Source of the DNA: Halosolutus gelatinilyticus
Lineage (GTDB): Archaea > Halobacteriota > Halobacteria > Halobacteriales > Natrialbaceae
Direction of reading: 5' to 3'
NCBI RefSeq assembly: GCF_023028105.1
Contig: NZ_CP095491.1
Location: forward strand, 806,001-870,000
DNA length: 64,000 nucleotides
A model generated the notes under the pieces. That model worked only from the letters and a program-made list of their open reading frames with translations, was not told the DNA's origin and did not search any database. The position numbers and the translations under genes are program-made. Shown one piece after another: positions 1 to 64,000 of the stretch. The stretch's first letter is position 1, and each line of letters starts with the position of its first letter.

Positions 1-406
1 AGAATATGGACGACAGGGGTACGACCGAGGCGGCCCGCGACAGTCCGACCGCGGCGATCGCGAGTACGGACAGGAAGAGTTCCGCGGCGGGCCGGAGTAC
101 ACCCGCAGCGACGATTCGCGCCGACAGCAGGGCGGCGGCTACCAGTCGGGCGGCGGCCTCCAGTACCGGCAGAACCTCCCGCGCGACGAGTCGGGATCCT
201 GGACCGAGGACTCGGAGCGGCGATCGGGCGAGCGGCACCGGCAGGAACACCGATCGGACGAACACCACCAGCGGGAACAGCGATCGGACGAACGGCGACA
301 GCAGGAACGAAGTCGACGACGACAGGGCTCCGATCACGACATGAGTAACCGTCGACACGTTCACGACAACGAGCAGGACGACGAGACGCGGCACGACCAC
401 TACTAA
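1..406 (+). CDS. C-terminal part of a disordered Gln/Arg/Gly-rich protein
   Basis: This frame is already open at the left edge (codons start at position 2) and ends at the TAA at 404-406, so only the last 134 residues are visible. The sequence is hydrophilic and low in complexity, with Gly-Gly, Arg-Gln and Glu-Arg runs and no hydrophobic core, so it is probably disordered. Two tandem 30-base units at 245-274 and 275-304 encode a decapeptide repeat of the form E-[HQ]-RSDE-x-x-Q-x. A competing 112-residue frame (6-344) reads as Ser/Thr/Arg noise and was rejected. I do not recognise the family. The tail may belong to a larger protein with a folded N-terminal domain outside the window. Confidence 0.5.
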   Translation, partial: EYGRQGYDRGGPRQSDRGDREYGQEEFRGGPEYTRSDDSRRQQGGGYQSGGGLQYRQNLPRDESGSWTEDSERRSGERHRQEHRSDEHHQREQRSDERRQQERSRRRQGSDHDMSNRRHVHDNEQDDETRHDHY

Positions 407-505
407 CCGTCGGCTCCCGACCGACGCTCCGTCGCTAGAGCGGCCCGATCGAGATCGGCGTCGTCGAAATCGGAGTCATTTTTCGGCGCCGGAATACGCT
501 CCGCT

Positions 506-769
506 ATGGCGGAACGTACGTCCCTCTGATCGACGTACAGCGATCGATCGAGGTGACGGTCGGCGCGCTCAGAGCCCAGGAGTTCCGGGCGGGAACCTAC
601 GCCTACGTCGGCAGCGCGTTCGGTCCCGGCGGTTTCGCCCGCGTCGACAGACACCGCGAACTCGCCCGGAGAGAGCGGGACTCGACACTGGCACGTCGAC
701 TACCTGCTCGGCCATCCCGACACCCGTCTCGACGGCGCCGTCACGTTCCCCGACGCCGATCGGGAGTAG
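506..769 (+). pseudogene. Frameshifted DUF123 (GIY-YIG-like) protein
   Basis: The conserved blocks of the haloarchaeal DUF123 family (GIY-YIG nuclease-like fold) are present but lie in different frames. The ATG at 506 is in frame 2. The segment with GTYAYVGSAFGPGG and VDRHRELAR is in frame 1 (about 511-675). The HWHVDYLLGHP block returns to frame 2 (about 677-769). At least two small indels are therefore needed to read through. The final stop also comes early, because the family normally continues with a Cys-containing tail. I read it as a decayed gene; sequencing error is the alternative. It lies just upstream of the AhpD-like gene. Confidence 0.72.
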
Positions 770-849
770 CCCCGACGGGTTTTCGGACGCCCCGTCGAAA
801 CCGAACGCCCACACCCCGACTTATGGCGATCGCTCGCGAACTGGGAGCC

Positions 850-1470
850 ATGTCTGAGACGGACGAGATGGACGCGGAGCCCGCACCGGAACCCGAACTC
901 GCCGACGACGCTATGCACCGGTTCCCCGTGCCCGACTGGGAGGGCCTCCCCGACGACCTCCGGGAGCGCATCGCCGAGGAGACCGATCGGGCCGGATTCA
1001 CGCCGAACGTGTTCTCTGCGATGGCGTACAAACCCTCGCACTTCCGCGCGTTCTTCGAGTTCCACGACGCGCTGGTCGAGGACGCCGCTCTGGAGCGCGA
1101 GGAGATCGAGATGATCGTCGTCGCGGTGTCGGGCGTCAACCACTGCTACTACTGCAACGTCGCCCACGGCGCGCTCGTCCGCATCTACGCGGACGATCCG
1201 CTGCTCGCCGATCAACTCGTGGCGGATTATCGGACCGCAGACATCAACGACGCCCACCGGACGATGCTCGACGTCGCCGTGAAACTCACCGAGCAGCCGG
1301 CCAAAGTGGAGGGAAGCGATCTGGAGGCGCTCCGCGAGGCCGGCTTCGGCGAGGAGGCGATCTGGGACATTGCGGCCGTGGCGGCCTTCTACAACCTGAG
1401 CAACCGACTGGCGATGTTCGCGGACATGCGCCCGAACGAGGAGTTCCATACGATCGGTCGGGAGCGATAG
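850..1470 (+). CDS. AhpD-like carboxymuconolactone decarboxylase/peroxidase-family protein
   Basis: This 206-residue protein belongs to the AhpD/CMD superfamily of peroxidase-related proteins. The diagnostic motif HCYYCNVAHG (C-x-x-C-x-x-x-H) falls near residue 100, inside an all-helical domain. In this superfamily the two cysteines and the histidine act in alkylhydroperoxide reduction. The N-terminus is a short acidic extension. I chose the ATG at 850. An in-frame ATG at 823 would add nine residues, and nothing decisive separates the two. The gene stands alone, downstream of the broken DUF123 gene and convergent with gltB. The peroxide-detoxification role is inferred from the family. Confidence 0.85.
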   Translation: MSETDEMDAEPAPEPELADDAMHRFPVPDWEGLPDDLRERIAEETDRAGFTPNVFSAMAYKPSHFRAFFEFHDALVEDAALEREEIEMIVVAVSGVNHCYYCNVAHGALVRIYADDPLLADQLVADYRTADINDAHRTMLDVAVKLTEQPAKVEGSDLEALREAGFGEEAIWDIAAVAAFYNLSNRLAMFADMRPNEEFHTIGRER

Positions 1471-1654
1471 CCACCGGGTGCGATCGACGTGCGATCTGTG
1501 TCGGAAACGAAACGCACGCTGGTGGGGGATTGAACCCGGCCCACCGTCATCACGACGTTCGTGGTGTCTCGATCCCGAGACAGAGAACGCGCGCTCGGAA
1601 CCGTCTCGCTGCAGGCGCGAAAAATCGAATCGACCCGAACCGCGCTGTGACCGA

Positions 1655-6199
<4,545 letters not shown>

Positions 6200-6219
6200 A
6201 TAGCGGTCTCTAACTCGGC

Positions 6220-6227
6220 GATATAAG
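6220..6227 (-). promoter_or_regulatory. TATA box of gltB
   Basis: The minus strand reads CTTATATC here, 21 to 28 bases upstream of the gltB start codon at 6199. That is the spacing expected when transcription begins at or within a few bases of the ATG. The flanking purine-rich bases fit an archaeal BRE-TATA arrangement. Confidence 0.7.
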
Positions 6228-6263
6228 AGGTTACTCCATAATGGCTAAGTGTATTATAAACAC

Positions 6264-6281
6264 ATATAATGGTATATAATG
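6264..6281. repeat. Two ATATAATG direct repeats, 10 bp apart, upstream of gltB
   Basis: The octamer ATATAATG occurs at 6264-6271 and again at 6274-6281, exactly one helical turn apart. It sits inside an A+T-rich patch (about 6245-6290) next to an imperfect palindrome centred on TTATAA at 6254-6268. The patch lies 65-82 bases upstream of the gltB start. It could be a binding site for a nitrogen or amino-acid regulator, or an opposing promoter. Confidence 0.4.
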
Positions 6282-6820
6282 CATACAGTGATTTCGCCAG
6301 ACGGCGTCGACACGATCGATCGTGAACGATCGGACGGCTGGTGATCGCTCGACCATCGATGCACGGATCGGTCGAACGGAGCGGGTGCGGGCGGTGCGTT
6401 TTCGCGCCGCTTATCGATCGCGAAGACGTGTCGTGAATTCGACTCGAACCCCGAAGAAGTGTCAGAGGCACGTAGTGTCCACCGGGCACGTGAACACTAC
6501 ACCCGTGGTACGTTCCGGAAGAACAAGGGCTGTCGGGGTAAAGAGTTAGGTCCCTGCCCGCTAGGACGCCCCGCCGACGCCTATCCTTGGCTTCGAACCA
6601 GCCGGGTAACACACTGCTTCGGTTGATAGCGACGCAACGATCGAAGACCGACTCGCGGACTCCCGCGGAACCGAATTCCCGCTGGACGCTCGTCTCGATC
6701 GCGCCATCATACGGGGACCGCGATCCGGGCGATCGACCCGATAGCCGGCCGGGTCGAGACGCTCGCAGGCCAGGTCGAGCCGAGATCGAATCGGGACGGT
6801 CGACCCGCTCGGGACGAGAA
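6282..6820. other. Non-coding interval between gltB and proS
   Basis: No gene is supported here. The part near 6440-6560 has lower coding character and contains CACGTAGTG and CACGTGAACAC motifs that resemble each other. I could not build a convincing RNA or promoter from them. The short open frames are Arg-rich and look like chance. Confidence 0.4.
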
Positions 6821-8305
6821 TCAGTACGACTTCGCGAAGTAGGCGATCTCGTCGGCGTCGTCGCCGCAGACGCCGCACTCCGCGCCCTCCTCGGCCCGGA
6901 CGGGTTCGCCCGGCGTCGAACCGCCCTCGTCGGCGAGCGGTTGCATGACGATCTCGGCGGCGATCTTCTCCTTGATCGCCTCCTCGCAGGCCTCGTCGCC
7001 GCACCACGGCGTCTTCACGTAGCCGCCGTGCTTACCGATCGTGCCGAGGATCTCCTCGGGACTGTGCGCTTCCCGGACGTTTTCTTCGAGGTTCTCCGCG
7101 GCCGTGTCGTACAGTTTGTCGTAGATCGTATCGAGGTTCTCCTCGACGGTCTCGACGAGGCCGTCGCGATCGGCGACGACCGTCTCGCTGTCCGGTCGGT
7201 GGACGAGCGTGGCCTCCTCGTCGTCGACCTCGTTGGGGCCGATCTCGATTCGGAGGGGAACGCCGTTGAGCTCGTGTTCGTTGAACTTGAAGCCGGGGTT
7301 GCGCTCGTCGCGATCGTCGAGGTCGACGCTGACGCCGGCGTCTTCGAGTTCGTCGGCGATCTCCTCGGAGTACTCGAGGACCTTCTCCTTGGTGTCGGCC
7401 TGCCAGATGGGAACGATCGCGACCTGGGTGGGCGCGATCGTCGGCGGGAGGACGAGCCCCTGGTCGTCCGAGTGGGTCATGATGAGCGCGCCGAGCGCCC
7501 GCCAGGAGAGCCCCCACGAGGTGGTGTAGGCGGTCTGTTCCTCCTCGTCCTCGTCCGCGAAGGTGATGTCGAACGCCTCGGCGAACGACTGGCCGAGGTG
7601 GTGGCTCGTCCCGCCCTGGACGGACTTGCCGTCGGGCATCAGCGCCTCGACTGTCGTCGTGGTGTCCGCGCCGGGGAACTTGTCGTGTTCGGGCTTCTTG
7701 CCGCGGAGCACCGGAATCGCCAGCACCTCCTCGTAGACGCGCTCGTACTGGGAGAGGCGGGTCCAGACCTCCTCCCAGGCGCCCTCGTCGGTCGCGTGAG
7801 CGGTGTGGCCCTCCTGCCAGAGGAACTCCTTGGTCCGGAAGAACGGTTTCGTCTCGGTGGCCTCCCACCGGACGACCGAGCACCACTGATTCAGTCGCAG
7901 CGGCAGGTCGCGATGGCTGCGAACCCACCGGGATATGAAGGGTGCGATGATCGACTCGCTGGTCGGCCGCACGGCGAGTCGCTCCTCGAGCTCGTCGTGA
8001 CCACCCTGCGTAACCCACGCCACTTCGGGATCGAACCCTTCGACGATGTCCTTTTCGCGCTCTAAGTAGCTCTCGGGGATGAACATCGGGAAGTAGGCGT
8101 TGGTGACGCCGGTCTCCTTGAACCAGCCGTCCAACGCGTCCTGGATGGACTCCCACAGCGCGTAGCCGCGGGGTTTCGTGACGATGAACCCGCCCATCGG
8201 CGCGTAGTCCGCCAGCCCCGCCTTCTGGACGACTTCGGCGTACCACTCGCCGGGTTTGTGCGATTTCGACTCGGTGATCCCGAGTTCCTGGCTCTCGTTG
8301 CTCAT
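6821..8305 (-). CDS. proS: Prolyl-tRNA synthetase (archaeal type)
   Basis: This 494-residue class II aminoacyl-tRNA synthetase charges tRNA-Pro. It has the archaeal/eukaryotic ProS layout: a catalytic core with FPMFIPES near the start and the SVVRWEATETKPFFR region, an anticodon-binding domain, and a C-terminal extension ending in an aromatic Tyr (FAKSY), with zinc-type cysteines (CGDEACEE and CGVCGDDADE). I chose the ATG at 8305 because a TATA-like TTTAAG element (8331-8338) lies 26-33 bases upstream. Longer frames upstream of it are not protein-like. Confidence 0.96.
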   Translation of the reverse strand: MSNESQELGITESKSHKPGEWYAEVVQKAGLADYAPMGGFIVTKPRGYALWESIQDALDGWFKETGVTNAYFPMFIPESYLEREKDIVEGFDPEVAWVTQGGHDELEERLAVRPTSESIIAPFISRWVRSHRDLPLRLNQWCSVVRWEATETKPFFRTKEFLWQEGHTAHATDEGAWEEVWTRLSQYERVYEEVLAIPVLRGKKPEHDKFPGADTTTTVEALMPDGKSVQGGTSHHLGQSFAEAFDITFADEDEEEQTAYTTSWGLSWRALGALIMTHSDDQGLVLPPTIAPTQVAIVPIWQADTKEKVLEYSEEIADELEDAGVSVDLDDRDERNPGFKFNEHELNGVPLRIEIGPNEVDDEEATLVHRPDSETVVADRDGLVETVEENLDTIYDKLYDTAAENLEENVREAHSPEEILGTIGKHGGYVKTPWCGDEACEEAIKEKIAAEIVMQPLADEGGSTPGEPVRAEEGAECGVCGDDADEIAYFAKSY

Positions 8306-8724
8306 TAGTTCGTCATGCAGCCAGCGCAGTCTTAAACCATGCGAAGAGCGGATGCGGTCCACCGACAGGGAGGACGTCAGCGGCGTCGGACGGAGTACCG
8401 ACAAACGGCCAGCCCGACAAAACTGGAGATCACGACATCGAACGCGTTCCAGCAGCCGTGGCGCAACGCAGTTCGTTCGATACTCGAACGCGAGAGAATC
8501 GACCGGTTCGGCGCCGGATCGCTCGGCCCCGACCACAACGACTGGACGGGAGCGGACCATTCGTCGGCGTGTGCGAGCGCCACCCTCTCCGACGGGTGCT
8601 GTCCCGGGCGGCCGAAAAGCTGACACAGCGAGAGATACAGCGCCATCGGCCCGACAACTGAACCTGAAGACCGTTTTCATCAGTTCTCATGCGTTTATGG
8701 GTCAGGGTCGAAAAACAAACGGGC
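8306..8724. other. Divergent intergenic region, proS / quinone oxidoreductase
   Basis: The interval separates the divergent proS and oxidoreductase genes. It holds the proS TATA-like element near its left end and a TTTATGG element (8693-8699) for the oxidoreductase near its right end. The roughly 350 bases between show no gene or RNA that I can support. Confidence 0.5.
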
Positions 8725-9696
8725 ATGGATGCGATCGAGGTAGCGGAGTACGGCGACAGCGACAGGCTCGAACTCGTCGACCGCGAGAAACCCGACCCGG
8801 GGCCGGGAGAGGTCCGCATCGCGGTGGAAGCGGCAGGGATCAACTTCGCCGACGTGATGCAACGACGCGGCGCGTACCCCGGCGGGCCGGACGCCCCGTA
8901 CGTCCCGGGAATGGAAGCCGCAGGCACCGTCGACGCGACCGGCGAGGGCGTGGGGCTCGACGAGGGCGATCGCGTCGTCGCGATGCTGAACACCGGCGGG
9001 TACGCCGAGTACGCGATCGCGACCGCCCGGATGCTGTTTCCCATCCCGGAGGGGATGAGCTTCGAGGAGGCGGCGGGCTTTCCCGTCCAGTTCCTCACCG
9101 CCCACTCCTGTCTGTTCGAGTGGGGCGGCCTCGAGGCGGACGAGACGGTGCTGATCCAGGCGGCCGCCGGCGGCGTCGGAACGGCCGCGGTCCAGCTCGC
9201 GTCGAACGCCGGTGCGGAGGTGTTCGGCACCGCGAGCACGCAGGAGAAACTCGATCTCGCGGCCGAACTGGGTTGCGATCACCCGATCAACTACACCGAA
9301 ACCGACTTTCGGGATGTCGTCGGCGAGGAGACCGACGGCGAGGGCGTCGACCTCGTCCTGGAGAGCGTCGGCGACGACGTCTTCGATCGCAGCCTCGACG
9401 CGATGGCGCACTTCGGTCGGATGGTCACCTACGGCGTCGCAAGCGGCGTCCCCGCGAGCGCCGAGAACCGGCGACTTCTCTTCGAGAACAAGACCGTCAA
9501 AGGGTTCCACCTCGGTCAGGCTTCCTACCACGACCCGAGCAGGATCATGAAGGCCGTCCCCGATCTCCCGGAGGGATTCGCGAACGACGACCTCGACGTG
9601 ATCCTCGGCGAGCAGTTCGCGCTCGAAGACGCGGCCGACGCCCACCAGTACATCGAAGATCGCAAGAGTTCCGGCAAGGTCGTCCTGAAACCCTAA
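8725..9696 (+). CDS. Zinc-independent quinone oxidoreductase (MDR family)
   Basis: The 323-residue protein is a medium-chain dehydrogenase of the NADPH:quinone oxidoreductase group. The N-terminal GroES-like domain has GINFADVMQRRG. The Rossmann domain carries the cofactor loop QAAAGGVGTAAVQLA near residue 150. The zinc ligands of alcohol dehydrogenases are absent, as usual for this group. I chose the ATG at 8725 because TTTATGG lies about 26-32 bases upstream; a GTP/Arg-rich upstream extension from 8689 looks spurious. It probably reduces quinones or enones with NADPH, but the substrate is unknown. Confidence 0.9.
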   Translation: MDAIEVAEYGDSDRLELVDREKPDPGPGEVRIAVEAAGINFADVMQRRGAYPGGPDAPYVPGMEAAGTVDATGEGVGLDEGDRVVAMLNTGGYAEYAIATARMLFPIPEGMSFEEAAGFPVQFLTAHSCLFEWGGLEADETVLIQAAAGGVGTAAVQLASNAGAEVFGTASTQEKLDLAAELGCDHPINYTETDFRDVVGEETDGEGVDLVLESVGDDVFDRSLDAMAHFGRMVTYGVASGVPASAENRRLLFENKTVKGFHLGQASYHDPSRIMKAVPDLPEGFANDDLDVILGEQFALEDAADAHQYIEDRKSSGKVVLKP

Positions 9697-9776
9697 CGCG
9701 CATCGACGGCGACCGGGTTCGTAGCGATGGCGGCTCCGACCGTCTCACCGGCCCCCTCACCGGGGCGCCCCGACGG

Positions 9777-10280
9777 TCACTCCCGGTCGTCGAACGAAAC
9801 GTCCCACTCCAGGTCGTGTCTGACGAATTCGGCCTCGTCCAACGGTTTTCCGCCCTCGAAGGTGAACTCGCCGATCACCGTCCGCCCTTCGAGAACGCCA
9901 GGCAACCACAGTCGATCGTCTTCCCACATCCGATCGTAGGGGACGTCGTCGATCGGCCGCCACTCTGGACGCGCTTCGGGGGAGGAAGTCGGTTCGCCCT
10001 CGAACGATCGCGTCCGGAAGACGTGACAGAAGGTGTGCGGGTCGCCGTCGAGCGTGAAGGTGAGTTCGCCCGCCTTCTCGAGGTCGCGAACGACCAGGCC
10101 GACTTCCTCGCGCGTCTCGCGGACGGCGCACTCCCGCGGGGTCTCGCCCGGTTCGAGTTTCCCGCCGGGACCGTTGTACCAGCCCTCGCCGAGTCCCCGG
10201 CGCTTCTCGATCAGGAGGACCTCCGCGGTGTCGGCCGCGGCCGCGTCGCGAAGCGGGAAACACAGCGTCGCTTCGATCAT
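9777..10280 (-). CDS. Nudix hydrolase, MTH1-like
   Basis: This 167-residue Nudix protein has a complete Nudix box, GGKLEPGETPRECAVRETRE followed by EVGL, near residues 40-62. The sequence around it (GLGEGWYNGPGGK, WEDDRLWLPGVLEG) resembles MTH1-type 8-oxo-dGTP diphosphatases, which clean oxidised nucleotides from the pool. I chose the ATG at 10280 because the minus strand reads TTTATTT 23-29 bases upstream; an earlier in-frame ATG at 10322 would lie upstream of that element. It is convergent with the oxidoreductase gene, 80 bases away. Confidence 0.88.
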   Translation of the reverse strand: MIEATLCFPLRDAAAADTAEVLLIEKRRGLGEGWYNGPGGKLEPGETPRECAVRETREEVGLVVRDLEKAGELTFTLDGDPHTFCHVFRTRSFEGEPTSSPEARPEWRPIDDVPYDRMWEDDRLWLPGVLEGRTVIGEFTFEGGKPLDEAEFVRHDLEWDVSFDDRE

Positions 10281-10361
10281 ATCGGAGGGTTCGGCCGATC
10301 GGAAATAAATGATCGCCATCACGGCGGCGTCGATCCGGCCGGTACCGAAGCGCCGTCGCCG

Positions 10362-10850
10362 TCACGACGCGCTCGCAGCGCCCTCGATCACCGTCAGGTA
10401 CCCCACGTAGACGAGTACCGCGACGACGAGCGCCCCGGCGAACACCGTCACGCCGACGTAGCCCGCGAGCGCGACCTGGGGGTACGCCCAGAGGTACGCG
10501 GCCCCCTCGGCCGCGAACACGAACAGGCCGCCGTAGACGACGGCCAGCGCGATCGCTCGGGCGAGCGCAGTCGCGCTGAGCGTTCCCCGCTGGAGTAACT
10601 CGACGGCGAAGAGGGCCGCGAACGCCAGCCCGTAGAACGGCTGCGGGAGCGCCTGGCCGAGTTGCCGCGGGCCGCGGATCGCGACGAGTCCGTAGTACGC
10701 CAGGGCGAGCAGGACGGCACCCACCAGCGTCAGCGTGAGCCCGTATCCAGTCGTATCGTCGGTCGACGGAACGGCGGTCGATCCGGTACCGCCGTCGCTT
10801 CCGGTCGCCGCGCCGTCGGCTCCACCGGTGCGCTCGCGATCGTCCGACAT
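10362..10850 (-). CDS. Four-helix membrane protein of unknown function
   Basis: This 162-residue protein starts with an acidic, Gly/Ser/Thr-rich cytoplasmic tail of about 35 residues. Four hydrophobic segments follow, beginning near residues 36 (LTLTLVGAVLLALAYYGLVA), 71, 92 and 122. No catalytic or binding motif is visible, and I do not recognise the family. It lies 81 bases downstream of the Nudix start in the same direction. The Nudix gene has its own TATA element, so the two are probably not one transcript. Confidence 0.75.
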   Translation of the reverse strand: MSDDRERTGGADGAATGSDGGTGSTAVPSTDDTTGYGLTLTLVGAVLLALAYYGLVAIRGPRQLGQALPQPFYGLAFAALFAVELLQRGTLSATALARAIALAVVYGGLFVFAAEGAAYLWAYPQVALAGYVGVTVFAGALVVAVLVYVGYLTVIEGAASAS

Positions 10851-11042
10851 ACGTGGGGATGTGGCTCGAACGGGCTTAGTTAGGGTGTGTGTTCGTCCCG
10901 CCGCGCGGGCGTTCCTCGCGCTACGGTGAACAAATCAGGAGGCGAGCAGGCGATCGACGGCTCCGCCGACGAGGGGATCCGAGATGTCGACGAATCACTC
11001 CGGTTGGCCAATTCTTATACTGTTCAAGGGGTATCAATACGC

Positions 11043-11459
11043 ATGGACGATATTTTCGTCGCGCGCGTAATGTCGACGTCCCTGCACACGGTGACGCCGG
11101 ACACGCTCGTCGAAGACGCCGGACAGGTAATGCTCGAAAACGACATCGGCTCCGTCATCGTCGTCGACGAGGACAACCAGCTGGAAGGGATCCTGACGAC
11201 GACCGACTTCGTCAACATCGTCGCGGAGAGCCACCCGAAAGCCCAGACCACCGTCTCGCGATACATGACTACCGACGTCATCACGGTCTCGGCGCAGGAC
11301 AGCATCGTCGACGCGGCGGACGCGATGATCGAACACCGGTTCCACCACCTCCCCGTCGTCGACGAGGACGAGGGCGTCATCGGGATCGTGACGACGACGG
11401 ACCTGGCGGCGTACCTCTCGAGCGTCTCGACGCCGAGCCCGAGCGCGGATCCCGCCTAG
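11043..11459 (+). CDS. Two-CBS-domain protein
   Basis: The 138-residue protein is a pair of CBS domains with almost nothing else. The first starts near residue 8 (VMSTSLHTVTPDTLVEDAG) and the second near residue 73 (YMTTDVITVSAQDSIVDAA). Each ends with the GI-x-T-T-D-x strand-turn. Stand-alone CBS pairs bind adenine nucleotides (AMP, ATP, SAM) and act as energy sensors for partner proteins. The partner here is unknown. I chose the ATG at 11043 because CTTATACT (11014-11021) lies 22-29 bases upstream. Confidence 0.92.
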   Translation: MDDIFVARVMSTSLHTVTPDTLVEDAGQVMLENDIGSVIVVDEDNQLEGILTTTDFVNIVAESHPKAQTTVSRYMTTDVITVSAQDSIVDAADAMIEHRFHHLPVVDEDEGVIGIVTTTDLAAYLSSVSTPSPSADPA

Positions 11460-11767
11460 ATCCGCGTCGATCGAGAGTCGGCGACCGATCGCCACCTCGC
11501 GTTTCGCGTTCTCGGCCGCGGGCCCGCGGCCGAACCAGGTGCCGTCTGGAGCGTCTGCGTCGTCCCAATCGGGTAGTCTCGCGGCCCCGACTCGAGGACG
11601 GAGACGAAACTGATGCGACGGAACGGCGTTCGTCGCCGGTCCACTCGTGATCCGGACGACCCGAAATAGGCCCGATGGACGGTCATTGCGAACTACCGTC
11701 ACTCTCGGGCCGCGAGAGGCGCCGTTCTCCCAAGGGGTTACAACCGATCTGTCGTATCCGTCGGTAA
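11460..11767. other. Intergenic interval after the CBS gene
   Basis: I see no supported gene here. The right part may contain the promoter of the small ORF at 11768, because GGTTACAAC at about 11736 is at a suitable distance, but the match to a TATA box is poor. Confidence 0.35.
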
Positions 11768-11872
11768 ATGACGGACTCGATCGAAGATCGATCCGACGAC
11801 GAGGACGATGCGGAGCGCGGACGGTTCGATACGGCGATCGACGCTGTTCTCGAACTGCTCGATCTCTTTTAG
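11768..11872 (+). CDS. Possible 34-residue acidic microprotein
   Basis: An ATG-to-TAG frame encodes 34 residues: a very acidic first half (EDRSDDEDDAE) and an amphipathic or hydrophobic end (FDTAIDAVLELLDLF). The acid-rich composition and the sensible C-terminal helix are typical of real haloarchaeal small proteins. Chance frames in this DNA are usually Arg-rich. There is no clear Shine-Dalgarno and only a weak TATA candidate. It could be a genuine small protein of unknown function, or chance. Confidence 0.4.
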   Translation: MTDSIEDRSDDEDDAERGRFDTAIDAVLELLDLF

Positions 11873-12192
11873 CTTTCCGGTCCCGCGCTAATCGGCCGCG
11901 GGGACGACGGTATAGTCCGTGCTTCGCCGTCGCGGCCCGCCGGCCGTCGCTGACGGGTCGGCGCTCGCTGGATCGCGTGTACGACACAAGCTTCGCGATC
12001 GCCCGTTCGGAGCACGGCCCGTCGACACCGCCCCACTGGGGTCCGCAGCTGATCGACGTTCCGACCGATCCTGGTCTCAATCACGTCGCCGCTCCTTTTC
12101 GGGCTCTCGAGATGTCGTTCCGCGAAGCGCTACTGCATACTCGGAAGTCAGCCGCAACTCCCGAAACAACTCGAAACGATACAGAATCGAAG
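11873..12192. other. Intergenic interval before tRNA-Ala
   Basis: I found no supported gene between the small ORF and the 3' end of the minus-strand tRNA. The open frames crossing it are Arg/Pro-rich and run into the tRNA, so I left them out. Confidence 0.4.
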
Positions 12193-12264
12193 TGGACTCG
12201 CGGGGATTTGAACCCCGGGCCTCTTCCTTGCGAAGGAAGCGATCTGCCGCTGATCTACGAGCCC
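12193..12264 (-). tRNA. tRNA-Ala (anticodon CGC)
   Basis: The minus strand folds into a complete 72-base cloverleaf. The acceptor stem is GGGCTCG with CGAGTCC and an A discriminator base. The D arm has GATC stems, and the anticodon stem is CTTCC/GGAAG with loop TTCGCAA. The T arm is CGGGG-TTCAAAT-CCCCG. The loop places CGC at positions 34-36, which reads GCG alanine codons. There is no intron, and CCA is not encoded. Confidence 0.95.
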
Positions 12265-12367
12265 TCGCACGTTTCTAACCGGGGATTCTATTTGTAGCTT
12301 GTGTTTCGCCGGCAGAGTGTGAGTCCACCACACTCGTGTTATCGCCGTTCTCGATCGCAGCCGCGAC

Positions 12368-13048
12368 TCACCGATCCGACTCCAGTACCCCGGCGCGACC
12401 GGCGATCAGTCCCGCGAAAAAGCCGGTGAAGTGCGCCACCAGGGCGACCCTGGGTCGGGCGGTCGCGAGGGTGACGATCGTCGCCAGCACGAGGAAGACG
12501 CCGATCGAGACCCACCACGGGACGTCGATCACGGACGCGAAGCTGTCGGACAGGCGGTTCGACGCGAGCAGGTACCCCAGCAGGGCGAAGACCGCGCCGC
12601 TGGCGCCGAGCACGCCGGGCGTCGGCGCGATCGACAGGAACGGAACCATCGCGAGGAGGCCCGTTACGACGATCTGCGAGACGCCCGCCACCGCGCCAGT
12701 CGCCAGGAAGTACGCGTGAAACCGCAGCCGCGTCGTCGCGCGGGCGATCGGCCACCCGAAGAGCACGAGCGCGACGCTGTTCGAGAGCAGGTGCCCGAAT
12801 CCGCCGTGGGCGTAGACGCTGGTGACGACCGTCCACGGGCGGGCGTCGATCGGCGGCGAGAGCACGAACAGGCCGGTCATCACGCCGAGGCCGAAGAGCG
12901 CGGTGATCCACTGGAGCACGTAGACCACGAGAAAGATGACCAGGAGGTCGCGGATGGGACTCGGCTCCGATCGCGACGTTGACTCCGACTCGCCTCGCGA
13001 TACCGACCGGGGGCTCGGCCCCCAGCTACCCGGTGATCGCTCCGACAT
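12368..13048 (-). CDS. Rhomboid-family intramembrane serine protease
   Basis: The 226-residue protein has a hydrophilic N-terminal tail of about 30 residues and then a six-segment rhomboid core. The catalytic serine sits in GVLGASGAVFALLG (near residue 148) and the catalytic histidine in VALVAHFTGFFAG (near residue 205). Other conserved elements are YAHGGFGHLLSNSVAL. Rhomboids cut transmembrane helices; the substrate is unknown. An ACTTTAGT element about 22-30 bases upstream of the ATG supports this start. Confidence 0.93.
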   Translation of the reverse strand: MSERSPGSWGPSPRSVSRGESESTSRSEPSPIRDLLVIFLVVYVLQWITALFGLGVMTGLFVLSPPIDARPWTVVTSVYAHGGFGHLLSNSVALVLFGWPIARATTRLRFHAYFLATGAVAGVSQIVVTGLLAMVPFLSIAPTPGVLGASGAVFALLGYLLASNRLSDSFASVIDVPWWVSIGVFLVLATIVTLATARPRVALVAHFTGFFAGLIAGRAGVLESDR

Positions 13049-13088
13049 ACTGATAGGTGGACCGGCGGCCCACTAAAGTCTACGCGAG

Positions 13089-13238
13089 TTACTCCCGGAC
13101 GCGGTCGCAGAGAACGCCGGGTTTGCGTCGCTCGTGGGAGTATACTGCCCACACGTCGTTGATACAGAACCAGTTGTGAATGCCGCGAAAGTCCTCGCCT
13201 CGGTCGATCGGGCGCGACTCGTTGCGATCCTCGCTTCG
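13089..13238 (-). pseudogene. Short open frame without start codon, possible gene remnant
   Basis: Inside the otherwise gene-free 13049-13384 interval, the minus strand is open for 50 codons between a TAG (13239-13241) and a TAA (13089-13091). The protein looks natural, with aromatic and Cys residues (GIHNWFCINDVWAVYS, then HERRKPGVLCDRVRE) and mostly G/C third positions. There is no ATG and no sensible GTG start. It may be the 3' stump of a lost gene or a frameshifted small gene. I cannot name a family. Confidence 0.25.
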
Positions 13239-13384
13239 CTACGATCCGTACGTCGCGGCTCTGGATTCTTGATTTCGCAGCCTCCCAGCGACCGATACCA
13301 TACTGCTCGCTTCCGATCGACACACCAACGGCTCAGCGGACAAAGAAAGCGAAAACTCGATTCTTCGTTGCGGTCGCGATCGGA

Positions 13385-13693
13385 TCAGTCTTCGAGGACG
13401 ATCTCGATCGAGACGTCGTTCGGCACCTGGATGCGCATGAGCTGACGGAGTGCGCGTTCGTCGGCGTCCAGATCGATCAGGCGCTTGTGGACGCGCATCT
13501 CCCAGTGCTCCCACGTGGCGGTGCCCTCGCCGTCAGGCGACTTCCGGGTCGGCACCTCGAGGGTCTTCGTCGGCAGCGGGATCGGACCGCTCAGGTTGAC
13601 GCCGGTGTTGTTCGCGATCTCGCGGACGTCGTCGCAGATGTCGTCGAGGTCGTCTGGACTCGTGCCTGCGAGTCGAACGCGTGCCTGCTGCAT
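13385..13693 (-). CDS. rpsJ: 30S ribosomal protein S10
   Basis: The 102-residue protein matches archaeal/eukaryotic S10 (S20e) in length and motifs: [20 protein letters not shown] at the start, [20 protein letters not shown] in the middle loop, and [19 protein letters not shown]. It is part of the small-subunit head and lies immediately downstream of the EF-1 alpha gene, with no base between the tuf stop and this ATG. This is the classical archaeal tuf-rpsJ order, so the two are co-transcribed. Confidence 0.98.
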
Positions 13694-14962
13694 TTATTTC
13701 TCGTCGACGCTCAGGACCTTGCCGGCCGCGATGGTCTGACCCATGTCGCGGATGGCGAAGCTCCCGAGTTCGGGGATCTCGCTGGACGGCTCGATGCTGA
13801 GGGGCTTCTGCGGTCGGATGGTAACCACAGCAGCGTCGCCCGACTGGATGAAGTCGGGATTCTCCTCGGCGACCTCGCCGCTCGAGGGGTCCATCTTCTT
13901 GTCGATGGACTCGATCGTACAGGCGACCTGGGCCGTGTGGGCGTGGAAGACCGGCGTGTAGCCCGCCGTGATCACGGACGGGTGCTGCATGACGACGATC
14001 TGAGCCTGGAACGTCTCGGCGACGGACGGCGGGTCGTCTGCGGGACCGCAGACGTCGCCGCGGCGGATGTCGTCCTTGCCGATGCCGCGGACGTTGAACC
14101 CGACGTTGTCACCGGGCTCGGCCTTCGGCACTTCATCGTGGTGCATCTCGATCGTCTTGACTTCGCCGCCCACGTCGCTGGGCTGGAAGACGACGTCGTC
14201 ACCGGTGTTCATGACACCGGTCTCGATGCGCCCGACGGGGACGGTACCGATACCCGAGATCGTGTAGACGTCCTGGATCGGGAGTCGGAGCGGCGCGTCC
14301 GTCGGCGGCTCCGGCGCCGGCAGGGCGTTCAGGGCCTCGAGTAAGGTTTCGCCGTCGTACCACGACGTGTTGTCGGAGGCGTCGGCGATGTTGTCGCCCT
14401 CGAACGCCGAGATCGGGATGAACGAGGCGTCTTCGGTGTTGAACTGGACCTGCTTGAGCAGCTGCGAGACTTCGTCGACGACGTCGTTGTAGGTCGACTC
14501 CTTGTAGTCGACGACGTCCATCTTGTTGATGCCGATGATGAGCTCGTCGATACCCAGCGTGCGGGCCAGGAAGACGTGCTCCTGGGTCTGGGGCGCGACA
14601 CCGTCGTCGGCGGCGACGACGAGGACGGCGTTGTCTGCCTGGGACGCCCCGGTGATCATGTTCTTAACGAAGTCGCGGTGGCCCGGACAGTCGACGATGG
14701 TGAAGTAGTACTCGTCGGTGTCGAACTCCTGGTGGGCGATGTCGATCGTGACACCGCGCTCGCGCTCTTCGGCGAGGTTGTCCATGACGTAGGCGAACTC
14801 GAAGCCGCCCTTGCCCTTCTCTTCGGCTTCCTCGCGGTGCTGTTCGATGACGTGCTCGGGTACGCTCCCCGTCTCGTAGAGGAGTCGCCCCACGAGCGTA
14901 CTCTTCCCGTGGTCGACGTGACCGATGATGGCCAGGTTCTGGTGCGGTTTGTCTTCGCTCAT
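13694..14962 (-). CDS. tuf: Translation elongation factor EF-1 alpha
   Basis: The 422-residue GTPase delivers aminoacyl-tRNA to the ribosome. The GTP-binding motifs are all present: GHVDHGKST (P loop, near residue 14), DCPGHRDFV (G3) and NKMD (G4). Two beta-barrel domains follow. Length and sequence fit archaeal EF-1 alpha. It leads the tuf-rpsJ operon. A strong CTTATATC TATA box (14987-14994) lies 25-32 bases upstream, which suits a highly expressed, nearly leaderless message. Confidence 0.98.
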
Positions 14963-14986
14963 TGTTGTAGCTCACGCGCAGAGGCG

Positions 14987-14994
14987 CTTATATC
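14987..14994 (-). promoter_or_regulatory. TATA box of the tuf-rpsJ operon
   Basis: The minus strand reads CTTATATC followed by GGTTTC upstream. It is 25-32 bases before the EF-1 alpha start codon and has the same octamer as the gltB promoter. It is a textbook haloarchaeal TATA position for a strongly expressed gene. Confidence 0.75.
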
Positions 14995-15486
14995 GGTTTC
15001 TTTTGCCCGTTGCGGTTAAAACCATTTCGAAACGAGGTTTAGTCCACCCCGACGCAGTCGTGCGGTTTGCGGTACGCTCACACGGTTCTGATGGTTCGAA
15101 CGGGAGACGCGTTGTCGATAGATGAGTACGTCGTCTCTTGCGAAGGGTTTCCATCGGTATCGGACGTGTGCGGCGTCGTAGCCGGTCTCGACCGGAAGAG
15201 GGCCGACGTCGATGTGTGTCGGGCGCGTCCACACCCGACCGGTATTCGAAACCGGCCTCGGCAGTCTCTCGCGACCGCCGCCGATATTTCTCACCGTTAG
15301 ATGTATTATAACTATAAATAACAACTGTGGTTAATACATCGCCGTGGCGGTGGGTTCCGGGTGGCCGATCGACGGACGAGAGGATGATGCCCCGATCGAT
15401 CGGTTTCGACAACGGATCACCCGCCGTTTAGATCGGGTGGTTTCGGTCCACGCACGCCAGGTCGCCCGAACGACGGCGCACTAGAA
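14995..15486. other. Intergenic interval, tuf to exported propeller gene
   Basis: About 490 bases separate these divergent genes. An A+T-rich stretch at 15298-15340 (TTATAACTATAAATAACA) stands out in the GC-rich background and could carry promoters or a regulator site. The 77-codon plus-strand frame at 15067-15300 has no promoter or ribosome-binding site and I do not support it. Confidence 0.4.
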
Positions 15487-15502
15487 AGGAGATGATGACA
15501 AT

Positions 15503-16606
15503 ATGTCACGCCAAACACGACGCGAGTTCGCTCGTTTGACCGCCGTATCGACCACGACCATCGCTGGACTCGCCACTCTCGGCTCGGTTGGAGCCGCCCG
15601 TTCGTCGCAGGCAGAGTGGACCCAAGTCGAGTCACCGACGGACGAGCCGCTCTACGGGGCCGTCGAAACCGTCGATGGGCCGTACGCCGTTGGCGGGGGT
15701 GGCGACGTCGTCGCCCGCCGGCAGGACGGCAATTGGGTAAAAGTCGTCGAATACGGTCCGCAGGCACGCAGTCGACCGCTGTTCGGTGTCGACGTGACCG
15801 ACGACGGCAGGCGAATCTGGTTCGTCGGCGACAGCGGCGTCATCGGCGAATACGACGTCCAGACGCAGACGTTGACGAACTACTCCGCACCGATGGGAAT
15901 AACGAGTACGTGGGAAGACTGCGCGGTACGCGGAACCGCCGGGGACAACGAACGGCTGTACTTCGTCAACGGGTCCGGCGAGCTACTCGTCGGTACGCGC
16001 TTGGACAGCGGGGCGGTGGAGTACGAAGAGGTGATCGAACCCGGGGGTGGGTCGACGATTCCCGGGATCGACTTCCACGCCCGGAACCGCGGCCACGTCG
16101 TCAGTACGAGTCAGCTTGTCGCGGAGACGGAGGACGGTGGCGAAACCTGGGAACAGATCGGGATCGACTTCGCCGGCGAAGCGTTCTTCGACGTCGCGAG
16201 CGAGGGGCTCCAGGACGTGAACGTGGCCGCCGGGGCCGGGATCATCTATCGGTACGACGGCTTCCGGTGGACGCCCCACGTCGTCGACAGCGATCGACAG
16301 GCAATTCGGGCGATCGATCGGGACGACGCTGCGGGACTCGCTGCGGGCGCCGAAGGGAAAGTGTACGACCGCCAATCGGTCGGGCAGTGGCGCCGCACCC
16401 AGACCCCCGTCTCGGTCGCGCTGCTCGGCGTCGCGCGTACCACTGCCGTCGACGTGGCCGTCGGAGAGAACGGAACGATCGTCGAACGGACGGGGAACGC
16501 CGCGAACCGTCGTTCCCGTCCGGACGAGTCGCAACTGCCGACGAACACCGCGGATCCGGGCGTCGAACGCCGCATCGAAGGGGAGTGGGTCGCAGCGATC
16601 GACTAA
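15503..16606 (+). CDS. Tat-exported beta-propeller-like protein
   Basis: The 367-residue protein has a twin-arginine signal peptide (TRREFARLT, RR at residues 6-7, then a hydrophobic stretch to about residue 33). It should be exported folded. The mature part repeats strand-turn units of the BNR/Ycf48 kind, for example DGRRIWFVGDSGVIGEYD and ETEDGGETWEQI, so it is probably a beta-propeller. No catalytic residues are evident. A clear Shine-Dalgarno (AAGGAGATGA, 15487-15496) precedes the ATG, and the A+T-rich patch at 15298-15340 may hold the promoter. Function unknown; it may bind or stabilise a surface partner. Confidence 0.78.
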   Translation: MSRQTRREFARLTAVSTTTIAGLATLGSVGAARSSQAEWTQVESPTDEPLYGAVETVDGPYAVGGGGDVVARRQDGNWVKVVEYGPQARSRPLFGVDVTDDGRRIWFVGDSGVIGEYDVQTQTLTNYSAPMGITSTWEDCAVRGTAGDNERLYFVNGSGELLVGTRLDSGAVEYEEVIEPGGGSTIPGIDFHARNRGHVVSTSQLVAETEDGGETWEQIGIDFAGEAFFDVASEGLQDVNVAAGAGIIYRYDGFRWTPHVVDSDRQAIRAIDRDDAAGLAAGAEGKVYDRQSVGQWRRTQTPVSVALLGVARTTAVDVAVGENGTIVERTGNAANRRSRPDESQLPTNTADPGVERRIEGEWVAAID

Positions 16607-16634
16607 TCTGCCCGCGGATCGTACGACGTCACAG

Positions 16635-17582
16635 TTACAGCGGCGGCAACCGCCCGACGTCCGAGAGGACCGCCGTCGCCGTCTCCGGACCGCCGGCGCC
16701 GCGGCCGCTGTTGTGGAGACTGCCGGCGTGTTTCGTCTCGATCTGGACGATGTTTCGCGTGCCCGTGACGGCGAGCGCGCCGTTTTCGGGGACGAGTCGC
16801 GGGCCGACGCGGACGCCCTCGCGGGTCGCCTCGCCGATGAGGCGAATCGTCCGACCGTCCTCTGCCGCGAGGTCGAGCGCGCTGCCGGGGATGTCCCGGA
16901 TGCCCCGGACGTCGGCGTCGTCGAGCGAGAACCCGCCGTCGGCGAGCACGTTCGCGAGGATGACGAACTTCAGGGCGGCGTCCGTGCCGTCGACGTCGAA
17001 CGTCGGGTCGGCCTCGGCGACGCCGAGGTCCTGGGCCTCCGCGAGCACGTGCTCGTAGTCCAGTCCCTCGGCGGCCATGCGCGTGAGGATGAAGTTCGCC
17101 GTCCCGTTGAGCACCCCGCGGACCGCGGTGACGGCCTCGGGCGTCGAATCCTCGATCGTCGACAGCACCGGAATCGCGCCGCCGACGGTCGCCTCGAACC
17201 GGATCGAGCCCGCGCTCTCGGCCTCGAGCTCGCGGAGTTCCTCGTACCGCTCGGCGATCGGTCCCTTGTTCGCCAGAACGACGTGGCGATCGGCTTCGAG
17301 CGCGCGTTTCGCGTGCGTGAAGCCGGGTTCGGCGTCGCCGAGCGTCGTCGGCGTCGCTTCGACGAGGACGTCGTAGTCGGTCTCGGCGACGGAATCGGGG
17401 TCGGTCGTCCCGACCGCGCCGTCGGCGAACTTCCGATCGAGGGCGTCCTCGACGTCGATTCCGTTCTCGTCGATCGCGGCGCTGCCGGAGTCAGCGAGGG
17501 CGACGACCTCGTGGCCGTACTCGCCGGCCAGGTCGGCGACCGAACGGCCGACGTCGCCGGCGCCGAGGATCGCCAGTCGCAT
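16635..17582 (-). CDS. hom: Homoserine dehydrogenase without ACT domain
   Basis: The 315-residue enzyme reduces aspartate semialdehyde to homoserine, the branch point to threonine and methionine. It has an N-terminal Rossmann motif (GAGDVGRSVADLAGE) and the family core VRGVLNGTANFILTRM near residue 170, followed by the ALKFVILAN helix. It ends without the C-terminal ACT domain that many bacterial enzymes use for feedback control. Its ATG overlaps the TGA of the upstream ACT-domain gene, so translation is probably coupled. The ACT protein may serve as its sensor in trans; that is inference. Confidence 0.95.
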   Translation of the reverse strand: MRLAILGAGDVGRSVADLAGEYGHEVVALADSGSAAIDENGIDVEDALDRKFADGAVGTTDPDSVAETDYDVLVEATPTTLGDAEPGFTHAKRALEADRHVVLANKGPIAERYEELRELEAESAGSIRFEATVGGAIPVLSTIEDSTPEAVTAVRGVLNGTANFILTRMAAEGLDYEHVLAEAQDLGVAEADPTFDVDGTDAALKFVILANVLADGGFSLDDADVRGIRDIPGSALDLAAEDGRTIRLIGEATREGVRVGPRLVPENGALAVTGTRNIVQIETKHAGSLHNSGRGAGGPETATAVLSDVGRLPPL

Positions 17583-18151
17583 CAGGCGTCACCTCCGAGC
17601 AGGGGTTCGACGACGGTCAGATCCTTCTGCGACCCGATCGAGCGGATCGCCCCGAGCGCCGCGGTCGTCTCGCCGGAGTCGATCGCGAGTCTGACCCGGG
17701 CGCTGGCGACGCCGTCGGTTCCCTCCGGGGCGGCCAGCGAGAGGTCCAGCACGACGGCGCTGGCCTCGGCTTCGATCCGCGAGAGCGTCTCCGAGAGGTC
17801 GTTCTCGACGAGGCGACCGACCAGCACGACGCTGATCTCCTCGCCGTAGCGCTCCGCGCCGGCCTGGATGACGTTGACGCCGGCGTCCCGAAGCGCGTCG
17901 ACGACGCCGTCGAATCGGTCCGGTGGACACTCCATATCGACCTCGACCGGGATGTGTCCTCGAGGCGTGATGTTGCCGCGTTCGTGGTGAATGCTCAGGA
18001 GATTGGCACCGCTGTCGGCGATCGGTCGGAGCGCGCGAAGCAACTCGCCGGGTTCGTCGACGAGTTCGAGTCGGACGGTGTAGGCGCGGACGCCGCCGTC
18101 CGTCTCGGCGTCCGCGTCCGGTTCGTCCTCGGCGGCGCTGTCGTCACCCAT
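17582..18151 (-). CDS. ACT-domain amino-acid-binding protein
   Basis: This 189-residue protein has a short acidic leader and then an ACT domain (VRLELVDEPGELLRALRPIA, near residue 25) with a second, weaker ACT-like half. ACT domains bind amino acids and control metabolic enzymes. It has no catalytic domain. I chose the ATG at 18151 because GGAGGTG lies six bases upstream. A GTG at 18181 would add ten residues. Its TGA overlaps the start of hom, which makes it the first gene of a two-gene operon and a candidate threonine or methionine sensor for that enzyme. Confidence 0.88.
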   Translation of the reverse strand: MGDDSAAEDEPDADAETDGGVRAYTVRLELVDEPGELLRALRPIADSGANLLSIHHERGNITPRGHIPVEVDMECPPDRFDGVVDALRDAGVNVIQAGAERYGEEISVVLVGRLVENDLSETLSRIEAEASAVVLDLSLAAPEGTDGVASARVRLAIDSGETTAALGAIRSIGSQKDLTVVEPLLGGDA

Positions 18152-18334
18152 CGCCGACACCTCCCACCTGCGGGCGTCCACACGTCGTCATGGTGTACGA
18201 GTCCGTAGTGGGCGCGTAAAAGGATATAGGACTTCGCAAAATGCACCTCCCTGTCAACAAATCGCACGTGATGGACTCGAACGGAACCGATCGGCGTCGC
18301 GTCGACTCCCCGACCGGTCAACGGTGGGCCGCGA

Positions 18335-18700
18335 TCAGAGGTGGTCCTTGCCGGGGTTCGAGGAGCCCCAGTCGCCCCGGCCGCCCTCGGTTCGATCGAT
18401 GCCCATGATGGACTCGGCCTGTTGCGGTCCGCCGAGGCTCTCGCGGGCGTCGGGGACGCGGACGGTCACGTCGTCGACCTCGGGCCACCGGATGAGTTCG
18501 GCCTCGATGTTCCCCGTGGTGACGTCGCTGATCGAACACCCCTTGCAGCCGCCGCCGAGTTCGACGATCACCTCTCCCGTCTCGGGGTCCGCCTTTCGTA
18601 CCGCGCTCGTGCCGCCGTGCATCTGGATGATCGGCATCTCGCGCATCAGCCACTTCTCGACGCGCTCCTTGAGCGTCGTCCCGTCCTCGGAGTCGGTCAT
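18335..18700 (-). CDS. NifU-like Fe-S scaffold domain protein
   Basis: The 121-residue protein has the NifU C-terminal-type domain, with the cluster-binding motif GGGCKGCSISD near residue 57 and the preceding QMHGG-x-x-A-V segment. Such proteins assemble or carry Fe-S clusters for transfer to target enzymes. The ATG at 18700 is preceded by GTTATTC 26-33 bases upstream, so the transcript is probably leaderless. It is a single gene with no other Fe-S assembly genes beside it. Confidence 0.9.
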   Translation of the reverse strand: MTDSEDGTTLKERVEKWLMREMPIIQMHGGTSAVRKADPETGEVIVELGGGCKGCSISDVTTGNIEAELIRWPEVDDVTVRVPDARESLGGPQQAESIMGIDRTEGGRGDWGSSNPGKDHL

Positions 18701-18862
18701 TACCCGCTGTACGTGCTCGATGCGTGAATAACGTTTGGTCCTCGGTAGCAAACGCTCAGGATCGATCACGAGGGATTTCGAGCGATCGGCGGATGCGACA
18801 CCCGTCCGGGTCCCGACAACAGTCGCCGAAAAATGGCAGCATGGCCCGCGGAAGGGGACCGA

Positions 18863-20260
18863 TCACTCGCGGCGACGATCGCGGCCGCGCCGGCGACGCG
18901 CCCACTCGAGGCCGAGTGCGCCACCGGCGAGTCCGACGACGCCCGCGATCCCTGCGAATCCCGGAACCGAATCATCGTCGTCCGCCGCGCCGGTACCGCC
19001 GTCTTCACCGTTCTCGTCGGGGGGAATTGGGAACGTGTAGAGCGCGTGCTCGGTCTCGGCGTTGGGGATCAGTCCGGTGCTGCTCGCGACGAACGTCTCG
19101 CCGGGGGTCGCGACGCGAGCCGTCCAGAATCCCGCAGTTTCGCGATCGGCCCAGGAGACGAGTTCGACGGGATCGCCCGGATCGGAGACGTCGTGGACCT
19201 TCACGCCAGCCTGGTACCACGACGAGTAGAGGCGGCCGTCGCGGAGCTCGAAGTTGTGCGACGTGGTCCACTCGCCGCGGTTGTACGAGCCGTCTCCCGA
19301 CTCGGGTTCGGGCGGGTCGATCGTCGCCAGGCGGCGAGGATCGTCGGGATCGCCCACGTCGTAGAGGTCGATCCCGCCCGGCCCGTCGGGACCACTGCCG
19401 CCGGTCGTCCACGCCTCCCGGCCCACCGCCAGTAGGTCACCGGTATCGTCGACGGCCGCGTAGTGATCGTTCCCCGGGAGCCCGTGCTCGGGATCCGCGC
19501 CGGTTTCGACGTCGCGTGCGTCCTCGACGGCGACCTCCGCCACCCGGAAGATGTGCTCGGGCTCTGACGGATCGCTGACGTCCAGCAGGTAGGTCCCGGC
19601 GTCCCAGTGTGCCAGGCAGGCGACGTCGTCGCGCACGGTGACGTCGTGGAGATACCAGGTCCGCCAGCCGACCTCCTCCCACTCCGGTTCGCGGTCCAGC
19701 AGCGACCAGCGGCCGAGTTCCTCGACCTCGTCGCCGCCGACGTCGAAGAGTTCGAGCGCGTTCCCGCCGGGGCCGTTGGCGACCACGTAGAGCACGTCGC
19801 CGTCGAGTTCGCAGTTGTGGATGTGGTACCCGGTTTCGTAGTCGGCGACCCGCTCCGGGTCGGCGGGATCGCTCACGTCGTAGACGACGAATCCGTCGAA
19901 GAAGCGGTCGATCGGGTTCACGGGGCCGGGAGCGACCAGCCGATCGCCGTCGACCGAGACGTCGAGGATCATCGACAGCTGCGCCCCGTCGACCTCGATC
20001 CGTCGCTCTTCGGCGAGACGCTTCGGCTCGGCGGGATCGCTCACGTCGACGGTCGCGAACCCGTTCGTCGCCGCGAGGTACGCGACGTCGCCGGTGTCGT
20101 CGACGGCCGCTTCGGCCGCGCCCTCGACGGAAATCCGGCCCAGCGGCTCGAACTCGCCGGTATCCTGCCGGGCCGCCGCGATCGATGCGGCCCCGATCCG
20201 CGGGGAGACGAGGGCGGCGCCTGCGGTGACGCCTGTTCGGAGGAGGGCTCGTCGGTGCAT
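18863..20260 (-). CDS. Exported LVIVD-repeat protein with PGF-type C-terminal anchor
   Basis: The 465-residue protein starts with a Tat-like signal (MHRRALLRTGVTAGAALVS). It then carries about eight repeats built around VYDVSDPADPE-type turns, the LVIVD/choice-of-anchor surface repeat that folds into a propeller. The C-terminus has a Gly/Asp linker, then VPGFAGIAGVVGLAGGALGL and an Arg-rich tail. That is the layout of PGF-CTERM sorting signals, which archaeosortase ArtA removes for lipid attachment. The motif here is PGFA rather than the usual PGFG. It is likely displayed on the cell surface; its ligand is unknown. Confidence 0.83.
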   Translation of the reverse strand: MHRRALLRTGVTAGAALVSPRIGAASIAAARQDTGEFEPLGRISVEGAAEAAVDDTGDVAYLAATNGFATVDVSDPAEPKRLAEERRIEVDGAQLSMILDVSVDGDRLVAPGPVNPIDRFFDGFVVYDVSDPADPERVADYETGYHIHNCELDGDVLYVVANGPGGNALELFDVGGDEVEELGRWSLLDREPEWEEVGWRTWYLHDVTVRDDVACLAHWDAGTYLLDVSDPSEPEHIFRVAEVAVEDARDVETGADPEHGLPGNDHYAAVDDTGDLLAVGREAWTTGGSGPDGPGGIDLYDVGDPDDPRRLATIDPPEPESGDGSYNRGEWTTSHNFELRDGRLYSSWYQAGVKVHDVSDPGDPVELVSWADRETAGFWTARVATPGETFVASSTGLIPNAETEHALYTFPIPPDENGEDGGTGAADDDDSVPGFAGIAGVVGLAGGALGLEWARRRRGRDRRRE

Positions 20261-20425
20261 ACGATCACAAGGGTCTATCCGGATAAATAACGTGGGGAGT
20301 CGGCCCGGGCGGCGTGATCGTCCGCCCGGTCGGTGTCGCGGGCGGCGATCGAGAAAGTGCTGCGCCCGCGACCAGCAATTGGCGGAGTCCTAGATCCGGC
20401 GTCTCCGACGCCCCGCGGCCGATCG

Positions 20426-21403
20426 TCACGCGTCGAGTTTGCGCCGGTCGCCCGTTCCCCCGGTCAGGGCGCTCGCGAGGGCGCCCTCGAGGACGACGTC
20501 GTCGCCGTGCTCGGTGGCGGTGATCTCGGGGACGTTGGACATCACCATCCCGGAGACGCGCTCGCGGATCCGCTCGACGACCAGGTCCTCGTTGTTGAGC
20601 GCGACGGCGCCGCCGAAGGAGATTACGATCGGCGCGAACGCGTGGATCACGTTCGCGACGCCGATCGCGTTCCAGTGGGCGAGTTGGTCGATCACGTAGT
20701 CGGCCAGTTCGTCCTCGCCGGCGAGTTCGAAGACGTCTTTCGCCGTGAAGTCGGGGCCTTCGAGCGGCAGGTCGGTCGCGATCGTCGGGTCGTCCTCGGC
20801 GAGCAGTCGAGCGTACTGCGGGATGGCGGTGCCCGAACAGTAGGCCTCCCAGTGGCCATCGTGACCGCAGCCGCAGGTGAGGCGACCTCGCGGATCGACG
20901 ACGTAGTGGCCGACCTCGCCGGCGTTGCCGTCCCAGCCGCTGACGATCTCGCCGTCGCAGCAGACGCCGGCCCCGATCCCCGACGAGATCGTGATGTAGA
21001 CCATGTCGTCGGGGTTGCGAGCCGAGTGAAACCGCTCGCCGATGACGCCGGCCGTCGTGTCGTTGTGGAGGTGGACCTCGTCGCTGTCGATCAACTGTTC
21101 GATGGGGCCGGTGAGGGGGATCCGATCGATCGAGTCCGGGAGGTTCGCGGGATCGATCACCGCCCCTTCCGCGAGGTCGAACGGGCCGATCGACCCGATT
21201 CCCGCGGCCGCGATTTCGGCGGCGGCCACGCCCGCGTCGCCGCACGCCTCGCGAAGCGTTCGGAGGACGCCCTCGGTCACGTCGATGCCCGTGGGACCGC
21301 GCGGTGTCGCGTTCCGGCTCACACCGATCGTCGTCCCGTCGGCCTCGGCCACGGCCGCCCGCACGTTCGTCGCGCCGAGGTCGACGCCCGCATAGTAGAC
21401 CAT
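20426..21403 (-). CDS. ROK-family sugar kinase
   Basis: This 325-residue kinase has the ROK signature: the phosphate-binding N-terminus AGVDLGATNVRAAV, the HNDTTAGVIGE region, and the zinc site LTCGCGHDGHWEAYCSG near residue 175. ROK kinases of this length phosphorylate glucose or related sugars with ATP, so a glucokinase role is plausible but not proven. It has its own ATG at 21403. No sugar transporter or other carbohydrate gene adjoins it. Confidence 0.9.
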   Translation of the reverse strand: MVYYAGVDLGATNVRAAVAEADGTTIGVSRNATPRGPTGIDVTEGVLRTLREACGDAGVAAAEIAAAGIGSIGPFDLAEGAVIDPANLPDSIDRIPLTGPIEQLIDSDEVHLHNDTTAGVIGERFHSARNPDDMVYITISSGIGAGVCCDGEIVSGWDGNAGEVGHYVVDPRGRLTCGCGHDGHWEAYCSGTAIPQYARLLAEDDPTIATDLPLEGPDFTAKDVFELAGEDELADYVIDQLAHWNAIGVANVIHAFAPIVISFGGAVALNNEDLVVERIRERVSGMVMSNVPEITATEHGDDVVLEGALASALTGGTGDRRKLDA

Positions 21404-21548
21404 GCTATCCTAGGGACGGAGGTCGCCGTACTTAACAACCAATATCTTGACTCGCATTCGGGTAGCGATCGTAACCGTTACGACCGGGAACGGCGAGTTC
21501 GTGCGAGCCGTCGACACACGTATGACAGATAGTAACATAGTACGGCGT

Positions 21549-21968
21549 ATGGCCACCGACGACGCACCCACGGACCCCGGATCGGCGCCGGAGCTCACCG
21601 ACGAAGAACTCGAGGCGCTCCACGAGGTCGAACTGGGACTGGAGTGGTTCCAGCGCGCCCAGGGCTGTCTGATCGAGTTCCACCACGCGACGGGGCACGG
21701 AATGGATCACCTCTACGAGGCCGAACGTCGACTGCGAGCCAGCGGTCACGACGACCTCGCCGACGCCATTCGAGCCGAGTTGCTCCCCCACGGCGTCGTC
21801 GACGACGATCGCTGGTCGTACGACGTCCTCGAGAACTTCCAGGAGACGCTGCTCGACGAGACGACCGCCCTCGAGCGGCGCGTCCGCCGCGAACTCGCCG
21901 ACGGCCAGCGCCACGTCCGCGAGCGGCGGCAGGAACGCGAGTGGAAAGAGCGGGCGGAACGGCGCTGA
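21549..21968 (+). CDS. Conserved haloarchaeal helical protein, function unknown
   Basis: The 139-residue protein is acidic, helical and free of membrane segments. It has WFQRAQGCLIEFHHATGHGM near residue 35, containing one Cys and a cluster of His residues that could bind a metal or cofactor. The tail is very charged (REWKERAERR). The ATG at 21549 is preferred over upstream ATGs because it begins the acidic, haloarchaeal-style sequence. I do not recognise a named family. It is divergent from the ROK kinase. Confidence 0.78.
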   Translation: MATDDAPTDPGSAPELTDEELEALHEVELGLEWFQRAQGCLIEFHHATGHGMDHLYEAERRLRASGHDDLADAIRAELLPHGVVDDDRWSYDVLENFQETLLDETTALERRVRRELADGQRHVRERRQEREWKERAERR

Positions 21969-22057
21969 GCGTCACCCGCGACCCCCTTGCCCGCGGCTCG
22001 GGATCGTCGCGTTCGAGCGCCGACGCGAAAAACGGGGGTTACGATTACTCCGGGCCG

Positions 22058-22519
22058 TCAGGCGTCGTCCGCGCTCCGGACGAACGTCACGGGGCAGGGC
22101 GCCGACAACAGGACCTCCTGGGCCGTCGAGCCGAACACCGCCTTCCCCGTGGGCGAGCGGCGCCGGCCGCCGACGACGACCCGATCGGCGTCGGTTTCGG
22201 TCGCGAGGTCGACGATCGTCGGCCCGTGGTCGCCGACGGCGCCGCGGATCCCGTACTCCACGTCGTGTTCGTCGAGCACCGCGCGGATATCCCGAACCGT
22301 CGAGTGTCGGGTCGCGACCTCGTCCGGATCGATCTCGTCGCGCTCGGGCGAGAACTCGAGGCGGGTGATCACTTCGTCGTACTCGTCCCGCGTGAAGACG
22401 TGCGCTATCGTGACGGTGGCGTCGGCCGGTTTCGCCACTTCCAGAACCGTTTCGGCGAGTTCGTCGCTTCGATCGGCGTCGCCTGGGCCGACGGCGAGCA
22501 GGACCGTAGTGAGAGTCAT
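22058..22519 (-). CDS. Universal stress protein (UspA family)
   Basis: This 153-residue UspA-domain protein has the ATP-binding pattern G-2X-G-9X-G-S: GGRRRSPTGKAVFGS near residue 118, followed by APCPVTFVR. The opening strand (TVLLAVGPGDADRS) lacks the usual Asp of VAVDGS, so it is a divergent member. The ATG at 22519 has an A+T-rich AAATATTAC element about 27-35 bases upstream. Haloarchaea carry many such genes, and the specific role here is unknown. Confidence 0.9.
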   Translation of the reverse strand: MTLTTVLLAVGPGDADRSDELAETVLEVAKPADATVTIAHVFTRDEYDEVITRLEFSPERDEIDPDEVATRHSTVRDIRAVLDEHDVEYGIRGAVGDHGPTIVDLATETDADRVVVGGRRRSPTGKAVFGSTAQEVLLSAPCPVTFVRSADDA

Positions 22520-22650
22520 ACGACCACTGTGTGTCGCCGCCCGTAATATTTTTACTCTTTTTTAGGGTTCGCGTCCGATGGGGATCGTCGGCCGGTCGAC
22601 GCGATCGCCGCGGACAACAGAGCTAATCCGCCACAACCGGAAGGCGAGGT

Positions 22651-23391
22651 ATGGACGGACTCGACCTCGAGGGACGAACGGTAGTCGTCACGGGCAGCGG
22701 AAGGGGCGTCGGTCGCGAACTCCTCCTGGCGACGGCCGAGTGGGGGGCGGAAACGGCCGTCCACTACCACACGAGCGCCGACGCCGCCCGCGAGGTCGCC
22801 GCCGAAGCGATCGACCGCGGCGCGGCGGACGCGATGACCGTCCAGGGCGACGTCACCGATCCCGAGAGCGTCGACGGCCTCTTCGCGGCGATCGAGGCTG
22901 AACTCGGGGACGTCGACGTGGTGGTGAACAACGTCGGCGACTTCGCGCCCGCCCACTGGGCCGACCTCGAGTTCGCGACGTGGAACCGCGTGCTCGAGAC
23001 GAACCTGAACGGGACCTACCTCTGCTCGAGGCGCGCGCTCCACGGGATGCGCGAGAGCGGGTACGGCCGGATCGTCAACGTCGGCTACGCGTCGAGCGAG
23101 AAGGGGCTGGTCAACCCGAAGAACTTCCCGTACTTCGTCGCGAAAGCGGGCGTCCTGATGTTCACCCGGATGCTCGCGGCTGACACGCAGGACGACGAAA
23201 TAACCGTCAACGCGATCTCGCCCTACGTGGTCGAAAACTCCGAGGAGTTCCCCGACGAGTTGCCGCGCGATCGGCCCGCCTCGTTCGACGACCTGATCCA
23301 GCCGCTCCGGTTCTTCCTCGATCCGGACAGCGACTACATCAGCGGACAGAACGTCGAGGTCGACGGCGGCTGGCTCCCGGAGGACGTGTAG
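22651..23391 (+). CDS. Short-chain dehydrogenase/reductase
   Basis: The 246-residue SDR has the cofactor loop TGSGRGVGRELL near residue 13, the NNVG motif (VVNNVGDFAP, near residue 92), and the catalytic YFVAK (Y-x-x-x-K) near residue 165 with Ser residues before it. The C-terminal DYISGQNVEVDGGW segment is typical of FabG-like proteins. It probably reduces a keto group with NAD(P)H. The substrate cannot be told from the sequence. It is a single gene, convergent with the GlpA-like gene. Confidence 0.92.
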   Translation: MDGLDLEGRTVVVTGSGRGVGRELLLATAEWGAETAVHYHTSADAAREVAAEAIDRGAADAMTVQGDVTDPESVDGLFAAIEAELGDVDVVVNNVGDFAPAHWADLEFATWNRVLETNLNGTYLCSRRALHGMRESGYGRIVNVGYASSEKGLVNPKNFPYFVAKAGVLMFTRMLAADTQDDEITVNAISPYVVENSEEFPDELPRDRPASFDDLIQPLRFFLDPDSDYISGQNVEVDGGWLPEDV

Positions 23392-23418
23392 CCGCCGGAG
23401 GCGTGGAGCCCGCTCCGG

Positions 23419-24657
23419 CTACGGGCCGGACCGATCGAGCCCCGAGACCACGTCCGCGTCGGACGGGCCGCCGGCATCGAACGCCGCGACGAACTCGTCG
23501 AGCCGATCGGGATCGTCGGCGCCCGGGAGACGGCGATCGGCCGTGACGCAGGGTTCGTGGACGCCGAGCCGATCGGAGACCAGATCCGCCGTCGTTTCGG
23601 CCATCGCTCGGTAGGTCGTCAGTTTCCCGCCGACGATCGACGCGAAATTTTCCGCGCCCGCGTCAGCGTGATCGAGCAGGAAGAAGCCGCGGGAGATCCC
23701 CCGCGCCTCGCGGGTCGCCTCGTCGGGCGCGTAGAGCGGGCGAACGCCCCACCAGGTCCGAATCCGTTCGGCGTCGGCGACGGGCGGGAGCATCCGCGCG
23801 CACTCCTCGCGGACGCGATCGACCTCCCAGTCGGCGGTCTCGTAGTCGTCGGGATCGGCGACGTCGACGCTCGTGGTCCCGAGGACGACCTCGTCGTCGT
23901 GCGGGACGACGATGTCGCCGTCCGCGGGTTCTCGACTCCGGTTGAGAACCGGCTCGAGACCGCCGTACCGGACGGAAACCATCACGCCACGATTTGGTTG
24001 CATCTCGACGTCGACGTTTGCCATCGCGGCGAGTCGCCCGGCCCACGCGCCGGCGGCGTTGACGACGTAGTCGGCCTCGATGGCGTCGTCGATCCGACCG
24101 CCGACCCGGACGCCAGCGATCCGATCGCCTTCGACGCGCATCCCCTCGACGGGCGTGTGCGTGAGGATCCGCGCGCCGTGATCGCGAGCGTCCGCGGCGT
24201 TCGCCGCCACGAGTCGAGACGGGTAGACCGCGGCGTCGGGAACCGCCATCGCACGCCGGACATCCGGCGCGAGGTCCGGGACCCGATCGCGGGCCTCCGC
24301 GGCGGTCAGGAGCGTCGTCGGAATGCCGACGTCGGCGCAGGTGTCGCGTTTGGTCCGCAGGTAGTCGGGATCGTCGTCCTCGAGTTCGACGAACAGTCCG
24401 CCCGTGTCGCGCACGCACTCGCCGGCGATGGATCCGAGGATCCGTCGTTCCCGGATGCACTCCTCGGCGCCGACCCGATCGGCCTCCGCGTACCGCGCGC
24501 CGCTGTGGAGCAGGCCGTGGGAGCGACTCGACGTACCGCCGGCGAGGCCGCCGCGATCGACGAGCACCACGTCGACGCCGCGCAGCGCGAGGTCGCGCGC
24601 GATTCCGGCGCCGGTGGCGCCGCCGCCGATGACGAGGACGTCCGTACGAAGGGGCAT
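23419..24657 (-). CDS. GlpA-like FAD-dependent glycerol-3-phosphate dehydrogenase, short form
   Basis: The 412-residue flavoprotein starts with an FAD dinucleotide motif (VLVIGGGATGAGIARDLALR). It also has GGTSSRSHGLLHSGARY and GGKLTTYRAMAE, which are diagnostic of the GlpA/GlpD family oxidising glycerol-3-phosphate. The protein is shorter than the main haloarchaeal GlpA because the C-terminal Cys-rich 2Fe-2S domain is missing. No glpB, glpC or glpK lies nearby. It could be a paralogue with its own electron acceptor or another substrate. Confidence 0.85.
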   Translation of the reverse strand: MPLRTDVLVIGGGATGAGIARDLALRGVDVVLVDRGGLAGGTSSRSHGLLHSGARYAEADRVGAEECIRERRILGSIAGECVRDTGGLFVELEDDDPDYLRTKRDTCADVGIPTTLLTAAEARDRVPDLAPDVRRAMAVPDAAVYPSRLVAANAADARDHGARILTHTPVEGMRVEGDRIAGVRVGGRIDDAIEADYVVNAAGAWAGRLAAMANVDVEMQPNRGVMVSVRYGGLEPVLNRSREPADGDIVVPHDDEVVLGTTSVDVADPDDYETADWEVDRVREECARMLPPVADAERIRTWWGVRPLYAPDEATREARGISRGFFLLDHADAGAENFASIVGGKLTTYRAMAETTADLVSDRLGVHEPCVTADRRLPGADDPDRLDEFVAAFDAGGPSDADVVSGLDRSGP

Positions 24658-24764
24658 ACCTCGGCTAGCGGTCCGATCGGGAAACGTCTGCGCCCGGCGA
24701 TCGAAGCGACGCGACGATCTCGACCACCGGTTACCTTATTCCGTTCGACCGACGAGCACATTCC

Positions 24765-25199
24765 ATGGGCGACGAGGCGAATATACTGTTAATCGAGGAC
24801 AATCCCGGCGACGTTCGCCTCGTCGAGGAGGCGTTCCGAGACGGGCAGATCAACAACCGCCTACACACCGTCACCGACGGCCGGGCGGCGCTGGACTTCC
24901 TTCACCGTGAAGACGGGTACGAGGACGCACCTCGACCGGACGTCGTCTTGCTGGACCTCAACCTGCCGAAGGTCGACGGCGAGGACGTGCTCCACGAGAT
25001 CAAACACCATCCGGAGCTGGGTCACGTCCCCGTTATCGTGTTGACCGGCGTGGACGAGCAACTGATCGAATCGCGCGACCTCGATCACGACGCGGACGAG
25101 GACGCGGTGCTCGAGAAGCCGATCGATCACGGCGAGTTCATCGACGTAGTGCGCGAGTTCGACGAGTTCCGGATCTCGATCGTTCGGTCCCACAACTGA
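24765..25199 (+). CDS. Single-domain response regulator
   Basis: The 144-residue protein is a receiver domain only. It has the acidic pair in LLIEDNPGDVRLVEEAFRD, the phospho-acceptor Asp in VLLDLNLPKVDG (near residue 65), the Thr in VIVLTGVD and the Lys in VLEKPIDHGEF. There is no DNA-binding output domain. It may act as a phosphate relay or bind a partner, as in haloarchaeal signalling by histidine kinases encoded elsewhere. No kinase gene adjoins it. The ATG at 24765 begins the acidic receiver sequence directly. Confidence 0.93.
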   Translation: MGDEANILLIEDNPGDVRLVEEAFRDGQINNRLHTVTDGRAALDFLHREDGYEDAPRPDVVLLDLNLPKVDGEDVLHEIKHHPELGHVPVIVLTGVDEQLIESRDLDHDADEDAVLEKPIDHGEFIDVVREFDEFRISIVRSHN

Positions 25200-25394
25200 G
25201 ACGGACGACGACGCGCGTTGCGTGCCGAGTGATCTGGGGCCGAGAACCGAGCGGCGTCCCGGCCGGTGCGAAGACGCTATGCCGACGGTCTCCGTTCTCG
25301 GACCTATGACCCGATCGAAGGTCGCCCCGGCGTCACCCGCCAGCCCGACGCGCCGAATCGAACGCGATCGTCCGAACCCGATCGCGTGGTGGCG

Positions 25395-25988
25395 ATGACC
25401 GGCGGCGGGGCCGCGGCGACGGAGACGAGCGAAGGAATCGAACTTCCCGACGGTGCGGTACTCGTCCTGATCGACTTCCAGCAGGGGTTCGACGAGGACT
25501 CGTGGGGAGCCCGGAACAACCCCGACGCCGAGGAGCGAGCCGCGAGGCTGCTCTCGAGGTGGCGGGACACCGATCGACCGATCGTCCACGTCCGCCACGC
25601 CTCGACCGAACCCGACTCGCCGCTGCGGCCCGATCAACCCGGCTTCGCGTTCAAACCGGAGGTCGAACCCCGCGATGGGGAGCCGACGATCGAGAAGTCG
25701 GTCAACGGCGCGTTCGTCGACACGGACCTCGAATCGCGGTTCCGCGACCGGGGGCGCGAGACGCTCGTGATCGCGGGGCTGACGACGGACCACTGCGTAT
25801 CGACGACGACCAGAATGGCGGACAATCGTGGCTTCGAGGTCTTCCTCGTCGCCGACGCGAGCGCGACGTTCGATCGGACCTTCGACGGCGAGCGGTTCGA
25901 CGCGGAGACGATCCACCGGACCGCGCTCGCCCACCTCCAGGGAGAGTTCGCGACGGTGGTGCGGACGGACGAGTTGCTGGAGAGGTAG
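25395..25988 (+). CDS. Isochorismatase-family cysteine hydrolase
   Basis: The 197-residue protein has all three catalytic elements of the family: Asp in VLIDFQQGF (near residue 25), Lys in IEKSVNGAF (near residue 100) and Cys in [15 protein letters not shown] (near residue 136). These enzymes hydrolyse amides or vinyl ethers, such as nicotinamide or isochorismate. The exact substrate is open. I chose the ATG at 25395 over upstream starts because the residues before it are Arg-rich noise. It follows the response regulator by 195 bases. Confidence 0.9.
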
Positions 25989-26225
25989 GCGGCGCAGTTC
26001 AGACGAACGTCAGCGGCACCATCACGAGCCGCCGACGCCGGTCCGAACCGCAATCGACGACAGCGTCCGATCGTTCGAGTCGATGTTCCTCGCCTGAGGC
26101 GCGGGCGTCGGTACTCGAACGCGCCGGACGGCGACGCGATCGGCGAATCCGATAGCGATCGGCGGAACGACGGGGTGTCGAGAAGCAGGGTCGAACGCGG
26201 CTCTGCGGGCGACCGCCGGTCCCGC

Positions 26226-27479
26226 TCAGGAGAGCGGATTGAAGTCGCTGAGTTTCAGTTCCTCCTTCGCGAACCGGGCGAGAATCGGCAGGTCTTCGGC
26301 GTGGAGCAGGCTCGTGATCGCGAACGGGTCGCCGTTATTGGCCTTCGCCAGCGTGTCGTCGTCGAACCGCTGCAGATCGGCCATCAGCCGGTCGTAGCGG
26401 TCGTTCGGCGCGAAGTAGAGGAGTCGCGTCATCAGCAGGCGAGCGCGCATATTCGGTGCGACGTCGCGGTGCCAGAGCGTCTCGTACACTTCGAGGTTCT
26501 CGGCGGTCGGTTCGAGGTCGCCGTGTTTGAGACAGCTGTCCGCGGTGGCCGCGGCCACGCGACCGGATTGCATGCACTTGTTGATCCCCTCGCCCCACAG
26601 GGGATCGACCGTCGGGACGGTGTCGCCGATCGCCATGAACCGATCGGTGTGCATCTTTCCGGGCATCTGGATGTGGGCGGAACCGCGGTGCATCTTCCCT
26701 TCGAGGCGAGTCGCGTTCCGGAGCCGCGGGTCGGTCTCCAGCCAGTGGTTCAGGTAGTCGTCGATGCTGAAGTCGTCGCGGCCGTACCGCTGGTACTGGT
26801 CGCTGCTGAGGTAACAGAGGCCCACCTTCGCGGTGTCCTCGCCGGTGTGAAAGATCCACGAGTAGCCGCCCGGCGCGAGTTCGTGGTCCAGCCTGAGCAT
26901 CATCGCGTCGTGGAGGTCGGCGAAGCCGGGGCGGTCGACGTCGATCCCCTCGAACTCGAACTCGATGCCGATCGCGTGGTTCTCCCGTTTGAGATCGACG
27001 ACGCCGAGTTTCTTCGCGAGCGGGGCGGCCGGACCCGTGGCGTCGACGACGATCTCGCCGTACACCTCCTCGTCGCCGTTGTACCTGACGCCGACGATCT
27101 CGCCACCCTCCGTGATCGGCGCGGTGACGCGCGCGTCGAAGCGGTACTCGGCGCCGTCGTCGCGGCCGTCCTTCACGAGGAATCGTTTGAAGTCGGCGAA
27201 CTCGAGGACGGCCCCCGGCTGTTCCCGGACGTAGTGGTCGGTCGGCGACTCGAGGACGACCTTGTCCGTATACTGCATCACGACGTCGTCCGGAACTCCA
27301 AACGAGGACATCATCGACGGGAACGTTCCCGCGGTGGACTTGTTGCTCTGGCGCGGGAACTCGTCCTCCGATTCCGTCTCCAGGACGACGACGTCGTACC
27401 CGCGAGCGGCGAGATCGCGAGCACACTGAGCGCCAGCGGGGCCGGCGCCGGCGATCACCACATCGTAGCGGTTGTTCAT
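26226..27479 (-). CDS. Geranylgeranyl reductase-family flavoprotein
   Basis: The 417-residue FAD-dependent reductase starts with VVIAGAGPAGAQCARDLAAR, the FAD-binding fold. It also has the family blocks GYSWIFHTGEDTAKVGLCYL and FMAIGDTVPTVDPLWGEGIN. Relatives saturate the isoprenoid chains of archaeal membrane lipids or of menaquinone. The substrate is not determined here. It has no lipid-biosynthesis neighbours. A universal stress gene lies 110 bases upstream, in the same orientation. Confidence 0.9.
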   Translation of the reverse strand: MNNRYDVVIAGAGPAGAQCARDLAARGYDVVVLETESEDEFPRQSNKSTAGTFPSMMSSFGVPDDVVMQYTDKVVLESPTDHYVREQPGAVLEFADFKRFLVKDGRDDGAEYRFDARVTAPITEGGEIVGVRYNGDEEVYGEIVVDATGPAAPLAKKLGVVDLKRENHAIGIEFEFEGIDVDRPGFADLHDAMMLRLDHELAPGGYSWIFHTGEDTAKVGLCYLSSDQYQRYGRDDFSIDDYLNHWLETDPRLRNATRLEGKMHRGSAHIQMPGKMHTDRFMAIGDTVPTVDPLWGEGINKCMQSGRVAAATADSCLKHGDLEPTAENLEVYETLWHRDVAPNMRARLLMTRLLYFAPNDRYDRLMADLQRFDDDTLAKANNGDPFAITSLLHAEDLPILARFAKEELKLSDFNPLS

Positions 27480-27588
27480 AGGGAATGGACTATCTCGGAC
27501 TGTAATTAGTCTATTCAGTCGCGATCGCGTGACATAATTTGGACAGGTACGGTACCGTATGTTTTTCGCCGCCGCTCCGATCGCGCGT

Positions 27589-28005
27589 TCATCCGACGAT
27601 CGTCACGGGAACCGACGCCCGTCGGGCGATTCCTTCCGCGACGCTTCCGAGCAGGATCCGCGAGACGCCCGTTCGACCGTGGCTGCCGACGACGATCCGA
27701 TCGATCCCGCGGTCGGCCGCGCATCCGACGATCGCGTCCGCCGGTCGCCCCATGAGCGTTTCCGTCTCGATCGAACACCCGTGGACCGCGGCACGCGAGC
27801 GGGCCGCCTCAAACAGCGCGTCCGCGCGCACCCGCTGTCGCTCGACTATCGCCGCGGTCCCGAGGTGGGCGAACTCGCCGTAGCCGCTTTCGGAGGGATC
27901 GACCGCGTGGACCACTATCACGTCGTCCTCGCCGTGTTCGGCGCACGCGAATTCGAGAGCCGCCCACGCCGGCTCCGAGTCGTCGAGTGCGACCAGCAGT
28001 CGCAT
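27589..28005 (-). CDS. Universal stress protein (UspA family)
   Basis: This is a compact 138-residue UspA protein. It starts with the classical RLLVALDDSEPAW strand-loop and contains the ATP-binding motif GSHGRTGVSRILLGSVAE near residue 108, then VPVTIVG at the C-terminus. Unlike the UspA at 22058 it has the complete nucleotide-binding consensus. It may bind ATP and respond to stress; no specific role can be assigned. Confidence 0.93.
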   Translation of the reverse strand: MRLLVALDDSEPAWAALEFACAEHGEDDVIVVHAVDPSESGYGEFAHLGTAAIVERQRVRADALFEAARSRAAVHGCSIETETLMGRPADAIVGCAADRGIDRIVVGSHGRTGVSRILLGSVAEGIARRASVPVTIVG

Positions 28006-28132
28006 CGTCCACGTTACGGCGGCCCCTCGGTCGGGTAACCGCTCCGCGAACCCGCGATCGGACCGGACCCGTCACCGCTCCGCGTTCGCGACTCGATCGC
28101 GACCGTCCGCGCTCGCACCGTCGGGGAAACGG

Positions 28133-28351
28133 TCACTGGCAGACGTACCTCCCGTCGCCCCTGCCGACCAGGTCTTGCGCCGCGAGCGCCTGCAACAGGC
28201 TCAACAGCGAGATCTTGGGCATGTCGAGATCGTGTTGCATCTCCTCGACGGTCGCGCCCTCGCTCGCGTCGAGGTAGAGGTACACGAGTTTCGCACGCGG
28301 CGAGTCGATGCTGGCCGGTACTTCTCGTGAACTGCTCGTTTGGGCGCTCAT
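28133..28351 (-). CDS. Small winged-helix-like protein, 72 residues
   Basis: This short protein reads as a winged-helix DNA-binding domain. It has a first helix (PRAKLVYLYLDASEG), a TVEEMQHDLDMPKISLLSLL helix-turn-helix-like segment, and a Gly-Asp-Gly-Arg-Tyr wing near the C-terminus. Similar mini-HTH proteins are common in haloarchaea and may be transcription regulators. I chose the ATG at 28351 because GAATAACA lies 27-34 bases upstream; the longer frame upstream is Arg-rich. The target is unknown. Confidence 0.75.
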   Translation of the reverse strand: MSAQTSSSREVPASIDSPRAKLVYLYLDASEGATVEEMQHDLDMPKISLLSLLQALAAQDLVGRGDGRYVCQ

Positions 28352-28692
28352 ACGGACTGCGTAGGGTCGCGATCGCATTGTTATTCGAACGGTACAGCCG
28401 CGCCGTTCGCCGTTACTAGTCCGCACCGACGCGGCTCGTGGACCGACCGCGATCGATCCGCCCGGACGCGGCGTGGCCACGACAGCGCGCTCGAATTACC
28501 GATCTCCAATCGGCGATTGGCGGTTCGCGGTCCGCCGTCGATCCCGCGGCGATCGTCCGTTCGCGGGGTCCGCGCGGCCGAGCGCGATCGAAACGCGGGA
28601 TTACTCGATCGGCCGGAGACGGTTGCGGACGGCCCCGGCTGATCGACGGAGCCGGGGCGCTCGCGCCGGGCGAAAGATCGCGGGCGTCCGCG
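28352..28692. other. Intergenic interval between two small minus-strand genes
   Basis: I found no gene here. The left end holds the GAATAACA promoter element of the mini-HTH gene. The right end holds a strong hairpin (28632-28658) following the antitoxin-like gene. Confidence 0.45.
28632..28658 (-). terminator. 9-bp hairpin after the antitoxin-like gene
   Basis: GCCCCGGCT (28632-28640) and AGCCGGGGC (28650-28658) form a perfect 9-bp stem with a 9-base loop, starting 35 bases after the stop at 28693. No T-run follows, so a role in termination or mRNA stability is only suggested. Confidence 0.35.
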
Positions 28693-28842
28693 TCACTCCG
28701 AATATCCTTCCTGGAGGAACGTCCCTTCCGTTTCGTAAATCGACACTAGTTCCTCGACGAGCTCTTCGTAGGATTGCCCCTCGTCGCGGTGACTGTCGAG
28801 TCGGTCCTTGAGGTCGTCGCTGATTTCGATCGTGTGCGTCAT
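28693..28842 (-). CDS. 49-residue antitoxin-like protein (DUF7557-type)
   Basis: A short ATG-to-TGA frame encodes 49 residues. It has the form of a small antitoxin N-terminal domain: a beta strand (THTIEISDDLKDRLDSHRDE), then an amphipathic helix (SYEELVEELVSIYE), and a short tail. This matches the haloarchaeal small antitoxin-like family I know as DUF7557, related to VapB-type ribbon-helix-helix proteins. No toxin gene (for example PIN) adjoins it on either side. It probably binds DNA as a dimer; the partner is unknown. Confidence 0.72.
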   Translation of the reverse strand: MTHTIEISDDLKDRLDSHRDEGQSYEELVEELVSIYETEGTFLQEGYSE

Positions 28843-28991
28843 GGGAAGTCGAGCCCGCGCCTACGGCGGTCGCGGCCGTCGGCGGTACTATCGTCGACCC
28901 TGCTGATAATACTCCCGGGGCGCGTGTGCAGCCCGCGAGCAAGCACGAGAAAGGACCCCAATTACTCCGCTGCCCGTCCTACCGGCGATCG

Positions 28992-29231
28992 ATGGCAGCG
29001 ACACTCACGGACGACGAAATCGGAAAGACGGTCGTCGATGCGGAGGGGAAGGAACTCGGGATCGTCGCGAGCGTCGAGCGGGATCGAGCGGCCGTCGACC
29101 CGAACCCGAGCGTCGCGGAACACCTGCTGGCGAAACTCGGCGTCGAGGGCGAGGACGAGGAAGATTACCTGGTGACCGAGGACATGATCGCGACGATCGA
29201 CGAGGAGATCGTTCTGCGCGGCGAACTCTAA
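28992..29231 (+). CDS. Small PRC-barrel-like protein
   Basis: The 79-residue acidic protein has the layout of haloarchaeal short PRC-barrel proteins: DEIGKTVVDAEGKELGIVAS followed by a VDPNPSVAEHLLAKLG linker and ITVDEEIVLR-like end strands (ATIDEEIVLRGEL). PRC barrels serve in RNA processing and in respiratory or photosynthetic complex assembly, but these stand-alone versions have no known role. I chose the ATG at 28992 because the sequence before it is Arg- and Ser-rich. It is convergent with the MATE gene, ten bases away. Confidence 0.8.
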   Translation: MAATLTDDEIGKTVVDAEGKELGIVASVERDRAAVDPNPSVAEHLLAKLGVEGEDEEDYLVTEDMIATIDEEIVLRGEL

Positions 29232-29240
29232 CGTCGCCCG

Positions 29241-30755
29241 TCAGTCGTCGGTCGTCGGTTCGACGTCCTCCGCCTCCGCGCCGGCGGGTTCCCGATCCGG
29301 CGAGCCCCTGACGTCGCCGGTGCGCCAGGTTCCCCGGCGGAACCAGCCGTAGGCGATGACGGCGCCGGCGACGTTCGAAACGATGAACCCCCACCAGATG
29401 CCGAGCGGTCCGATCGACTCGACGAGCGCCGGGACCGCGATCGACCAGTCGGCGATTCGAAGGGTGACGGGGCCGACCCCGTGACTCAGCGCCGCCGCGA
29501 CGGGCAGTCGGATCAGACCCAGGAACAACACCGCGATCGCCGCGGCCACCAGCGTCTGTCCGGCGCCGCGGAAGACGCCGGTGTACGCGCGGATCACGCC
29601 GATGAAGCCGAACGTGAGCGCGACGTACCGGAGGAACTCGGCAGCCACCGCGACGACGCCTGGATCGTCCGTGAACACGGCGGCGATCGGCGTCGGAACC
29701 AGAAAGATGAACGCGCCCATCGCCCCGAGGACGAGGAACATCGCCTTCGAAGCGAAATGCGCGGTTTGGCCGGCGCGCTCGGGCTTTCGGGCGCCGATGT
29801 TCTGCCCGGCCATGGTCTCGACGCCCTGCGAAACCGCGATCGCCGGCAGGAAGATCACCGAGAAGACGCGGATGCCGATCCCGTAACCGGCGACGACGGT
29901 CGTCGAGAACGCGCCGACGACCAGGAGCATCGCGTTGACCGACGCCGCCCGCGCGGTCCCCTCGACCGAGGCGGGGATCCCGATGTCGAGCATCTTCCGG
30001 AAGTACGCGAGATCCGGCCGCATGTCCGCCGGTCGGATCTTGACGCCGCGGGTTCCGCGGAGCATGATCGCCATCCCGACGACCATCGCCACGCCTCGGG
30101 AGAAGACCGTCGCGTACGCGGCCCCCTCGATCCCCAGTTCCGGGAACGCGATCGTTCCGACCAGCGGAGCGTCGGTTACGACCGTCCACCCGAAGATGAG
30201 AAACGGATCCAGGATCATGTTGACCACGACGGTTCCGAACATCACGAGCATGGGCGTGACCGTGTCGCCGTACCCCCGCATCAGCGAGATGAAGATGAAG
30301 AAGCCGAACATCAGCGGCAGTCCGATCGCGATCACCTGCATGTACGCAGTCGCGGCCGCCAGCGTGTCCGGGGCCGCCCCGAACAGGCGCAACAAGTCGT
30401 CGACGGCCACGTAGCCGACGGCGCCCATAATGGCCGCGGCGACGAACGAGAACAGCACGGTCTGGGAGGCGGCGTACTCCGCTTGCCGATCGTCGCCCGC
30501 GCCGACGTTCTGGGCGACCAGCACCGACCCAGCCACCGAGAGACCGATGCCCAGCGAGATCAGCAGGAAAACCATCGGGAACGCAAAGGAGATGGCCGCC
30601 AGCGCCGTCGTCGAGTACTGTCCCAGCCAGAACGTGTCGACGAGGTTGTAGGCGGTTTGCAGCAGGTTCGTGATGACGATCGGAATGGAGAGATAGAACA
30701 GCGGCCACCCGATCCCGCCGCTCGTGAGGTCGAGTTCGTCGGGGCCTTTGAACAT
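29241..30755 (-). CDS. MATE-family multidrug/cation antiporter
   Basis: The 504-residue protein has twelve predicted membrane segments and the two homologous halves typical of MATE exporters. It starts with GGIGWPLFYLSIPIVITNLL and contains the conserved VAQNVGAG and GQNIGARKPERA loops. The family exports drugs or organic cations in exchange for protons or sodium. The ATG at 30755 shares its A with the TGA of the upstream TetR gene (TGATG), so the two genes are translationally coupled. The TetR repressor presumably controls this pump. Confidence 0.93.
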   Translation of the reverse strand: MFKGPDELDLTSGGIGWPLFYLSIPIVITNLLQTAYNLVDTFWLGQYSTTALAAISFAFPMVFLLISLGIGLSVAGSVLVAQNVGAGDDRQAEYAASQTVLFSFVAAAIMGAVGYVAVDDLLRLFGAAPDTLAAATAYMQVIAIGLPLMFGFFIFISLMRGYGDTVTPMLVMFGTVVVNMILDPFLIFGWTVVTDAPLVGTIAFPELGIEGAAYATVFSRGVAMVVGMAIMLRGTRGVKIRPADMRPDLAYFRKMLDIGIPASVEGTARAASVNAMLLVVGAFSTTVVAGYGIGIRVFSVIFLPAIAVSQGVETMAGQNIGARKPERAGQTAHFASKAMFLVLGAMGAFIFLVPTPIAAVFTDDPGVVAVAAEFLRYVALTFGFIGVIRAYTGVFRGAGQTLVAAAIAVLFLGLIRLPVAAALSHGVGPVTLRIADWSIAVPALVESIGPLGIWWGFIVSNVAGAVIAYGWFRRGTWRTGDVRGSPDREPAGAEAEDVEPTTDD

Positions 30756-31342
30756 CAAGTCTCCCCCTCCCCGTCGAAGTCGATGCCGAGGGTGGATTCG
30801 AGGTACGTCTCGACGAGGGTCCGCGTTTCGGCGGGGTCCTCCCCGAGCGCGACCTCGCGAGTGTGGCCGCCGTTCGTCGCGGTGGCGACGAACCGCGCGA
30901 CCCCGTGCGGATCGGCGTCCGCGAAGACGCCCTCGTCGATGCCGTCCCGAACCGCCTCCGCGACCGTTCGACGGAATCGCTCGTCGAGCGTCCGCAGGCG
31001 CTCGCGGTAGGCCTCGTTGTACGGCGCCTGCGCTTTGATCTCTAGCAGGGCGGTCGGGTACTCCCCGCGATCCTCTTCGGCCCGATCGAACACCGTCGAC
31101 ACGACCGATCGCAGCCGCGTTTCGGGGTCGGCCGAGTCGACGACGATTTCGGACTCGTACCAGTCCGCCACGTGCTCCAGGAACGCTTGCAGCAAGTCCT
31201 CTTTCGTGTCGTAGTGGTAGTGAAGCGTCGCCTTGCTCTTGTCCGTGTGATCCGCGATGCGCTGCATCGTCAGCTCGGCGTACCCGTGCTCACAGAGCGC
31301 GCGATAGATCGCATCCATGATCTCCTCGTCGGCGTCCGCCAT
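30755..31342 (-). CDS. TetR-family transcriptional repressor
   Basis: The 195-residue regulator has a TetR DNA-binding domain with the helix-turn-helix LTMQRIADHTDKSKATLHYH near residues 24-43. A helical ligand-binding domain follows. It precedes and overlaps the MATE gene, and a perfect 20-bp palindrome (31352-31371) lies nine bases before its ATG. It probably represses its own operon and is released when a substrate of the pump binds. Ligand unknown. Confidence 0.94.
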   Translation of the reverse strand: MADADEEIMDAIYRALCEHGYAELTMQRIADHTDKSKATLHYHYDTKEDLLQAFLEHVADWYESEIVVDSADPETRLRSVVSTVFDRAEEDRGEYPTALLEIKAQAPYNEAYRERLRTLDERFRRTVAEAVRDGIDEGVFADADPHGVARFVATATNGGHTREVALGEDPAETRTLVETYLESTLGIDFDGEGET

Positions 31343-31351
31343 CAGTACGAA

Positions 31352-31371
31352 TTGACTAACCGGTTAGTCAA
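31352..31371. promoter_or_regulatory. Perfect 20-bp palindrome, TetR operator
   Basis: The half-site TTGACTAACC is followed directly by its exact reverse complement GGTTAGTCAA. The palindrome covers positions 10 to 29 upstream of the tetR start codon, so a bound dimer would block the core promoter and start site of the tetR-MATE operon. A 20-bp uninterrupted palindrome beside a tetR gene is the expected operator form. Confidence 0.85.
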
Positions 31372-31404
31372 ATGCGTTCCGGACTCGGAATCCGGTCGCG
31401 GTCG

Positions 31405-32142
31405 TCAGTCGAGCGCCGATCGGTACTGGGCGAGCACGTCCTCTTCGGGCGGACCGTCGATCCGGAGTTCCCCGTCGACGATGACCGTGACCCGATCGAA
31501 CAGATCGGCGAAGGCGGCGACGTTGTGCGTCGAGACGACGACGGTTCGATTGCTCTCACGCTGGTAGGACGCGAGAAACGATCGGATCCGTCGCCGGGAA
31601 TACTCGTCGACGTCGGCGAGCGGTTCGTCGAGCAACAGGAACCGCGGGCGCTTGACCAGCGCGAGTGCGAGGTCGAGTTTCGTGCGGAACCCGCCCGAGA
31701 GTTCGTCGGCCCGGCGGTGGGCGGCGGGGGCGAGCCGAAGTTCGTCGAGCAGCGTCTCGGTCCAGGATTCGGGCGGCGGATCGTCGACGAAGCCACGGAA
31801 GACCGCGAGGTTCTCCCGGACGGTCAGGTCGGGGTAGAACCGCGGCTCCTGGAAGCTGTAGCCGACCGACGCGGACGCGCGATCGACCCGGCCGCTGGTC
31901 GGTCGGGCGAGTCCTGCGAGAAGGGCGAACAGGGTGGTCTTGCCCGAACCGTTCGGCCCGATAAGGCCGTGGAACGTCCCCGGTTCGAACGCGAGGCTGA
32001 CCCCTTCGAGTGCTGTCGTTTTCCCGTATCGTTTCGTCGCGTTCGACAGCGCGAGCGGGGCGTCGGTCCCGTCGGGATCGGCGGCGAGATCCGTCGCGTC
32101 GTCGGCGTCGTCGGTAGTCGTATCGTCGGCGGTCGTCTCCAT
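31405..32142 (-). CDS. ABC transporter ATP-binding protein
   Basis: This 245-residue ATPase has a Walker A (GPNGSGKTTLFALLAGLARP, near residue 62), Q-loop (SFQEPRFYP), signature (LSGGFRTKL), Walker B (FLLLDEPLADVDE) and H-loop (STHNVAA). The N-terminal 30 residues are an acidic extension. It is the last gene of a lipoprotein-permease-ATPase operon, three bases after the permease stop. Its match to NatA/CcmA-type exporters is general, so the substrate is unknown. Confidence 0.94.
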   Translation of the reverse strand: METTADDTTTDDADDATDLAADPDGTDAPLALSNATKRYGKTTALEGVSLAFEPGTFHGLIGPNGSGKTTLFALLAGLARPTSGRVDRASASVGYSFQEPRFYPDLTVRENLAVFRGFVDDPPPESWTETLLDELRLAPAAHRRADELSGGFRTKLDLALALVKRPRFLLLDEPLADVDEYSRRRIRSFLASYQRESNRTVVVSTHNVAAFADLFDRVTVIVDGELRIDGPPEEDVLAQYRSALD

Positions 32143-32145
32143 TCG

Positions 32146-33210
32146 TTATCGCCTCCGTTGGTAGACCGCGAGCGCCAGTTTCAGGGCGACGAGCGAGCCG
32201 ATCGCCGTCGCCGCGAGCCAGGACAGGTAATCGGCGTACAGGGCGATCGGCGCGTCTCGAAGCATCGTGCTCCGGATCGCGATCGCCGAGTAGTGGGTCG
32301 GGAGCGCGCGCGAGATGGTCCCCTGGACCGGCGAGAAGAAACCCACGGGATAGACGAGACTCGAGAGGGCGAAGACGCCCAGTGCAACGGCGAGGTTGGC
32401 GAACAGCGCCGTCTTCGTCAGCCGGAGGGCGAAGCACACGGCCAGCCCGATCGCCGCGAGATAGACGAACGTCACCGCCAGAACGAACAGGGTCGACGGG
32501 GACAGCGCCGCGACGTCGATACCCGCCCAGGCCGCGACAGCGGCGACGATCGCCGCCGGGATCACGAGCAGGGCGCCGTGAAAGAGGAGTTTGCTCGCGA
32601 CGACGAGATCCAGCCGGGATTCGGTCTGCAGGCGATCGAGTACCAGTCGCTCGGAGCGCACCTGGTAGGGAAGGTAGACGAGCGCGTACAGGACGACGAA
32701 GACGAACACGCCGGTGGGGACGAGAAACTCCGAGAGGGTCCGGGGATCGCCGACCCGCTCGTGCTCGACGGAGACGGTCGCCGGGAACGCCCGATCGAGT
32801 TCGGATTCGACGAGGCCGACGCTCTCGTCGACCGGTTCCTCGAACGGCACGAACGCGTGGTCCGATCGGACGGTCACGGTCGCGTTCGCCTCCGAGTCCA
32901 TGAGCGATCCGGGAACGCGTATCACCAGGTAGATCTCCTCGCGCCGGAGCGCGCGGGTGGCCTCATCGCTCGTCTCGTACTCCTGCGGCGTCGCGAACGA
33001 CGCGATACCCGCGCGGACGATCGCGACGTCGTTCGCGGACGCGCCGTCGTCGGCGACGACGCCGACCGGCACGTCCCGCGGAATCGTCTGTTCGAAGACG
33101 AGGGTCCCGGCGACGATCGCCCCGGGCAATACCACGAGGAGGACGATCGCGAGGCCGAGGTTGCGACGGGTAGCGATCGCTTCCTTCCGCAACAGCGCGA
33201 GGAGGTCCAC
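32146..33210 (-). CDS. ABC-2 type transporter permease
   Basis: The 354-residue membrane protein has one N-terminal membrane segment, an extracellular domain of about 130 residues, and five or six further membrane segments. This is the ABC-2 (NatB-like) layout, usually found in exporters. It lies between a lipoprotein gene (6 bases upstream) and the ATPase (3 bases downstream), so the three probably form one complex. The large loop may contact the lipoprotein. Confidence 0.92.
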   Translation of the reverse strand: MDLLALLRKEAIATRRNLGLAIVLLVVLPGAIVAGTLVFEQTIPRDVPVGVVADDGASANDVAIVRAGIASFATPQEYETSDEATRALRREEIYLVIRVPGSLMDSEANATVTVRSDHAFVPFEEPVDESVGLVESELDRAFPATVSVEHERVGDPRTLSEFLVPTGVFVFVVLYALVYLPYQVRSERLVLDRLQTESRLDLVVASKLLFHGALLVIPAAIVAAVAAWAGIDVAALSPSTLFVLAVTFVYLAAIGLAVCFALRLTKTALFANLAVALGVFALSSLVYPVGFFSPVQGTISRALPTHYSAIAIRSTMLRDAPIALYADYLSWLAATAIGSLVALKLALAVYQRRR

Positions 33211-33216
33211 GCCCGG

Positions 33217-34227
33217 CTACACCTCCTCGAACAGGGCGAGGACGGCGTCGACGTCGCCCTCGTAGGCGAGCGTGACGGTCGTTCCCTCGCGATCGACCGC
33301 GACCGTCTCCAGCGCGTCGGCGACCGTCTCATCGGTGAGCGGGTTCTCGATCAGGTAGCCGATCGCGCCGCGGACGACCTCCTCGAGCTCGGCGGCGTCG
33401 GATTCGTCTTCGACGGACAGCCCGACGTCGACGGCGATCCCCTCGTCGGCCGCGTCGTACCGTCGGCTGGTGGCGACGACCTCGCCGAAGACGTCGAAAT
33501 CGAGCGGAATCAAGGCCTCGTACTCCGTGGGAACGATCGATCCGGACGGTTCGCTCGCGACGGTCAGCGCGGCGCCGTCCGCAACGGCGTCGTCGTAGGC
33601 GTCGCGAACCGGCCCCGAGATCGCATCGGCCTCGCCGTACCGGACGTCGAGCGAGGCCCGGACCGCGGCTTCGTCGCCGACCACGTAGCGGCCGTCGCCG
33701 TGGACGCCGACGAACGCGGGCTCCGCGTTCCCGTCGGCGTCGACGGGTTCGTAGAGGACGTCCGCACCGCTGGCCGCCGTCAGTTCGTACTCGACGCCCG
33801 TCCGATCCTCGATCGCCGCGACGACGTCGGCCTCGGACCGATCGGTCTCGACGACGTACCCGGTCCCCGCCCCGTCGGCGAGTTCGAACCGGAGCAGTCC
33901 GGTCGTCGCCAGCGGATCGAGGCCGGTCCGGTTCTCGAGGTCCCGCACCATTTCGGCGGTGTCAGCCGCGTCGCCCTCGGCGGCTTCGAGGTCGGCGAGC
34001 AACCGGTCGCCCTCGCCGTCGGCGAGCGCCGCGGCGTCGAGGTGGACGAGCGTCGTCGCGTTCGCCGGGACCTGCGCGACGGGATCGCCGTCGACGCCGT
34101 CCCGATCGTCGCCACCGAGAAATCCGGCGCAGCCCGCCGTGACGACGAGGAGCACGATCGCCGTACCGACGGTCAGATAGCGGACGCCTCGACGGTCGTA
34201 CCGGCGCGGAGGGGATCGCCAGAACAT
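33217..34227 (-). CDS. Lipoprotein of an ABC transport operon, family unknown
   Basis: The 336-residue protein has a signal peptide ending in a lipobox (LLVVTAGC), with the lipidated Cys at residue 33. A 300-residue acidic extracellular part follows, rich in alternating strands and helices. No solute-binding signature is evident. It begins the lipoprotein-permease-ATPase operon, six bases before the permease. I chose the ATG at 34227 because CTTTATCC (34251-34258, minus strand) lies 24-31 bases upstream. It may be a binding or scaffold subunit for the exporter. Confidence 0.85.
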   Translation of the reverse strand: MFWRSPPRRYDRRGVRYLTVGTAIVLLVVTAGCAGFLGGDDRDGVDGDPVAQVPANATTLVHLDAAALADGEGDRLLADLEAAEGDAADTAEMVRDLENRTGLDPLATTGLLRFELADGAGTGYVVETDRSEADVVAAIEDRTGVEYELTAASGADVLYEPVDADGNAEPAFVGVHGDGRYVVGDEAAVRASLDVRYGEADAISGPVRDAYDDAVADGAALTVASEPSGSIVPTEYEALIPLDFDVFGEVVATSRRYDAADEGIAVDVGLSVEDESDAAELEEVVRGAIGYLIENPLTDETVADALETVAVDREGTTVTLAYEGDVDAVLALFEEV

Positions 34228-34460
34228 GGTGACTGTCACTCAACCGAACCGGATAAAGCGTTCGGGTGCCCGGAACGGTTCGCTCCCCCGAGACGCGCGT
34301 CGATCGAGTCCCCGACCGTCACACCGGTCCGAAGGCGATCGATCCCTCGAGGAAATCCGGATCGGGATCGAACGCGGTCGGTCACCGCGACGAATACCGG
34401 TGCGAGACGGCTCCGACAGAGACGGTGTCGGACGACTACGACGGGACCGGCGCCCGGCGA

Positions 34461-34625
34461 CTACGACGGGTGCTGGTGGCGGAGTCGCTCCGCGATCATA
34501 CCGGGGACTGGCGTCCCGCAGTCGCTACACTTCCAGGTCGGATAGACGCCGGTCGTCTCCTTGCGGATGTCCTGGCGGAACCGGAGGGTCGCACCACAGG
34601 TGCACCTGTGGGTCGTCGGCGACAT
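34461..34625 (-). CDS. 54-residue zinc-ribbon protein
   Basis: This small protein has four potential zinc ligands in two pairs, THRCTCGATLRF and TWKCSDCGTPVPG, about 24 residues apart. That fits a zinc ribbon. The ATG at 34625 is preceded by TTTATTC 24-31 bases upstream, so the transcript is probably leaderless. Haloarchaea have many such mini zinc-finger proteins with roles in growth and biofilm phenotypes. The function here is unknown. Confidence 0.8.
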   Translation of the reverse strand: MSPTTHRCTCGATLRFRQDIRKETTGVYPTWKCSDCGTPVPGMIAERLRHQHPS

Positions 34626-34744
34626 GCGTGGGAGCACGCGACGAATTCGAATAAACCGTTCGGCGATCGACACCGATCGAACCCGCGGGCCCGTCGCACC
34701 CGGCCGTCACGCCGTCGCGCGCCGATCGGTCCGAACCGATCGCC

Positions 34745-35260
34745 TTACGACGCGTCGGAATCCGACTCGCGCCGCTCGCTTCCTTCGAGGGCGGCTTCGA
34801 GCACCGTCTGCCGATCGTCGAAGTACGCGGGCGCGTCCCGATCGGCCTCGAACTCGACCACGCGCGTCAGCGCCTCCCGGCCGTCATCGATCGACGTCGA
34901 GAGCTCCTCGGCGAGGTCCGTGTAGCCGACCGCCAACTCCTGAAACGCCTGTATTCGGGCCTGTTTGGCGTCGACGATCGCCTGCTTCTCCTCGAGATCC
35001 CGCTGGAGTTCCTCGATCGACGCGAGGTCGGCGTCGCGATCGGCGCTGCCCGCCGTCGAGGGCGAGACCGGTCCGGCACCGCCAGCGCCCTGTTTCTCGA
35101 GGCGGGATCGAACCTCGGCCATCCCGTCGTCGATCTCGTCGAGGAGAGCGGTCGCCTCGTCGTCGATCGTTTCGACGCGGCCGGACAGGAGCGCGGCCTG
35201 CGTCCGGCAGTACTCGACGAACTCCGCGACCGACAAGTGGGGTCCCGAATCGGCGCTCAT
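34745..35260 (-). CDS. Coiled-coil protein of unknown function
   Basis: The 171-residue acidic protein is almost entirely helical. A long heptad-rich stretch from about residue 20 to 60 (SGRVETIDDEATALLDEIDD and following) and another at 79-125 suggest coiled coils, separated by a Gly/Ser/Pro linker. There is no signal peptide or catalytic motif. I do not recognise the family. It is 58 bases upstream of the SOUL gene in reverse order and transcribed the same way. Confidence 0.72.
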   Translation of the reverse strand: MSADSGPHLSVAEFVEYCRTQAALLSGRVETIDDEATALLDEIDDGMAEVRSRLEKQGAGGAGPVSPSTAGSADRDADLASIEELQRDLEEKQAIVDAKQARIQAFQELAVGYTDLAEELSTSIDDGREALTRVVEFEADRDAPAYFDDRQTVLEAALEGSERRESDSDAS

Positions 35261-35318
35261 ACCGCCTCCTTGGGACCGGAACCCGAAGTCAGTTGGGACC
35301 GGCGGCTCTCGCGACCGG

Positions 35319-35984
35319 TCAGCGCTCGACGGTGACGGCCACTTCGTTCCGTCGCATGAACGGTGGCGTCCACGGGTCGTTGTACTGGAGCAACGCCGGA
35401 TCGTAGTGGTGCTCGAGGACTCGGTCGTCGAGTTCCGCGAACAGGGACCGTCGCGCTCGATCGACTCGATCCGGCGTCGCGTACCAGGAGAATCGGTGGA
35501 CGGCGACCGTTCGCGAGGGTTCGACGACGAGGTGGACGTCCGGATCGGTCGGGATCGGCGCCGCGTCGACCGCGTACGTCGGGGGAAGGAAAAACGCCAT
35601 CGTGATCCCGCCGACCGATCGATCCGTCCCGACCGGCGCCGTCGTCGTCACGGCGTCGCCGCCCCGATCGGCCGATCGAACCGGTTCTGCTACCGAACCC
35701 GTCTCGCCGTGCGTGGTGACGGGAGCGGTCATGGGGAGTTCGTCGCCGGTTCCGTTTTCCCCCGAGATGTACCGGAAGAGGCGTCGAAACGCCGTCGATC
35801 GGTCCGGAGCGGTCGTCTCGACTAGAACCGTCGCCGGATAGCGCCGGAGTTCGAAGGGACCGTCGCGGTCGAGGGTCTCGGCGGGAACGCGTTCGGTCGT
35901 TCCGAGGACGTACGCGCCCCAGCCGATCCAGGCCGCGAGGAGGCCGCAGACGCCCGCGGCGAGCACAGCGATTTGCCTTCGCAT
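35319..35984 (-). CDS. SOUL-family heme-binding protein, membrane anchored
   Basis: The 221-residue protein has one N-terminal membrane segment (IAVLAAGVCGLLAAWIGWGA) and then a SOUL domain (ELRRYPATVLVETTAPDRST, near residue 45; IPTDPDVHLV; RFSWYATPDRVDRARRSLFA). SOUL proteins bind heme or porphyrins through a hydrophobic cleft. Orientation and partners are unknown. The ATG at 35984 directly precedes the membrane segment, which supports this start. Confidence 0.9.
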   Translation of the reverse strand: MRRQIAVLAAGVCGLLAAWIGWGAYVLGTTERVPAETLDRDGPFELRRYPATVLVETTAPDRSTAFRRLFRYISGENGTGDELPMTAPVTTHGETGSVAEPVRSADRGGDAVTTTAPVGTDRSVGGITMAFFLPPTYAVDAAPIPTDPDVHLVVEPSRTVAVHRFSWYATPDRVDRARRSLFAELDDRVLEHHYDPALLQYNDPWTPPFMRRNEVAVTVER

Positions 35985-36160
35985 ACCACGCGTAGGTGCC
36001 CGATCGGCAAAAGCACAGCAGTCGGATCCGGGATCGGCGAAACGGAACGGTGTCGAAATGGACCGGACGGTGAGACGGCGGGTCGAGTTCGGAGAGTCCC
36101 GTCGACCCGGGTAGCGTGTGCCGGCACCCCGCTTTTCGCCGAACCTCCCGTTTTTCCGCT

Positions 36161-36994
36161 ATGAACGTGCGACGGGCCATCACCGTCGCCCGAAAGGTCG
36201 TCGCGCTCGTCCGCGAGCACAACGTGACGTTCATGGCGGGCAGCATCGCCCACGCCGCGTTCCTCTCGATCCTCCCGCTGTTGCTCCTGCTCTTCATCGT
36301 CGCCGGCGCCGTCGGCAACGAGTACCTCACCGAACAGATCGTGGCCGTGTCGCGCGAGCACCTCAGTCCCGCCGGGAAGGGCCTCGTGTACGAAGCCCTG
36401 ACGCACGCCTCGAAGCGCGCCGGCGCGTCGCTCATCGGCATCGTCTCCCTGCTCTGGGGAATGCTGCGCATCTTCCGGGGCGTCAGCACCGCCTTCGAGG
36501 AACTGTACGGCACCGAACGGCGATCGTTCGCCGGACGACTGCTCGACGGGATCGTCGTCTTCGTCGCCATCCTGATCGCGACCGTCGGCGCCGGCTTCGC
36601 GGCGACCACGATGACCGCGTTCGAGCACCCGATCGTCGAGAGCCTGGCGCCGCTGTCGCTATTCGTCGGCCTCTCGATCGCCTTCTTCCCCATGTACTAT
36701 GTCTTTCCCAATCCGGACGTGACGGCCCGCGAAGTGCTTCCGGGGACGATCGTCGCGGCCGCAGGCTGGGTGCTTCTCGAGGGCGTGTTCAGCATCTACG
36801 TGGAACTCGTGGACACCGTCGGCACCTACGAGACGTTCGGGGCCATCATCCTGTTGCTCGTCTGGCTCTACGGCACCGCCTTCGTCTTGCTGGTCGGCGC
36901 GGCGGTCAACGTCGTCGTCGGCAGGCACGACACCGACGAGCGGGACGGAAGCAGCGACGTCGGCGCCGACTCGACGGACACGGTACGCGCGTGA
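36161..36994 (+). CDS. YihY/UPF0761 membrane protein (BrkB-like)
   Basis: The 277-residue protein belongs to the YihY family, once called ribonuclease BN. It has the conserved VTFMAGSIAHAAFLSILPLL block near residue 23, six predicted membrane segments and a short acidic tail. It is not the RNase. The family may act as a membrane transporter or in envelope biology. I chose the ATG at 36161. A hairpin followed by a T-rich stretch (37099-37140) lies about 105 bases after its stop. Confidence 0.9.
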   Translation: MNVRRAITVARKVVALVREHNVTFMAGSIAHAAFLSILPLLLLLFIVAGAVGNEYLTEQIVAVSREHLSPAGKGLVYEALTHASKRAGASLIGIVSLLWGMLRIFRGVSTAFEELYGTERRSFAGRLLDGIVVFVAILIATVGAGFAATTMTAFEHPIVESLAPLSLFVGLSIAFFPMYYVFPNPDVTAREVLPGTIVAAAGWVLLEGVFSIYVELVDTVGTYETFGAIILLLVWLYGTAFVLLVGAAVNVVVGRHDTDERDGSSDVGADSTDTVRA

Positions 36995-37554
36995 GCGGAC
37001 AGCAGGACGCCCATCGAACTGACGTCGAGCGGATCACCTCCCGAAGACGGAGTCACCGCGGAGATCTTGCGTCTGACCGCCGGTTTAGAAGTGTTTTAAA
37101 TCCGATAATTCTCGGATTAGATACGATAACCATTATTTTTGGACCGGCGACTACACGGCCCGTTCGTCCGTCGACCGACGATCGGGCGTTCAAATGGTCC
37201 GGCCGACCGACGAAACGTTGGCCGGTGGTCACTGTCGAAGCAAATCACCGATAAAACGCCATCTTTTATCCCATATAGTGAAATAATACCCATATAATCC
37301 CGCTTTCATCATCAACTCTTCAACCACTTCCGTGCACGCACTCGTACGCCCCAGAGCGTCGGACGGGATGGCTGCATCGGAGTTTCGATCGTCGATCTTC
37401 CACGAGTTCAATCCCTAAACTGTCAAACGCTATTCTATCACTCTCAATGATATCTGTGTGTGGCGGTTCTCGGCGATGGTGAACTGAGACGACGACCAAC
37501 TCGGCCGCGCGTCCGATCGTCGAGGCCGAGTTCTCCGCGAACCTCCACCGGACC
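36995..37554. other. A+T-rich rearranged interval after YihY gene
   Basis: The stretch from about 37080 to 37460 is much richer in A+T than its neighbours, with runs such as CATATAGTGAAATAATACCC. It has no intact gene. A minus-strand frame (37229-37411) has odd, non-halophile residues (GLYGYYFTIWDKRWRF). It sits between an intact membrane protein gene and a gene stump. I read it as the trace of a past insertion or deletion. I found no clear terminal repeats or transposase. Confidence 0.5.
37099..37140 (+). terminator. Hairpin plus T-rich tract after YihY gene
   Basis: AATCCGA (37099-37105) and TCGGATT (37112-37118) form a perfect 7-bp stem with a 6-base loop. An A/T-rich segment ending in TTATTTTT follows within 25 bases. 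The position, about 105 bases after the YihY stop, fits a transcription terminator on the plus strand. Confidence 0.5.
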
Positions 37555-38058
37555 GATCGGCCGTTCTCGGCGCTCGACGTCTCGGTGCAGGCGCAGATCC
37601 TCAACCTGCTCGACGACGTCCAGGACGAGTTCGGGCTCTCGTACCTGTTCATCTCGCACAACATCAGCGTCGTCCGGCACCTCTGCGATCGCGTCGCGGT
37701 CATGTACCTCGGCAAGATCGCCGAGTTCGGCACGGTCGAGCAGGTGTTCGAGCCGCCGTACCACCCGTACACGGAGAGCCTGCTCTCGGCCGTCCCCCAC
37801 GCGAATCCGGACCAGCAGACCGAGCGCATCCTTCTCGAGGGGACGGTTCCCAGTCCCCTGGACCCGCCGCAGGGCTGCCCGTTCCACACCCGCTGTCCGA
37901 AGAAGATCGGCGGCGAGTGCGAGCGCGACGAACCCGCGCTCGAATCGGTCGACGGAGACGACCACGTCATCGCCTGTCACCTCTCGCGCGAGGCGATGAG
38001 CGACCCGGTTCACGAGCGATCGTCGTCGGAGCCGAGCGCGGAGGTGAAACGCAAGTGA
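37555..38058 (+). pseudogene. 3' stump of a peptide/nickel ABC ATPase (DppF/OppF type)
   Basis: Only the last 167 codons of a DppF-type ATPase remain. The frame is recognisable from SALDVSVQAQILNLLDDVQD through YLFISHNISVVRHLCDRVAV to the C-terminal Cys-rich domain (GCPFHTRCPKK) that is typical of oligopeptide/nickel ATPases. The Walker A and signature motifs are missing. The residue after the Walker B-like Asp is Arg where the catalytic Glu should be. Upstream the frame is closed by a TGA (37480-37482). It borders the A+T-rich interval. The rest of a dpp/opp operon is absent. Confidence 0.82.
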
Positions 38059-38714
38059 CGTTCTCCATCTGCGCGACCGCGAACGGGCGACACGGCGCGG
38101 CCATCGCGACGAAGGCGATCGCGGTCGGCTCGACGGCCGCGTTCGTGTGCCGGCGCGGCGCGGTCTGTACGCAGGCCACGACGAACACGCCGATCGGCGT
38201 CCGGGCGACCCGCCGACTCGAGGGCGGCGAATCGGTCGGCGACGTCGTCCGATCGGAACTCGACGCGGACCCGGACGCGACCCTGAGACAGGTCCACGGC
38301 GTCGATTCGTCGGGAGCGGCCGTCGCGGTGACGGGCGACGACTGCGGTTCGTGGGCCGGCCACCTGGAGGGCGACGGCTACACCGTCGCGGGCAACCTGC
38401 TCATCGACGGCGGCGTCCTCGACGCGATCGCCGAGGCGTTCGAGGGGAGCGCCGATCGGCCGCTGGACGAACGGCTCCTCCGTGCGCTCCGCGCCGGCGA
38501 GAACGCGGGCGGCGACAAGCGCGGCGCCCATGCACAGAGCGCCGCACTCTCCGTGTTCCACCCGGAGGCACCCCGATTGGAACACGACTTGCGCGTCGAC
38601 GAACGCGAGGACGCCGTCGCCGAACTCGAACGGCTCCACGAGGTCGCGAGTACGACGGGCGCTGACTGGGCAGAGCGGTACCTCGCGGTCGACCTGCAAC
38701 GGCACCCCGAATAG
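38055..38714 (+). CDS. DUF1028 (Ntn-hydrolase-like) protein
   Basis: The 219-residue protein has the DUF1028 N-terminus TFSICATANGRHGAAIATKA, followed by an internal VCTQATTNT segment and GNLLIDGGVLDAIAEAF, which are typical family blocks. The fold resembles N-terminal nucleophile hydrolases, and the family commonly sits in peptide-transport operons. I chose the GTG at 38055, which overlaps the TGA of the ATPase stump (GTGA). That overlap is the remnant of a former operon. It is now orphaned, and whether it is still expressed is unclear. Confidence 0.82.
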   Translation: MTFSICATANGRHGAAIATKAIAVGSTAAFVCRRGAVCTQATTNTPIGVRATRRLEGGESVGDVVRSELDADPDATLRQVHGVDSSGAAVAVTGDDCGSWAGHLEGDGYTVAGNLLIDGGVLDAIAEAFEGSADRPLDERLLRALRAGENAGGDKRGAHAQSAALSVFHPEAPRLEHDLRVDEREDAVAELERLHEVASTTGADWAERYLAVDLQRHPE

Positions 38715-39041
38715 AAATATAATCGTTCTATTACTTGGAAGAACACATCGACGAACAGTAACTACGAGGGATTCCTTCGCCCTGAATACCAAACCGCGCT
38801 AAATACGCATATTTGGCCCACGTACCGGGGATAGTTCGATCGACGAACGGTCGTTCGGAAACGTGGGATCGAGCAACAGGTAGGACGCGTTAGTTAGGTT
38901 TGAACGCCTGATTGCGGCTGAATTTTCAGTTTTCGAATCGAGGCGACCGAAATAGACCGTTCCATCTCACATCATCTTCCACTCACTGCTCAAAATATGT
39001 CACTTCTTTCCTTTTCGGCCGATCGATCGCTTCCGACGAGA
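38715..39041. other. Intergenic interval before the mutS 3' end
   Basis: No gene is supported. A short palindrome, CGAACG-GT-CGTTCG, lies around 38845-38858 without a T-run. The A+T content is higher than in the flanking genes, continuing the character of the rearranged interval to the left. Confidence 0.4.
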
Positions 39042-41825
39042 TCACTCCGGGAGTCGGTCCTGCCACTCCTGGACCTTCGCGATCAGCTCCACCGGCGGCG
39101 TCGTGTTCACGTCGATCGACTCGATCTCGTCGAGCAGGCGTTCGATTTCGGGGTCGAGCGCGTCTTTCGGTCCCCCTGCGTCGGAGGAAACTTCCGGCGA
39201 GGATCGCGAACCGCGGGTTCGCTCACCCCCGTCGGCGTTCGCCGGCCCGCGGAACTGCCCGCTCGACACGTCGAACACCGTCTGAACGGGTTCGTTCGAG
39301 CCGCCGCCCTTGGCCTCGATCGCCTTCTCCTCGCGCAGCCGATCGAGCACGTCGCGGGCGCGATCGACGACGGGGCCGGGGACGCCCGCGAGGTCGGCGA
39401 CGTGGATCCCGTAGGAGCGGTCCGTGGGCCCGTCGCGGACGGTTCGCAGGAAGGTGACGTCGCCGTCGCGCTCGTCCGCGGCGACGTGGACGTTGGCGAC
39501 GCGGGGGAGGTTCTCGGCGAGGCCGGTCAGTTCGTGGTAGTGGGTGGCGAACAGCGTCTTCGCTTTGACCTCGTTGTGGAGATACTCCGTCGCGGCCCAG
39601 GCGATCGAGATGCCGTCGTACGTGGCGGTGCCGCGGCCGACCTCGTCTAAAATGACGAGCGAGTCGTCGGTCGCGGCGTGGAGGATGTTCGAGAGTTCGC
39701 TCATCTCGACCATGAACGTCGATCGGCCCTGCGCGAGTTCGTCCAGCGCGCCGACGCGGGTGAAGATGCCGTCGACGAGACCGATCTCGGCCGCCTTCGC
39801 GGGAACGAAGCTGCCGATCTGGGCCAGCAGGACGATGCAGGCGACCTGTCGCATGTAGGTCGACTTCCCGGACATGTTGGGACCGGTCACGACGAGGAAG
39901 TCTCGGTCCTCGTCTGCGCGCCCGCCGGCGCGTTCTCGGCCGGCGGCCGTAGCCGCCGGCCCCAGCCGGACGTCGTTGGGCACGAACTCCGTCGTCTGCT
40001 CGACCACGGGGTGTCGGCCCTGCTCGATCGCGAGTCGATCGCCGCGGTGCAGGCTCGGTTTCACCCAGCGGTTCTCCGCGGCGTGGGTCGCCAGGCTCGC
40101 GAGCGCGTCGACGGTCGCGAGCGTGCGGCCGACGTCCTGCAGGAGTTCGGCGCGATCGGCCACCTCTTCGCGGAGCGTTTCGAACAGTTCGTACTCGAGG
40201 TCACCGCGTCGCTCCTCGAGGCGGAGGATCTCTCGCTCTTTCTCCTCGAGTTCGTCGGTCGTGAACCGCTTCGAGTTCTTCAGCGTCTTGATCTGCTCGT
40301 AGTGGTCGGGGACGCCGTCGGCTACGGACTTGCCGACCTGGATGTAGTAGCCGTCGGTCCGGTTGCGATCGACCGTCACGTGCGAGAGGCCGTGCTGGCG
40401 CTTCTCGCGTTCGTCGAGGGTGTCGAGCCACCGTCTGACCTCCTCGTGGCGATCGATCACCTCGTCGAGTTCGTCGTCGTACCCCCGCTGGAAGAGTTCG
40501 CCCTGGGTCACCGTCGACGGCGGATCGTCGGCGATGGCCACCGCCAGTTGCTCGCGCAGTTCGTCGGCTGCCTCGCGGTCGGGCCGGTCGACGATCTCCG
40601 ACAGCGGCGAGTCCGCCAGCTCGGGTGTCGAGGCGATCGTCTCGGCGATCGCGGGGAGAACGGCGAGGGTCTCCCGAACCGCCAGCAGGTCGCGCGCGTC
40701 GGCGCTGCCGTGGGTCGCCTTCGAGGCCAGCCGTTCGAGGTCGTAGGCCTCGTCGAGTGCGTCCTGGAGTTCGTCGCGGGCGAGCGCGGCCGAGGCGAGC
40801 GCGGCGACCGACTCCTGGCGGCGCGAAAGCGTCTCGAGCGACCTGCGAGGCCGACAGAGCCACTCCTTCAACAGTCGTCGCCCGGCGCTCGTCTCGGTGT
40901 GGTCGATCGTCGCGAACAGCGTGCCGTCGCGATCGCCCTGCATCGTCTCCGTCAACTCGAGGTTGCGCTGGGTGGTCGCGTCCAGCGTGACGTGGTCGTC
41001 GCCGTGGTGGGCCTGGATGCGCGTCATCGAGGCGAGCACGCCGGCGCCGGTCTCCTCGACGTACGAGAGGATCGCGCCCGCGGCTGCGACGGTCGCCGCG
41101 CCGACCGAAAGCCGATCGACGGTCTCGCGGCCGAACTGGTCGCGGACCGCGTGGGCGGCCCGTTTAGGTGCGAACGCCTCCGTTTCGTGGAGCGTCAGCG
41201 TCGCGTCGAACCGCTCGCGGACCCGGTTGAGCACCGCGTCGTCCGATCGGACCGCCGGGCCGGGCAGCACCTCGACGGGGTCGAATCGGTACAGTTCCGT
41301 CAGCGCCGCGTCGACGTCCTCGGCCTCGGCGACGAGGAACCGACCGGTGGTGATGTCGGCGAAGGCGAGTCCGTAGGTCGCGTCGGCCGTCGATCGGCCG
41401 CGCCCCGACCCGCCGCGGCCCGATCCGCGCCCGTTCGAGTCCAGTTCGCTGCCGTCGACGATCGCCGCGAGGTACTGCGCGTCGGCGTCGCTCGTCTCCA
41501 GCAGGGTGCCGGGGGTGACGACGCGGACGATCTCGCGCGCGTGTCCGTCGTCGGTCTCGTACTGGTCGGCGACCGCCACGCGGTAGCCGCGCTCGACCAG
41601 CGCCTTGAGGTAGGGCGTGAGGTCGTCGATCGGGACGCCCGCCATCGGGTACGACGACCCGTGCGAGGACTTCTGCGAGACTTTCAGGTCCAACTCGTCG
41701 GCGACGAGTTCGGCGTCGTCCGCGAAGAACTCGTAGAAATCGCCACACTGCATCGCCAACACGTCCGCGTCGGTCTCCTCTTTGAGCGAGAGAAACTCCC
41801 CGACGATACCCGTCGCCTCGGTCAT
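39042..41825 (-). CDS. mutS: DNA mismatch repair protein MutS
   Basis: The 927-residue protein is a full MutS1. The N-terminal mismatch-recognition domain contains the Phe-x-Glu motif (GDFYEFF, near residue 28). The connector, lever and clamp domains follow. The C-terminal ATPase has Walker A (GPNMSGKSTYMRQ, near residue 663), Walker B (VILDEVGRGTATYDG) and ATHYHELTG. It detects mismatches with MutL, whose gene is not in this window. A TTTTTGTAAT element 21-31 bases upstream of the ATG fits a leaderless start. Confidence 0.97.
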   Translation of the reverse strand: MTEATGIVGEFLSLKEETDADVLAMQCGDFYEFFADDAELVADELDLKVSQKSSHGSSYPMAGVPIDDLTPYLKALVERGYRVAVADQYETDDGHAREIVRVVTPGTLLETSDADAQYLAAIVDGSELDSNGRGSGRGGSGRGRSTADATYGLAFADITTGRFLVAEAEDVDAALTELYRFDPVEVLPGPAVRSDDAVLNRVRERFDATLTLHETEAFAPKRAAHAVRDQFGRETVDRLSVGAATVAAAGAILSYVEETGAGVLASMTRIQAHHGDDHVTLDATTQRNLELTETMQGDRDGTLFATIDHTETSAGRRLLKEWLCRPRRSLETLSRRQESVAALASAALARDELQDALDEAYDLERLASKATHGSADARDLLAVRETLAVLPAIAETIASTPELADSPLSEIVDRPDREAADELREQLAVAIADDPPSTVTQGELFQRGYDDELDEVIDRHEEVRRWLDTLDEREKRQHGLSHVTVDRNRTDGYYIQVGKSVADGVPDHYEQIKTLKNSKRFTTDELEEKEREILRLEERRGDLEYELFETLREEVADRAELLQDVGRTLATVDALASLATHAAENRWVKPSLHRGDRLAIEQGRHPVVEQTTEFVPNDVRLGPAATAAGRERAGGRADEDRDFLVVTGPNMSGKSTYMRQVACIVLLAQIGSFVPAKAAEIGLVDGIFTRVGALDELAQGRSTFMVEMSELSNILHAATDDSLVILDEVGRGTATYDGISIAWAATEYLHNEVKAKTLFATHYHELTGLAENLPRVANVHVAADERDGDVTFLRTVRDGPTDRSYGIHVADLAGVPGPVVDRARDVLDRLREEKAIEAKGGGSNEPVQTVFDVSSGQFRGPANADGGERTRGSRSSPEVSSDAGGPKDALDPEIERLLDEIESIDVNTTPPVELIAKVQEWQDRLPE

Positions 41826-41903
41826 GTTCGGTGACTGCGCGGTCCATTACAAAAACCCTGCGGGATCCGCGGTGAAAGTGATGCTGTCGCCGAACGCAGT
41901 CGA

Positions 41904-42233
41904 TCAGAACAGCAGGCCGCCGAGCGGAACGTCCTTGTCCGGCTCCACGAGCACCGGGTACTCCGCCTCGCCGGGGACGCCGACGGTCAGCGCCTCGGAT
42001 TTGAAGCCGGCGATCCGGACCGAGCCGAGGTTCGTCGCGCAAAGCACCTGCCGTCCCACGAGGTCCTCGGGGTCGTAGTGGTGGTCGTACTGCGCGGCGG
42101 ACTGGACCTCGCCGTGCTCCTCACCCAGATCGATCCAGAGCTTGGTCATCTTCGGCTTGTTCGCCTCCGGAAACGCTTCGGCCTCGAGCACTTCGCCGAC
42201 GCGGATTTCGACGTCGAACGGATTCTCGACCAT
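41904..42233 (-). CDS. tRNA-binding domain protein (MetG C-terminal / CsaA-like)
   Basis: The 109-residue protein is a stand-alone OB-fold tRNA-binding domain. It has FDVEIRVGEVLEAEAFPEAN at the start, LWIDLGEE in the middle, LVGRQVLCATNLGSVRIAGF, and ends with VPLGGLLF. Such domains add tRNA affinity to methionyl-tRNA synthetases or act alone as CsaA-type proteins. I chose the ATG at 42233 because GTTTATTA lies about 25-33 bases upstream; longer upstream frames are Arg-rich. Confidence 0.92.
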   Translation of the reverse strand: MVENPFDVEIRVGEVLEAEAFPEANKPKMTKLWIDLGEEHGEVQSAAQYDHHYDPEDLVGRQVLCATNLGSVRIAGFKSEALTVGVPGEAEYPVLVEPDKDVPLGGLLF

Positions 42234-42300
42234 ACCGGATCGAGAACCCGATCCGTAATAAACGTCGGTGAGCGCCGTCCGAAGCGGCGACGACGTCCGC

Positions 42301-43113
42301 CTACCGGTTCGACGACCGATCGACCGAGTGATTGACCGCGCCCGGCCCCTTCCCGACGTCGTAGTAGTGCTCGATCGCTCGCGCGAGGAAGTCGGTCGCG
42401 CCTTCGACGGCGCCGTCGAGGTCGTCCCCGCCGGCGAGTCTGGACGCGATCGCGGACGCGAGCGTACAGCCGGAGCCGTGGGTCGCATCGGTGTCGACCC
42501 GCTCGTGTTCGAACGTCGTCGCGCCGTCGGCCGTCACGAGCACGTCCCGCACCGTCTCGCCGGGCACGTGACCGCCCTTGACGAGCGCGGCGTCGGCCCC
42601 CAGGTCGCGGAGCGACTCGCCCGCCTCCTGCGCGCTCGACTCGTCCTGAACGGCGATCCCGGTCAGCGCTTCGGCCTCGTCGGCGTTCGGCGTGACGAGC
42701 GCCGCCTCGGCGAACAGGTCCTCGTAGGCGCGTTCGGCCTCGGGTTCGAGCAGCCGATCGCCGGAGGCCGCGATCATCACGGGGTCGACCACCAGCGGGA
42801 ACTCGAACGCGGCCGCGTGCTCGGTCACCGTCTCGACGATCTCGACCGTCGCGAGCATCCCCGTTTTCGCGGCCCCGATCGCGAAGTCCTCGGTCACGGC
42901 CTCGATCTGGGCCGCGACCTCCTCGCCCGGGAGGGCGAACGACGACTCGACGCCGCGGGTGTTCTGGGCGGTGAGCGCGGTGATCGCCGACGTGCCGAAG
43001 ACCCCGTGGGTCGCCATCGTCGCGAGGTCGGCCTGGATTCCGGCCCCGCCGCCGGAGTCGCTTCCCGCGATCGTCAGCGCGACCGGTCTCGTCTCGGGTA
43101 CTGGCGTTTTCAT
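42301..43113 (-). CDS. thiD: Hydroxymethylpyrimidine/phosphomethylpyrimidine kinase
   Basis: The 270-residue kinase has the ThiD motifs: [20 protein letters not shown] at the start, the [15 protein letters not shown] substrate region near residue 108, VKGGHVPG, and the [12 protein letters not shown] phosphate-binding loop near residue 220. It phosphorylates the pyrimidine half of thiamine. Many archaeal ThiD proteins are fused to a ThiN domain; this one is not. TTTGTATAAC lies about 22-31 bases upstream of the ATG. Confidence 0.94.
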
Positions 43114-43432
43114 AATCGAGTGTATTCACCTGTTATACAAAGCGGTGATGGTGCCGACCGGAAGTCGATCGTCGAACGTCGTGAACGCTGGTTCGCCCCG
43201 AGAAGTACTAAAACCACCGCGAAAGCCCCGGCCGGTTGATCGGCAGGCGAGACGCAGAACGTCTCGCCGGGCCTGGAAATCGAGCACCGCAAGGATTTTC
43301 GCGGCGTTCGCAGCAGTTCGATCACGATCCGGGCTTGCCGTCGGATCGATGATGCGGGTTGAGCGCCCAGCGCGCCCCTCGTTTACCGATCGCCGCGGTG
43401 GTTTCAAGTCGCCGGAACGTGATCTCCGTCCA
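43114..43432. other. Divergent intergenic region, thiD / MBL hydrolase
   Basis: This region carries the thiD TATA-like element on the left and a GTTTCAAG element for the MBL gene on the right (43401-43408). A perfect 9-bp hairpin sits between them (43246-43268). I see no TPP-riboswitch signature and no gene. Confidence 0.45.
43246..43268. repeat. Perfect 9-bp inverted repeat between divergent genes
   Basis: GGCGAGACG (43246-43254) and CGTCTCGCC (43260-43268) are exact reverse complements with a 5-base spacer. Both flanking genes point away from it, so it cannot be a simple terminator for either. It may be an operator or a structure in an unannotated RNA. Confidence 0.4.
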
Positions 43433-44329
43433 ATGACCGGTCGCGAGCCCGACATCGAACGCGTTCCGGGGACGGACGACGTCTACCGCGTCGACGGCAG
43501 GCTGTTCCGCCAGCCCGGTCAGCTGGCGGTGTACATCTTCGATACGCCGGATCCGGCGGTACTCGACACCGGAACGGCCGACACCACGCCGGCGGCCGTT
43601 CTCGCAGCGCTGGACGAACTCGACATCGACCGCGAGGCCATCGCGCACCTGGTTCCCACGCACGTCCACCTCGATCACGCCGGGGGAACGGGCGAACTGG
43701 CGGCGGCGTGTCCGAACGCGACGGTTCGCTGCCACGAGCGCGGGATCGACTTTCTCACCGACGCCGAGTTGCTCGCGAAACTGAAACGAAGCGTCGAGGA
43801 GGCGGTCGGCGTGCCCGAACCCTACGGCGATCCCGATCTCGTGCCCGCCGATCGCGCCCGGCCGATCGCGGGCGGCGACGCGATCGACCTCGGCGACCGG
43901 ACGCTGTCGGTCCACGACGCGCCGGGCCACGCGCCGCACCAAGCCGCGTTCTTCGACGAGTCGACTGGCGCGCTGTTCACCGCCGACGCGGCGGGGATGG
44001 TACTCGACGGCGATCTCTACCCGACGACGCAGCCGCCGCGGTTCGACCTCGAGGACGCGGTCGAGACCGTCGAACGGCTCCGAGAGCTCGAGCCCGAGGT
44101 GAACTGCTACCCCCACTACGGCGTCGAAACGGACGCCGTCGATCGGCTCGAAGCGTACGAACGGATGCTCCCGGAGTGGGTCGTGGCCGTCGAGAACGCC
44201 GCGGAACGCGTCGACGGTCCCGGCGATCCGATCGCGATCGCGAACGAACTCCGATCGGAGTGGGGGAGTCTGGGCCTCGAGGGCGACGTCGCGGGCGTAC
44301 TGACGTATCTCGAGGAATCGTCGCCGTAG
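43433..44329 (+). CDS. Metallo-beta-lactamase-fold hydrolase
   Basis: The 298-residue protein has the metal-binding motif [10 protein letters not shown] (H-x-H-x-D-H, near residue 80), a downstream His in APGHAPHQ, and the conserved Asp in [10 protein letters not shown]. This marks a binuclear-zinc MBL hydrolase of the thioesterase or lactonase-like group. No substrate-specific signature is visible. I chose the ATG at 43433 because GTTTCAAG lies 25-32 bases upstream. It is divergent from thiD and convergent with the AIR-synthase-like gene. Confidence 0.92.
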
Positions 44330-44356
44330 CGTCGATCGACCGCTCGGTTCGGGCGG

Positions 44357-45397
44357 TTATCCGTCGCCCGCCAGGTCGGCGTACGCCGCCCACGACGGAT
44401 CGGTTCCCGGGTGTTCGAGTCGGTCGCCGTCCACGAAGACCTCGCCGCCGGTCGCCGAATCGACCGTCTCGCCCTCGATCGCCTCGACGCGACCGATCTC
44501 GGCCGCAACGGTCCCGCGCGCATCCAGCGCCGCGCGCACGTCCTCGGCGCCCTCGGGATCGACCGCGATCAGAAGCGAGCCGCAACTGGTGGCGGCCCAC
44601 GGGTCCATCCCGAGGTGCTCGCACACTTCGGCGACGCCGGGCCGCATCGGCACCGCCTCGCGATCGATCGCGAACCGGGTACCGGAGCCGTCGGCCATCT
44701 CGTTTACCGCCCCCGCGAGACCGCCCTCGGTGACGTCGTGCATGGCCGTCACGGGCCCCGCCGCGGCCGCGGTGAGGGCGTCACGTACGCAGTGGACTTC
44801 GTCCAGCCGATCCTGGGCGGCGGAGACGACGTCTTCGGGGAGGTCCAGTTGGTCCGGAAAGAGCGTACTCAACAGCCCGACCGCCTCGACGGCAGGACCG
44901 GTCGTCAGGAGGAGTCGATCGCCGGGCCGCGCGCCGTCGGGGCGGACGATTTCGCCGTGGTCGCCGACGCCCATCGCGGTCGCCGCGCCGACCCACGGGT
45001 AGGACGGATCGGAGTAGCGTGCGGTGTGGCCGGTGACGATCGCCACGCCGAGGTCCACACACTCCGCGTCGATCGTCTCCCAGATCGTCGCGAACTCGTC
45101 GTCGGTCATCGTCTCGGGGAGCGTAAAGCAGATCGAGAGGTGCGACGGGGAGACCCCGCTGACGGCCACGTCCGCGAGGATCAGATCCAGCGCGAATCGC
45201 GCCGCTCGCTCGAACCCGAGCGCCGGGAGGATCGAGAGCGGATCGGTCGCCGTCACCAGCGCCCGCCCGCCGATATCGAGGACGCCGAAGTCGACGCCGT
45301 GGGTCGGCCCGAGGTTGACGTCGCCGCGATCGGCGCCGAGGTTCGACGCGACGTGTCGTTCGAAGAAGGCCCGATCGATCTTGCCGAGGTCGGTCAC
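44357..45397 (-). CDS. AIR synthase-related protein (HypE/ThiL/PurM superfamily)
   Basis: The 346-residue protein has the two-lobe AIR synthase architecture. The N-lobe contains DFGVLDIGGRALVTATDPLS and the LILADVAVSGVSPSHL ATP-binding region; the C-lobe contains MHDVTEGGLAGAVNEMA. It resembles HypE-like proteins, but there are no hydrogenase genes here and the C-terminal Cys of HypE is missing, so that function is unlikely. It starts at GTG (45397). A CATACTCAAG element lies about 27-35 bases upstream. Substrate unknown. Confidence 0.85.
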   Translation of the reverse strand: MTDLGKIDRAFFERHVASNLGADRGDVNLGPTHGVDFGVLDIGGRALVTATDPLSILPALGFERAARFALDLILADVAVSGVSPSHLSICFTLPETMTDDEFATIWETIDAECVDLGVAIVTGHTARYSDPSYPWVGAATAMGVGDHGEIVRPDGARPGDRLLLTTGPAVEAVGLLSTLFPDQLDLPEDVVSAAQDRLDEVHCVRDALTAAAAGPVTAMHDVTEGGLAGAVNEMADGSGTRFAIDREAVPMRPGVAEVCEHLGMDPWAATSCGSLLIAVDPEGAEDVRAALDARGTVAAEIGRVEAIEGETVDSATGGEVFVDGDRLEHPGTDPSWAAYADLAGDG

Positions 45398-45676
45398 ACG
45401 CGAGGGATTTCGGCGATCGATCTTGAGTATGCTGGTTTCGCCGCCGAAACGACGACCGATCCTCGGCCCGATCGCCGGACCGATTACCGAGCCGCGGTGT
45501 CCGCGCCGGTCGCCGGCGGACGACGCCGTCGACGGTCTGAAATCGAGCCTCGGCGAGGCGATCGGGTCCTCGACGAGACGGGAAGACGTAACCGATTTCG
45601 CTCACCGCACGCGGGTCGTGAAAACGAATGTGGTTACCGAAAACGATGAAGTTCCCGCCACACGTAGCGGGCACAG

Positions 45677-46774
45677 ATGGCGCACTCATCCCCGTTGAAG
45701 ACAGATAGCGGGCTCGAATTTACCCCGAGCGAAGTGACGGGTGCGCTAGGTGATTCGGTTACGGTTCTTCCCCTGCTGGTCGCCCTCGCCGCGACGACGG
45801 CGATCTCGCTGCCCCACGTGCTCGTCGGCTTCGGGATCTTCCAGATCGTCTGGGGGCTCTACTACGGGTTACCGCTGTCGGTCGAACCGATGAAGGCGCT
45901 GGTCGGGCTGGCGATCGTCGGTTCGCTCTCCTATCCGGAACTGGCCACCGCGGGACTGCTCGCCGGCGCGGTGTTGCTGGCGATCGGCCGTCTCGGCTTC
46001 GTCGATCGACTGCAGCGGATCGTCGGCGAACCCGTCGTTCGCGGCGTCCAACTCGCCGTCGCCCTGCTGTTGCTCGAGGCCGCGGTCGGCCTCTCGCTGG
46101 AGAGCGTTCCGGTCGCCGCGGCCGGGTTCGCCGTCGTCGCCGTCCTCGCGATCGCGGGCTACCGTCAGCCGAGCGTTCTGGTCGTCCTGGGAATCGGCGC
46201 CATCGCAGCCGTGGCGACGGCCGGCGTTCCGACGCCCGCGGCGCCACGGCTGACGCTGTTTCCCGCGGGCGCGCCGTCGGTCAGCGGCGCCGCGCTGGAA
46301 GGTACCGTCGCCCAGCTCGGGATGACGCTCGGCAACGCCGCGATCGCGACCGCGCTGCTCTGTGGCGACCTCTACGATCGGGACGTCTCCGCCGACGACC
46401 TCTCGCAGACGATGGGCGTCACCTGCCTCGCCGCGATCCCGATCGGCGGAGTCCCGATGTGTCACGGCAGCGGCGGCCTCGCCGGCAAGTACGCGTTCGG
46501 CGCCCGCACCGGCGGCGCGAACGTCCTGCTCGGGGTCGGGTACCTCGCGCTCGCGCTCGTCGCCGCCGGCGCGCTGTTCGCCGCGTTCCCGCTGGCGCTG
46601 CTCGGCGTCCTGCTGGTCGTCGTCGCCCTCGAACTCGGCCGCGCGGCCGTAGCGCCCGTCAGCGGCGTGCGATCCCTGGCGGTCGTCGCCGGCGTCGGTC
46701 TGGTCGGCGTCGCGGTCAACGTCGGGGTCGCGTTCGCGCTCGGCGCCGGCGTCGTCTGGCTGCTCGATCGATAG
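45677..46774 (+). CDS. MOT1-family molybdate/sulfate transporter
   Basis: The 365-residue membrane protein has eleven or so hydrophobic segments and the two MOT1 signatures: GALGDSVTVLPLLVALA near residue 23 and PMCHGSGGLAGKYAFGARTG near residue 255. The MOT1 family imports molybdate with high affinity in plants and algae; prokaryotic relatives are called putative sulfate/molybdate transporters. No molybdate-binding ABC genes adjoin it. The choice of oxyanion cannot be made from sequence. Confidence 0.9.
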   Translation: MAHSSPLKTDSGLEFTPSEVTGALGDSVTVLPLLVALAATTAISLPHVLVGFGIFQIVWGLYYGLPLSVEPMKALVGLAIVGSLSYPELATAGLLAGAVLLAIGRLGFVDRLQRIVGEPVVRGVQLAVALLLLEAAVGLSLESVPVAAAGFAVVAVLAIAGYRQPSVLVVLGIGAIAAVATAGVPTPAAPRLTLFPAGAPSVSGAALEGTVAQLGMTLGNAAIATALLCGDLYDRDVSADDLSQTMGVTCLAAIPIGGVPMCHGSGGLAGKYAFGARTGGANVLLGVGYLALALVAAGALFAAFPLALLGVLLVVVALELGRAAVAPVSGVRSLAVVAGVGLVGVAVNVGVAFALGAGVVWLLDR

Positions 46775-46811
46775 GTGCGAGTTTTTCACGACGGGGTTCG
46801 AATGGCCGCCG

Positions 46812-46922
46812 ATGACCGAGAGCTGGGCCGACCTGTTCGATCGGAGTCGGGCGTACGACGTGGATCTCGAAGCCGTCCGAGAGACGTACGCGAAACAGGA
46901 GGAGGAGAGAGCCGATGAGTGA
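46812..46922 (+). CDS. 36-residue acidic microprotein overlapping a PIN-like gene
   Basis: This small frame encodes an acidic, helical peptide with WADLFDRSRAYDVDLEAVRE and a Lys/Glu-rich tail. Its TGA (46920-46922) lies inside the next gene, whose ATG starts eight bases earlier (46915), so the two are coupled. Acidic composition and this overlap argue that it is real. An overlapping frame from the ATG at 46802 is Arg-rich and was rejected. It could be a partner or antitoxin of the PIN-like protein; that is inference. Confidence 0.65.
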   Translation: MTESWADLFDRSRAYDVDLEAVRETYAKQEEERADE

Positions 46923-47388
46923 GCAGCCGAACCCCGCTCGCGTCGTCGCCGACGCGGACGTGCTCGCGGCCGATCTGCTCGTCGGCGGCGACGCCCGCGA
47001 GGCGCTCGATCACGTTCGGCGCCACTCCTGGATCGACCTGGTCGCGAGCGACCCGTTGCTCGATCGAACCGAGCGCATCGTCGCGGCGCTGGCCGATCCG
47101 GACCTCGCGGCCGCCCACCGCGAGCGACTCGAGACCGATCGGGTCGCGGTCGACCACCCCGAGGAAGATCATCCGGCGCTGGCGTCGGCTTACCGCGGCG
47201 ACGCCGCGCACCTGCTCTCCTACGACGAGCGACTCGGCTCCGCGAAAGCGGGGCTGCGGCTGCAACCGCGCGTCTCCGTCAGCGTCCGTTCGCCGGACGC
47301 CTTCGCTCGGCTGTTCGATCCGGAAAGCCTCTACGCGGCCATCGAAGGCGACGACTATCCGGGCCCCGACCGGGATCCCAGAGCGTAG
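46915..47388 (+). CDS. PIN-like domain protein
   Basis: The 157-residue protein resembles PIN-domain ribonucleases: an N-terminal strand with acidic residues (RVVADADVLAADLLVGG), a central helical part, and a later LLSYDERLGSAKAG loop equivalent to the PIN D-x-R/K region, ending with VSVRSPDAFARLF. Acidic residues for metal binding are present, but nuclease activity is unproven. A strong polypurine Shine-Dalgarno (GGAGGAGGAG) precedes the ATG. It overlaps the 36-residue upstream gene. Confidence 0.75.
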   Translation: MSEQPNPARVVADADVLAADLLVGGDAREALDHVRRHSWIDLVASDPLLDRTERIVAALADPDLAAAHRERLETDRVAVDHPEEDHPALASAYRGDAAHLLSYDERLGSAKAGLRLQPRVSVSVRSPDAFARLFDPESLYAAIEGDDYPGPDRDPRA

Positions 47389-47403
47389 TCGCGCTCGACC
47401 CCG

Positions 47404-48216
47404 TTACGCCGGCTTCCGCCCTTCGATCCGTGCGGAGACGACCGGCGTCTCGTCGGACGGCACCCACTCGCCCTCGACGGCGATCGAGACGTCGACGAAG
47501 CCCGCCTCGGCGAGCCAGCGTTCCAGTTCGTCGATCGTCGCGGCGCCGCCCACGCAGGCGGTGACGGCCTCGGGGTCCTCCCTGAGTTCCTCGGAAAGCG
47601 GTTCGGTCGCGACCAGATCCGAGATCGCGATCGTGCCGCCGGGTCGAAGCACCCGGTACGCCTCCGCGAGCACCCGCGGCTTCTCGGGCGAGAGGTTGAC
47701 GACGCAGTTCGAGATGATCGCGTCCACCGTCCCGTCGGCGACCGGAAGGTGTTCGATCTCGCCGAGACGGAACTCGACGTTCTCGAGGTCGCTCTCGCGG
47801 GCGTTCGTTCGGGCCGTGTCGATCATCTCCGGCGTCATGTCGACGCCGATCACCGTTCCGTCGGGGCCGACCTCGCGCGCCGCGAGGAAGCAGTCGAAGC
47901 CGCCGCCGGAGCCGAGGTCAAGCACCGTCTCGCCGGGCTCGAGGTTCGAGATCGCGATCGGGTTTCCACAGCCCAGCCCGAGGTTCGCGTCGTCGGGTGC
48001 GCCCTCGAGATCGGCCGCGTCGTAGCCGACCGAGCACGCGCGCTCCGCGGCCGGGCCGTCGTCGGTGGCGCTCGCGTTCTCCCCGCCGCAGCAGTCGCCG
48101 TTCGTGCTCGCGATCGAGCCGTACTCTTCGCGGACGGTCGATCGGCGGGTCGCGGGGTCGGTCGGCGTCGTCTCGCCGTCAGCCGGTGCGTCGTCGGTCA
48201 ATGTCTCGTCTGTCAT
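47404..48216 (-). CDS. arsM: Arsenite S-adenosylmethionine methyltransferase
   Basis: The 270-residue enzyme has a SAM-binding motif (ETVLDLGSGGGFDCFLAARE, near residue 94) and the Cys residues that bind As(III) in ArsM: NGDCCGG near residue 41, SNCVVNLS near residue 167, and TACVGGA near residue 217. It methylates arsenite to volatile or less toxic forms. It lies 51 bases after the ArsR-like gene on the same strand, so the pair is probably one arsenic-responsive operon. Confidence 0.93.
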   Translation of the reverse strand: MTDETLTDDAPADGETTPTDPATRRSTVREEYGSIASTNGDCCGGENASATDDGPAAERACSVGYDAADLEGAPDDANLGLGCGNPIAISNLEPGETVLDLGSGGGFDCFLAAREVGPDGTVIGVDMTPEMIDTARTNARESDLENVEFRLGEIEHLPVADGTVDAIISNCVVNLSPEKPRVLAEAYRVLRPGGTIAISDLVATEPLSEELREDPEAVTACVGGAATIDELERWLAEAGFVDVSIAVEGEWVPSDETPVVSARIEGRKPA

Positions 48217-48267
48217 CGGTGTGGTGTCTCGTTCGTGGATTCGGTCGGATCGCCGACGGGTCTCGCG

Positions 48268-48654
48268 TTAGTCGTCGATCGGGACGTCGATCGCGGCGGC
48301 GACGTCGAGCAACTCGAAGACCGCGGTGTCGGCGATACGGTAGTACGTCCAGCGCCCCTTCTTTCGGCTCTTGACCAGGCCGACGTCGCGGAGCGTCCGG
48401 AGGTGCGTCGCCACGGTCGATTGCGGCGCTTCGAGGACGACCTGCAGTTCACAGACGCACCGCTCCCCGTCGCGGAGCGCTTCGAGAATCCGAACCCGGT
48501 GTTCGTTCGCGAACGCCCCGAAGACGGCAGCCTGCGTTTCGATCCGATCCGCGTCCGATCGCAAGCGCTCGAGGTCGGCGACGGGGTTCTCGACGTCGTC
48601 GTACAGTTGTTCGACCGCACAGCAGGCGTCCGTGAGGGGGTTTCCGTCAGTCAT
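48268..48654 (-). CDS. ArsR-family metalloregulator
   Basis: The 128-residue repressor has a winged helix (VFGAFANEHRVRILEALRDG ... GLVKSRKKGRWTYYRI). It carries the thiol motif ERCVCELQ in the DNA-binding helix region (C-V-C, as in ArsR) and an N-terminal ACCAVEQ pair. These Cys residues would bind As(III) and release the protein from DNA. It heads the arsR-arsM pair. A 6-bp inverted repeat overlapping a TATA box lies 68-87 bases upstream. Confidence 0.92.
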   Translation of the reverse strand: MTDGNPLTDACCAVEQLYDDVENPVADLERLRSDADRIETQAAVFGAFANEHRVRILEALRDGERCVCELQVVLEAPQSTVATHLRTLRDVGLVKSRKKGRWTYYRIADTAVFELLDVAAAIDVPIDD

Positions 48655-48721
48655 ATCGTGATTTCCCGATCAGGACTCTTGACGCGATACGGCTCTCCGT
48701 CATCTCGTGTCCTCACATCCA

Positions 48722-48744
48722 ATATCGAATTACACCGATATAAG
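48722..48744 (-). promoter_or_regulatory. TATA box overlapped by an inverted repeat, likely ArsR operator
   Basis: ATATCG (48722-48727) and CGATAT (48736-48741) are inverted with an 8-base spacer. The right arm overlaps CTTATATC on the minus strand, a TATA box for the arsR-arsM operon. A repressor bound here would block TBP. The leader to the ATG at 48654 would be about 55 bases. Confidence 0.5.
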
Positions 48745-48836
48745 TCTATAGGGTAGATAGCCTGATTCCACAGAAGTCGCCACACAACGGAATATCAATA
48801 CGACTCTGGAGAGAAGATAATCGGAAAAATACGATA

Positions 48837-49388
48837 TCAAGGGCGGCGTTCGCCGTACCACTCCGCGAACTTCGCCAGCGCCCGGCCGCGGTGGGAGATC
48901 GCGTTCTTCTCCTCGGTGCTCATCTCGGCCAGCGTCCGTCCGTTGTACTCGAAGATAGGGTCGTACCCGAACCCGCCCTCGCCCCGGGGTGCGACCAGCG
49001 TGCCGGCGACGGCCCCGTCGAACGTCTCGGTCCCGTTCTCGTCCGCGTACGCGAGTACCGTCCGGAACCGGGCGCGACGGTTCTCTTCGCCCTTCGCCAG
49101 TCGCCAGAGCCGATCGACGCCGACCGTGTCCTCGACGTAGGCCGAGTACGGTCCCGGAAAGCCGCCGAGGGCGTCGACGAACAGGCCCGTGTCGTCGACG
49201 ACTACCGGTTCCTCGCCACCGAGCGCGTCGAACGTCTCGTGCGCGCCGCGGGCTGCGATCGCCTCGAGCGAGTCGCTCTGAATCTCCGTGTAGTCGTGGG
49301 CAACCCGCTCGACGGCTTCGATTCCCTCGAAGTACTCGCGTGCTTCCCTGACCTTGCCCTCGTTCCCCGTCACGAATCGGATAGCCAT
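48837..49388 (-). CDS. rdgB: Non-canonical purine NTP pyrophosphatase (RdgB/HAM1)
   Basis: The 183-residue protein has the HAM1 motifs FVTGNEGKVREA (nucleotide base pocket) and DDTGLFVDALGGFPGPYSAY (metal and phosphate site, near residue 68), then GGFGYDPIF and SHRGRALAKF. It hydrolyses ITP, XTP and dITP to monophosphates to keep them out of nucleic acids. The ATG at 49388 is preferred because residues upstream in frame are Pro/Ser-rich. It is divergent from the Gfo/Idh gene. Confidence 0.95.
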   Translation of the reverse strand: MAIRFVTGNEGKVREAREYFEGIEAVERVAHDYTEIQSDSLEAIAARGAHETFDALGGEEPVVVDDTGLFVDALGGFPGPYSAYVEDTVGVDRLWRLAKGEENRRARFRTVLAYADENGTETFDGAVAGTLVAPRGEGGFGYDPIFEYNGRTLAEMSTEEKNAISHRGRALAKFAEWYGERRP

Positions 49389-49559
49389 GTGCGATGGGCT
49401 GGCCGGCGGCGGCAAAGGTGCGTCGGTTGCGCCGCGTCTCCGTCACATTTTCCTCGATCGGTCCGATCCCGTCGGGACTCTGATCCGAGTGCGAACGCAC
49501 CCCCCGTATCGCCGACACCACTCGCAACACTTTCCTTGGTGAACTGATTTACTCGACGT

Positions 49560-50639
49560 ATGAGTAATCCGAACGATCGCGTCAGGCTCGGTGTCGTCGG
49601 ACTGGGATTCATGGGACAGGTACACGCCTCGAACGCCGCGGACTTCGGCCACGAGGTCGTCGCGGGCGCGGATCTCGTGGCCGAGACGCGCAAGGCGTTC
49701 GCGGAGAGCTACGACGCGACCACGTACGAGCAGTTCGAGGCGATGTACGACGCCGAAGACCTCGACGCGATCGCCGTCTCCACGCCGAACGCGTTCCACG
49801 AGGACGCGGTCGTCGCCGCGCTGGAGCGCGGGTACAACGTCCTCTGCGAGAAACCCCTCGCGAACGACCTCGAGAGCGCGGAGCGGATCGCCGCGGCGGC
49901 CGCGGACGCGGACGGCTTCTGCATGGTGAACTTCCACAACCGCCTCTCGACCGCGGCGGAGGCGTTCAAAGACTACCAGCGCGAGGGTCACTTCGGCGAG
50001 ATCACCCACGTCGACGCGAACTACGTCCGACGGCGCGGCATCCCCGGCGTCGGCTCCTGGTTCACCAGCAAGGAACTCGCCGGCGGCGGCGCCGTCGTCG
50101 ATATCGGCGTCCACGCGATCGACTTCGCGCTCTACCTGATGGAGTACCCTTCGGTCGAGGAGGTGTTCGCCGTCACCCGGACCGAGTTCGGCGACCGCGA
50201 GGACTACGTCGACCCCGGCGACTGGTACGCCGAGACCGAGGACGCGGTCTTCGACGTCGAGGACTCCGCGACGGCGATGATCCGCTGCGAAGACGATCGA
50301 ACGATCTCGCTCGAGGTCACGTGGGCCGCCAACCAGCCCGAATCCCAGCGGTTTATCGTCCGCGGCACCGAGGCCGGCGCGGAACTCGACCTCGGCGGCG
50401 AAGAACTCACGATGTACCGCAGCGGCAAACAGGGAACCGACCACAACCTCGACGCCACGCTGACCGAGGGATCGATCGAGCACACCGGCTGGCCGGGAAG
50501 CGACGAGCGGTTCCTCGACGCCGTCGCCGCCGGCGAGCCGCCGACGCTGAACACGGTCGAGCAGGCCCTGACGGTCCAGCGCGTGATCGACGGGATCTAC
50601 CGCGCCGCCGAGACGGGGACGTCGGTCTCGATCGAGTAA
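49560..50639 (+). CDS. Gfo/Idh/MocA-family oxidoreductase
   Basis: The 359-residue NAD(P)-dependent enzyme has the Rossmann motif GVVGLGFMGQVHASNAA (near residue 11), the EKPLANDLESAE motif (near residue 98) with its Lys, and the catalytic-type GGGAVVDIGVHAIDFALYLM (D-x-G-x-H, near residue 177). This family oxidises or reduces sugars and inositols. The substrate is unknown. It is a single gene divergent from rdgB and followed by surE. Confidence 0.93.
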   Translation: MSNPNDRVRLGVVGLGFMGQVHASNAADFGHEVVAGADLVAETRKAFAESYDATTYEQFEAMYDAEDLDAIAVSTPNAFHEDAVVAALERGYNVLCEKPLANDLESAERIAAAAADADGFCMVNFHNRLSTAAEAFKDYQREGHFGEITHVDANYVRRRGIPGVGSWFTSKELAGGGAVVDIGVHAIDFALYLMEYPSVEEVFAVTRTEFGDREDYVDPGDWYAETEDAVFDVEDSATAMIRCEDDRTISLEVTWAANQPESQRFIVRGTEAGAELDLGGEELTMYRSGKQGTDHNLDATLTEGSIEHTGWPGSDERFLDAVAAGEPPTLNTVEQALTVQRVIDGIYRAAETGTSVSIE

Positions 50640-50734
50640 CGGCCGGTCGACGGCCGCGCCGATCGCGCGGGCTCGGGCCGTCAGCTTCTCCGGTACGACT
50701 ACGTTTTACTCGCCGCCGGCCCTGTACCCGATCG

Positions 50735-51571
50735 ATGAGCGAGAGCGATCGGCCCACGATCCTGCTGACCAACGACGACGGTATCGACGCGCCCGGTCTT
50801 CGCGCACTCCACGACGAACTGTCCGAAATCGGGTCGGTCACTGTCGTCGCACCCGCGACGAACCAGAGCGCCGTCGGTCGCTCGCTCACCTACGGCCGGA
50901 CGGCGGGCGACGACGAACCCGCGATCGGCTTCGAAGACGCGCAGTTTACGAGCCCGGTCCCCCACGCCGATCACGAACTCGGCTACGCGGTCGACGGGAC
51001 GCCTTGCGACTGCGTCATCGTCGGCCTCGGCGCGCTCGATCCCGAACCGGACGTCGTCGTCGCCGGCTGCAACCCCGGCGCGAACCTCGGGGCGTACGTC
51101 CTCTCCCGATCGGGGACCGTGAGCGCCGCGATGGAGGCCGCGTTCCTCGGGACGCCGTCGATCGCGGTCTCGATGGACCGGCTCGAATACGAGCCCGAGC
51201 TCGCGCCCGACGCGTTCGACGAACCGGCGACGGTGACGGCCGACCTCGTGGAGTACGCACTCGACACCGACGTCTTCGATCGCGTCGACTACTGCAACGT
51301 CAATACGCCGGCGCCCCACCGGGAGACGACGGGCGTCGAACTCACGCGACCCTCGACGGTCTACGAGATGGACGGCAGTTTCGAGAACGGCGAATTCAGG
51401 CTCCACAACCGGCTCTGGGAGCAGATGGCCGAGGGGTCGATTCCCGACGAACCGGGCACCGATCGACGGGCGATCCTCGAGGGGCGGATCAGCATCTCGC
51501 CGCTGTCGGTCCCGTACCGATCGACGTCCCACGAGTCGCTCGAGCGGTTCGTCGGCGAGTACGACCCCTGA
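50735..51571 (+). CDS. surE: 5'/3'-nucleotidase SurE
   Basis: The 278-residue phosphatase has the SurE N-terminus ILLTNDDGIDAPGLRALHDE, containing the DD metal ligands. The APATNQSAVGRSLTY loop (near residue 47) and AGCNPGANLGAYVLSRSGTV (near residue 110) follow. It dephosphorylates nucleoside monophosphates, with possible roles in stress and stationary phase. The ATG at 50735 lies 25-33 bases after CGTTTTACT, supporting the start. It is 95 bases after the Gfo/Idh gene. Confidence 0.95.
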   Translation: MSESDRPTILLTNDDGIDAPGLRALHDELSEIGSVTVVAPATNQSAVGRSLTYGRTAGDDEPAIGFEDAQFTSPVPHADHELGYAVDGTPCDCVIVGLGALDPEPDVVVAGCNPGANLGAYVLSRSGTVSAAMEAAFLGTPSIAVSMDRLEYEPELAPDAFDEPATVTADLVEYALDTDVFDRVDYCNVNTPAPHRETTGVELTRPSTVYEMDGSFENGEFRLHNRLWEQMAEGSIPDEPGTDRRAILEGRISISPLSVPYRSTSHESLERFVGEYDP

Positions 51572-51640
51572 AACCGTACGGCGACGGCTCTCGGCGGACG
51601 GACGAAACGGCCCGATCGGCGGTGGCCCGCGACCGAAGAA

Positions 51641-51928
51641 TCAGTCGTCACTCTCGTCGTCGACGATCACTTCGACGGGTTCGTCCCGGGTCTCGTCGGC
51701 GGCGCCGCCGGCGCTCTGCTCTTGGTGCCAGAGGAGCGCGCCGGCGACGAGCACGACGACCCACGATCGCCAGTTGGCCAGATTCAGCGTGTAGCCGACG
51801 CCGAAGGGTTTCTCGACGAGCATCCCCTCGCCGGGCTGCCAGTACGACGAGAGCATTCGTCCCAGACTCGGACGTTCGAAGTTGTACGGTACGCCGAGGA
51901 TCTCACCGGAACTCGGTTTGTCTGCCAT
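51641..51928 (-). CDS. DUF5808-type small membrane protein
   Basis: The 95-residue protein has the DUF5808 conserved block (LGVPYNFERPSLGRMLSSYW, GMLVEKPFGVGYTLNLANWR), then one hydrophobic segment (SWVVVLVAGALLWHQ) and an acidic tail. It is probably membrane associated. No function is known for the family. It is convergent with surE, 69 bases away, and no other gene is coupled to it. Confidence 0.8.
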   Translation of the reverse strand: MADKPSSGEILGVPYNFERPSLGRMLSSYWQPGEGMLVEKPFGVGYTLNLANWRSWVVVLVAGALLWHQEQSAGGAADETRDEPVEVIVDDESDD

Positions 51929-51990
51929 GGCCGATCGTACGGCCTCCCCCGATAAGAGTATTGTGTGCTCGTCTCGGTCGCGGAAATTGT

Positions 51991-52182
51991 TCAGTCATCC
52001 ACTCCGTCATCTCCGTCGGTCGCGGGGTCCGTCGCCGCGTCGATCGCCGCTTCGAGGCCCGCGAGGAGCCCCCGTTCCATCGTTTCGATCGCCACGCTCG
52101 GATCTCCCTCGTCGCGAGCGGCGGCTTGCCGGTGGGAGAACGGGATGTGCACGAACCCCGCCGGAAAGTCGCGTTTCCGATC
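51991..52182 (-). pseudogene. C-terminal remnant of pyroglutamyl peptidase (Pcp)
   Basis: Directly after the stop of the Bat-like regulator, the minus strand is open for 63 codons in a different frame and ends at a TGA. The protein reads PAGFVHIPFSHRQAAAR and then PSVAIETMERGLLAGLEAAI. This is the conserved C-terminus of pyrrolidone-carboxylate peptidase, including the catalytic His in GFVHIPF. The first two thirds, with the Glu and Cys of the catalytic triad, are missing, and there is no start codon. It is a truncated gene; deletion or replacement by the neighbouring regulator is likely. Confidence 0.75.
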
Positions 52183-52183
52183 G

Positions 52184-52840
52184 TCACTCGCCGACCAGCG
52201 CCGCGAGCAGCTTCGACTCGCCCTTCTGGAGGTGTTCCGCGGCCGTCGCCCGCCCGCAGTCCAGTTCCCCGGCGAGATCGGCGATCGTCGCCTCTCGGGG
52301 CACGTCGTAGTAGCCGATCGCGAACGCGGTTTCGATCGCCTCCCGCTGGCGGCGGGAGAGGCGACCGATCGCGCTCTCGGGGGCGACCGAGTCGCCGCCG
52401 ACCGCCTCGATCGTCACGCGGACGTCCTCGGGAACGCCGTCGACCGCGGCCTGGATGTCGGCCTGCGTGCCGACGATCGTGAACGTGTTGGTCCCGTCGT
52501 CGTGGCACTCGATCGGCGGCACGGTGAGCAGACTCCCCCGCGTGAAATTCTCGAACAGCGATCGGGCGGCCGCCGAGACTGTTCCTTCGAAAAAACAATG
52601 ACACTCGCGATCCGTGATGGGGAGTATCTCGTACGCATGGACGTTCTCGCGCCGCTCGAGTTCGGCCTCGAACCGTCCGTACTCCCCGCGGAGCCACAGC
52701 AGAAACGCCGTCGGCGGCGTCGCGACGTTCCAATTGACGATCCGCACTCGATCGAGGTACGAGGCGCCGCCCGCGAGGAGTCGATACACCGGCGGCGCGT
52801 AGTCGCCTGCCGGAGCGAGGGTGATGCGTACGCGCTTCAT
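52184..52840 (-). CDS. Bat-type HTH transcription regulator
   Basis: The 218-residue protein has an N-terminal alpha/beta sensor-like domain typical of haloarchaeal Bat (bacterio-opsin activator) proteins and a C-terminal HTH_10 domain (LSRRQREAIETAFAIGYYDV, with the helix-turn-helix TIADLAGELDCGRATAAEHL). It is probably a DNA-binding transcription factor. Two Cys residues (ECHCFF) in the sensor part could respond to redox or metal. Its target genes are unknown. It directly precedes the Pcp remnant. Confidence 0.9.
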   Translation of the reverse strand: MKRVRITLAPAGDYAPPVYRLLAGGASYLDRVRIVNWNVATPPTAFLLWLRGEYGRFEAELERRENVHAYEILPITDRECHCFFEGTVSAAARSLFENFTRGSLLTVPPIECHDDGTNTFTIVGTQADIQAAVDGVPEDVRVTIEAVGGDSVAPESAIGRLSRRQREAIETAFAIGYYDVPREATIADLAGELDCGRATAAEHLQKGESKLLAALVGE

Positions 52841-52937
52841 CGTCCGTGTTCGATCGCTCCGTTCGCCGCGTGCCGTAATAAACCAGGCCGAAATGTTCGG
52901 CGATTCGATTACCGCCGATCGGCCCGATCAGCGGAGT

Positions 52938-53159
52938 ATGAAGCGAAACGTCGGCAGACGCGATCGCATCGTTCGCGGCGTCCTCGGCATCTGGCTGCTC
53001 GTCGTCGGCTACGCGGCGTATCTGGACGACGAGCACGAGCGCGCCGTGATCGCGGGGATCGCCGGATTCGGACTGCTCACCAACGTGGTGCTCGGATTCT
53101 GCGGCGGTAACCTGGTGTTCGGAATCGACACGACGGACGGGTCCTGCTCCGCGGAGTAG
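52938..53159 (+). CDS. DUF2892 (YgaP-like) membrane protein
   Basis: The 73-residue protein has the DUF2892 pattern: VGRRDRIVRGVLGIWLLVVG at the start, then two hydrophobic helices, and the conserved LTNVVLGFCGGNLVFGIDT, which carries a Cys near the membrane face. The family is often linked to rhodanese-type sulfur enzymes, but none is nearby. I chose the ATG at 52938 since the earlier residues are Arg-rich. Its stop directly abuts the Kae1-Bud32 stop, convergently. Confidence 0.88.
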   Translation: MKRNVGRRDRIVRGVLGIWLLVVGYAAYLDDEHERAVIAGIAGFGLLTNVVLGFCGGNLVFGIDTTDGSCSAE

Positions 53160-54794
53160 TCAGGACTCCGCGCCGTCGTCGACGTATCGGCCGCGGCCCT
53201 CGATCTCCCGGAGTCGATCGAGGACTCGCTCCTCGCCGGCGTCGCGGTATCCCTCGCGGACGGCCCGTCGGAGCGGGCCGGGATCGCTCGCGGTCCCGAC
53301 GAGGCTCTGATCGAAGACGTGGAGGTCCATCGCGTAGTCCTCGACGTGGTCGGTGTGGTAGCCGAGACCGAAGTCGATGAGGTACGTTCGCTCCGGACTC
53401 GTGCGAACGTTTCGCGTCGTCGGATCCCCGTGGACGAACCCCGCTCGGTGGAGGTTCGCGAGGTGTCGACCCACGTCCCTCACCCGATCGGCCGACAGCG
53501 ACTCGCGGAGGTCCCGATCGCCGACATACTCGAGTACCAGCCGCGACTCGCGCGAGTCGACGTCCGAGAGCACGGGCGTCGGGACGCCCTCCCGACGGGC
53601 CTGGCTCGTGAGCCGGGCCTCGATCCGCGTCCGTTCGCGGCGCAGTCGATCGTCGAGTTTCGGGTGGCGGTAGGTCTTGACCTCGCGGCGTTTGGTCGCG
53701 CGCCCCGCCTCGGGTGAGAGGTCGACGGTCGCTTCGGCGCCCTGAACGGTTCCGTTCTCCCGACCGATCGCGAGTTCCGGTTCGTCGGTTCTCCAACTCA
53801 CCGGGACCTGATCGGGACGGAAGTTCGGGTCGACCCGGGACTCTTCGATCGGCAGCACGTCGCCGACCTCGTACATCTTGGCGCCGAGGACGGCGATCAT
53901 GCCCGCGTTGTCCCGCAGGAACCGCGCCTCGGGAGCGTGGAAGTCGGCCCCCCGTTGCTCGCACATCTCTTCGAGCATCTCTCTGAGTCGGGCGTTCTGG
54001 GCGACGCCGCCGCCGAGGACGAGTTCGTCGCCGCCGGTCAGCGAGAGCGCCCGCTCCGAGACCTCCGCGAGCATCCCGAAGATCGTCTCCTGCAGCGAAT
54101 AGCATACGTCCTCGACGGGAACGCCGTCGTCGTACCGCTGCTTGGCGGCGCTCATGATCCCCGAGAAGGAGAAGTCCATCCCCTTGACGACGTAGGGCAG
54201 ATCCACGTACTCGCCGTCCGTCGCGGCCTCCTCGACCTTCGGGCCGCCGGGGTGGGACCAGCCGACGTGGCGGGTGAACTTGTCGATCGCGTTGCCGACG
54301 CCGGTGTCCATCGTCTCGCCGAGGACGCGGTAACGGCCGTTCCGATAGGCCAGCAGGTGCGCGTTCGCGCCGCTGGCGTTCAGACAGACCGGCAAGTCGA
54401 ATCCCGACGTGTGCCGGCCGATCTCGAGGTGGGCGACCATGTGGTTGACCCCGACGAGCGGCACGTCGAGCGTCTGGCTTAGCGCCCGCGCGGCGGTGCC
54501 GACCACGCGGAGACAGGGGCCGAGTCCCGGACCGCGGGAGAAGGCGATCGCGTCCACGGGCGGTTCACCCGCAGGCCGATCGCTCGTCTCGCGGGCGTGC
54601 TCGAGCGCCGTCGCGACGACGCGCGGGATCGCGTCGTGCATGTGTTCGGCCGCCTCGCGGGGGTGAATGCCACCGCTTTCAGGCTGGTAGGCGTCGCTCT
54701 CGATGAATACGTCGTCGGTCGCGGAATCGTAGACGGCCGCGCTGGCCGCCCAGGCGGTGCCTTCGATCCCGAGAATTCGAGTGCCGGTGCTCAC
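53160..54794 (-). CDS. Bifunctional Kae1/Bud32 tRNA t6A enzyme and kinase
   Basis: The 544-residue protein fuses two KEOPS subunits. The N-terminal Kae1 half has the ASKHA fold with the metal motif VNHMVAHLE (H-x-x-x-H, near residue 118) and LVLGGGVAQN. The C-terminal Bud32 half has the kinase motifs VHGDPTTRNV and YLIDFGLGYH. Together they make the threonylcarbamoyl modification of ANN-decoding tRNAs. The start codon is GTG (54794). Fusion of the two is typical of euryarchaea. Confidence 0.97.
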   Translation of the reverse strand: MSTGTRILGIEGTAWAASAAVYDSATDDVFIESDAYQPESGGIHPREAAEHMHDAIPRVVATALEHARETSDRPAGEPPVDAIAFSRGPGLGPCLRVVGTAARALSQTLDVPLVGVNHMVAHLEIGRHTSGFDLPVCLNASGANAHLLAYRNGRYRVLGETMDTGVGNAIDKFTRHVGWSHPGGPKVEEAATDGEYVDLPYVVKGMDFSFSGIMSAAKQRYDDGVPVEDVCYSLQETIFGMLAEVSERALSLTGGDELVLGGGVAQNARLREMLEEMCEQRGADFHAPEARFLRDNAGMIAVLGAKMYEVGDVLPIEESRVDPNFRPDQVPVSWRTDEPELAIGRENGTVQGAEATVDLSPEAGRATKRREVKTYRHPKLDDRLRRERTRIEARLTSQARREGVPTPVLSDVDSRESRLVLEYVGDRDLRESLSADRVRDVGRHLANLHRAGFVHGDPTTRNVRTSPERTYLIDFGLGYHTDHVEDYAMDLHVFDQSLVGTASDPGPLRRAVREGYRDAGEERVLDRLREIEGRGRYVDDGAES

Positions 54795-54854
54795 GGCTTG
54801 GTCTTAGATGACCGCTCCGCTCACGGGTCGCTGTGCTCCCCGTTCGCGTTCTCC

Positions 54855-54882
54855 GATGTGCCTCGCTCTCGCTCGGCACATC
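54855..54882. repeat. 8-bp hairpin between Kae1-Bud32 and S27ae genes
   Basis: GATGTGCC (54855-54862) and GGCACATC (54875-54882) form an 8-bp stem with a 12-base loop. It lies between the S27ae stop and the Kae1-Bud32 start on the minus strand. It may mark the end of the ribosomal transcript, although no T-run follows. Confidence 0.35.
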
Positions 54883-54920
54883 GCCTTTCGCTCACGGCTC
54901 ACTTCGTTCACCGGTCGCAT

Positions 54921-54953
54921 CTCCGAGGAATCTCGCTGCGCTCGATCCCTCGC
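54921..54953. repeat. Left arm of a 33-bp inverted repeat flanking S27ae-S24e
   Basis: This 33-base segment is the near-exact inverted counterpart of 55475-55507, with 31 of 33 positions matching when one arm is reverse-complemented. The shared core is ATCTCGCTGCGCTCGAT. The arm ends at the S27ae stop codon. Confidence 0.7.
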
Positions 54954-55087
54954 TATTCCCACTCGGTGTACCCGCACTTCCCGCAGTGCTGGCGATCGCC
55001 GTGGTCGGCGAGGAACGAGTCGCCACAGCGGGGGCACTGCTCGTGCTCGGTGCTGCCGTCGTCGTCGTAGAGCTCGTAGTGCGCCAT
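54953..55087 (-). CDS. rps27ae: 30S ribosomal protein S27ae
   Basis: This 44-residue protein is shown by its zinc finger: two CxxC pairs, [20 protein letters not shown] and then GKCGYTEW. Length and end match the archaeal S27ae family. It lies immediately after the S24e gene, with no base between, in the usual archaeal order. It is part of the small subunit. Confidence 0.95.
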
Positions 55088-55408
55088 TTACGCTTCCTCC
55101 GGCTCGGCTTCCGCCTCGGCTTCTTCGTCGACGCCGATCTTGTTGCGCTCAAGCATGTGGTCCTGTTCGACTTCGCGGGCGTTGTCGGCAGTGTTGTAGA
55201 CCTTCGCGTGGCCGACGGTCTTGCGCATCCCGAACTTGGTGTCGAGCTTGCGGATGACGACCTCGTCGGCGTCCTTGTTCAGCTTCGCGGCGAGGCTGTC
55301 GCGAACCTGCAGCCGGGAGGGCGTCGCGTCCTCGTGGGTCAGTTCGAAGGTAACGTCCGTTCGATGCAACATGGGGTTCTCCTCCTCGGAGATGATGTCG
55401 ACGTCCAT
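55088..55408 (-). CDS. rps24e: 30S ribosomal protein S24e
   Basis: The 106-residue protein has the S24e conserved sequence: EENPMLHRTDVTFELTHEDA, then LAAKLNKDADEVVIRKLDTK and FGMRKTVGHAKVYNTADNAR. The acidic C-terminal tail is typical of halophiles. It is the first gene of the S24e-S27ae pair; its stop and the S27ae start touch. A CCTTTTAGG element lies about 38-46 bases before the ATG. Confidence 0.97.
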   Translation of the reverse strand: MDVDIISEEENPMLHRTDVTFELTHEDATPSRLQVRDSLAAKLNKDADEVVIRKLDTKFGMRKTVGHAKVYNTADNAREVEQDHMLERNKIGVDEEAEAEAEPEEA

Positions 55409-55474
55409 GATATCACTCAGTTACCCTACTATCCCCGTGTAGCGCCTAAAAGGATTTCGAACCCGGGGGCGGTT

Positions 55475-55507
55475 GCGAGGCATCGAGCGCAGCGAGATAC
55501 CTCGGAG
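55475..55507. repeat. Right arm of a 33-bp inverted repeat flanking S27ae-S24e
   Basis: It pairs with 54921-54953 (31 of 33 bases). Similarity weakens but continues a little further into the flanking DNA. It sits upstream of the S24e promoter region, between S24e and the Nudix gene. Confidence 0.7.
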
Positions 55508-55588
55508 AATGCGAACGGCGAAGGGAGCGAACCGCGAGTGGGAAGCGGGCGCTTCGAATCGGTGGCGGATCGAGCACCGTCACCCGTC

Positions 55589-56185
55589 TCACTCGCTTTC
55601 GGGCTGCCAGCGGTCGAACATGCGTCTCGTCTCGGGATGCAACCGATCGGCCGCGGGCGGCTCCGCGAACCAGGCGGCGCCGTTCAACTCGCCGGGTTGT
55701 ATCGCGATCGAGCCGCCCTCGTAGTCGGCTCGGAAGAACGCCCGGAGGACGTGCAGCCGTTCGTCGAAGCCGTCGCAGGTCGCGATCTCGTGGCGCAGGT
55801 ACGCGATCGACCGCGGCGAGCAGTCGATCCCCGTCTCCTCGGCGACCTCCCGGCGAACGGTCTCTTCGAACGATTCGTCGCCCTCTTGCCCGCCGCCGGG
55901 AATACCCCACTTCGAACCCCCGCGACCGACGATCAAGAGGACGCGCTCGCGTTCGGGTCCGTCGACGGTCATCGATTCGGTCAACGGTGGGTGTCGGTCG
56001 GGGGGTCGCCGGACGAGCGCGTACGCGCCGCCGACGTAGCCCTGACGGGATAGCTCCAGCCACTCCGCGAACCGATCGGCGGGCGGTTCGTCGCGGCGCT
56101 CTCGAACCGGCGCGTTTCCGAACCGATCAACCAGGCGATCGCGTCGGCGCTCGATCTCAGCGAGGTTGACGTCCCGACGGGTCAT
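55589..56185 (-). CDS. Nudix hydrolase with N-terminal extension
   Basis: The 198-residue protein has a helical, Arg/Glu-rich N-terminal extension of about 70 residues and then a Nudix domain. The Nudix box is GGGQEGDESFEETVRREVAE followed by ETGI, near residue 100. The rest of the fold (AAWFAEPPAADRL) is present. The substrate cannot be told from sequence. I chose the ATG at 56185 because the residues before it are not conserved in type. It precedes the S24e operon by about 180 bases. Confidence 0.9.
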   Translation of the reverse strand: MTRRDVNLAEIERRRDRLVDRFGNAPVRERRDEPPADRFAEWLELSRQGYVGGAYALVRRPPDRHPPLTESMTVDGPERERVLLIVGRGGSKWGIPGGGQEGDESFEETVRREVAEETGIDCSPRSIAYLRHEIATCDGFDERLHVLRAFFRADYEGGSIAIQPGELNGAAWFAEPPAADRLHPETRRMFDRWQPESE

Positions 56186-56253
56186 ACTGTCGTTCGTCGC
56201 CCCGTACTGGTCAATGTGTTTATCTGTTCGCGAGGCCGGGGCCGATCGTCCCG

Positions 56254-57450
56254 TCAGACGTCGCCGTTGATAGCGTCCGCGACCCGCTGCCGATCGAACA
56301 GCCGCTCGTCCTCGGGAATCTCCGGATACGGTCCGTCGTCGTAGGTCGGCCACTCGCCGAACGCCTCCGGGAACAGCTGTTTGGCCGTCATCTCCAGCTG
56401 GAAGAGGTTCAGAATCGGCCCCTGGTACCGGGCCCCCTGCGCGTAGACGCGATCGTTTCGAACCGCGGTAATCTCCGACGCGACCGGATCGGATTCGAGC
56501 CACGCCCTCGTCTCGGCCATGTCCACGTCCGGGAGCATCCCGCCGAGGTAGAGGAGCACGTCGGGATCGGCCTCGAGCAGTGTCTCGAAGTCGGCGGCCG
56601 ACTCCGATTCGATCGCGCCGTCGAAGGCGTCACGGGGGCCGAGCGGCCGCGTGTGCGCAGTCAGGAATCCGGGATTGTTCAGCGTGTACGTCCAGATCAG
56701 CTCCCTGTCGGCGGAGGTGATCATGACCGCCGTCGGCCGTTCCGATTCCGGCGGGAGACCGGACTCGATCGTCGAGAGCAACTCGCCGCGGACGGCGGCC
56801 AGCGCCTCGTAGCGCTCTTGCTCCCGAAACGCCTCGGCGACGAGTTCGAACTGCTCCCAGAGCCCGTAGTACTCGTAGTCGTCGGCCCACTCCTCGGGCG
56901 GCTCCTGGTGGCGATCGCTGAGCGAGTTGCCGAACCACGGCCCGACGTTGTCGGCGATCTCCTCGACGTCGGCGCGAGACCAGCTGGAAAGCTGCGTGAC
57001 CCACGCCGGATCCGCGAGATGGATGTCGCTGTCGAGTTCGTAGAGCTTCTCCTTGTCTACCTCCCACGAGGAGTAGAGTCCGGACCAGTCGAGCGAGACC
57101 CCCGGAAGCCGCTCGACGAACTGGTTCCACAACCCGTCGTAGTACTCCGGGGCGTGCATAGCATTGATCCCGTCCCCGCGACCGAGCGCAAACGCCATGT
57201 CGGCGTGGTGTGTGAGCCGGGTGAATACGGTCTCCGGCGGCGATTCGAAGGTGACCTCGCCGACCGGAGAGATTTCGGCCGTGTAGCTCCCGTCCTCGTC
57301 GGAGTCGCCGTCCGTTCCGTCGGTCGGTTCCGAACTGGGATCGTCGGCGCCGAGACAGCCGGCGAGCAACCCGCCCCCGACGATCGCACCGCCGTACGCG
57401 ATCGTCTCCCTTCTCGTCGATCCCCCGCGAACCGAGTCGTCTTCGTGCAT
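56254..57450 (-). CDS. Iron-siderophore/cobalamin-type ABC substrate-binding lipoprotein
   Basis: The 398-residue protein has a Tat signal with a lipobox (TRRETIAYGG, RR at residues 13-14; LLAGC, Cys at residue 32), then a Ser/Asp/Gly-rich linker. The body has the periplasmic-binding fold of the FepB/BtuF type (for example ADPDVLLYLGGMLPD). It should capture a metal chelate outside the cell for an ABC importer, but no permease or ATPase gene adjoins. Two iron-box palindromes lie directly upstream, so iron control is likely. Confidence 0.87.
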   Translation of the reverse strand: MHEDDSVRGGSTRRETIAYGGAIVGGGLLAGCLGADDPSSEPTDGTDGDSDEDGSYTAEISPVGEVTFESPPETVFTRLTHHADMAFALGRGDGINAMHAPEYYDGLWNQFVERLPGVSLDWSGLYSSWEVDKEKLYELDSDIHLADPAWVTQLSSWSRADVEEIADNVGPWFGNSLSDRHQEPPEEWADDYEYYGLWEQFELVAEAFREQERYEALAAVRGELLSTIESGLPPESERPTAVMITSADRELIWTYTLNNPGFLTAHTRPLGPRDAFDGAIESESAADFETLLEADPDVLLYLGGMLPDVDMAETRAWLESDPVASEITAVRNDRVYAQGARYQGPILNLFQLEMTAKQLFPEAFGEWPTYDDGPYPEIPEDERLFDRQRVADAINGDV

Positions 57451-57454
57451 GGAT

Positions 57455-57470
57455 TTTAGGCTCGCCTAAA
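57455..57470. promoter_or_regulatory. Iron box 1 (DtxR/SirR-type palindrome)
   Basis: TTTAGGC and GCCTAAA flank a 2-base centre (TC). The palindrome lies 5-20 bases upstream of the substrate-binding protein start codon, over the expected transcription start. It fits the kind of site bound by DtxR/Idr-type iron regulators in haloarchaea. Confidence 0.72.
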
Positions 57471-57490
57471 CGATCATAATACCTTCGTTT

Positions 57491-57506
57491 TTTAGGAGAG
57501 CCTAAA
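57491..57506. promoter_or_regulatory. Iron box 2 (DtxR/SirR-type palindrome)
   Basis: TTTAGG and CCTAAA flank a 4-base centre (AGAG). It shares the 16-bp length and outer half-sites of box 1 and lies 36 bases further upstream, on the far side of a GTATTATG TATA-like element. The pair brackets the core promoter. Confidence 0.65.
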
Positions 57507-57527
57507 CAAGAGAATTCCCGACCCGTC

Positions 57528-58541
57528 TCAGTACGGAGTGCCGCACCGCGGACACACCGGGGGCGCGCTCTTGGGTAGTGCGAGCTCGCACCGCGGACAT
57601 TCGCCCCCGTCGGCCGTCGTGACCTCCGCGACGACGTCGTCGGTGTGCTCTCGAATCGCCGCGACCGATCCGATCGCGTCGCCGCACTCGCCGTCGGGCG
57701 GTCCGTCGTCCAGGGCGGCAAGTGCGTACCGCGCGCGGTCGATCGCAAACGGTTCGTCTTCCGCGTCGACCATCGCCACGAGCCGATCGTCCGGAACCCC
57801 CGTCGGATCGACGCCCGTCCGAGCGAGCAATCCGAGGGCTTCGGCCGCGCGGCCGCGAACGTGCGTGCAGTCGTCACCGAGCCGTGCCGCGAGTTCGTCG
57901 ACGGCGTCGACCAGCGTCTTCGGATGCTCGCAACCGACCGCGACGATCGCCGTACAGAGGTGATACCGGACCAGTTCGTCCTCGTCGTCGAGGTGCTCGG
58001 CGAAAGTCGAAATCTGGTGGCACAACCGACCGGGATCGCCCAGCGCGACGTGTGCCAGCGCCTTCGCCAGTTTCTCCTTCACCTCCGGTTCGTCGAACGA
58101 GAGTCCGATACGGAGGTCGGCGAGCAGTTCGGGCGTGGCGACCTCCGCGGGGTGCTCGATCGCGACGTACCCGAGCGCTTCCGCAGTTCGCGATCGAACG
58201 TAGTAGAACTCGTCCGGGTCGGCGACCCGATCGGCCAGCGGGCCGACCGCGGCGACGACGGCGTCCGGGTTCCCCCTCGCGAGCGCGACGAACAGTTTCG
58301 CGGTCGTCAGGCGAACCGATCGGTCCTCGTCGGTCAGAAACCGGACGAAGCCGGGTGCGTACGGGCAGACTGTCGAGGGCTGGTCGTCGGCGATCGATCG
58401 GAGCGCACGGAGCAGTTGCTTTCGTCGTTCGGGTTCCGTCCGCAGAAACGCATCGAGGCACTCGCGGACATCCTCGGGCGTCCCCGCCTTGAGGTGCTCG
58501 GTCAGTTCGCGGATCGATGATGGATCGAGGGAGTCGTCCAT
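57528..58541 (-). CDS. HEAT-repeat protein with C-terminal zinc ribbon
   Basis: The 337-residue protein is built from about six HEAT-like helical repeats between residues 20 and 270 (for example RTAEALGYVAIEHPAEVATP, VRGRAAEALGLLARTG). The C-terminus has a short linker and a zinc ribbon (GECPRCELALPKSAPPVCPRCG). Such proteins act as scaffolds; no enzyme motif is visible. The partner is unknown. It lies upstream of the iron-regulated gene, transcribed in the same direction, but the iron boxes between them suggest separate promoters. Confidence 0.78.
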   Translation of the reverse strand: MDDSLDPSSIRELTEHLKAGTPEDVRECLDAFLRTEPERRKQLLRALRSIADDQPSTVCPYAPGFVRFLTDEDRSVRLTTAKLFVALARGNPDAVVAAVGPLADRVADPDEFYYVRSRTAEALGYVAIEHPAEVATPELLADLRIGLSFDEPEVKEKLAKALAHVALGDPGRLCHQISTFAEHLDDEDELVRYHLCTAIVAVGCEHPKTLVDAVDELAARLGDDCTHVRGRAAEALGLLARTGVDPTGVPDDRLVAMVDAEDEPFAIDRARYALAALDDGPPDGECGDAIGSVAAIREHTDDVVAEVTTADGGECPRCELALPKSAPPVCPRCGTPY

Positions 58542-58791
58542 GCTGTGTTGGCGTACCCAAGACGGAGTCTCACAGCGAGTCGAGAAAAACGTCCGGACCG
58601 ACGGACCCGGCGAACGACCGGCCGGAGAGCCGGACCAGTAACTCCCGAGCATCGTGTATGGCCGACCGTCGCGCGCGTTCCGGTGCGGACGCCGAATCAG
58701 CCGTTTTCGGGATCCGTTCGCCGTTCGGTCGTCGGCCCCAGTATCTTGCTCTCGGCGTGACGCTGAGCGGCTCAAGATACCGGTTGGAAAA

Positions 58792-59793
58792 TCACACGAC
58801 GGCCAGCCCCCGCGGCGCCTGCGTCTCGAAGTCCTCGTCCCACTCGATCGGAACGCGCTCCCAGCGATCGCCGAAGCTCTCGGTCGCGAACAGGCCGCGG
58901 TTGTTCGCCCCGTAGACGACGCCGTCCTCGCCGGCCGCGTCGAACACGGTCCGAACGACGCCCTCGCCCGTCGGCAGTCCGCGCCCGTCGAGGCGCTCCC
59001 AGCGATCGTCGCCGCGCTTCCGGTAGACGTACGATTCGGCTCGGCTCGCGGAGTGAGCGCTCGAGGCGCCGCGGGCGCTCGAGACGAGCACCGCGTCCGG
59101 ATCGGCGGCATCGGGGACGACGCTCCAGCAATAGCGGTGGTCGAGACCCTCTTGCGGGTGATCCCAGGACTCGCCGCCGTCGCGGCTGACGGCGAAGCCG
59201 TCGCCCGCCGCCGAGTAGACCAGCCCCTCGCGATCGGGGTGGGTCGCCAGGCTGTGGTTGTCCCAACGCGAGCCCGGCGGTCGCTCCCGCCAGGTCTCCC
59301 CGCCGTCGATGCTCAGCACGAACGCGCCGGCCTCGATGCCGACGTAGAGCCGATCGGGATCGAACGGGTCCACCGCCATCCAGCGGACGTGGTGGGTGTG
59401 CGGGCGCGGCGGGAAGAACCACTCCGATTCGGAGGGAAGGTCGGTCAGCCCCTCGAGACGGGTCCACGTGTCGCCGCCGTCTGCGGAGCGGGAGACGCGA
59501 CTCGGTTCGGTACCGACGTAGACGACGTCGGGGTCGCGGGGGCTGATCGCGACGCTCATCACGGCTTCGCTATCGATTCCCGTGTCGATCGGTTCGAACG
59601 TCTCGCCGCCGTCGCGGCTCCGGAAGAGTCCGTTCTCGAACGTTCCGACGAACGATCGATCGGGGCGTTCGGGGGACGCCGCGACGCACTCGAGGTCGTA
59701 CCCCTCGAGGGCGGCCGTCGTCTTCCATCCGTTCGTCGTCTCGCTCTCGAAAGCGAGGAGTCGATCGCGCATCGCGAGGTAGCCGATCGTCAT
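58792..59793 (-). CDS. BNR/sialidase-like beta-propeller protein
   Basis: The 333-residue protein repeats the BNR/Asp-box motif four times: SRDGGETF, SADGGDTW, SIDGGETW and SRDGGESW. It folds as a propeller of the Ycf48/sortilin kind. No signal peptide is visible, so it is probably cytoplasmic. The family rarely has enzymatic activity in this form; its role is unknown. It is flanked by a 250-base gap on the left and the aldehyde dehydrogenase gene on the right, both on the same strand. Confidence 0.85.
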   Translation of the reverse strand: MTIGYLAMRDRLLAFESETTNGWKTTAALEGYDLECVAASPERPDRSFVGTFENGLFRSRDGGETFEPIDTGIDSEAVMSVAISPRDPDVVYVGTEPSRVSRSADGGDTWTRLEGLTDLPSESEWFFPPRPHTHHVRWMAVDPFDPDRLYVGIEAGAFVLSIDGGETWRERPPGSRWDNHSLATHPDREGLVYSAAGDGFAVSRDGGESWDHPQEGLDHRYCWSVVPDAADPDAVLVSSARGASSAHSASRAESYVYRKRGDDRWERLDGRGLPTGEGVVRTVFDAAGEDGVVYGANNRGLFATESFGDRWERVPIEWDEDFETQAPRGLAVV

Positions 59794-59943
59794 ACCGGGT
59801 AGTACGGTGCCAGCGAAGAGAAGCGTTGTCCCGGCCGGTCGGTCGGGACGGCCGGTCGCCGATCGCGTTCCGAGCGACGATCGTCGCCGGTAAGAACGCG
59901 AGGAGTCGGGGTGACGCCGGCGAAAACGGGCGATCGGGCTCGG

Positions 59944-61521
59944 TCAGTCGTCCCCGGTCGTGATGTCGGCCGACAGCCCCTGGGCCATCTCGATGTCCGT
60001 CGAGTTGTTGAGGGTGAAGGCGGTGCGCTCGGTGACGGCTTCGATGACTTCGCGCGCGGAGGGATAGCCGTTGCCGGACTGCTTCACGCCGCCGAACGGC
60101 AGGTGGACCTCGGCGCCGATGCAGGGCAGGTTCGCGTACGCCAGCCCGATCTCCGCCTCGTCTCGGAACCGGTGGATCTTCCGGTAGTCCTCGGAGATGA
60201 TCGCGCCGGCCAGCCCGTAGTTCGTGTCGTTGTGGATCTCCAGCGCGCGATCCATGCCACCCGAGTACTTCAGCAGGGCGACGTGGGGGCCGAAACACTC
60301 CTCTTTCAGGCAGCGCAGGTCGGGATCGTAGTCGATCTCGTAGACGAACGGGCCGACCCAGTGACCGTTCGCGAAGCTGCCGCTTCGCTCACCATCGGCG
60401 GCAGCAGCCGCCCCGTCCTCGTGGCCCGCCGGAATCTCCTCGTCGCCGAGTTTCGCTCGATCGACGAGTACCTCGGCGCCTTCCTCCCGCGCGAGTTCGT
60501 TGTGCCGGTGGATCTTCTCGACGTGGTCGGCCTCGATCGCGGGCCCCATGAACGTGTCCTCGTCGAGGGGGTCGCCCACGGTGACGTCCTCGGCGATGTC
60601 GACGAAGCGCTCCGTGAACTCGTCGTAGACGTCCTCGTGAACGATCAGGCGCTCGCTCGAGACGCAGCGCTGGCCGGTCGTCTTGAAACTCGACATCACG
60701 GCCGAGTGGACGGCCACGTCGAGGTCGGCGTCGTCGGCGACGATGATGCCGTTCTTGCCGCCCATCTCGCAGGCCGCGAGCTTGCCGGGTTCGCCGCCGA
60801 CCTTGCTCGCGATCTCGTGGCCGACCTCCGCCGAGCCGGTAAAGAGGACGGTGTCGACGCGCTCGTCGTCGGTGATCGCCGCGCCGGCGTCGCCGAAGCC
60901 CTGAATCATGTTGAACACGCCGTCGGGAACCCCGGCGTCCGCGAACATCTCGGCGATGATCTGGCCGCACCACGGCGTCTGCTCGGCCGGCTTCCAGACG
61001 ACCGTGTTCCCCTCGACCAGCGCGATCGCCATGTGCCAGAACGGGATCGCGACAGGGAAGTTCCACGGCGTGACGCAGCCGACGACGCCGCGGGGTTTGC
61101 GTCGCATGTACGCATCCTTGCTGGCGATCTCGCTCGGGATCACGTCGCCGTGGGGGTGGCGGGCGTTTGCCGCGGCCCACTCGACCATGTGGTACGCCTC
61201 GATGACGTCGGCTCTCCCCTCAGAGATCTCCTTACCGCACTCCTTGGTGACGATCTCGCCCAGTTCCTCGGTGCGGTCGCGCAGTTCGTGGTAGATGTCC
61301 CAGAGGTACTCCGCCCGATCGATGTGGGAGAGCGATCGCCACTCGTCGACGGCGTCTTCGGCGGCCGCGAGCGCCGCGTCGACGTCCGTCGCGGTGGCGC
61401 GCCGGAACCGCGCGAGCTCCTCGCCGGTCGCCGGGTTCTCGCTCGCGAACGTCTCGGATCCGCTCCCGTCGGTCCACTCGCCGCCGATGTGGTGGCCGTA
61501 CACCTGTCGTTGCTGGCTCAT
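59944..61521 (-). CDS. Aldehyde dehydrogenase, probable pyrroline-5-carboxylate dehydrogenase
   Basis: The 525-residue NAD(P)-dependent enzyme has the ALDH motifs VTPWNFPVAIPFWHMA, the FTGSAEVG cofactor loop, the Glu in ACEMGGKNG, and the catalytic Cys in TTGQRCVSSERL near residue 290. It lies next to a proline dehydrogenase and a Bat regulator, so I suggest that it oxidises pyrroline-5-carboxylate to glutamate. I chose the ATG at 61521 because CCGTTATTC lies about 24-32 bases upstream. Other aldehydes remain possible. Confidence 0.9.
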   Translation of the reverse strand: MSQQRQVYGHHIGGEWTDGSGSETFASENPATGEELARFRRATATDVDAALAAAEDAVDEWRSLSHIDRAEYLWDIYHELRDRTEELGEIVTKECGKEISEGRADVIEAYHMVEWAAANARHPHGDVIPSEIASKDAYMRRKPRGVVGCVTPWNFPVAIPFWHMAIALVEGNTVVWKPAEQTPWCGQIIAEMFADAGVPDGVFNMIQGFGDAGAAITDDERVDTVLFTGSAEVGHEIASKVGGEPGKLAACEMGGKNGIIVADDADLDVAVHSAVMSSFKTTGQRCVSSERLIVHEDVYDEFTERFVDIAEDVTVGDPLDEDTFMGPAIEADHVEKIHRHNELAREEGAEVLVDRAKLGDEEIPAGHEDGAAAAADGERSGSFANGHWVGPFVYEIDYDPDLRCLKEECFGPHVALLKYSGGMDRALEIHNDTNYGLAGAIISEDYRKIHRFRDEAEIGLAYANLPCIGAEVHLPFGGVKQSGNGYPSAREVIEAVTERTAFTLNNSTDIEMAQGLSADITTGDD

Positions 61522-61619
61522 GGGAAGCGGTTGGGTCGTCGGCGCCGAATAACGGGACCCGTCCATGGGAGGGTGGTGCTTCGTGAACCACGAACTACTT
61601 GCCTCCGTACTAGTAGAGA

Positions 61620-62360
61620 ATGGCAATGAACGTGAGTGGGCCACTCCACGGCACGCGGCTGACGCTGGATCTGTGGCATCCGAACTGCTGGGCGATCGAA
61701 TCGACCGACCGAGTCGGCGGGGGCATCCTCGCACACGCGATATACACGGCGCCGACGACCGAGGGGGAATCGGTCAACGGCCTGTTCACCGCGTTCGGAG
61801 AGACGACCACCGAAGTCGAGACGCTGCTGGAGGAGATCTGCGAGTCGCCGCTGGCGGGCGAGGTACTGGAACTCCAGGAACGGTTCGGGCGCAGACAGCC
61901 CTCGTCGCTTCCGGGAAACGTCGTCACGGAGTTCTTCCTCGAGTACGACCCCCAGGACATGCTCTGTCCGACGCTGCTCGAGTACGGCTTCGTCCACAGC
62001 GCGCCCGTCCGAATCGAGGACGGTCGGGAGTACTGGGAAGTCTGTTTCGCCGGCGATCGGGACGAAATCGAGACCGCGATCGACGGCGTTCGCGCCGACA
62101 GCGGCGCCGAAGTCTCGGTCGAAACCATCACGAGCACGCCTGCGGGGGAATCCGAGCGCAAGCGGCGAATGGATGCGCTCACCGGCACCCAGCGCCGGGT
62201 GTTCGAACTCGCGCGCAAACGGGGGTACTACCAGTGGCCCCGCGGCGTCTCGACCCGCGAACTCGCGAGCGAACTCGACATCTCCAAGACGACGCTGCTC
62301 GACCACCTGCGAAAGGCCGAGTCGAAACTCCTCGATCCCGACGGCGTCGGCCCCGCGTGA
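61620..62360 (+). CDS. Bat-type HTH regulator, probably of proline catabolism
   Basis: The 246-residue protein has the Bat-family N-terminal sensor and a C-terminal HTH_10 domain (GTQRRVFELARKRGYYQWPR, with the helix-turn-helix TRELASELDISKTTLLDHLR). It starts with ATG at 61620 or 61626 (MAMN). It is divergent from the aldehyde dehydrogenase gene (98 bases) and convergent with the proline dehydrogenase gene. Its position strongly suggests that it controls one or both, possibly in response to proline. Confidence 0.92.
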   Translation: MAMNVSGPLHGTRLTLDLWHPNCWAIESTDRVGGGILAHAIYTAPTTEGESVNGLFTAFGETTTEVETLLEEICESPLAGEVLELQERFGRRQPSSLPGNVVTEFFLEYDPQDMLCPTLLEYGFVHSAPVRIEDGREYWEVCFAGDRDEIETAIDGVRADSGAEVSVETITSTPAGESERKRRMDALTGTQRRVFELARKRGYYQWPRGVSTRELASELDISKTTLLDHLRKAESKLLDPDGVGPA

Positions 62361-62361
62361 T

Positions 62362-63195
62362 CTAGCTCAGCACGGCTCGAAGGGCGAACAGGGCGTTCTC
62401 CTTGCGTTCGCGCACTCGGCGGTAGAAGTAGGACAGCCACTTCGGCCCGTACGGGACGTACTGGTACACGTCGTGGTCCGCGGCGAGGTCGCGCTGGGCG
62501 TCCTCGCGAACGCCCATGAGTAGCTGAAACTCGAAGGAAGCGTCGTGCTCCGCGGCGAGTCGCTCGACGTACTCGATCACCTCGGGATCGTGGCTGCCGA
62601 CGGCGATGCCGCCGTCGAACGTCTCGAAGGCGACCGCGAGCAGGTCGCGGTAGGCCTCGTTCACCCGTTCTTTCTTCTTGTACGCGACGCTCGCCGGTTC
62701 GTCGTACGCGCCCTTGACGAACCGTACCTTCCCGGGGACGCCCGCCAGTCGCTCGGCGTCCTCACGCGTTCGCTTCAGGTTCGCCTGGACGCAGACGCCG
62801 ACGTTTCCGTCGGTCTTGCGCGCGTGGTGTACGAACGCGTCGAGCGTGACGTCCGTCGTCGTGTGGTCTTCCATGTCGATCCAGACGAAAACGTCGCGTT
62901 CGGTCCCCGCCTCGACGATCCGATCGAGGTGGGACAGGAAGACGTCGTCGCCGAGGTCGAGACCGATCTGCGAGGGTTTCACCGAGACGCAACAGTCGAG
63001 ATCGTTCCTATCGATCGCTTCGATCAGTTCGACGTAGGCGTCGGCGTCGGCGGCAGCCTCGGCCGGATCGTCGTAGTGTTCGCCGAGCAGGTTCAGAATT
63101 CCCGCGACGCCGTCCCCGTTGAGGGTTTCGACGTGCGACAGCGCCCCCGCCTGGTCCTCGGCGGCGACGAAATCGTTCGCGACTGGAAGGAGCAT
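62362..63195 (-). CDS. Proline dehydrogenase
   Basis: The 277-residue flavoprotein oxidises proline to pyrroline-5-carboxylate. It has the PRODH beta-barrel blocks DVFVWIDMEDHTTTDVTLDA, VRFVKGAYDEP and YVPYGPKWLSYFYRRVRERK, the last with the Arg pair that binds the proline carboxylate. It is a mono-functional form (PutA fused in many bacteria). The ATG at 63195 precedes MLLPVANDFVAAED, where the real protein begins. Its stop (62362) lies two bases from the convergent regulator's stop. Confidence 0.93.
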   Translation of the reverse strand: MLLPVANDFVAAEDQAGALSHVETLNGDGVAGILNLLGEHYDDPAEAAADADAYVELIEAIDRNDLDCCVSVKPSQIGLDLGDDVFLSHLDRIVEAGTERDVFVWIDMEDHTTTDVTLDAFVHHARKTDGNVGVCVQANLKRTREDAERLAGVPGKVRFVKGAYDEPASVAYKKKERVNEAYRDLLAVAFETFDGGIAVGSHDPEVIEYVERLAAEHDASFEFQLLMGVREDAQRDLAADHDVYQYVPYGPKWLSYFYRRVRERKENALFALRAVLS

Positions 63196-63512
63196 GGGGA
63201 GACGATCGTACCGAGAGCGGGTAAACGGACACCCGACCATAGACGCCTTCGCGACGGCATCGCGGACTCGCCCCAGCCGCAAGCGGGACAGATGAGGCGG
63301 CCGCCGCCGGTGATCATGGTCGTTCCGCGCTTCAGACAGCCGATCGCGTCGGGTAGTGAGTTGTGGTCGGTCATCAGTGGGTGCCACCCGCGGTCGGATC
63401 GGGTGACGTACCAGAGAGTCAGCGGCGCGACGAGCATAGATCGCGCCCCCACCATGGGCGGGGGCGCTGACGAACGACCGCGAGAAATCCGGGCGGGATC
63501 GGCGCGCGCCGA
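63196..63512. other. Interval between proline dehydrogenase and uvrA
   Basis: No gene is strongly supported. The minus strand has a small frame starting at 63374 with one CPACGW zinc-knuckle pair, but the second pair is missing and the rest is Arg/Ser-rich. A GCCCCCACC-ATG-GGCGGGGGC hairpin-like repeat lies around 63446-63467. Confidence 0.35.
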
Positions 63513-64000
63513 TCAGTCGTCGTCCATCGGCGCCGTCACGGGCTCGACGCGCTCGCCGCGCGGGCCGTCGAGGTCGACGTCCGGGAGCAGGTCGCGGAGA
63601 TACCGCCCGGTGTGAGAGTCCTCGAGCCGCGCGACGTCCTCGGGCGTGCCGGTTGCGACGACCTCGCCGCCGTTCTCGCCGCCCTCGGGGCCGAGGTCGA
63701 TGACCCGATCGGCGTTCTTCACGAGGTCGAGTTCGTGCTCGATGACGACGACGGTGTTGCCGTTGTCGGTCAGCCGGTGGAGCACCTCGATGAGCTTGCG
63801 CTCGTCCTCGTGGTGCAGTCCCGTGGTGGGTTCGTCGAGCAGGTAGAGCGTCTCGCCGGAGTCTTTCTTCCCTAACTCCTCGGCGAGTTTGATGCGCTGG
63901 GCCTCGCCGCCGGAGAGCGTCGTCGAGGGTTGGCCGAGCGTCATGTAGTCGAGGCCGACGTCCTTCAGGAGCTTCAGGCGACGCCGGATCTGCGAGTTCG
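63513..64000 (-). CDS. uvrA: C-terminal part of UvrA (excinuclease ABC subunit A)
   Basis: The frame enters at the right edge and ends at the TGA at 63513, so about 160 C-terminal residues are visible. It has the ABC signature [16 protein letters not shown], Walker B ([19 protein letters not shown]) and the H-loop ([20 protein letters not shown]), as in the second ATPase of UvrA. UvrA finds bulky DNA lesions and loads UvrB. The short tail is acidic, as in other haloarchaea. Confidence 0.96.

Follow-up and report, generated by a model that had tools for sequence, protein, structure and literature searches.

The window analysed here, a stretch of 64,000 nucleotides from Halosolutus gelatinilyticus, contains on its minus strand a tetR gene followed by a gene for a MATE-family transporter, and ahead of tetR a perfect palindrome. 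The features relevant for the discussion are the following:

31352 to 31371, no strand: putative TetR operator, perfect 20-bp palindrome TTGACTAACCGGTTAGTCAA (symmetry; conservation upstream of homologous tetR genes)
31366 to 31373, minus strand: predicted TATA element ATTTGACT, degenerate, at -31 to -24, which shares bases with the upstream arm of the operator (placed by its location and surroundings in the window and in an alignment of the nearest relatives' promoters)
31377 to 31381, minus strand: CGGAA, a predicted BRE-like motif preceding the TATA element (compared with CGAAA in the promoters of relatives L041 and L045)
30755 to 31342, minus strand: tetR, TetR-family repressor of 195 aa with N-terminal helix-turn-helix (HTH), recognition region DKSKATLHYHYDTKED (domain searches)
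29241 to 30755, minus strand: MATE-family efflux transporter of 504 aa (domain searches; 66-72% identity with the MATE proteins encoded right after the closest TetRs)
30753 to 30757, minus strand: TGATG, in which the stop of tetR and the start of MATE overlap; translational coupling is predicted (sequence; also in the five nearest relatives)

The palindrome consists of 10+10 bp with no spacer, and the flanking bases do not extend the symmetry. It sits inside the 62-bp leader of tetR, nine bases (31343-31351) from the ATG at 31342 on the minus strand, spanning -29 to -10 relative to this start codon. These coordinates agree with the initial annotation of the locus, which had described an uninterrupted 20-bp palindrome nine bases ahead of the tetR ATG.

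It should be stressed that the palindrome by itself proves little, since such palindromes arise by chance: in Markov-1 simulations of like composition, perfect palindromes that reach 20 bp or more number ca 0.43 per 64 kb. On the scale of the window it is thus not significant by itself; its significance comes from where it sits in the tetR leader and from its conservation in other genomes. Two other perfect palindromes can be mentioned here. A GC-rich one of 22 bp, TCGGCCGCGGGCCCGCGGCCGA, lies at 11512-11533, ca 50 bases downstream of a CBS-domain-like ORF, while one of 18 bp, CCACAGGTGCACCTGTGG, at 34594-34611 is apparently located within a small minus-strand zinc-ribbon-like ORF, and is therefore probably coding and not an operator.

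The repressor has the N-terminal TetR_N helix-turn-helix (PF00440, E=3.8e-11) and the C-terminal ligand/dimer domain TetR_C_6 (PF13977, E=7.7e-17), both above the gathering score, and the dyad-symmetric operator near the own or target promoter that marks the family is matched by the palindrome at 31352-31371. It is not the choline-binding repressor BetI, as it scores 44.6 bits against TIGR03384, for which the equivalog cut-off is 201.3. The closest solved relative is the TetR-family transcription regulator PDB 3crj (E=1.6e-40 over residues 2-179), which we take to be of haloarchaeal origin and which is listed with neither function nor operator nor ligand. The transporter matches PF01554 in two stretches (E=1.1e-62) and the TIGR00797 subfamily (260 bits, cut-off 147). 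A mechanism for coupling at overlapping stop and start codons has been described (PMC6728339).

Upstream of tetR, at 31405-34239 on the minus strand, there is an ABC-2 exporter cassette made up of an ATPase, a permease and a lipoprotein-like ORF without Pfam match, which ends 33 bases before the operator. We have considered it as a part of the same unit, but rejected this, because the cassette is absent beside the conserved site in relatives; it is a neighbour.

Conservation of the Site Across Haloarchaea

In the aligned set of homologous TetR genes, a version of the site, defined by at most three mismatches to the 20-mer or one to a 14-mer variant, is found upstream of tetR in 92 of 114 cases, a raw count which overstates independence, as do those below, the Halorubrum sequences in the sample being many near copies. 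In 80 related loci (505 kb), sites at up to three mismatches occur 67 times within 300 nt upstream of a TetR match and three times elsewhere. The reversed pattern gives 17 matches in these loci, all at the same sites in shifted register because the motif has TGAC repeats, and this control is therefore not an independent estimate of the background. Allowing up to four mismatches, the 94 TetR-adjacent sites comprise 42 distinct sequences that fit TTGACTRACYRGTYAGTCAA, with positions 4, 6, 17 and 19 invariant. The 42 distinct forms and their spread over several families hold regardless of the near copies in Halorubrum.

The comparison is sharpest in the nearest clade, where the pairwise identity is 87% in the operator, 31% in the stretch 16-45 bp upstream and 40% in the nine bases downstream, a contrast that reads as a clear footprint. 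In Halorarius halobius, Halorarius litoreus, Halosegnis rubeus and two uncultured Halobacteriales (L039-L043), the MATE gene lies directly 3' of tetR with the same TGATG overlap, and the proteins are 56-62% (TetR) and 66-72% (MATE) identical to those of the window. Operator, MATE neighbour and overlap are thus all kept in this clade, while the flanking DNA has diverged. The conserved order and overlap back the tetR-MATE operon of the initial annotation, and the TGATG that it reported is indeed present at 30753-30757.

The presence of the site tracks the TetR tree, with 5 changes compared to 20.6 for shuffled labels. Some TetRs with a similar helix region (L094, L099 and the KTKG group) have no site, however, which means that the protein sequence does not simply predict it. 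We have also examined the operator variants for a dimer-of-dimers arrangement, and the quarter-site correlations are weak. Halorubrum has the same site ahead of tetR genes that are followed by MFS transporters. A blind motif scan of 125 genomes of the family gives matches in 91, and of the first 29 sites fetched from it, 20 have TetR as well as MATE homologues beside them, two have TetR alone and two have MFS transporters. Two of the TetRs from this family are identical to Natrinema proteins, making it most likely Natrialbaceae. The recurrence of the site beside TetR, MATE and MFS genes across genomes points to an operator of efflux repressors that a clade of TetRs has in common.

Two further occurrences are worth recording. 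At L126 (ca 1460-1560), a stretch of ca 100 bp close to a TetR gene contains three versions of the site, which may form a promoter with several operators. In a Candidatus Thermoplasmatota bin (L061, GSL isolate), the same operator, CTGACTGACCAATCAGTCAA, stands upstream of a TetR gene and a MATE gene, representing either a transfer between phyla or a binning error.

A Second tetR-MATE Pair in the Genome

A scan of the genome for other copies of the half-site had been suggested in the initial annotation. At up to three mismatches, the 20-mer has no other copy in the 4.76-Mb genome. A degenerate 18-mer yields one further good site, the near-identical TGACTAACTAGTCAGTTA at C1:1025128-1025145 (L120, ca 1501-1518), which abuts the GTG start of a second tetR (C1:1025158-1025679). 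This gene overlaps a second MATE gene as ATGA, so that an overlapping gene pair is found here as well as in the window and the five relatives; the two MATE proteins of the genome are 42% identical over the compared part. The remaining five sites, each with three mismatches to the 18-mer, are treated as background because the total of seven matches barely exceeds the six of the reversed control, and a larger regulon in this genome was rejected. This suggests a very small regulon, and there may be cross-talk between the two tetR-MATE pairs. Assignment of the palindrome as the operator of the tetR-MATE operon is supported, with the amendment that this type of operator is not confined to that operon.

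Promoter Geometry

The haloarchaeal TATA and BRE motifs have been given as TTWT and CGAAA, respectively, and 72% of the protein-coding transcripts of Haloferax are leaderless (PMC4983044). In the window, the predicted TATA-like ATTTGACT includes the T's at the 5' end of the palindrome; the TATA and BRE matches are degenerate, and the promoter assignments are made from sequence. This overlap, backed by the phylogenetic footprinting, is in line with the original placement of the palindrome over the core promoter. No bacterial sigma-70 promoter was found here, as expected for an archaeon.

A different arrangement is predicted in Halorubrum, in Halovenus and at the second copy in the same genome. 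There, the TATA element is separate and an 18-bp palindrome ends at the start codon, which puts the operator about one helical turn further downstream than in the window. As the window's site overlaps the predicted TATA element, exclusion of TBP/TFB is the simplest reading and the likely mode of repression, while the operators abutting the start codon predict a block of the polymerase or of the start site instead. Taken together, it is conceivable, although we would put it at less than even odds, that one operator, TTGACTRACYRGTYAGTCAA, serves a whole haloarchaeal clade of MATE/MFS efflux repressors, that its left arm doubles as TATA in the tetR-MATE group and lies ca one turn downstream in the Halorubrum/Halovenus group and the second copy, giving two repression routes (TBP/TFB exclusion and start-site block), and that co-resident pump operons could be cross-regulated.

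Proposed Switch and Alternative Explanations

Because the palindrome recurs before related repressors across haloarchaea, we regard it almost certainly as the site to which the repressor itself binds. From the palindrome, its position, the operon and the cross-genome conservation we infer the following cycle. A TetR dimer, or two dimers on nested repeats, would bind to TTGACTAACCGGTTAGTCAA and so cover the TATA element and the core promoter, and by blocking TBP/TFB or RNA polymerase it would repress its own leaderless bicistronic mRNA, on which the TGATG overlap would couple the translation of MATE to that of tetR. TetR would be released by a ligand, probably one of the substrates of the pump or a comparable compound of amphipathic or cationic nature, and the pump would then be made until the compound is removed. 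This whole explanation, with the palindrome as the adjacent TetR's own operator in a self-repressed tetR-MATE efflux switch, is assigned a probability of roughly 90%. For the compact self-regulated efflux switch of the initial annotation, this means that operator and operon are supported by footprinting and gene order, while binding and autoregulation belong to the proposed cycle.

A competing assignment would make the palindrome mainly the target of the other TetR (C1:1025158-1025679), or a site common to both repressors in one cross-regulated network. Both operators, TTGACTAACCGGTTAGTCAA and CTGACTAACTAGTCAGTTAG, fit the same consensus, the two TetRs have DKSK and YHYDxKED in the HTH region in common, and there are only two convincing sites in the genome. 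The two proteins are, however, only 42% identical and belong to different clades, their recognition segments differ (KATLHY and KSLLFY), and each gene has its own operator immediately upstream. We consider this scenario unlikely, but far from negligible.

Much less probable is that the palindrome acts at the RNA level, as a transcription terminator or hairpin of the upstream ABC-2 operon. The ATPase gene of that cassette is on the same strand and ends at 31405, 33 bases ahead of the palindrome; a hairpin of 8 pairs can form on the strand, and the folding energy of the 62-base leader is -19.6 kcal/mol (z -2.4 relative to shuffles). Good folding as RNA is, however, a property of every perfect DNA palindrome. 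There is neither a T-run nor a terminator call at the palindrome, nor an Rfam match, the conserved site stands in relatives without the ABC cassette, and sites also occur in divergent promoters; the non-conserved context, together with the missing T-run and Rfam match, rules this scenario out for practical purposes. A chance palindrome in an AT-richer intergenic stretch would fit the ca 0.4 such palindromes expected per 64 kb, but it is refuted by the comparative data, as the same sequence is found at the same place in many genomes with diverged flanks, and its probability is vanishingly small.

Comparison with Known Systems

Autoregulated TetR-pump pairs are textbook cases, and the switch is of an ordinary kind; what merits the attention of specialists is the clade-wide occurrence of the operator and its two geometries on the promoter. 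Limited full-text searching of the literature gave no haloarchaeal TetR efflux repressor with a published operator, and searches for the motif returned nothing relevant and no paper describing this operator. With a sequence-defined operator common to many haloarchaeal genera, the regulon can be listed by scanning. The operator is also a candidate for an inducible promoter part in halophile genetics, and its variants offer a natural series for testing one repressor site at different places on an archaeal promoter.

As to the pumps, the MATE proteins 996 and 2898 of Halorubrum amylolyticum CSM52 were cloned in E. coli and there exported Hoechst dye, in a paper that makes no mention of a promoter, operon or palindrome (PMC11721430). 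In strain ZC67 of this species (L071), the MATE beside a tetR with the present operator is 60% identical to the window's pump, and the two genes are divergent, in contrast to the overlapping operon of the window.

An archaeal TetR-family repressor with a solved DNA complex is FadRSa of Sulfolobus acidocaldarius, which regulates lipid genes and, like the case proposed here, binds to a semi-palindromic sequence in the control region of its own gene, in one- or two-dimer modes (PMC6449355). It differs from the window's TetR in that it regulates a 30-kb lipase/beta-oxidation cluster and responds to acyl-CoA; its motif is 16 bp long (PMC6449355). Genomic context gives no sign of FadRSa-type control of fatty-acid or lipase genes, the downstream gene being MATE in the window and its nearest relatives.

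The QacR/TtgR/MtrR class likewise has a TetR-fold repressor beside a drug efflux gene, and gives weak sequence matches to the window's TetR, but the sequence identity is very low and both the operators and the pump families are different. These repressors act at bacterial sigma-dependent promoters.

Finally, the window's TetR groups with the Natronomonadaceae proteins of the nearest relatives (tree support 100/99), while relatives in its own family and genus are only ca 45% identical to it. On the strength of this placement, the window's tetR was likely acquired laterally.
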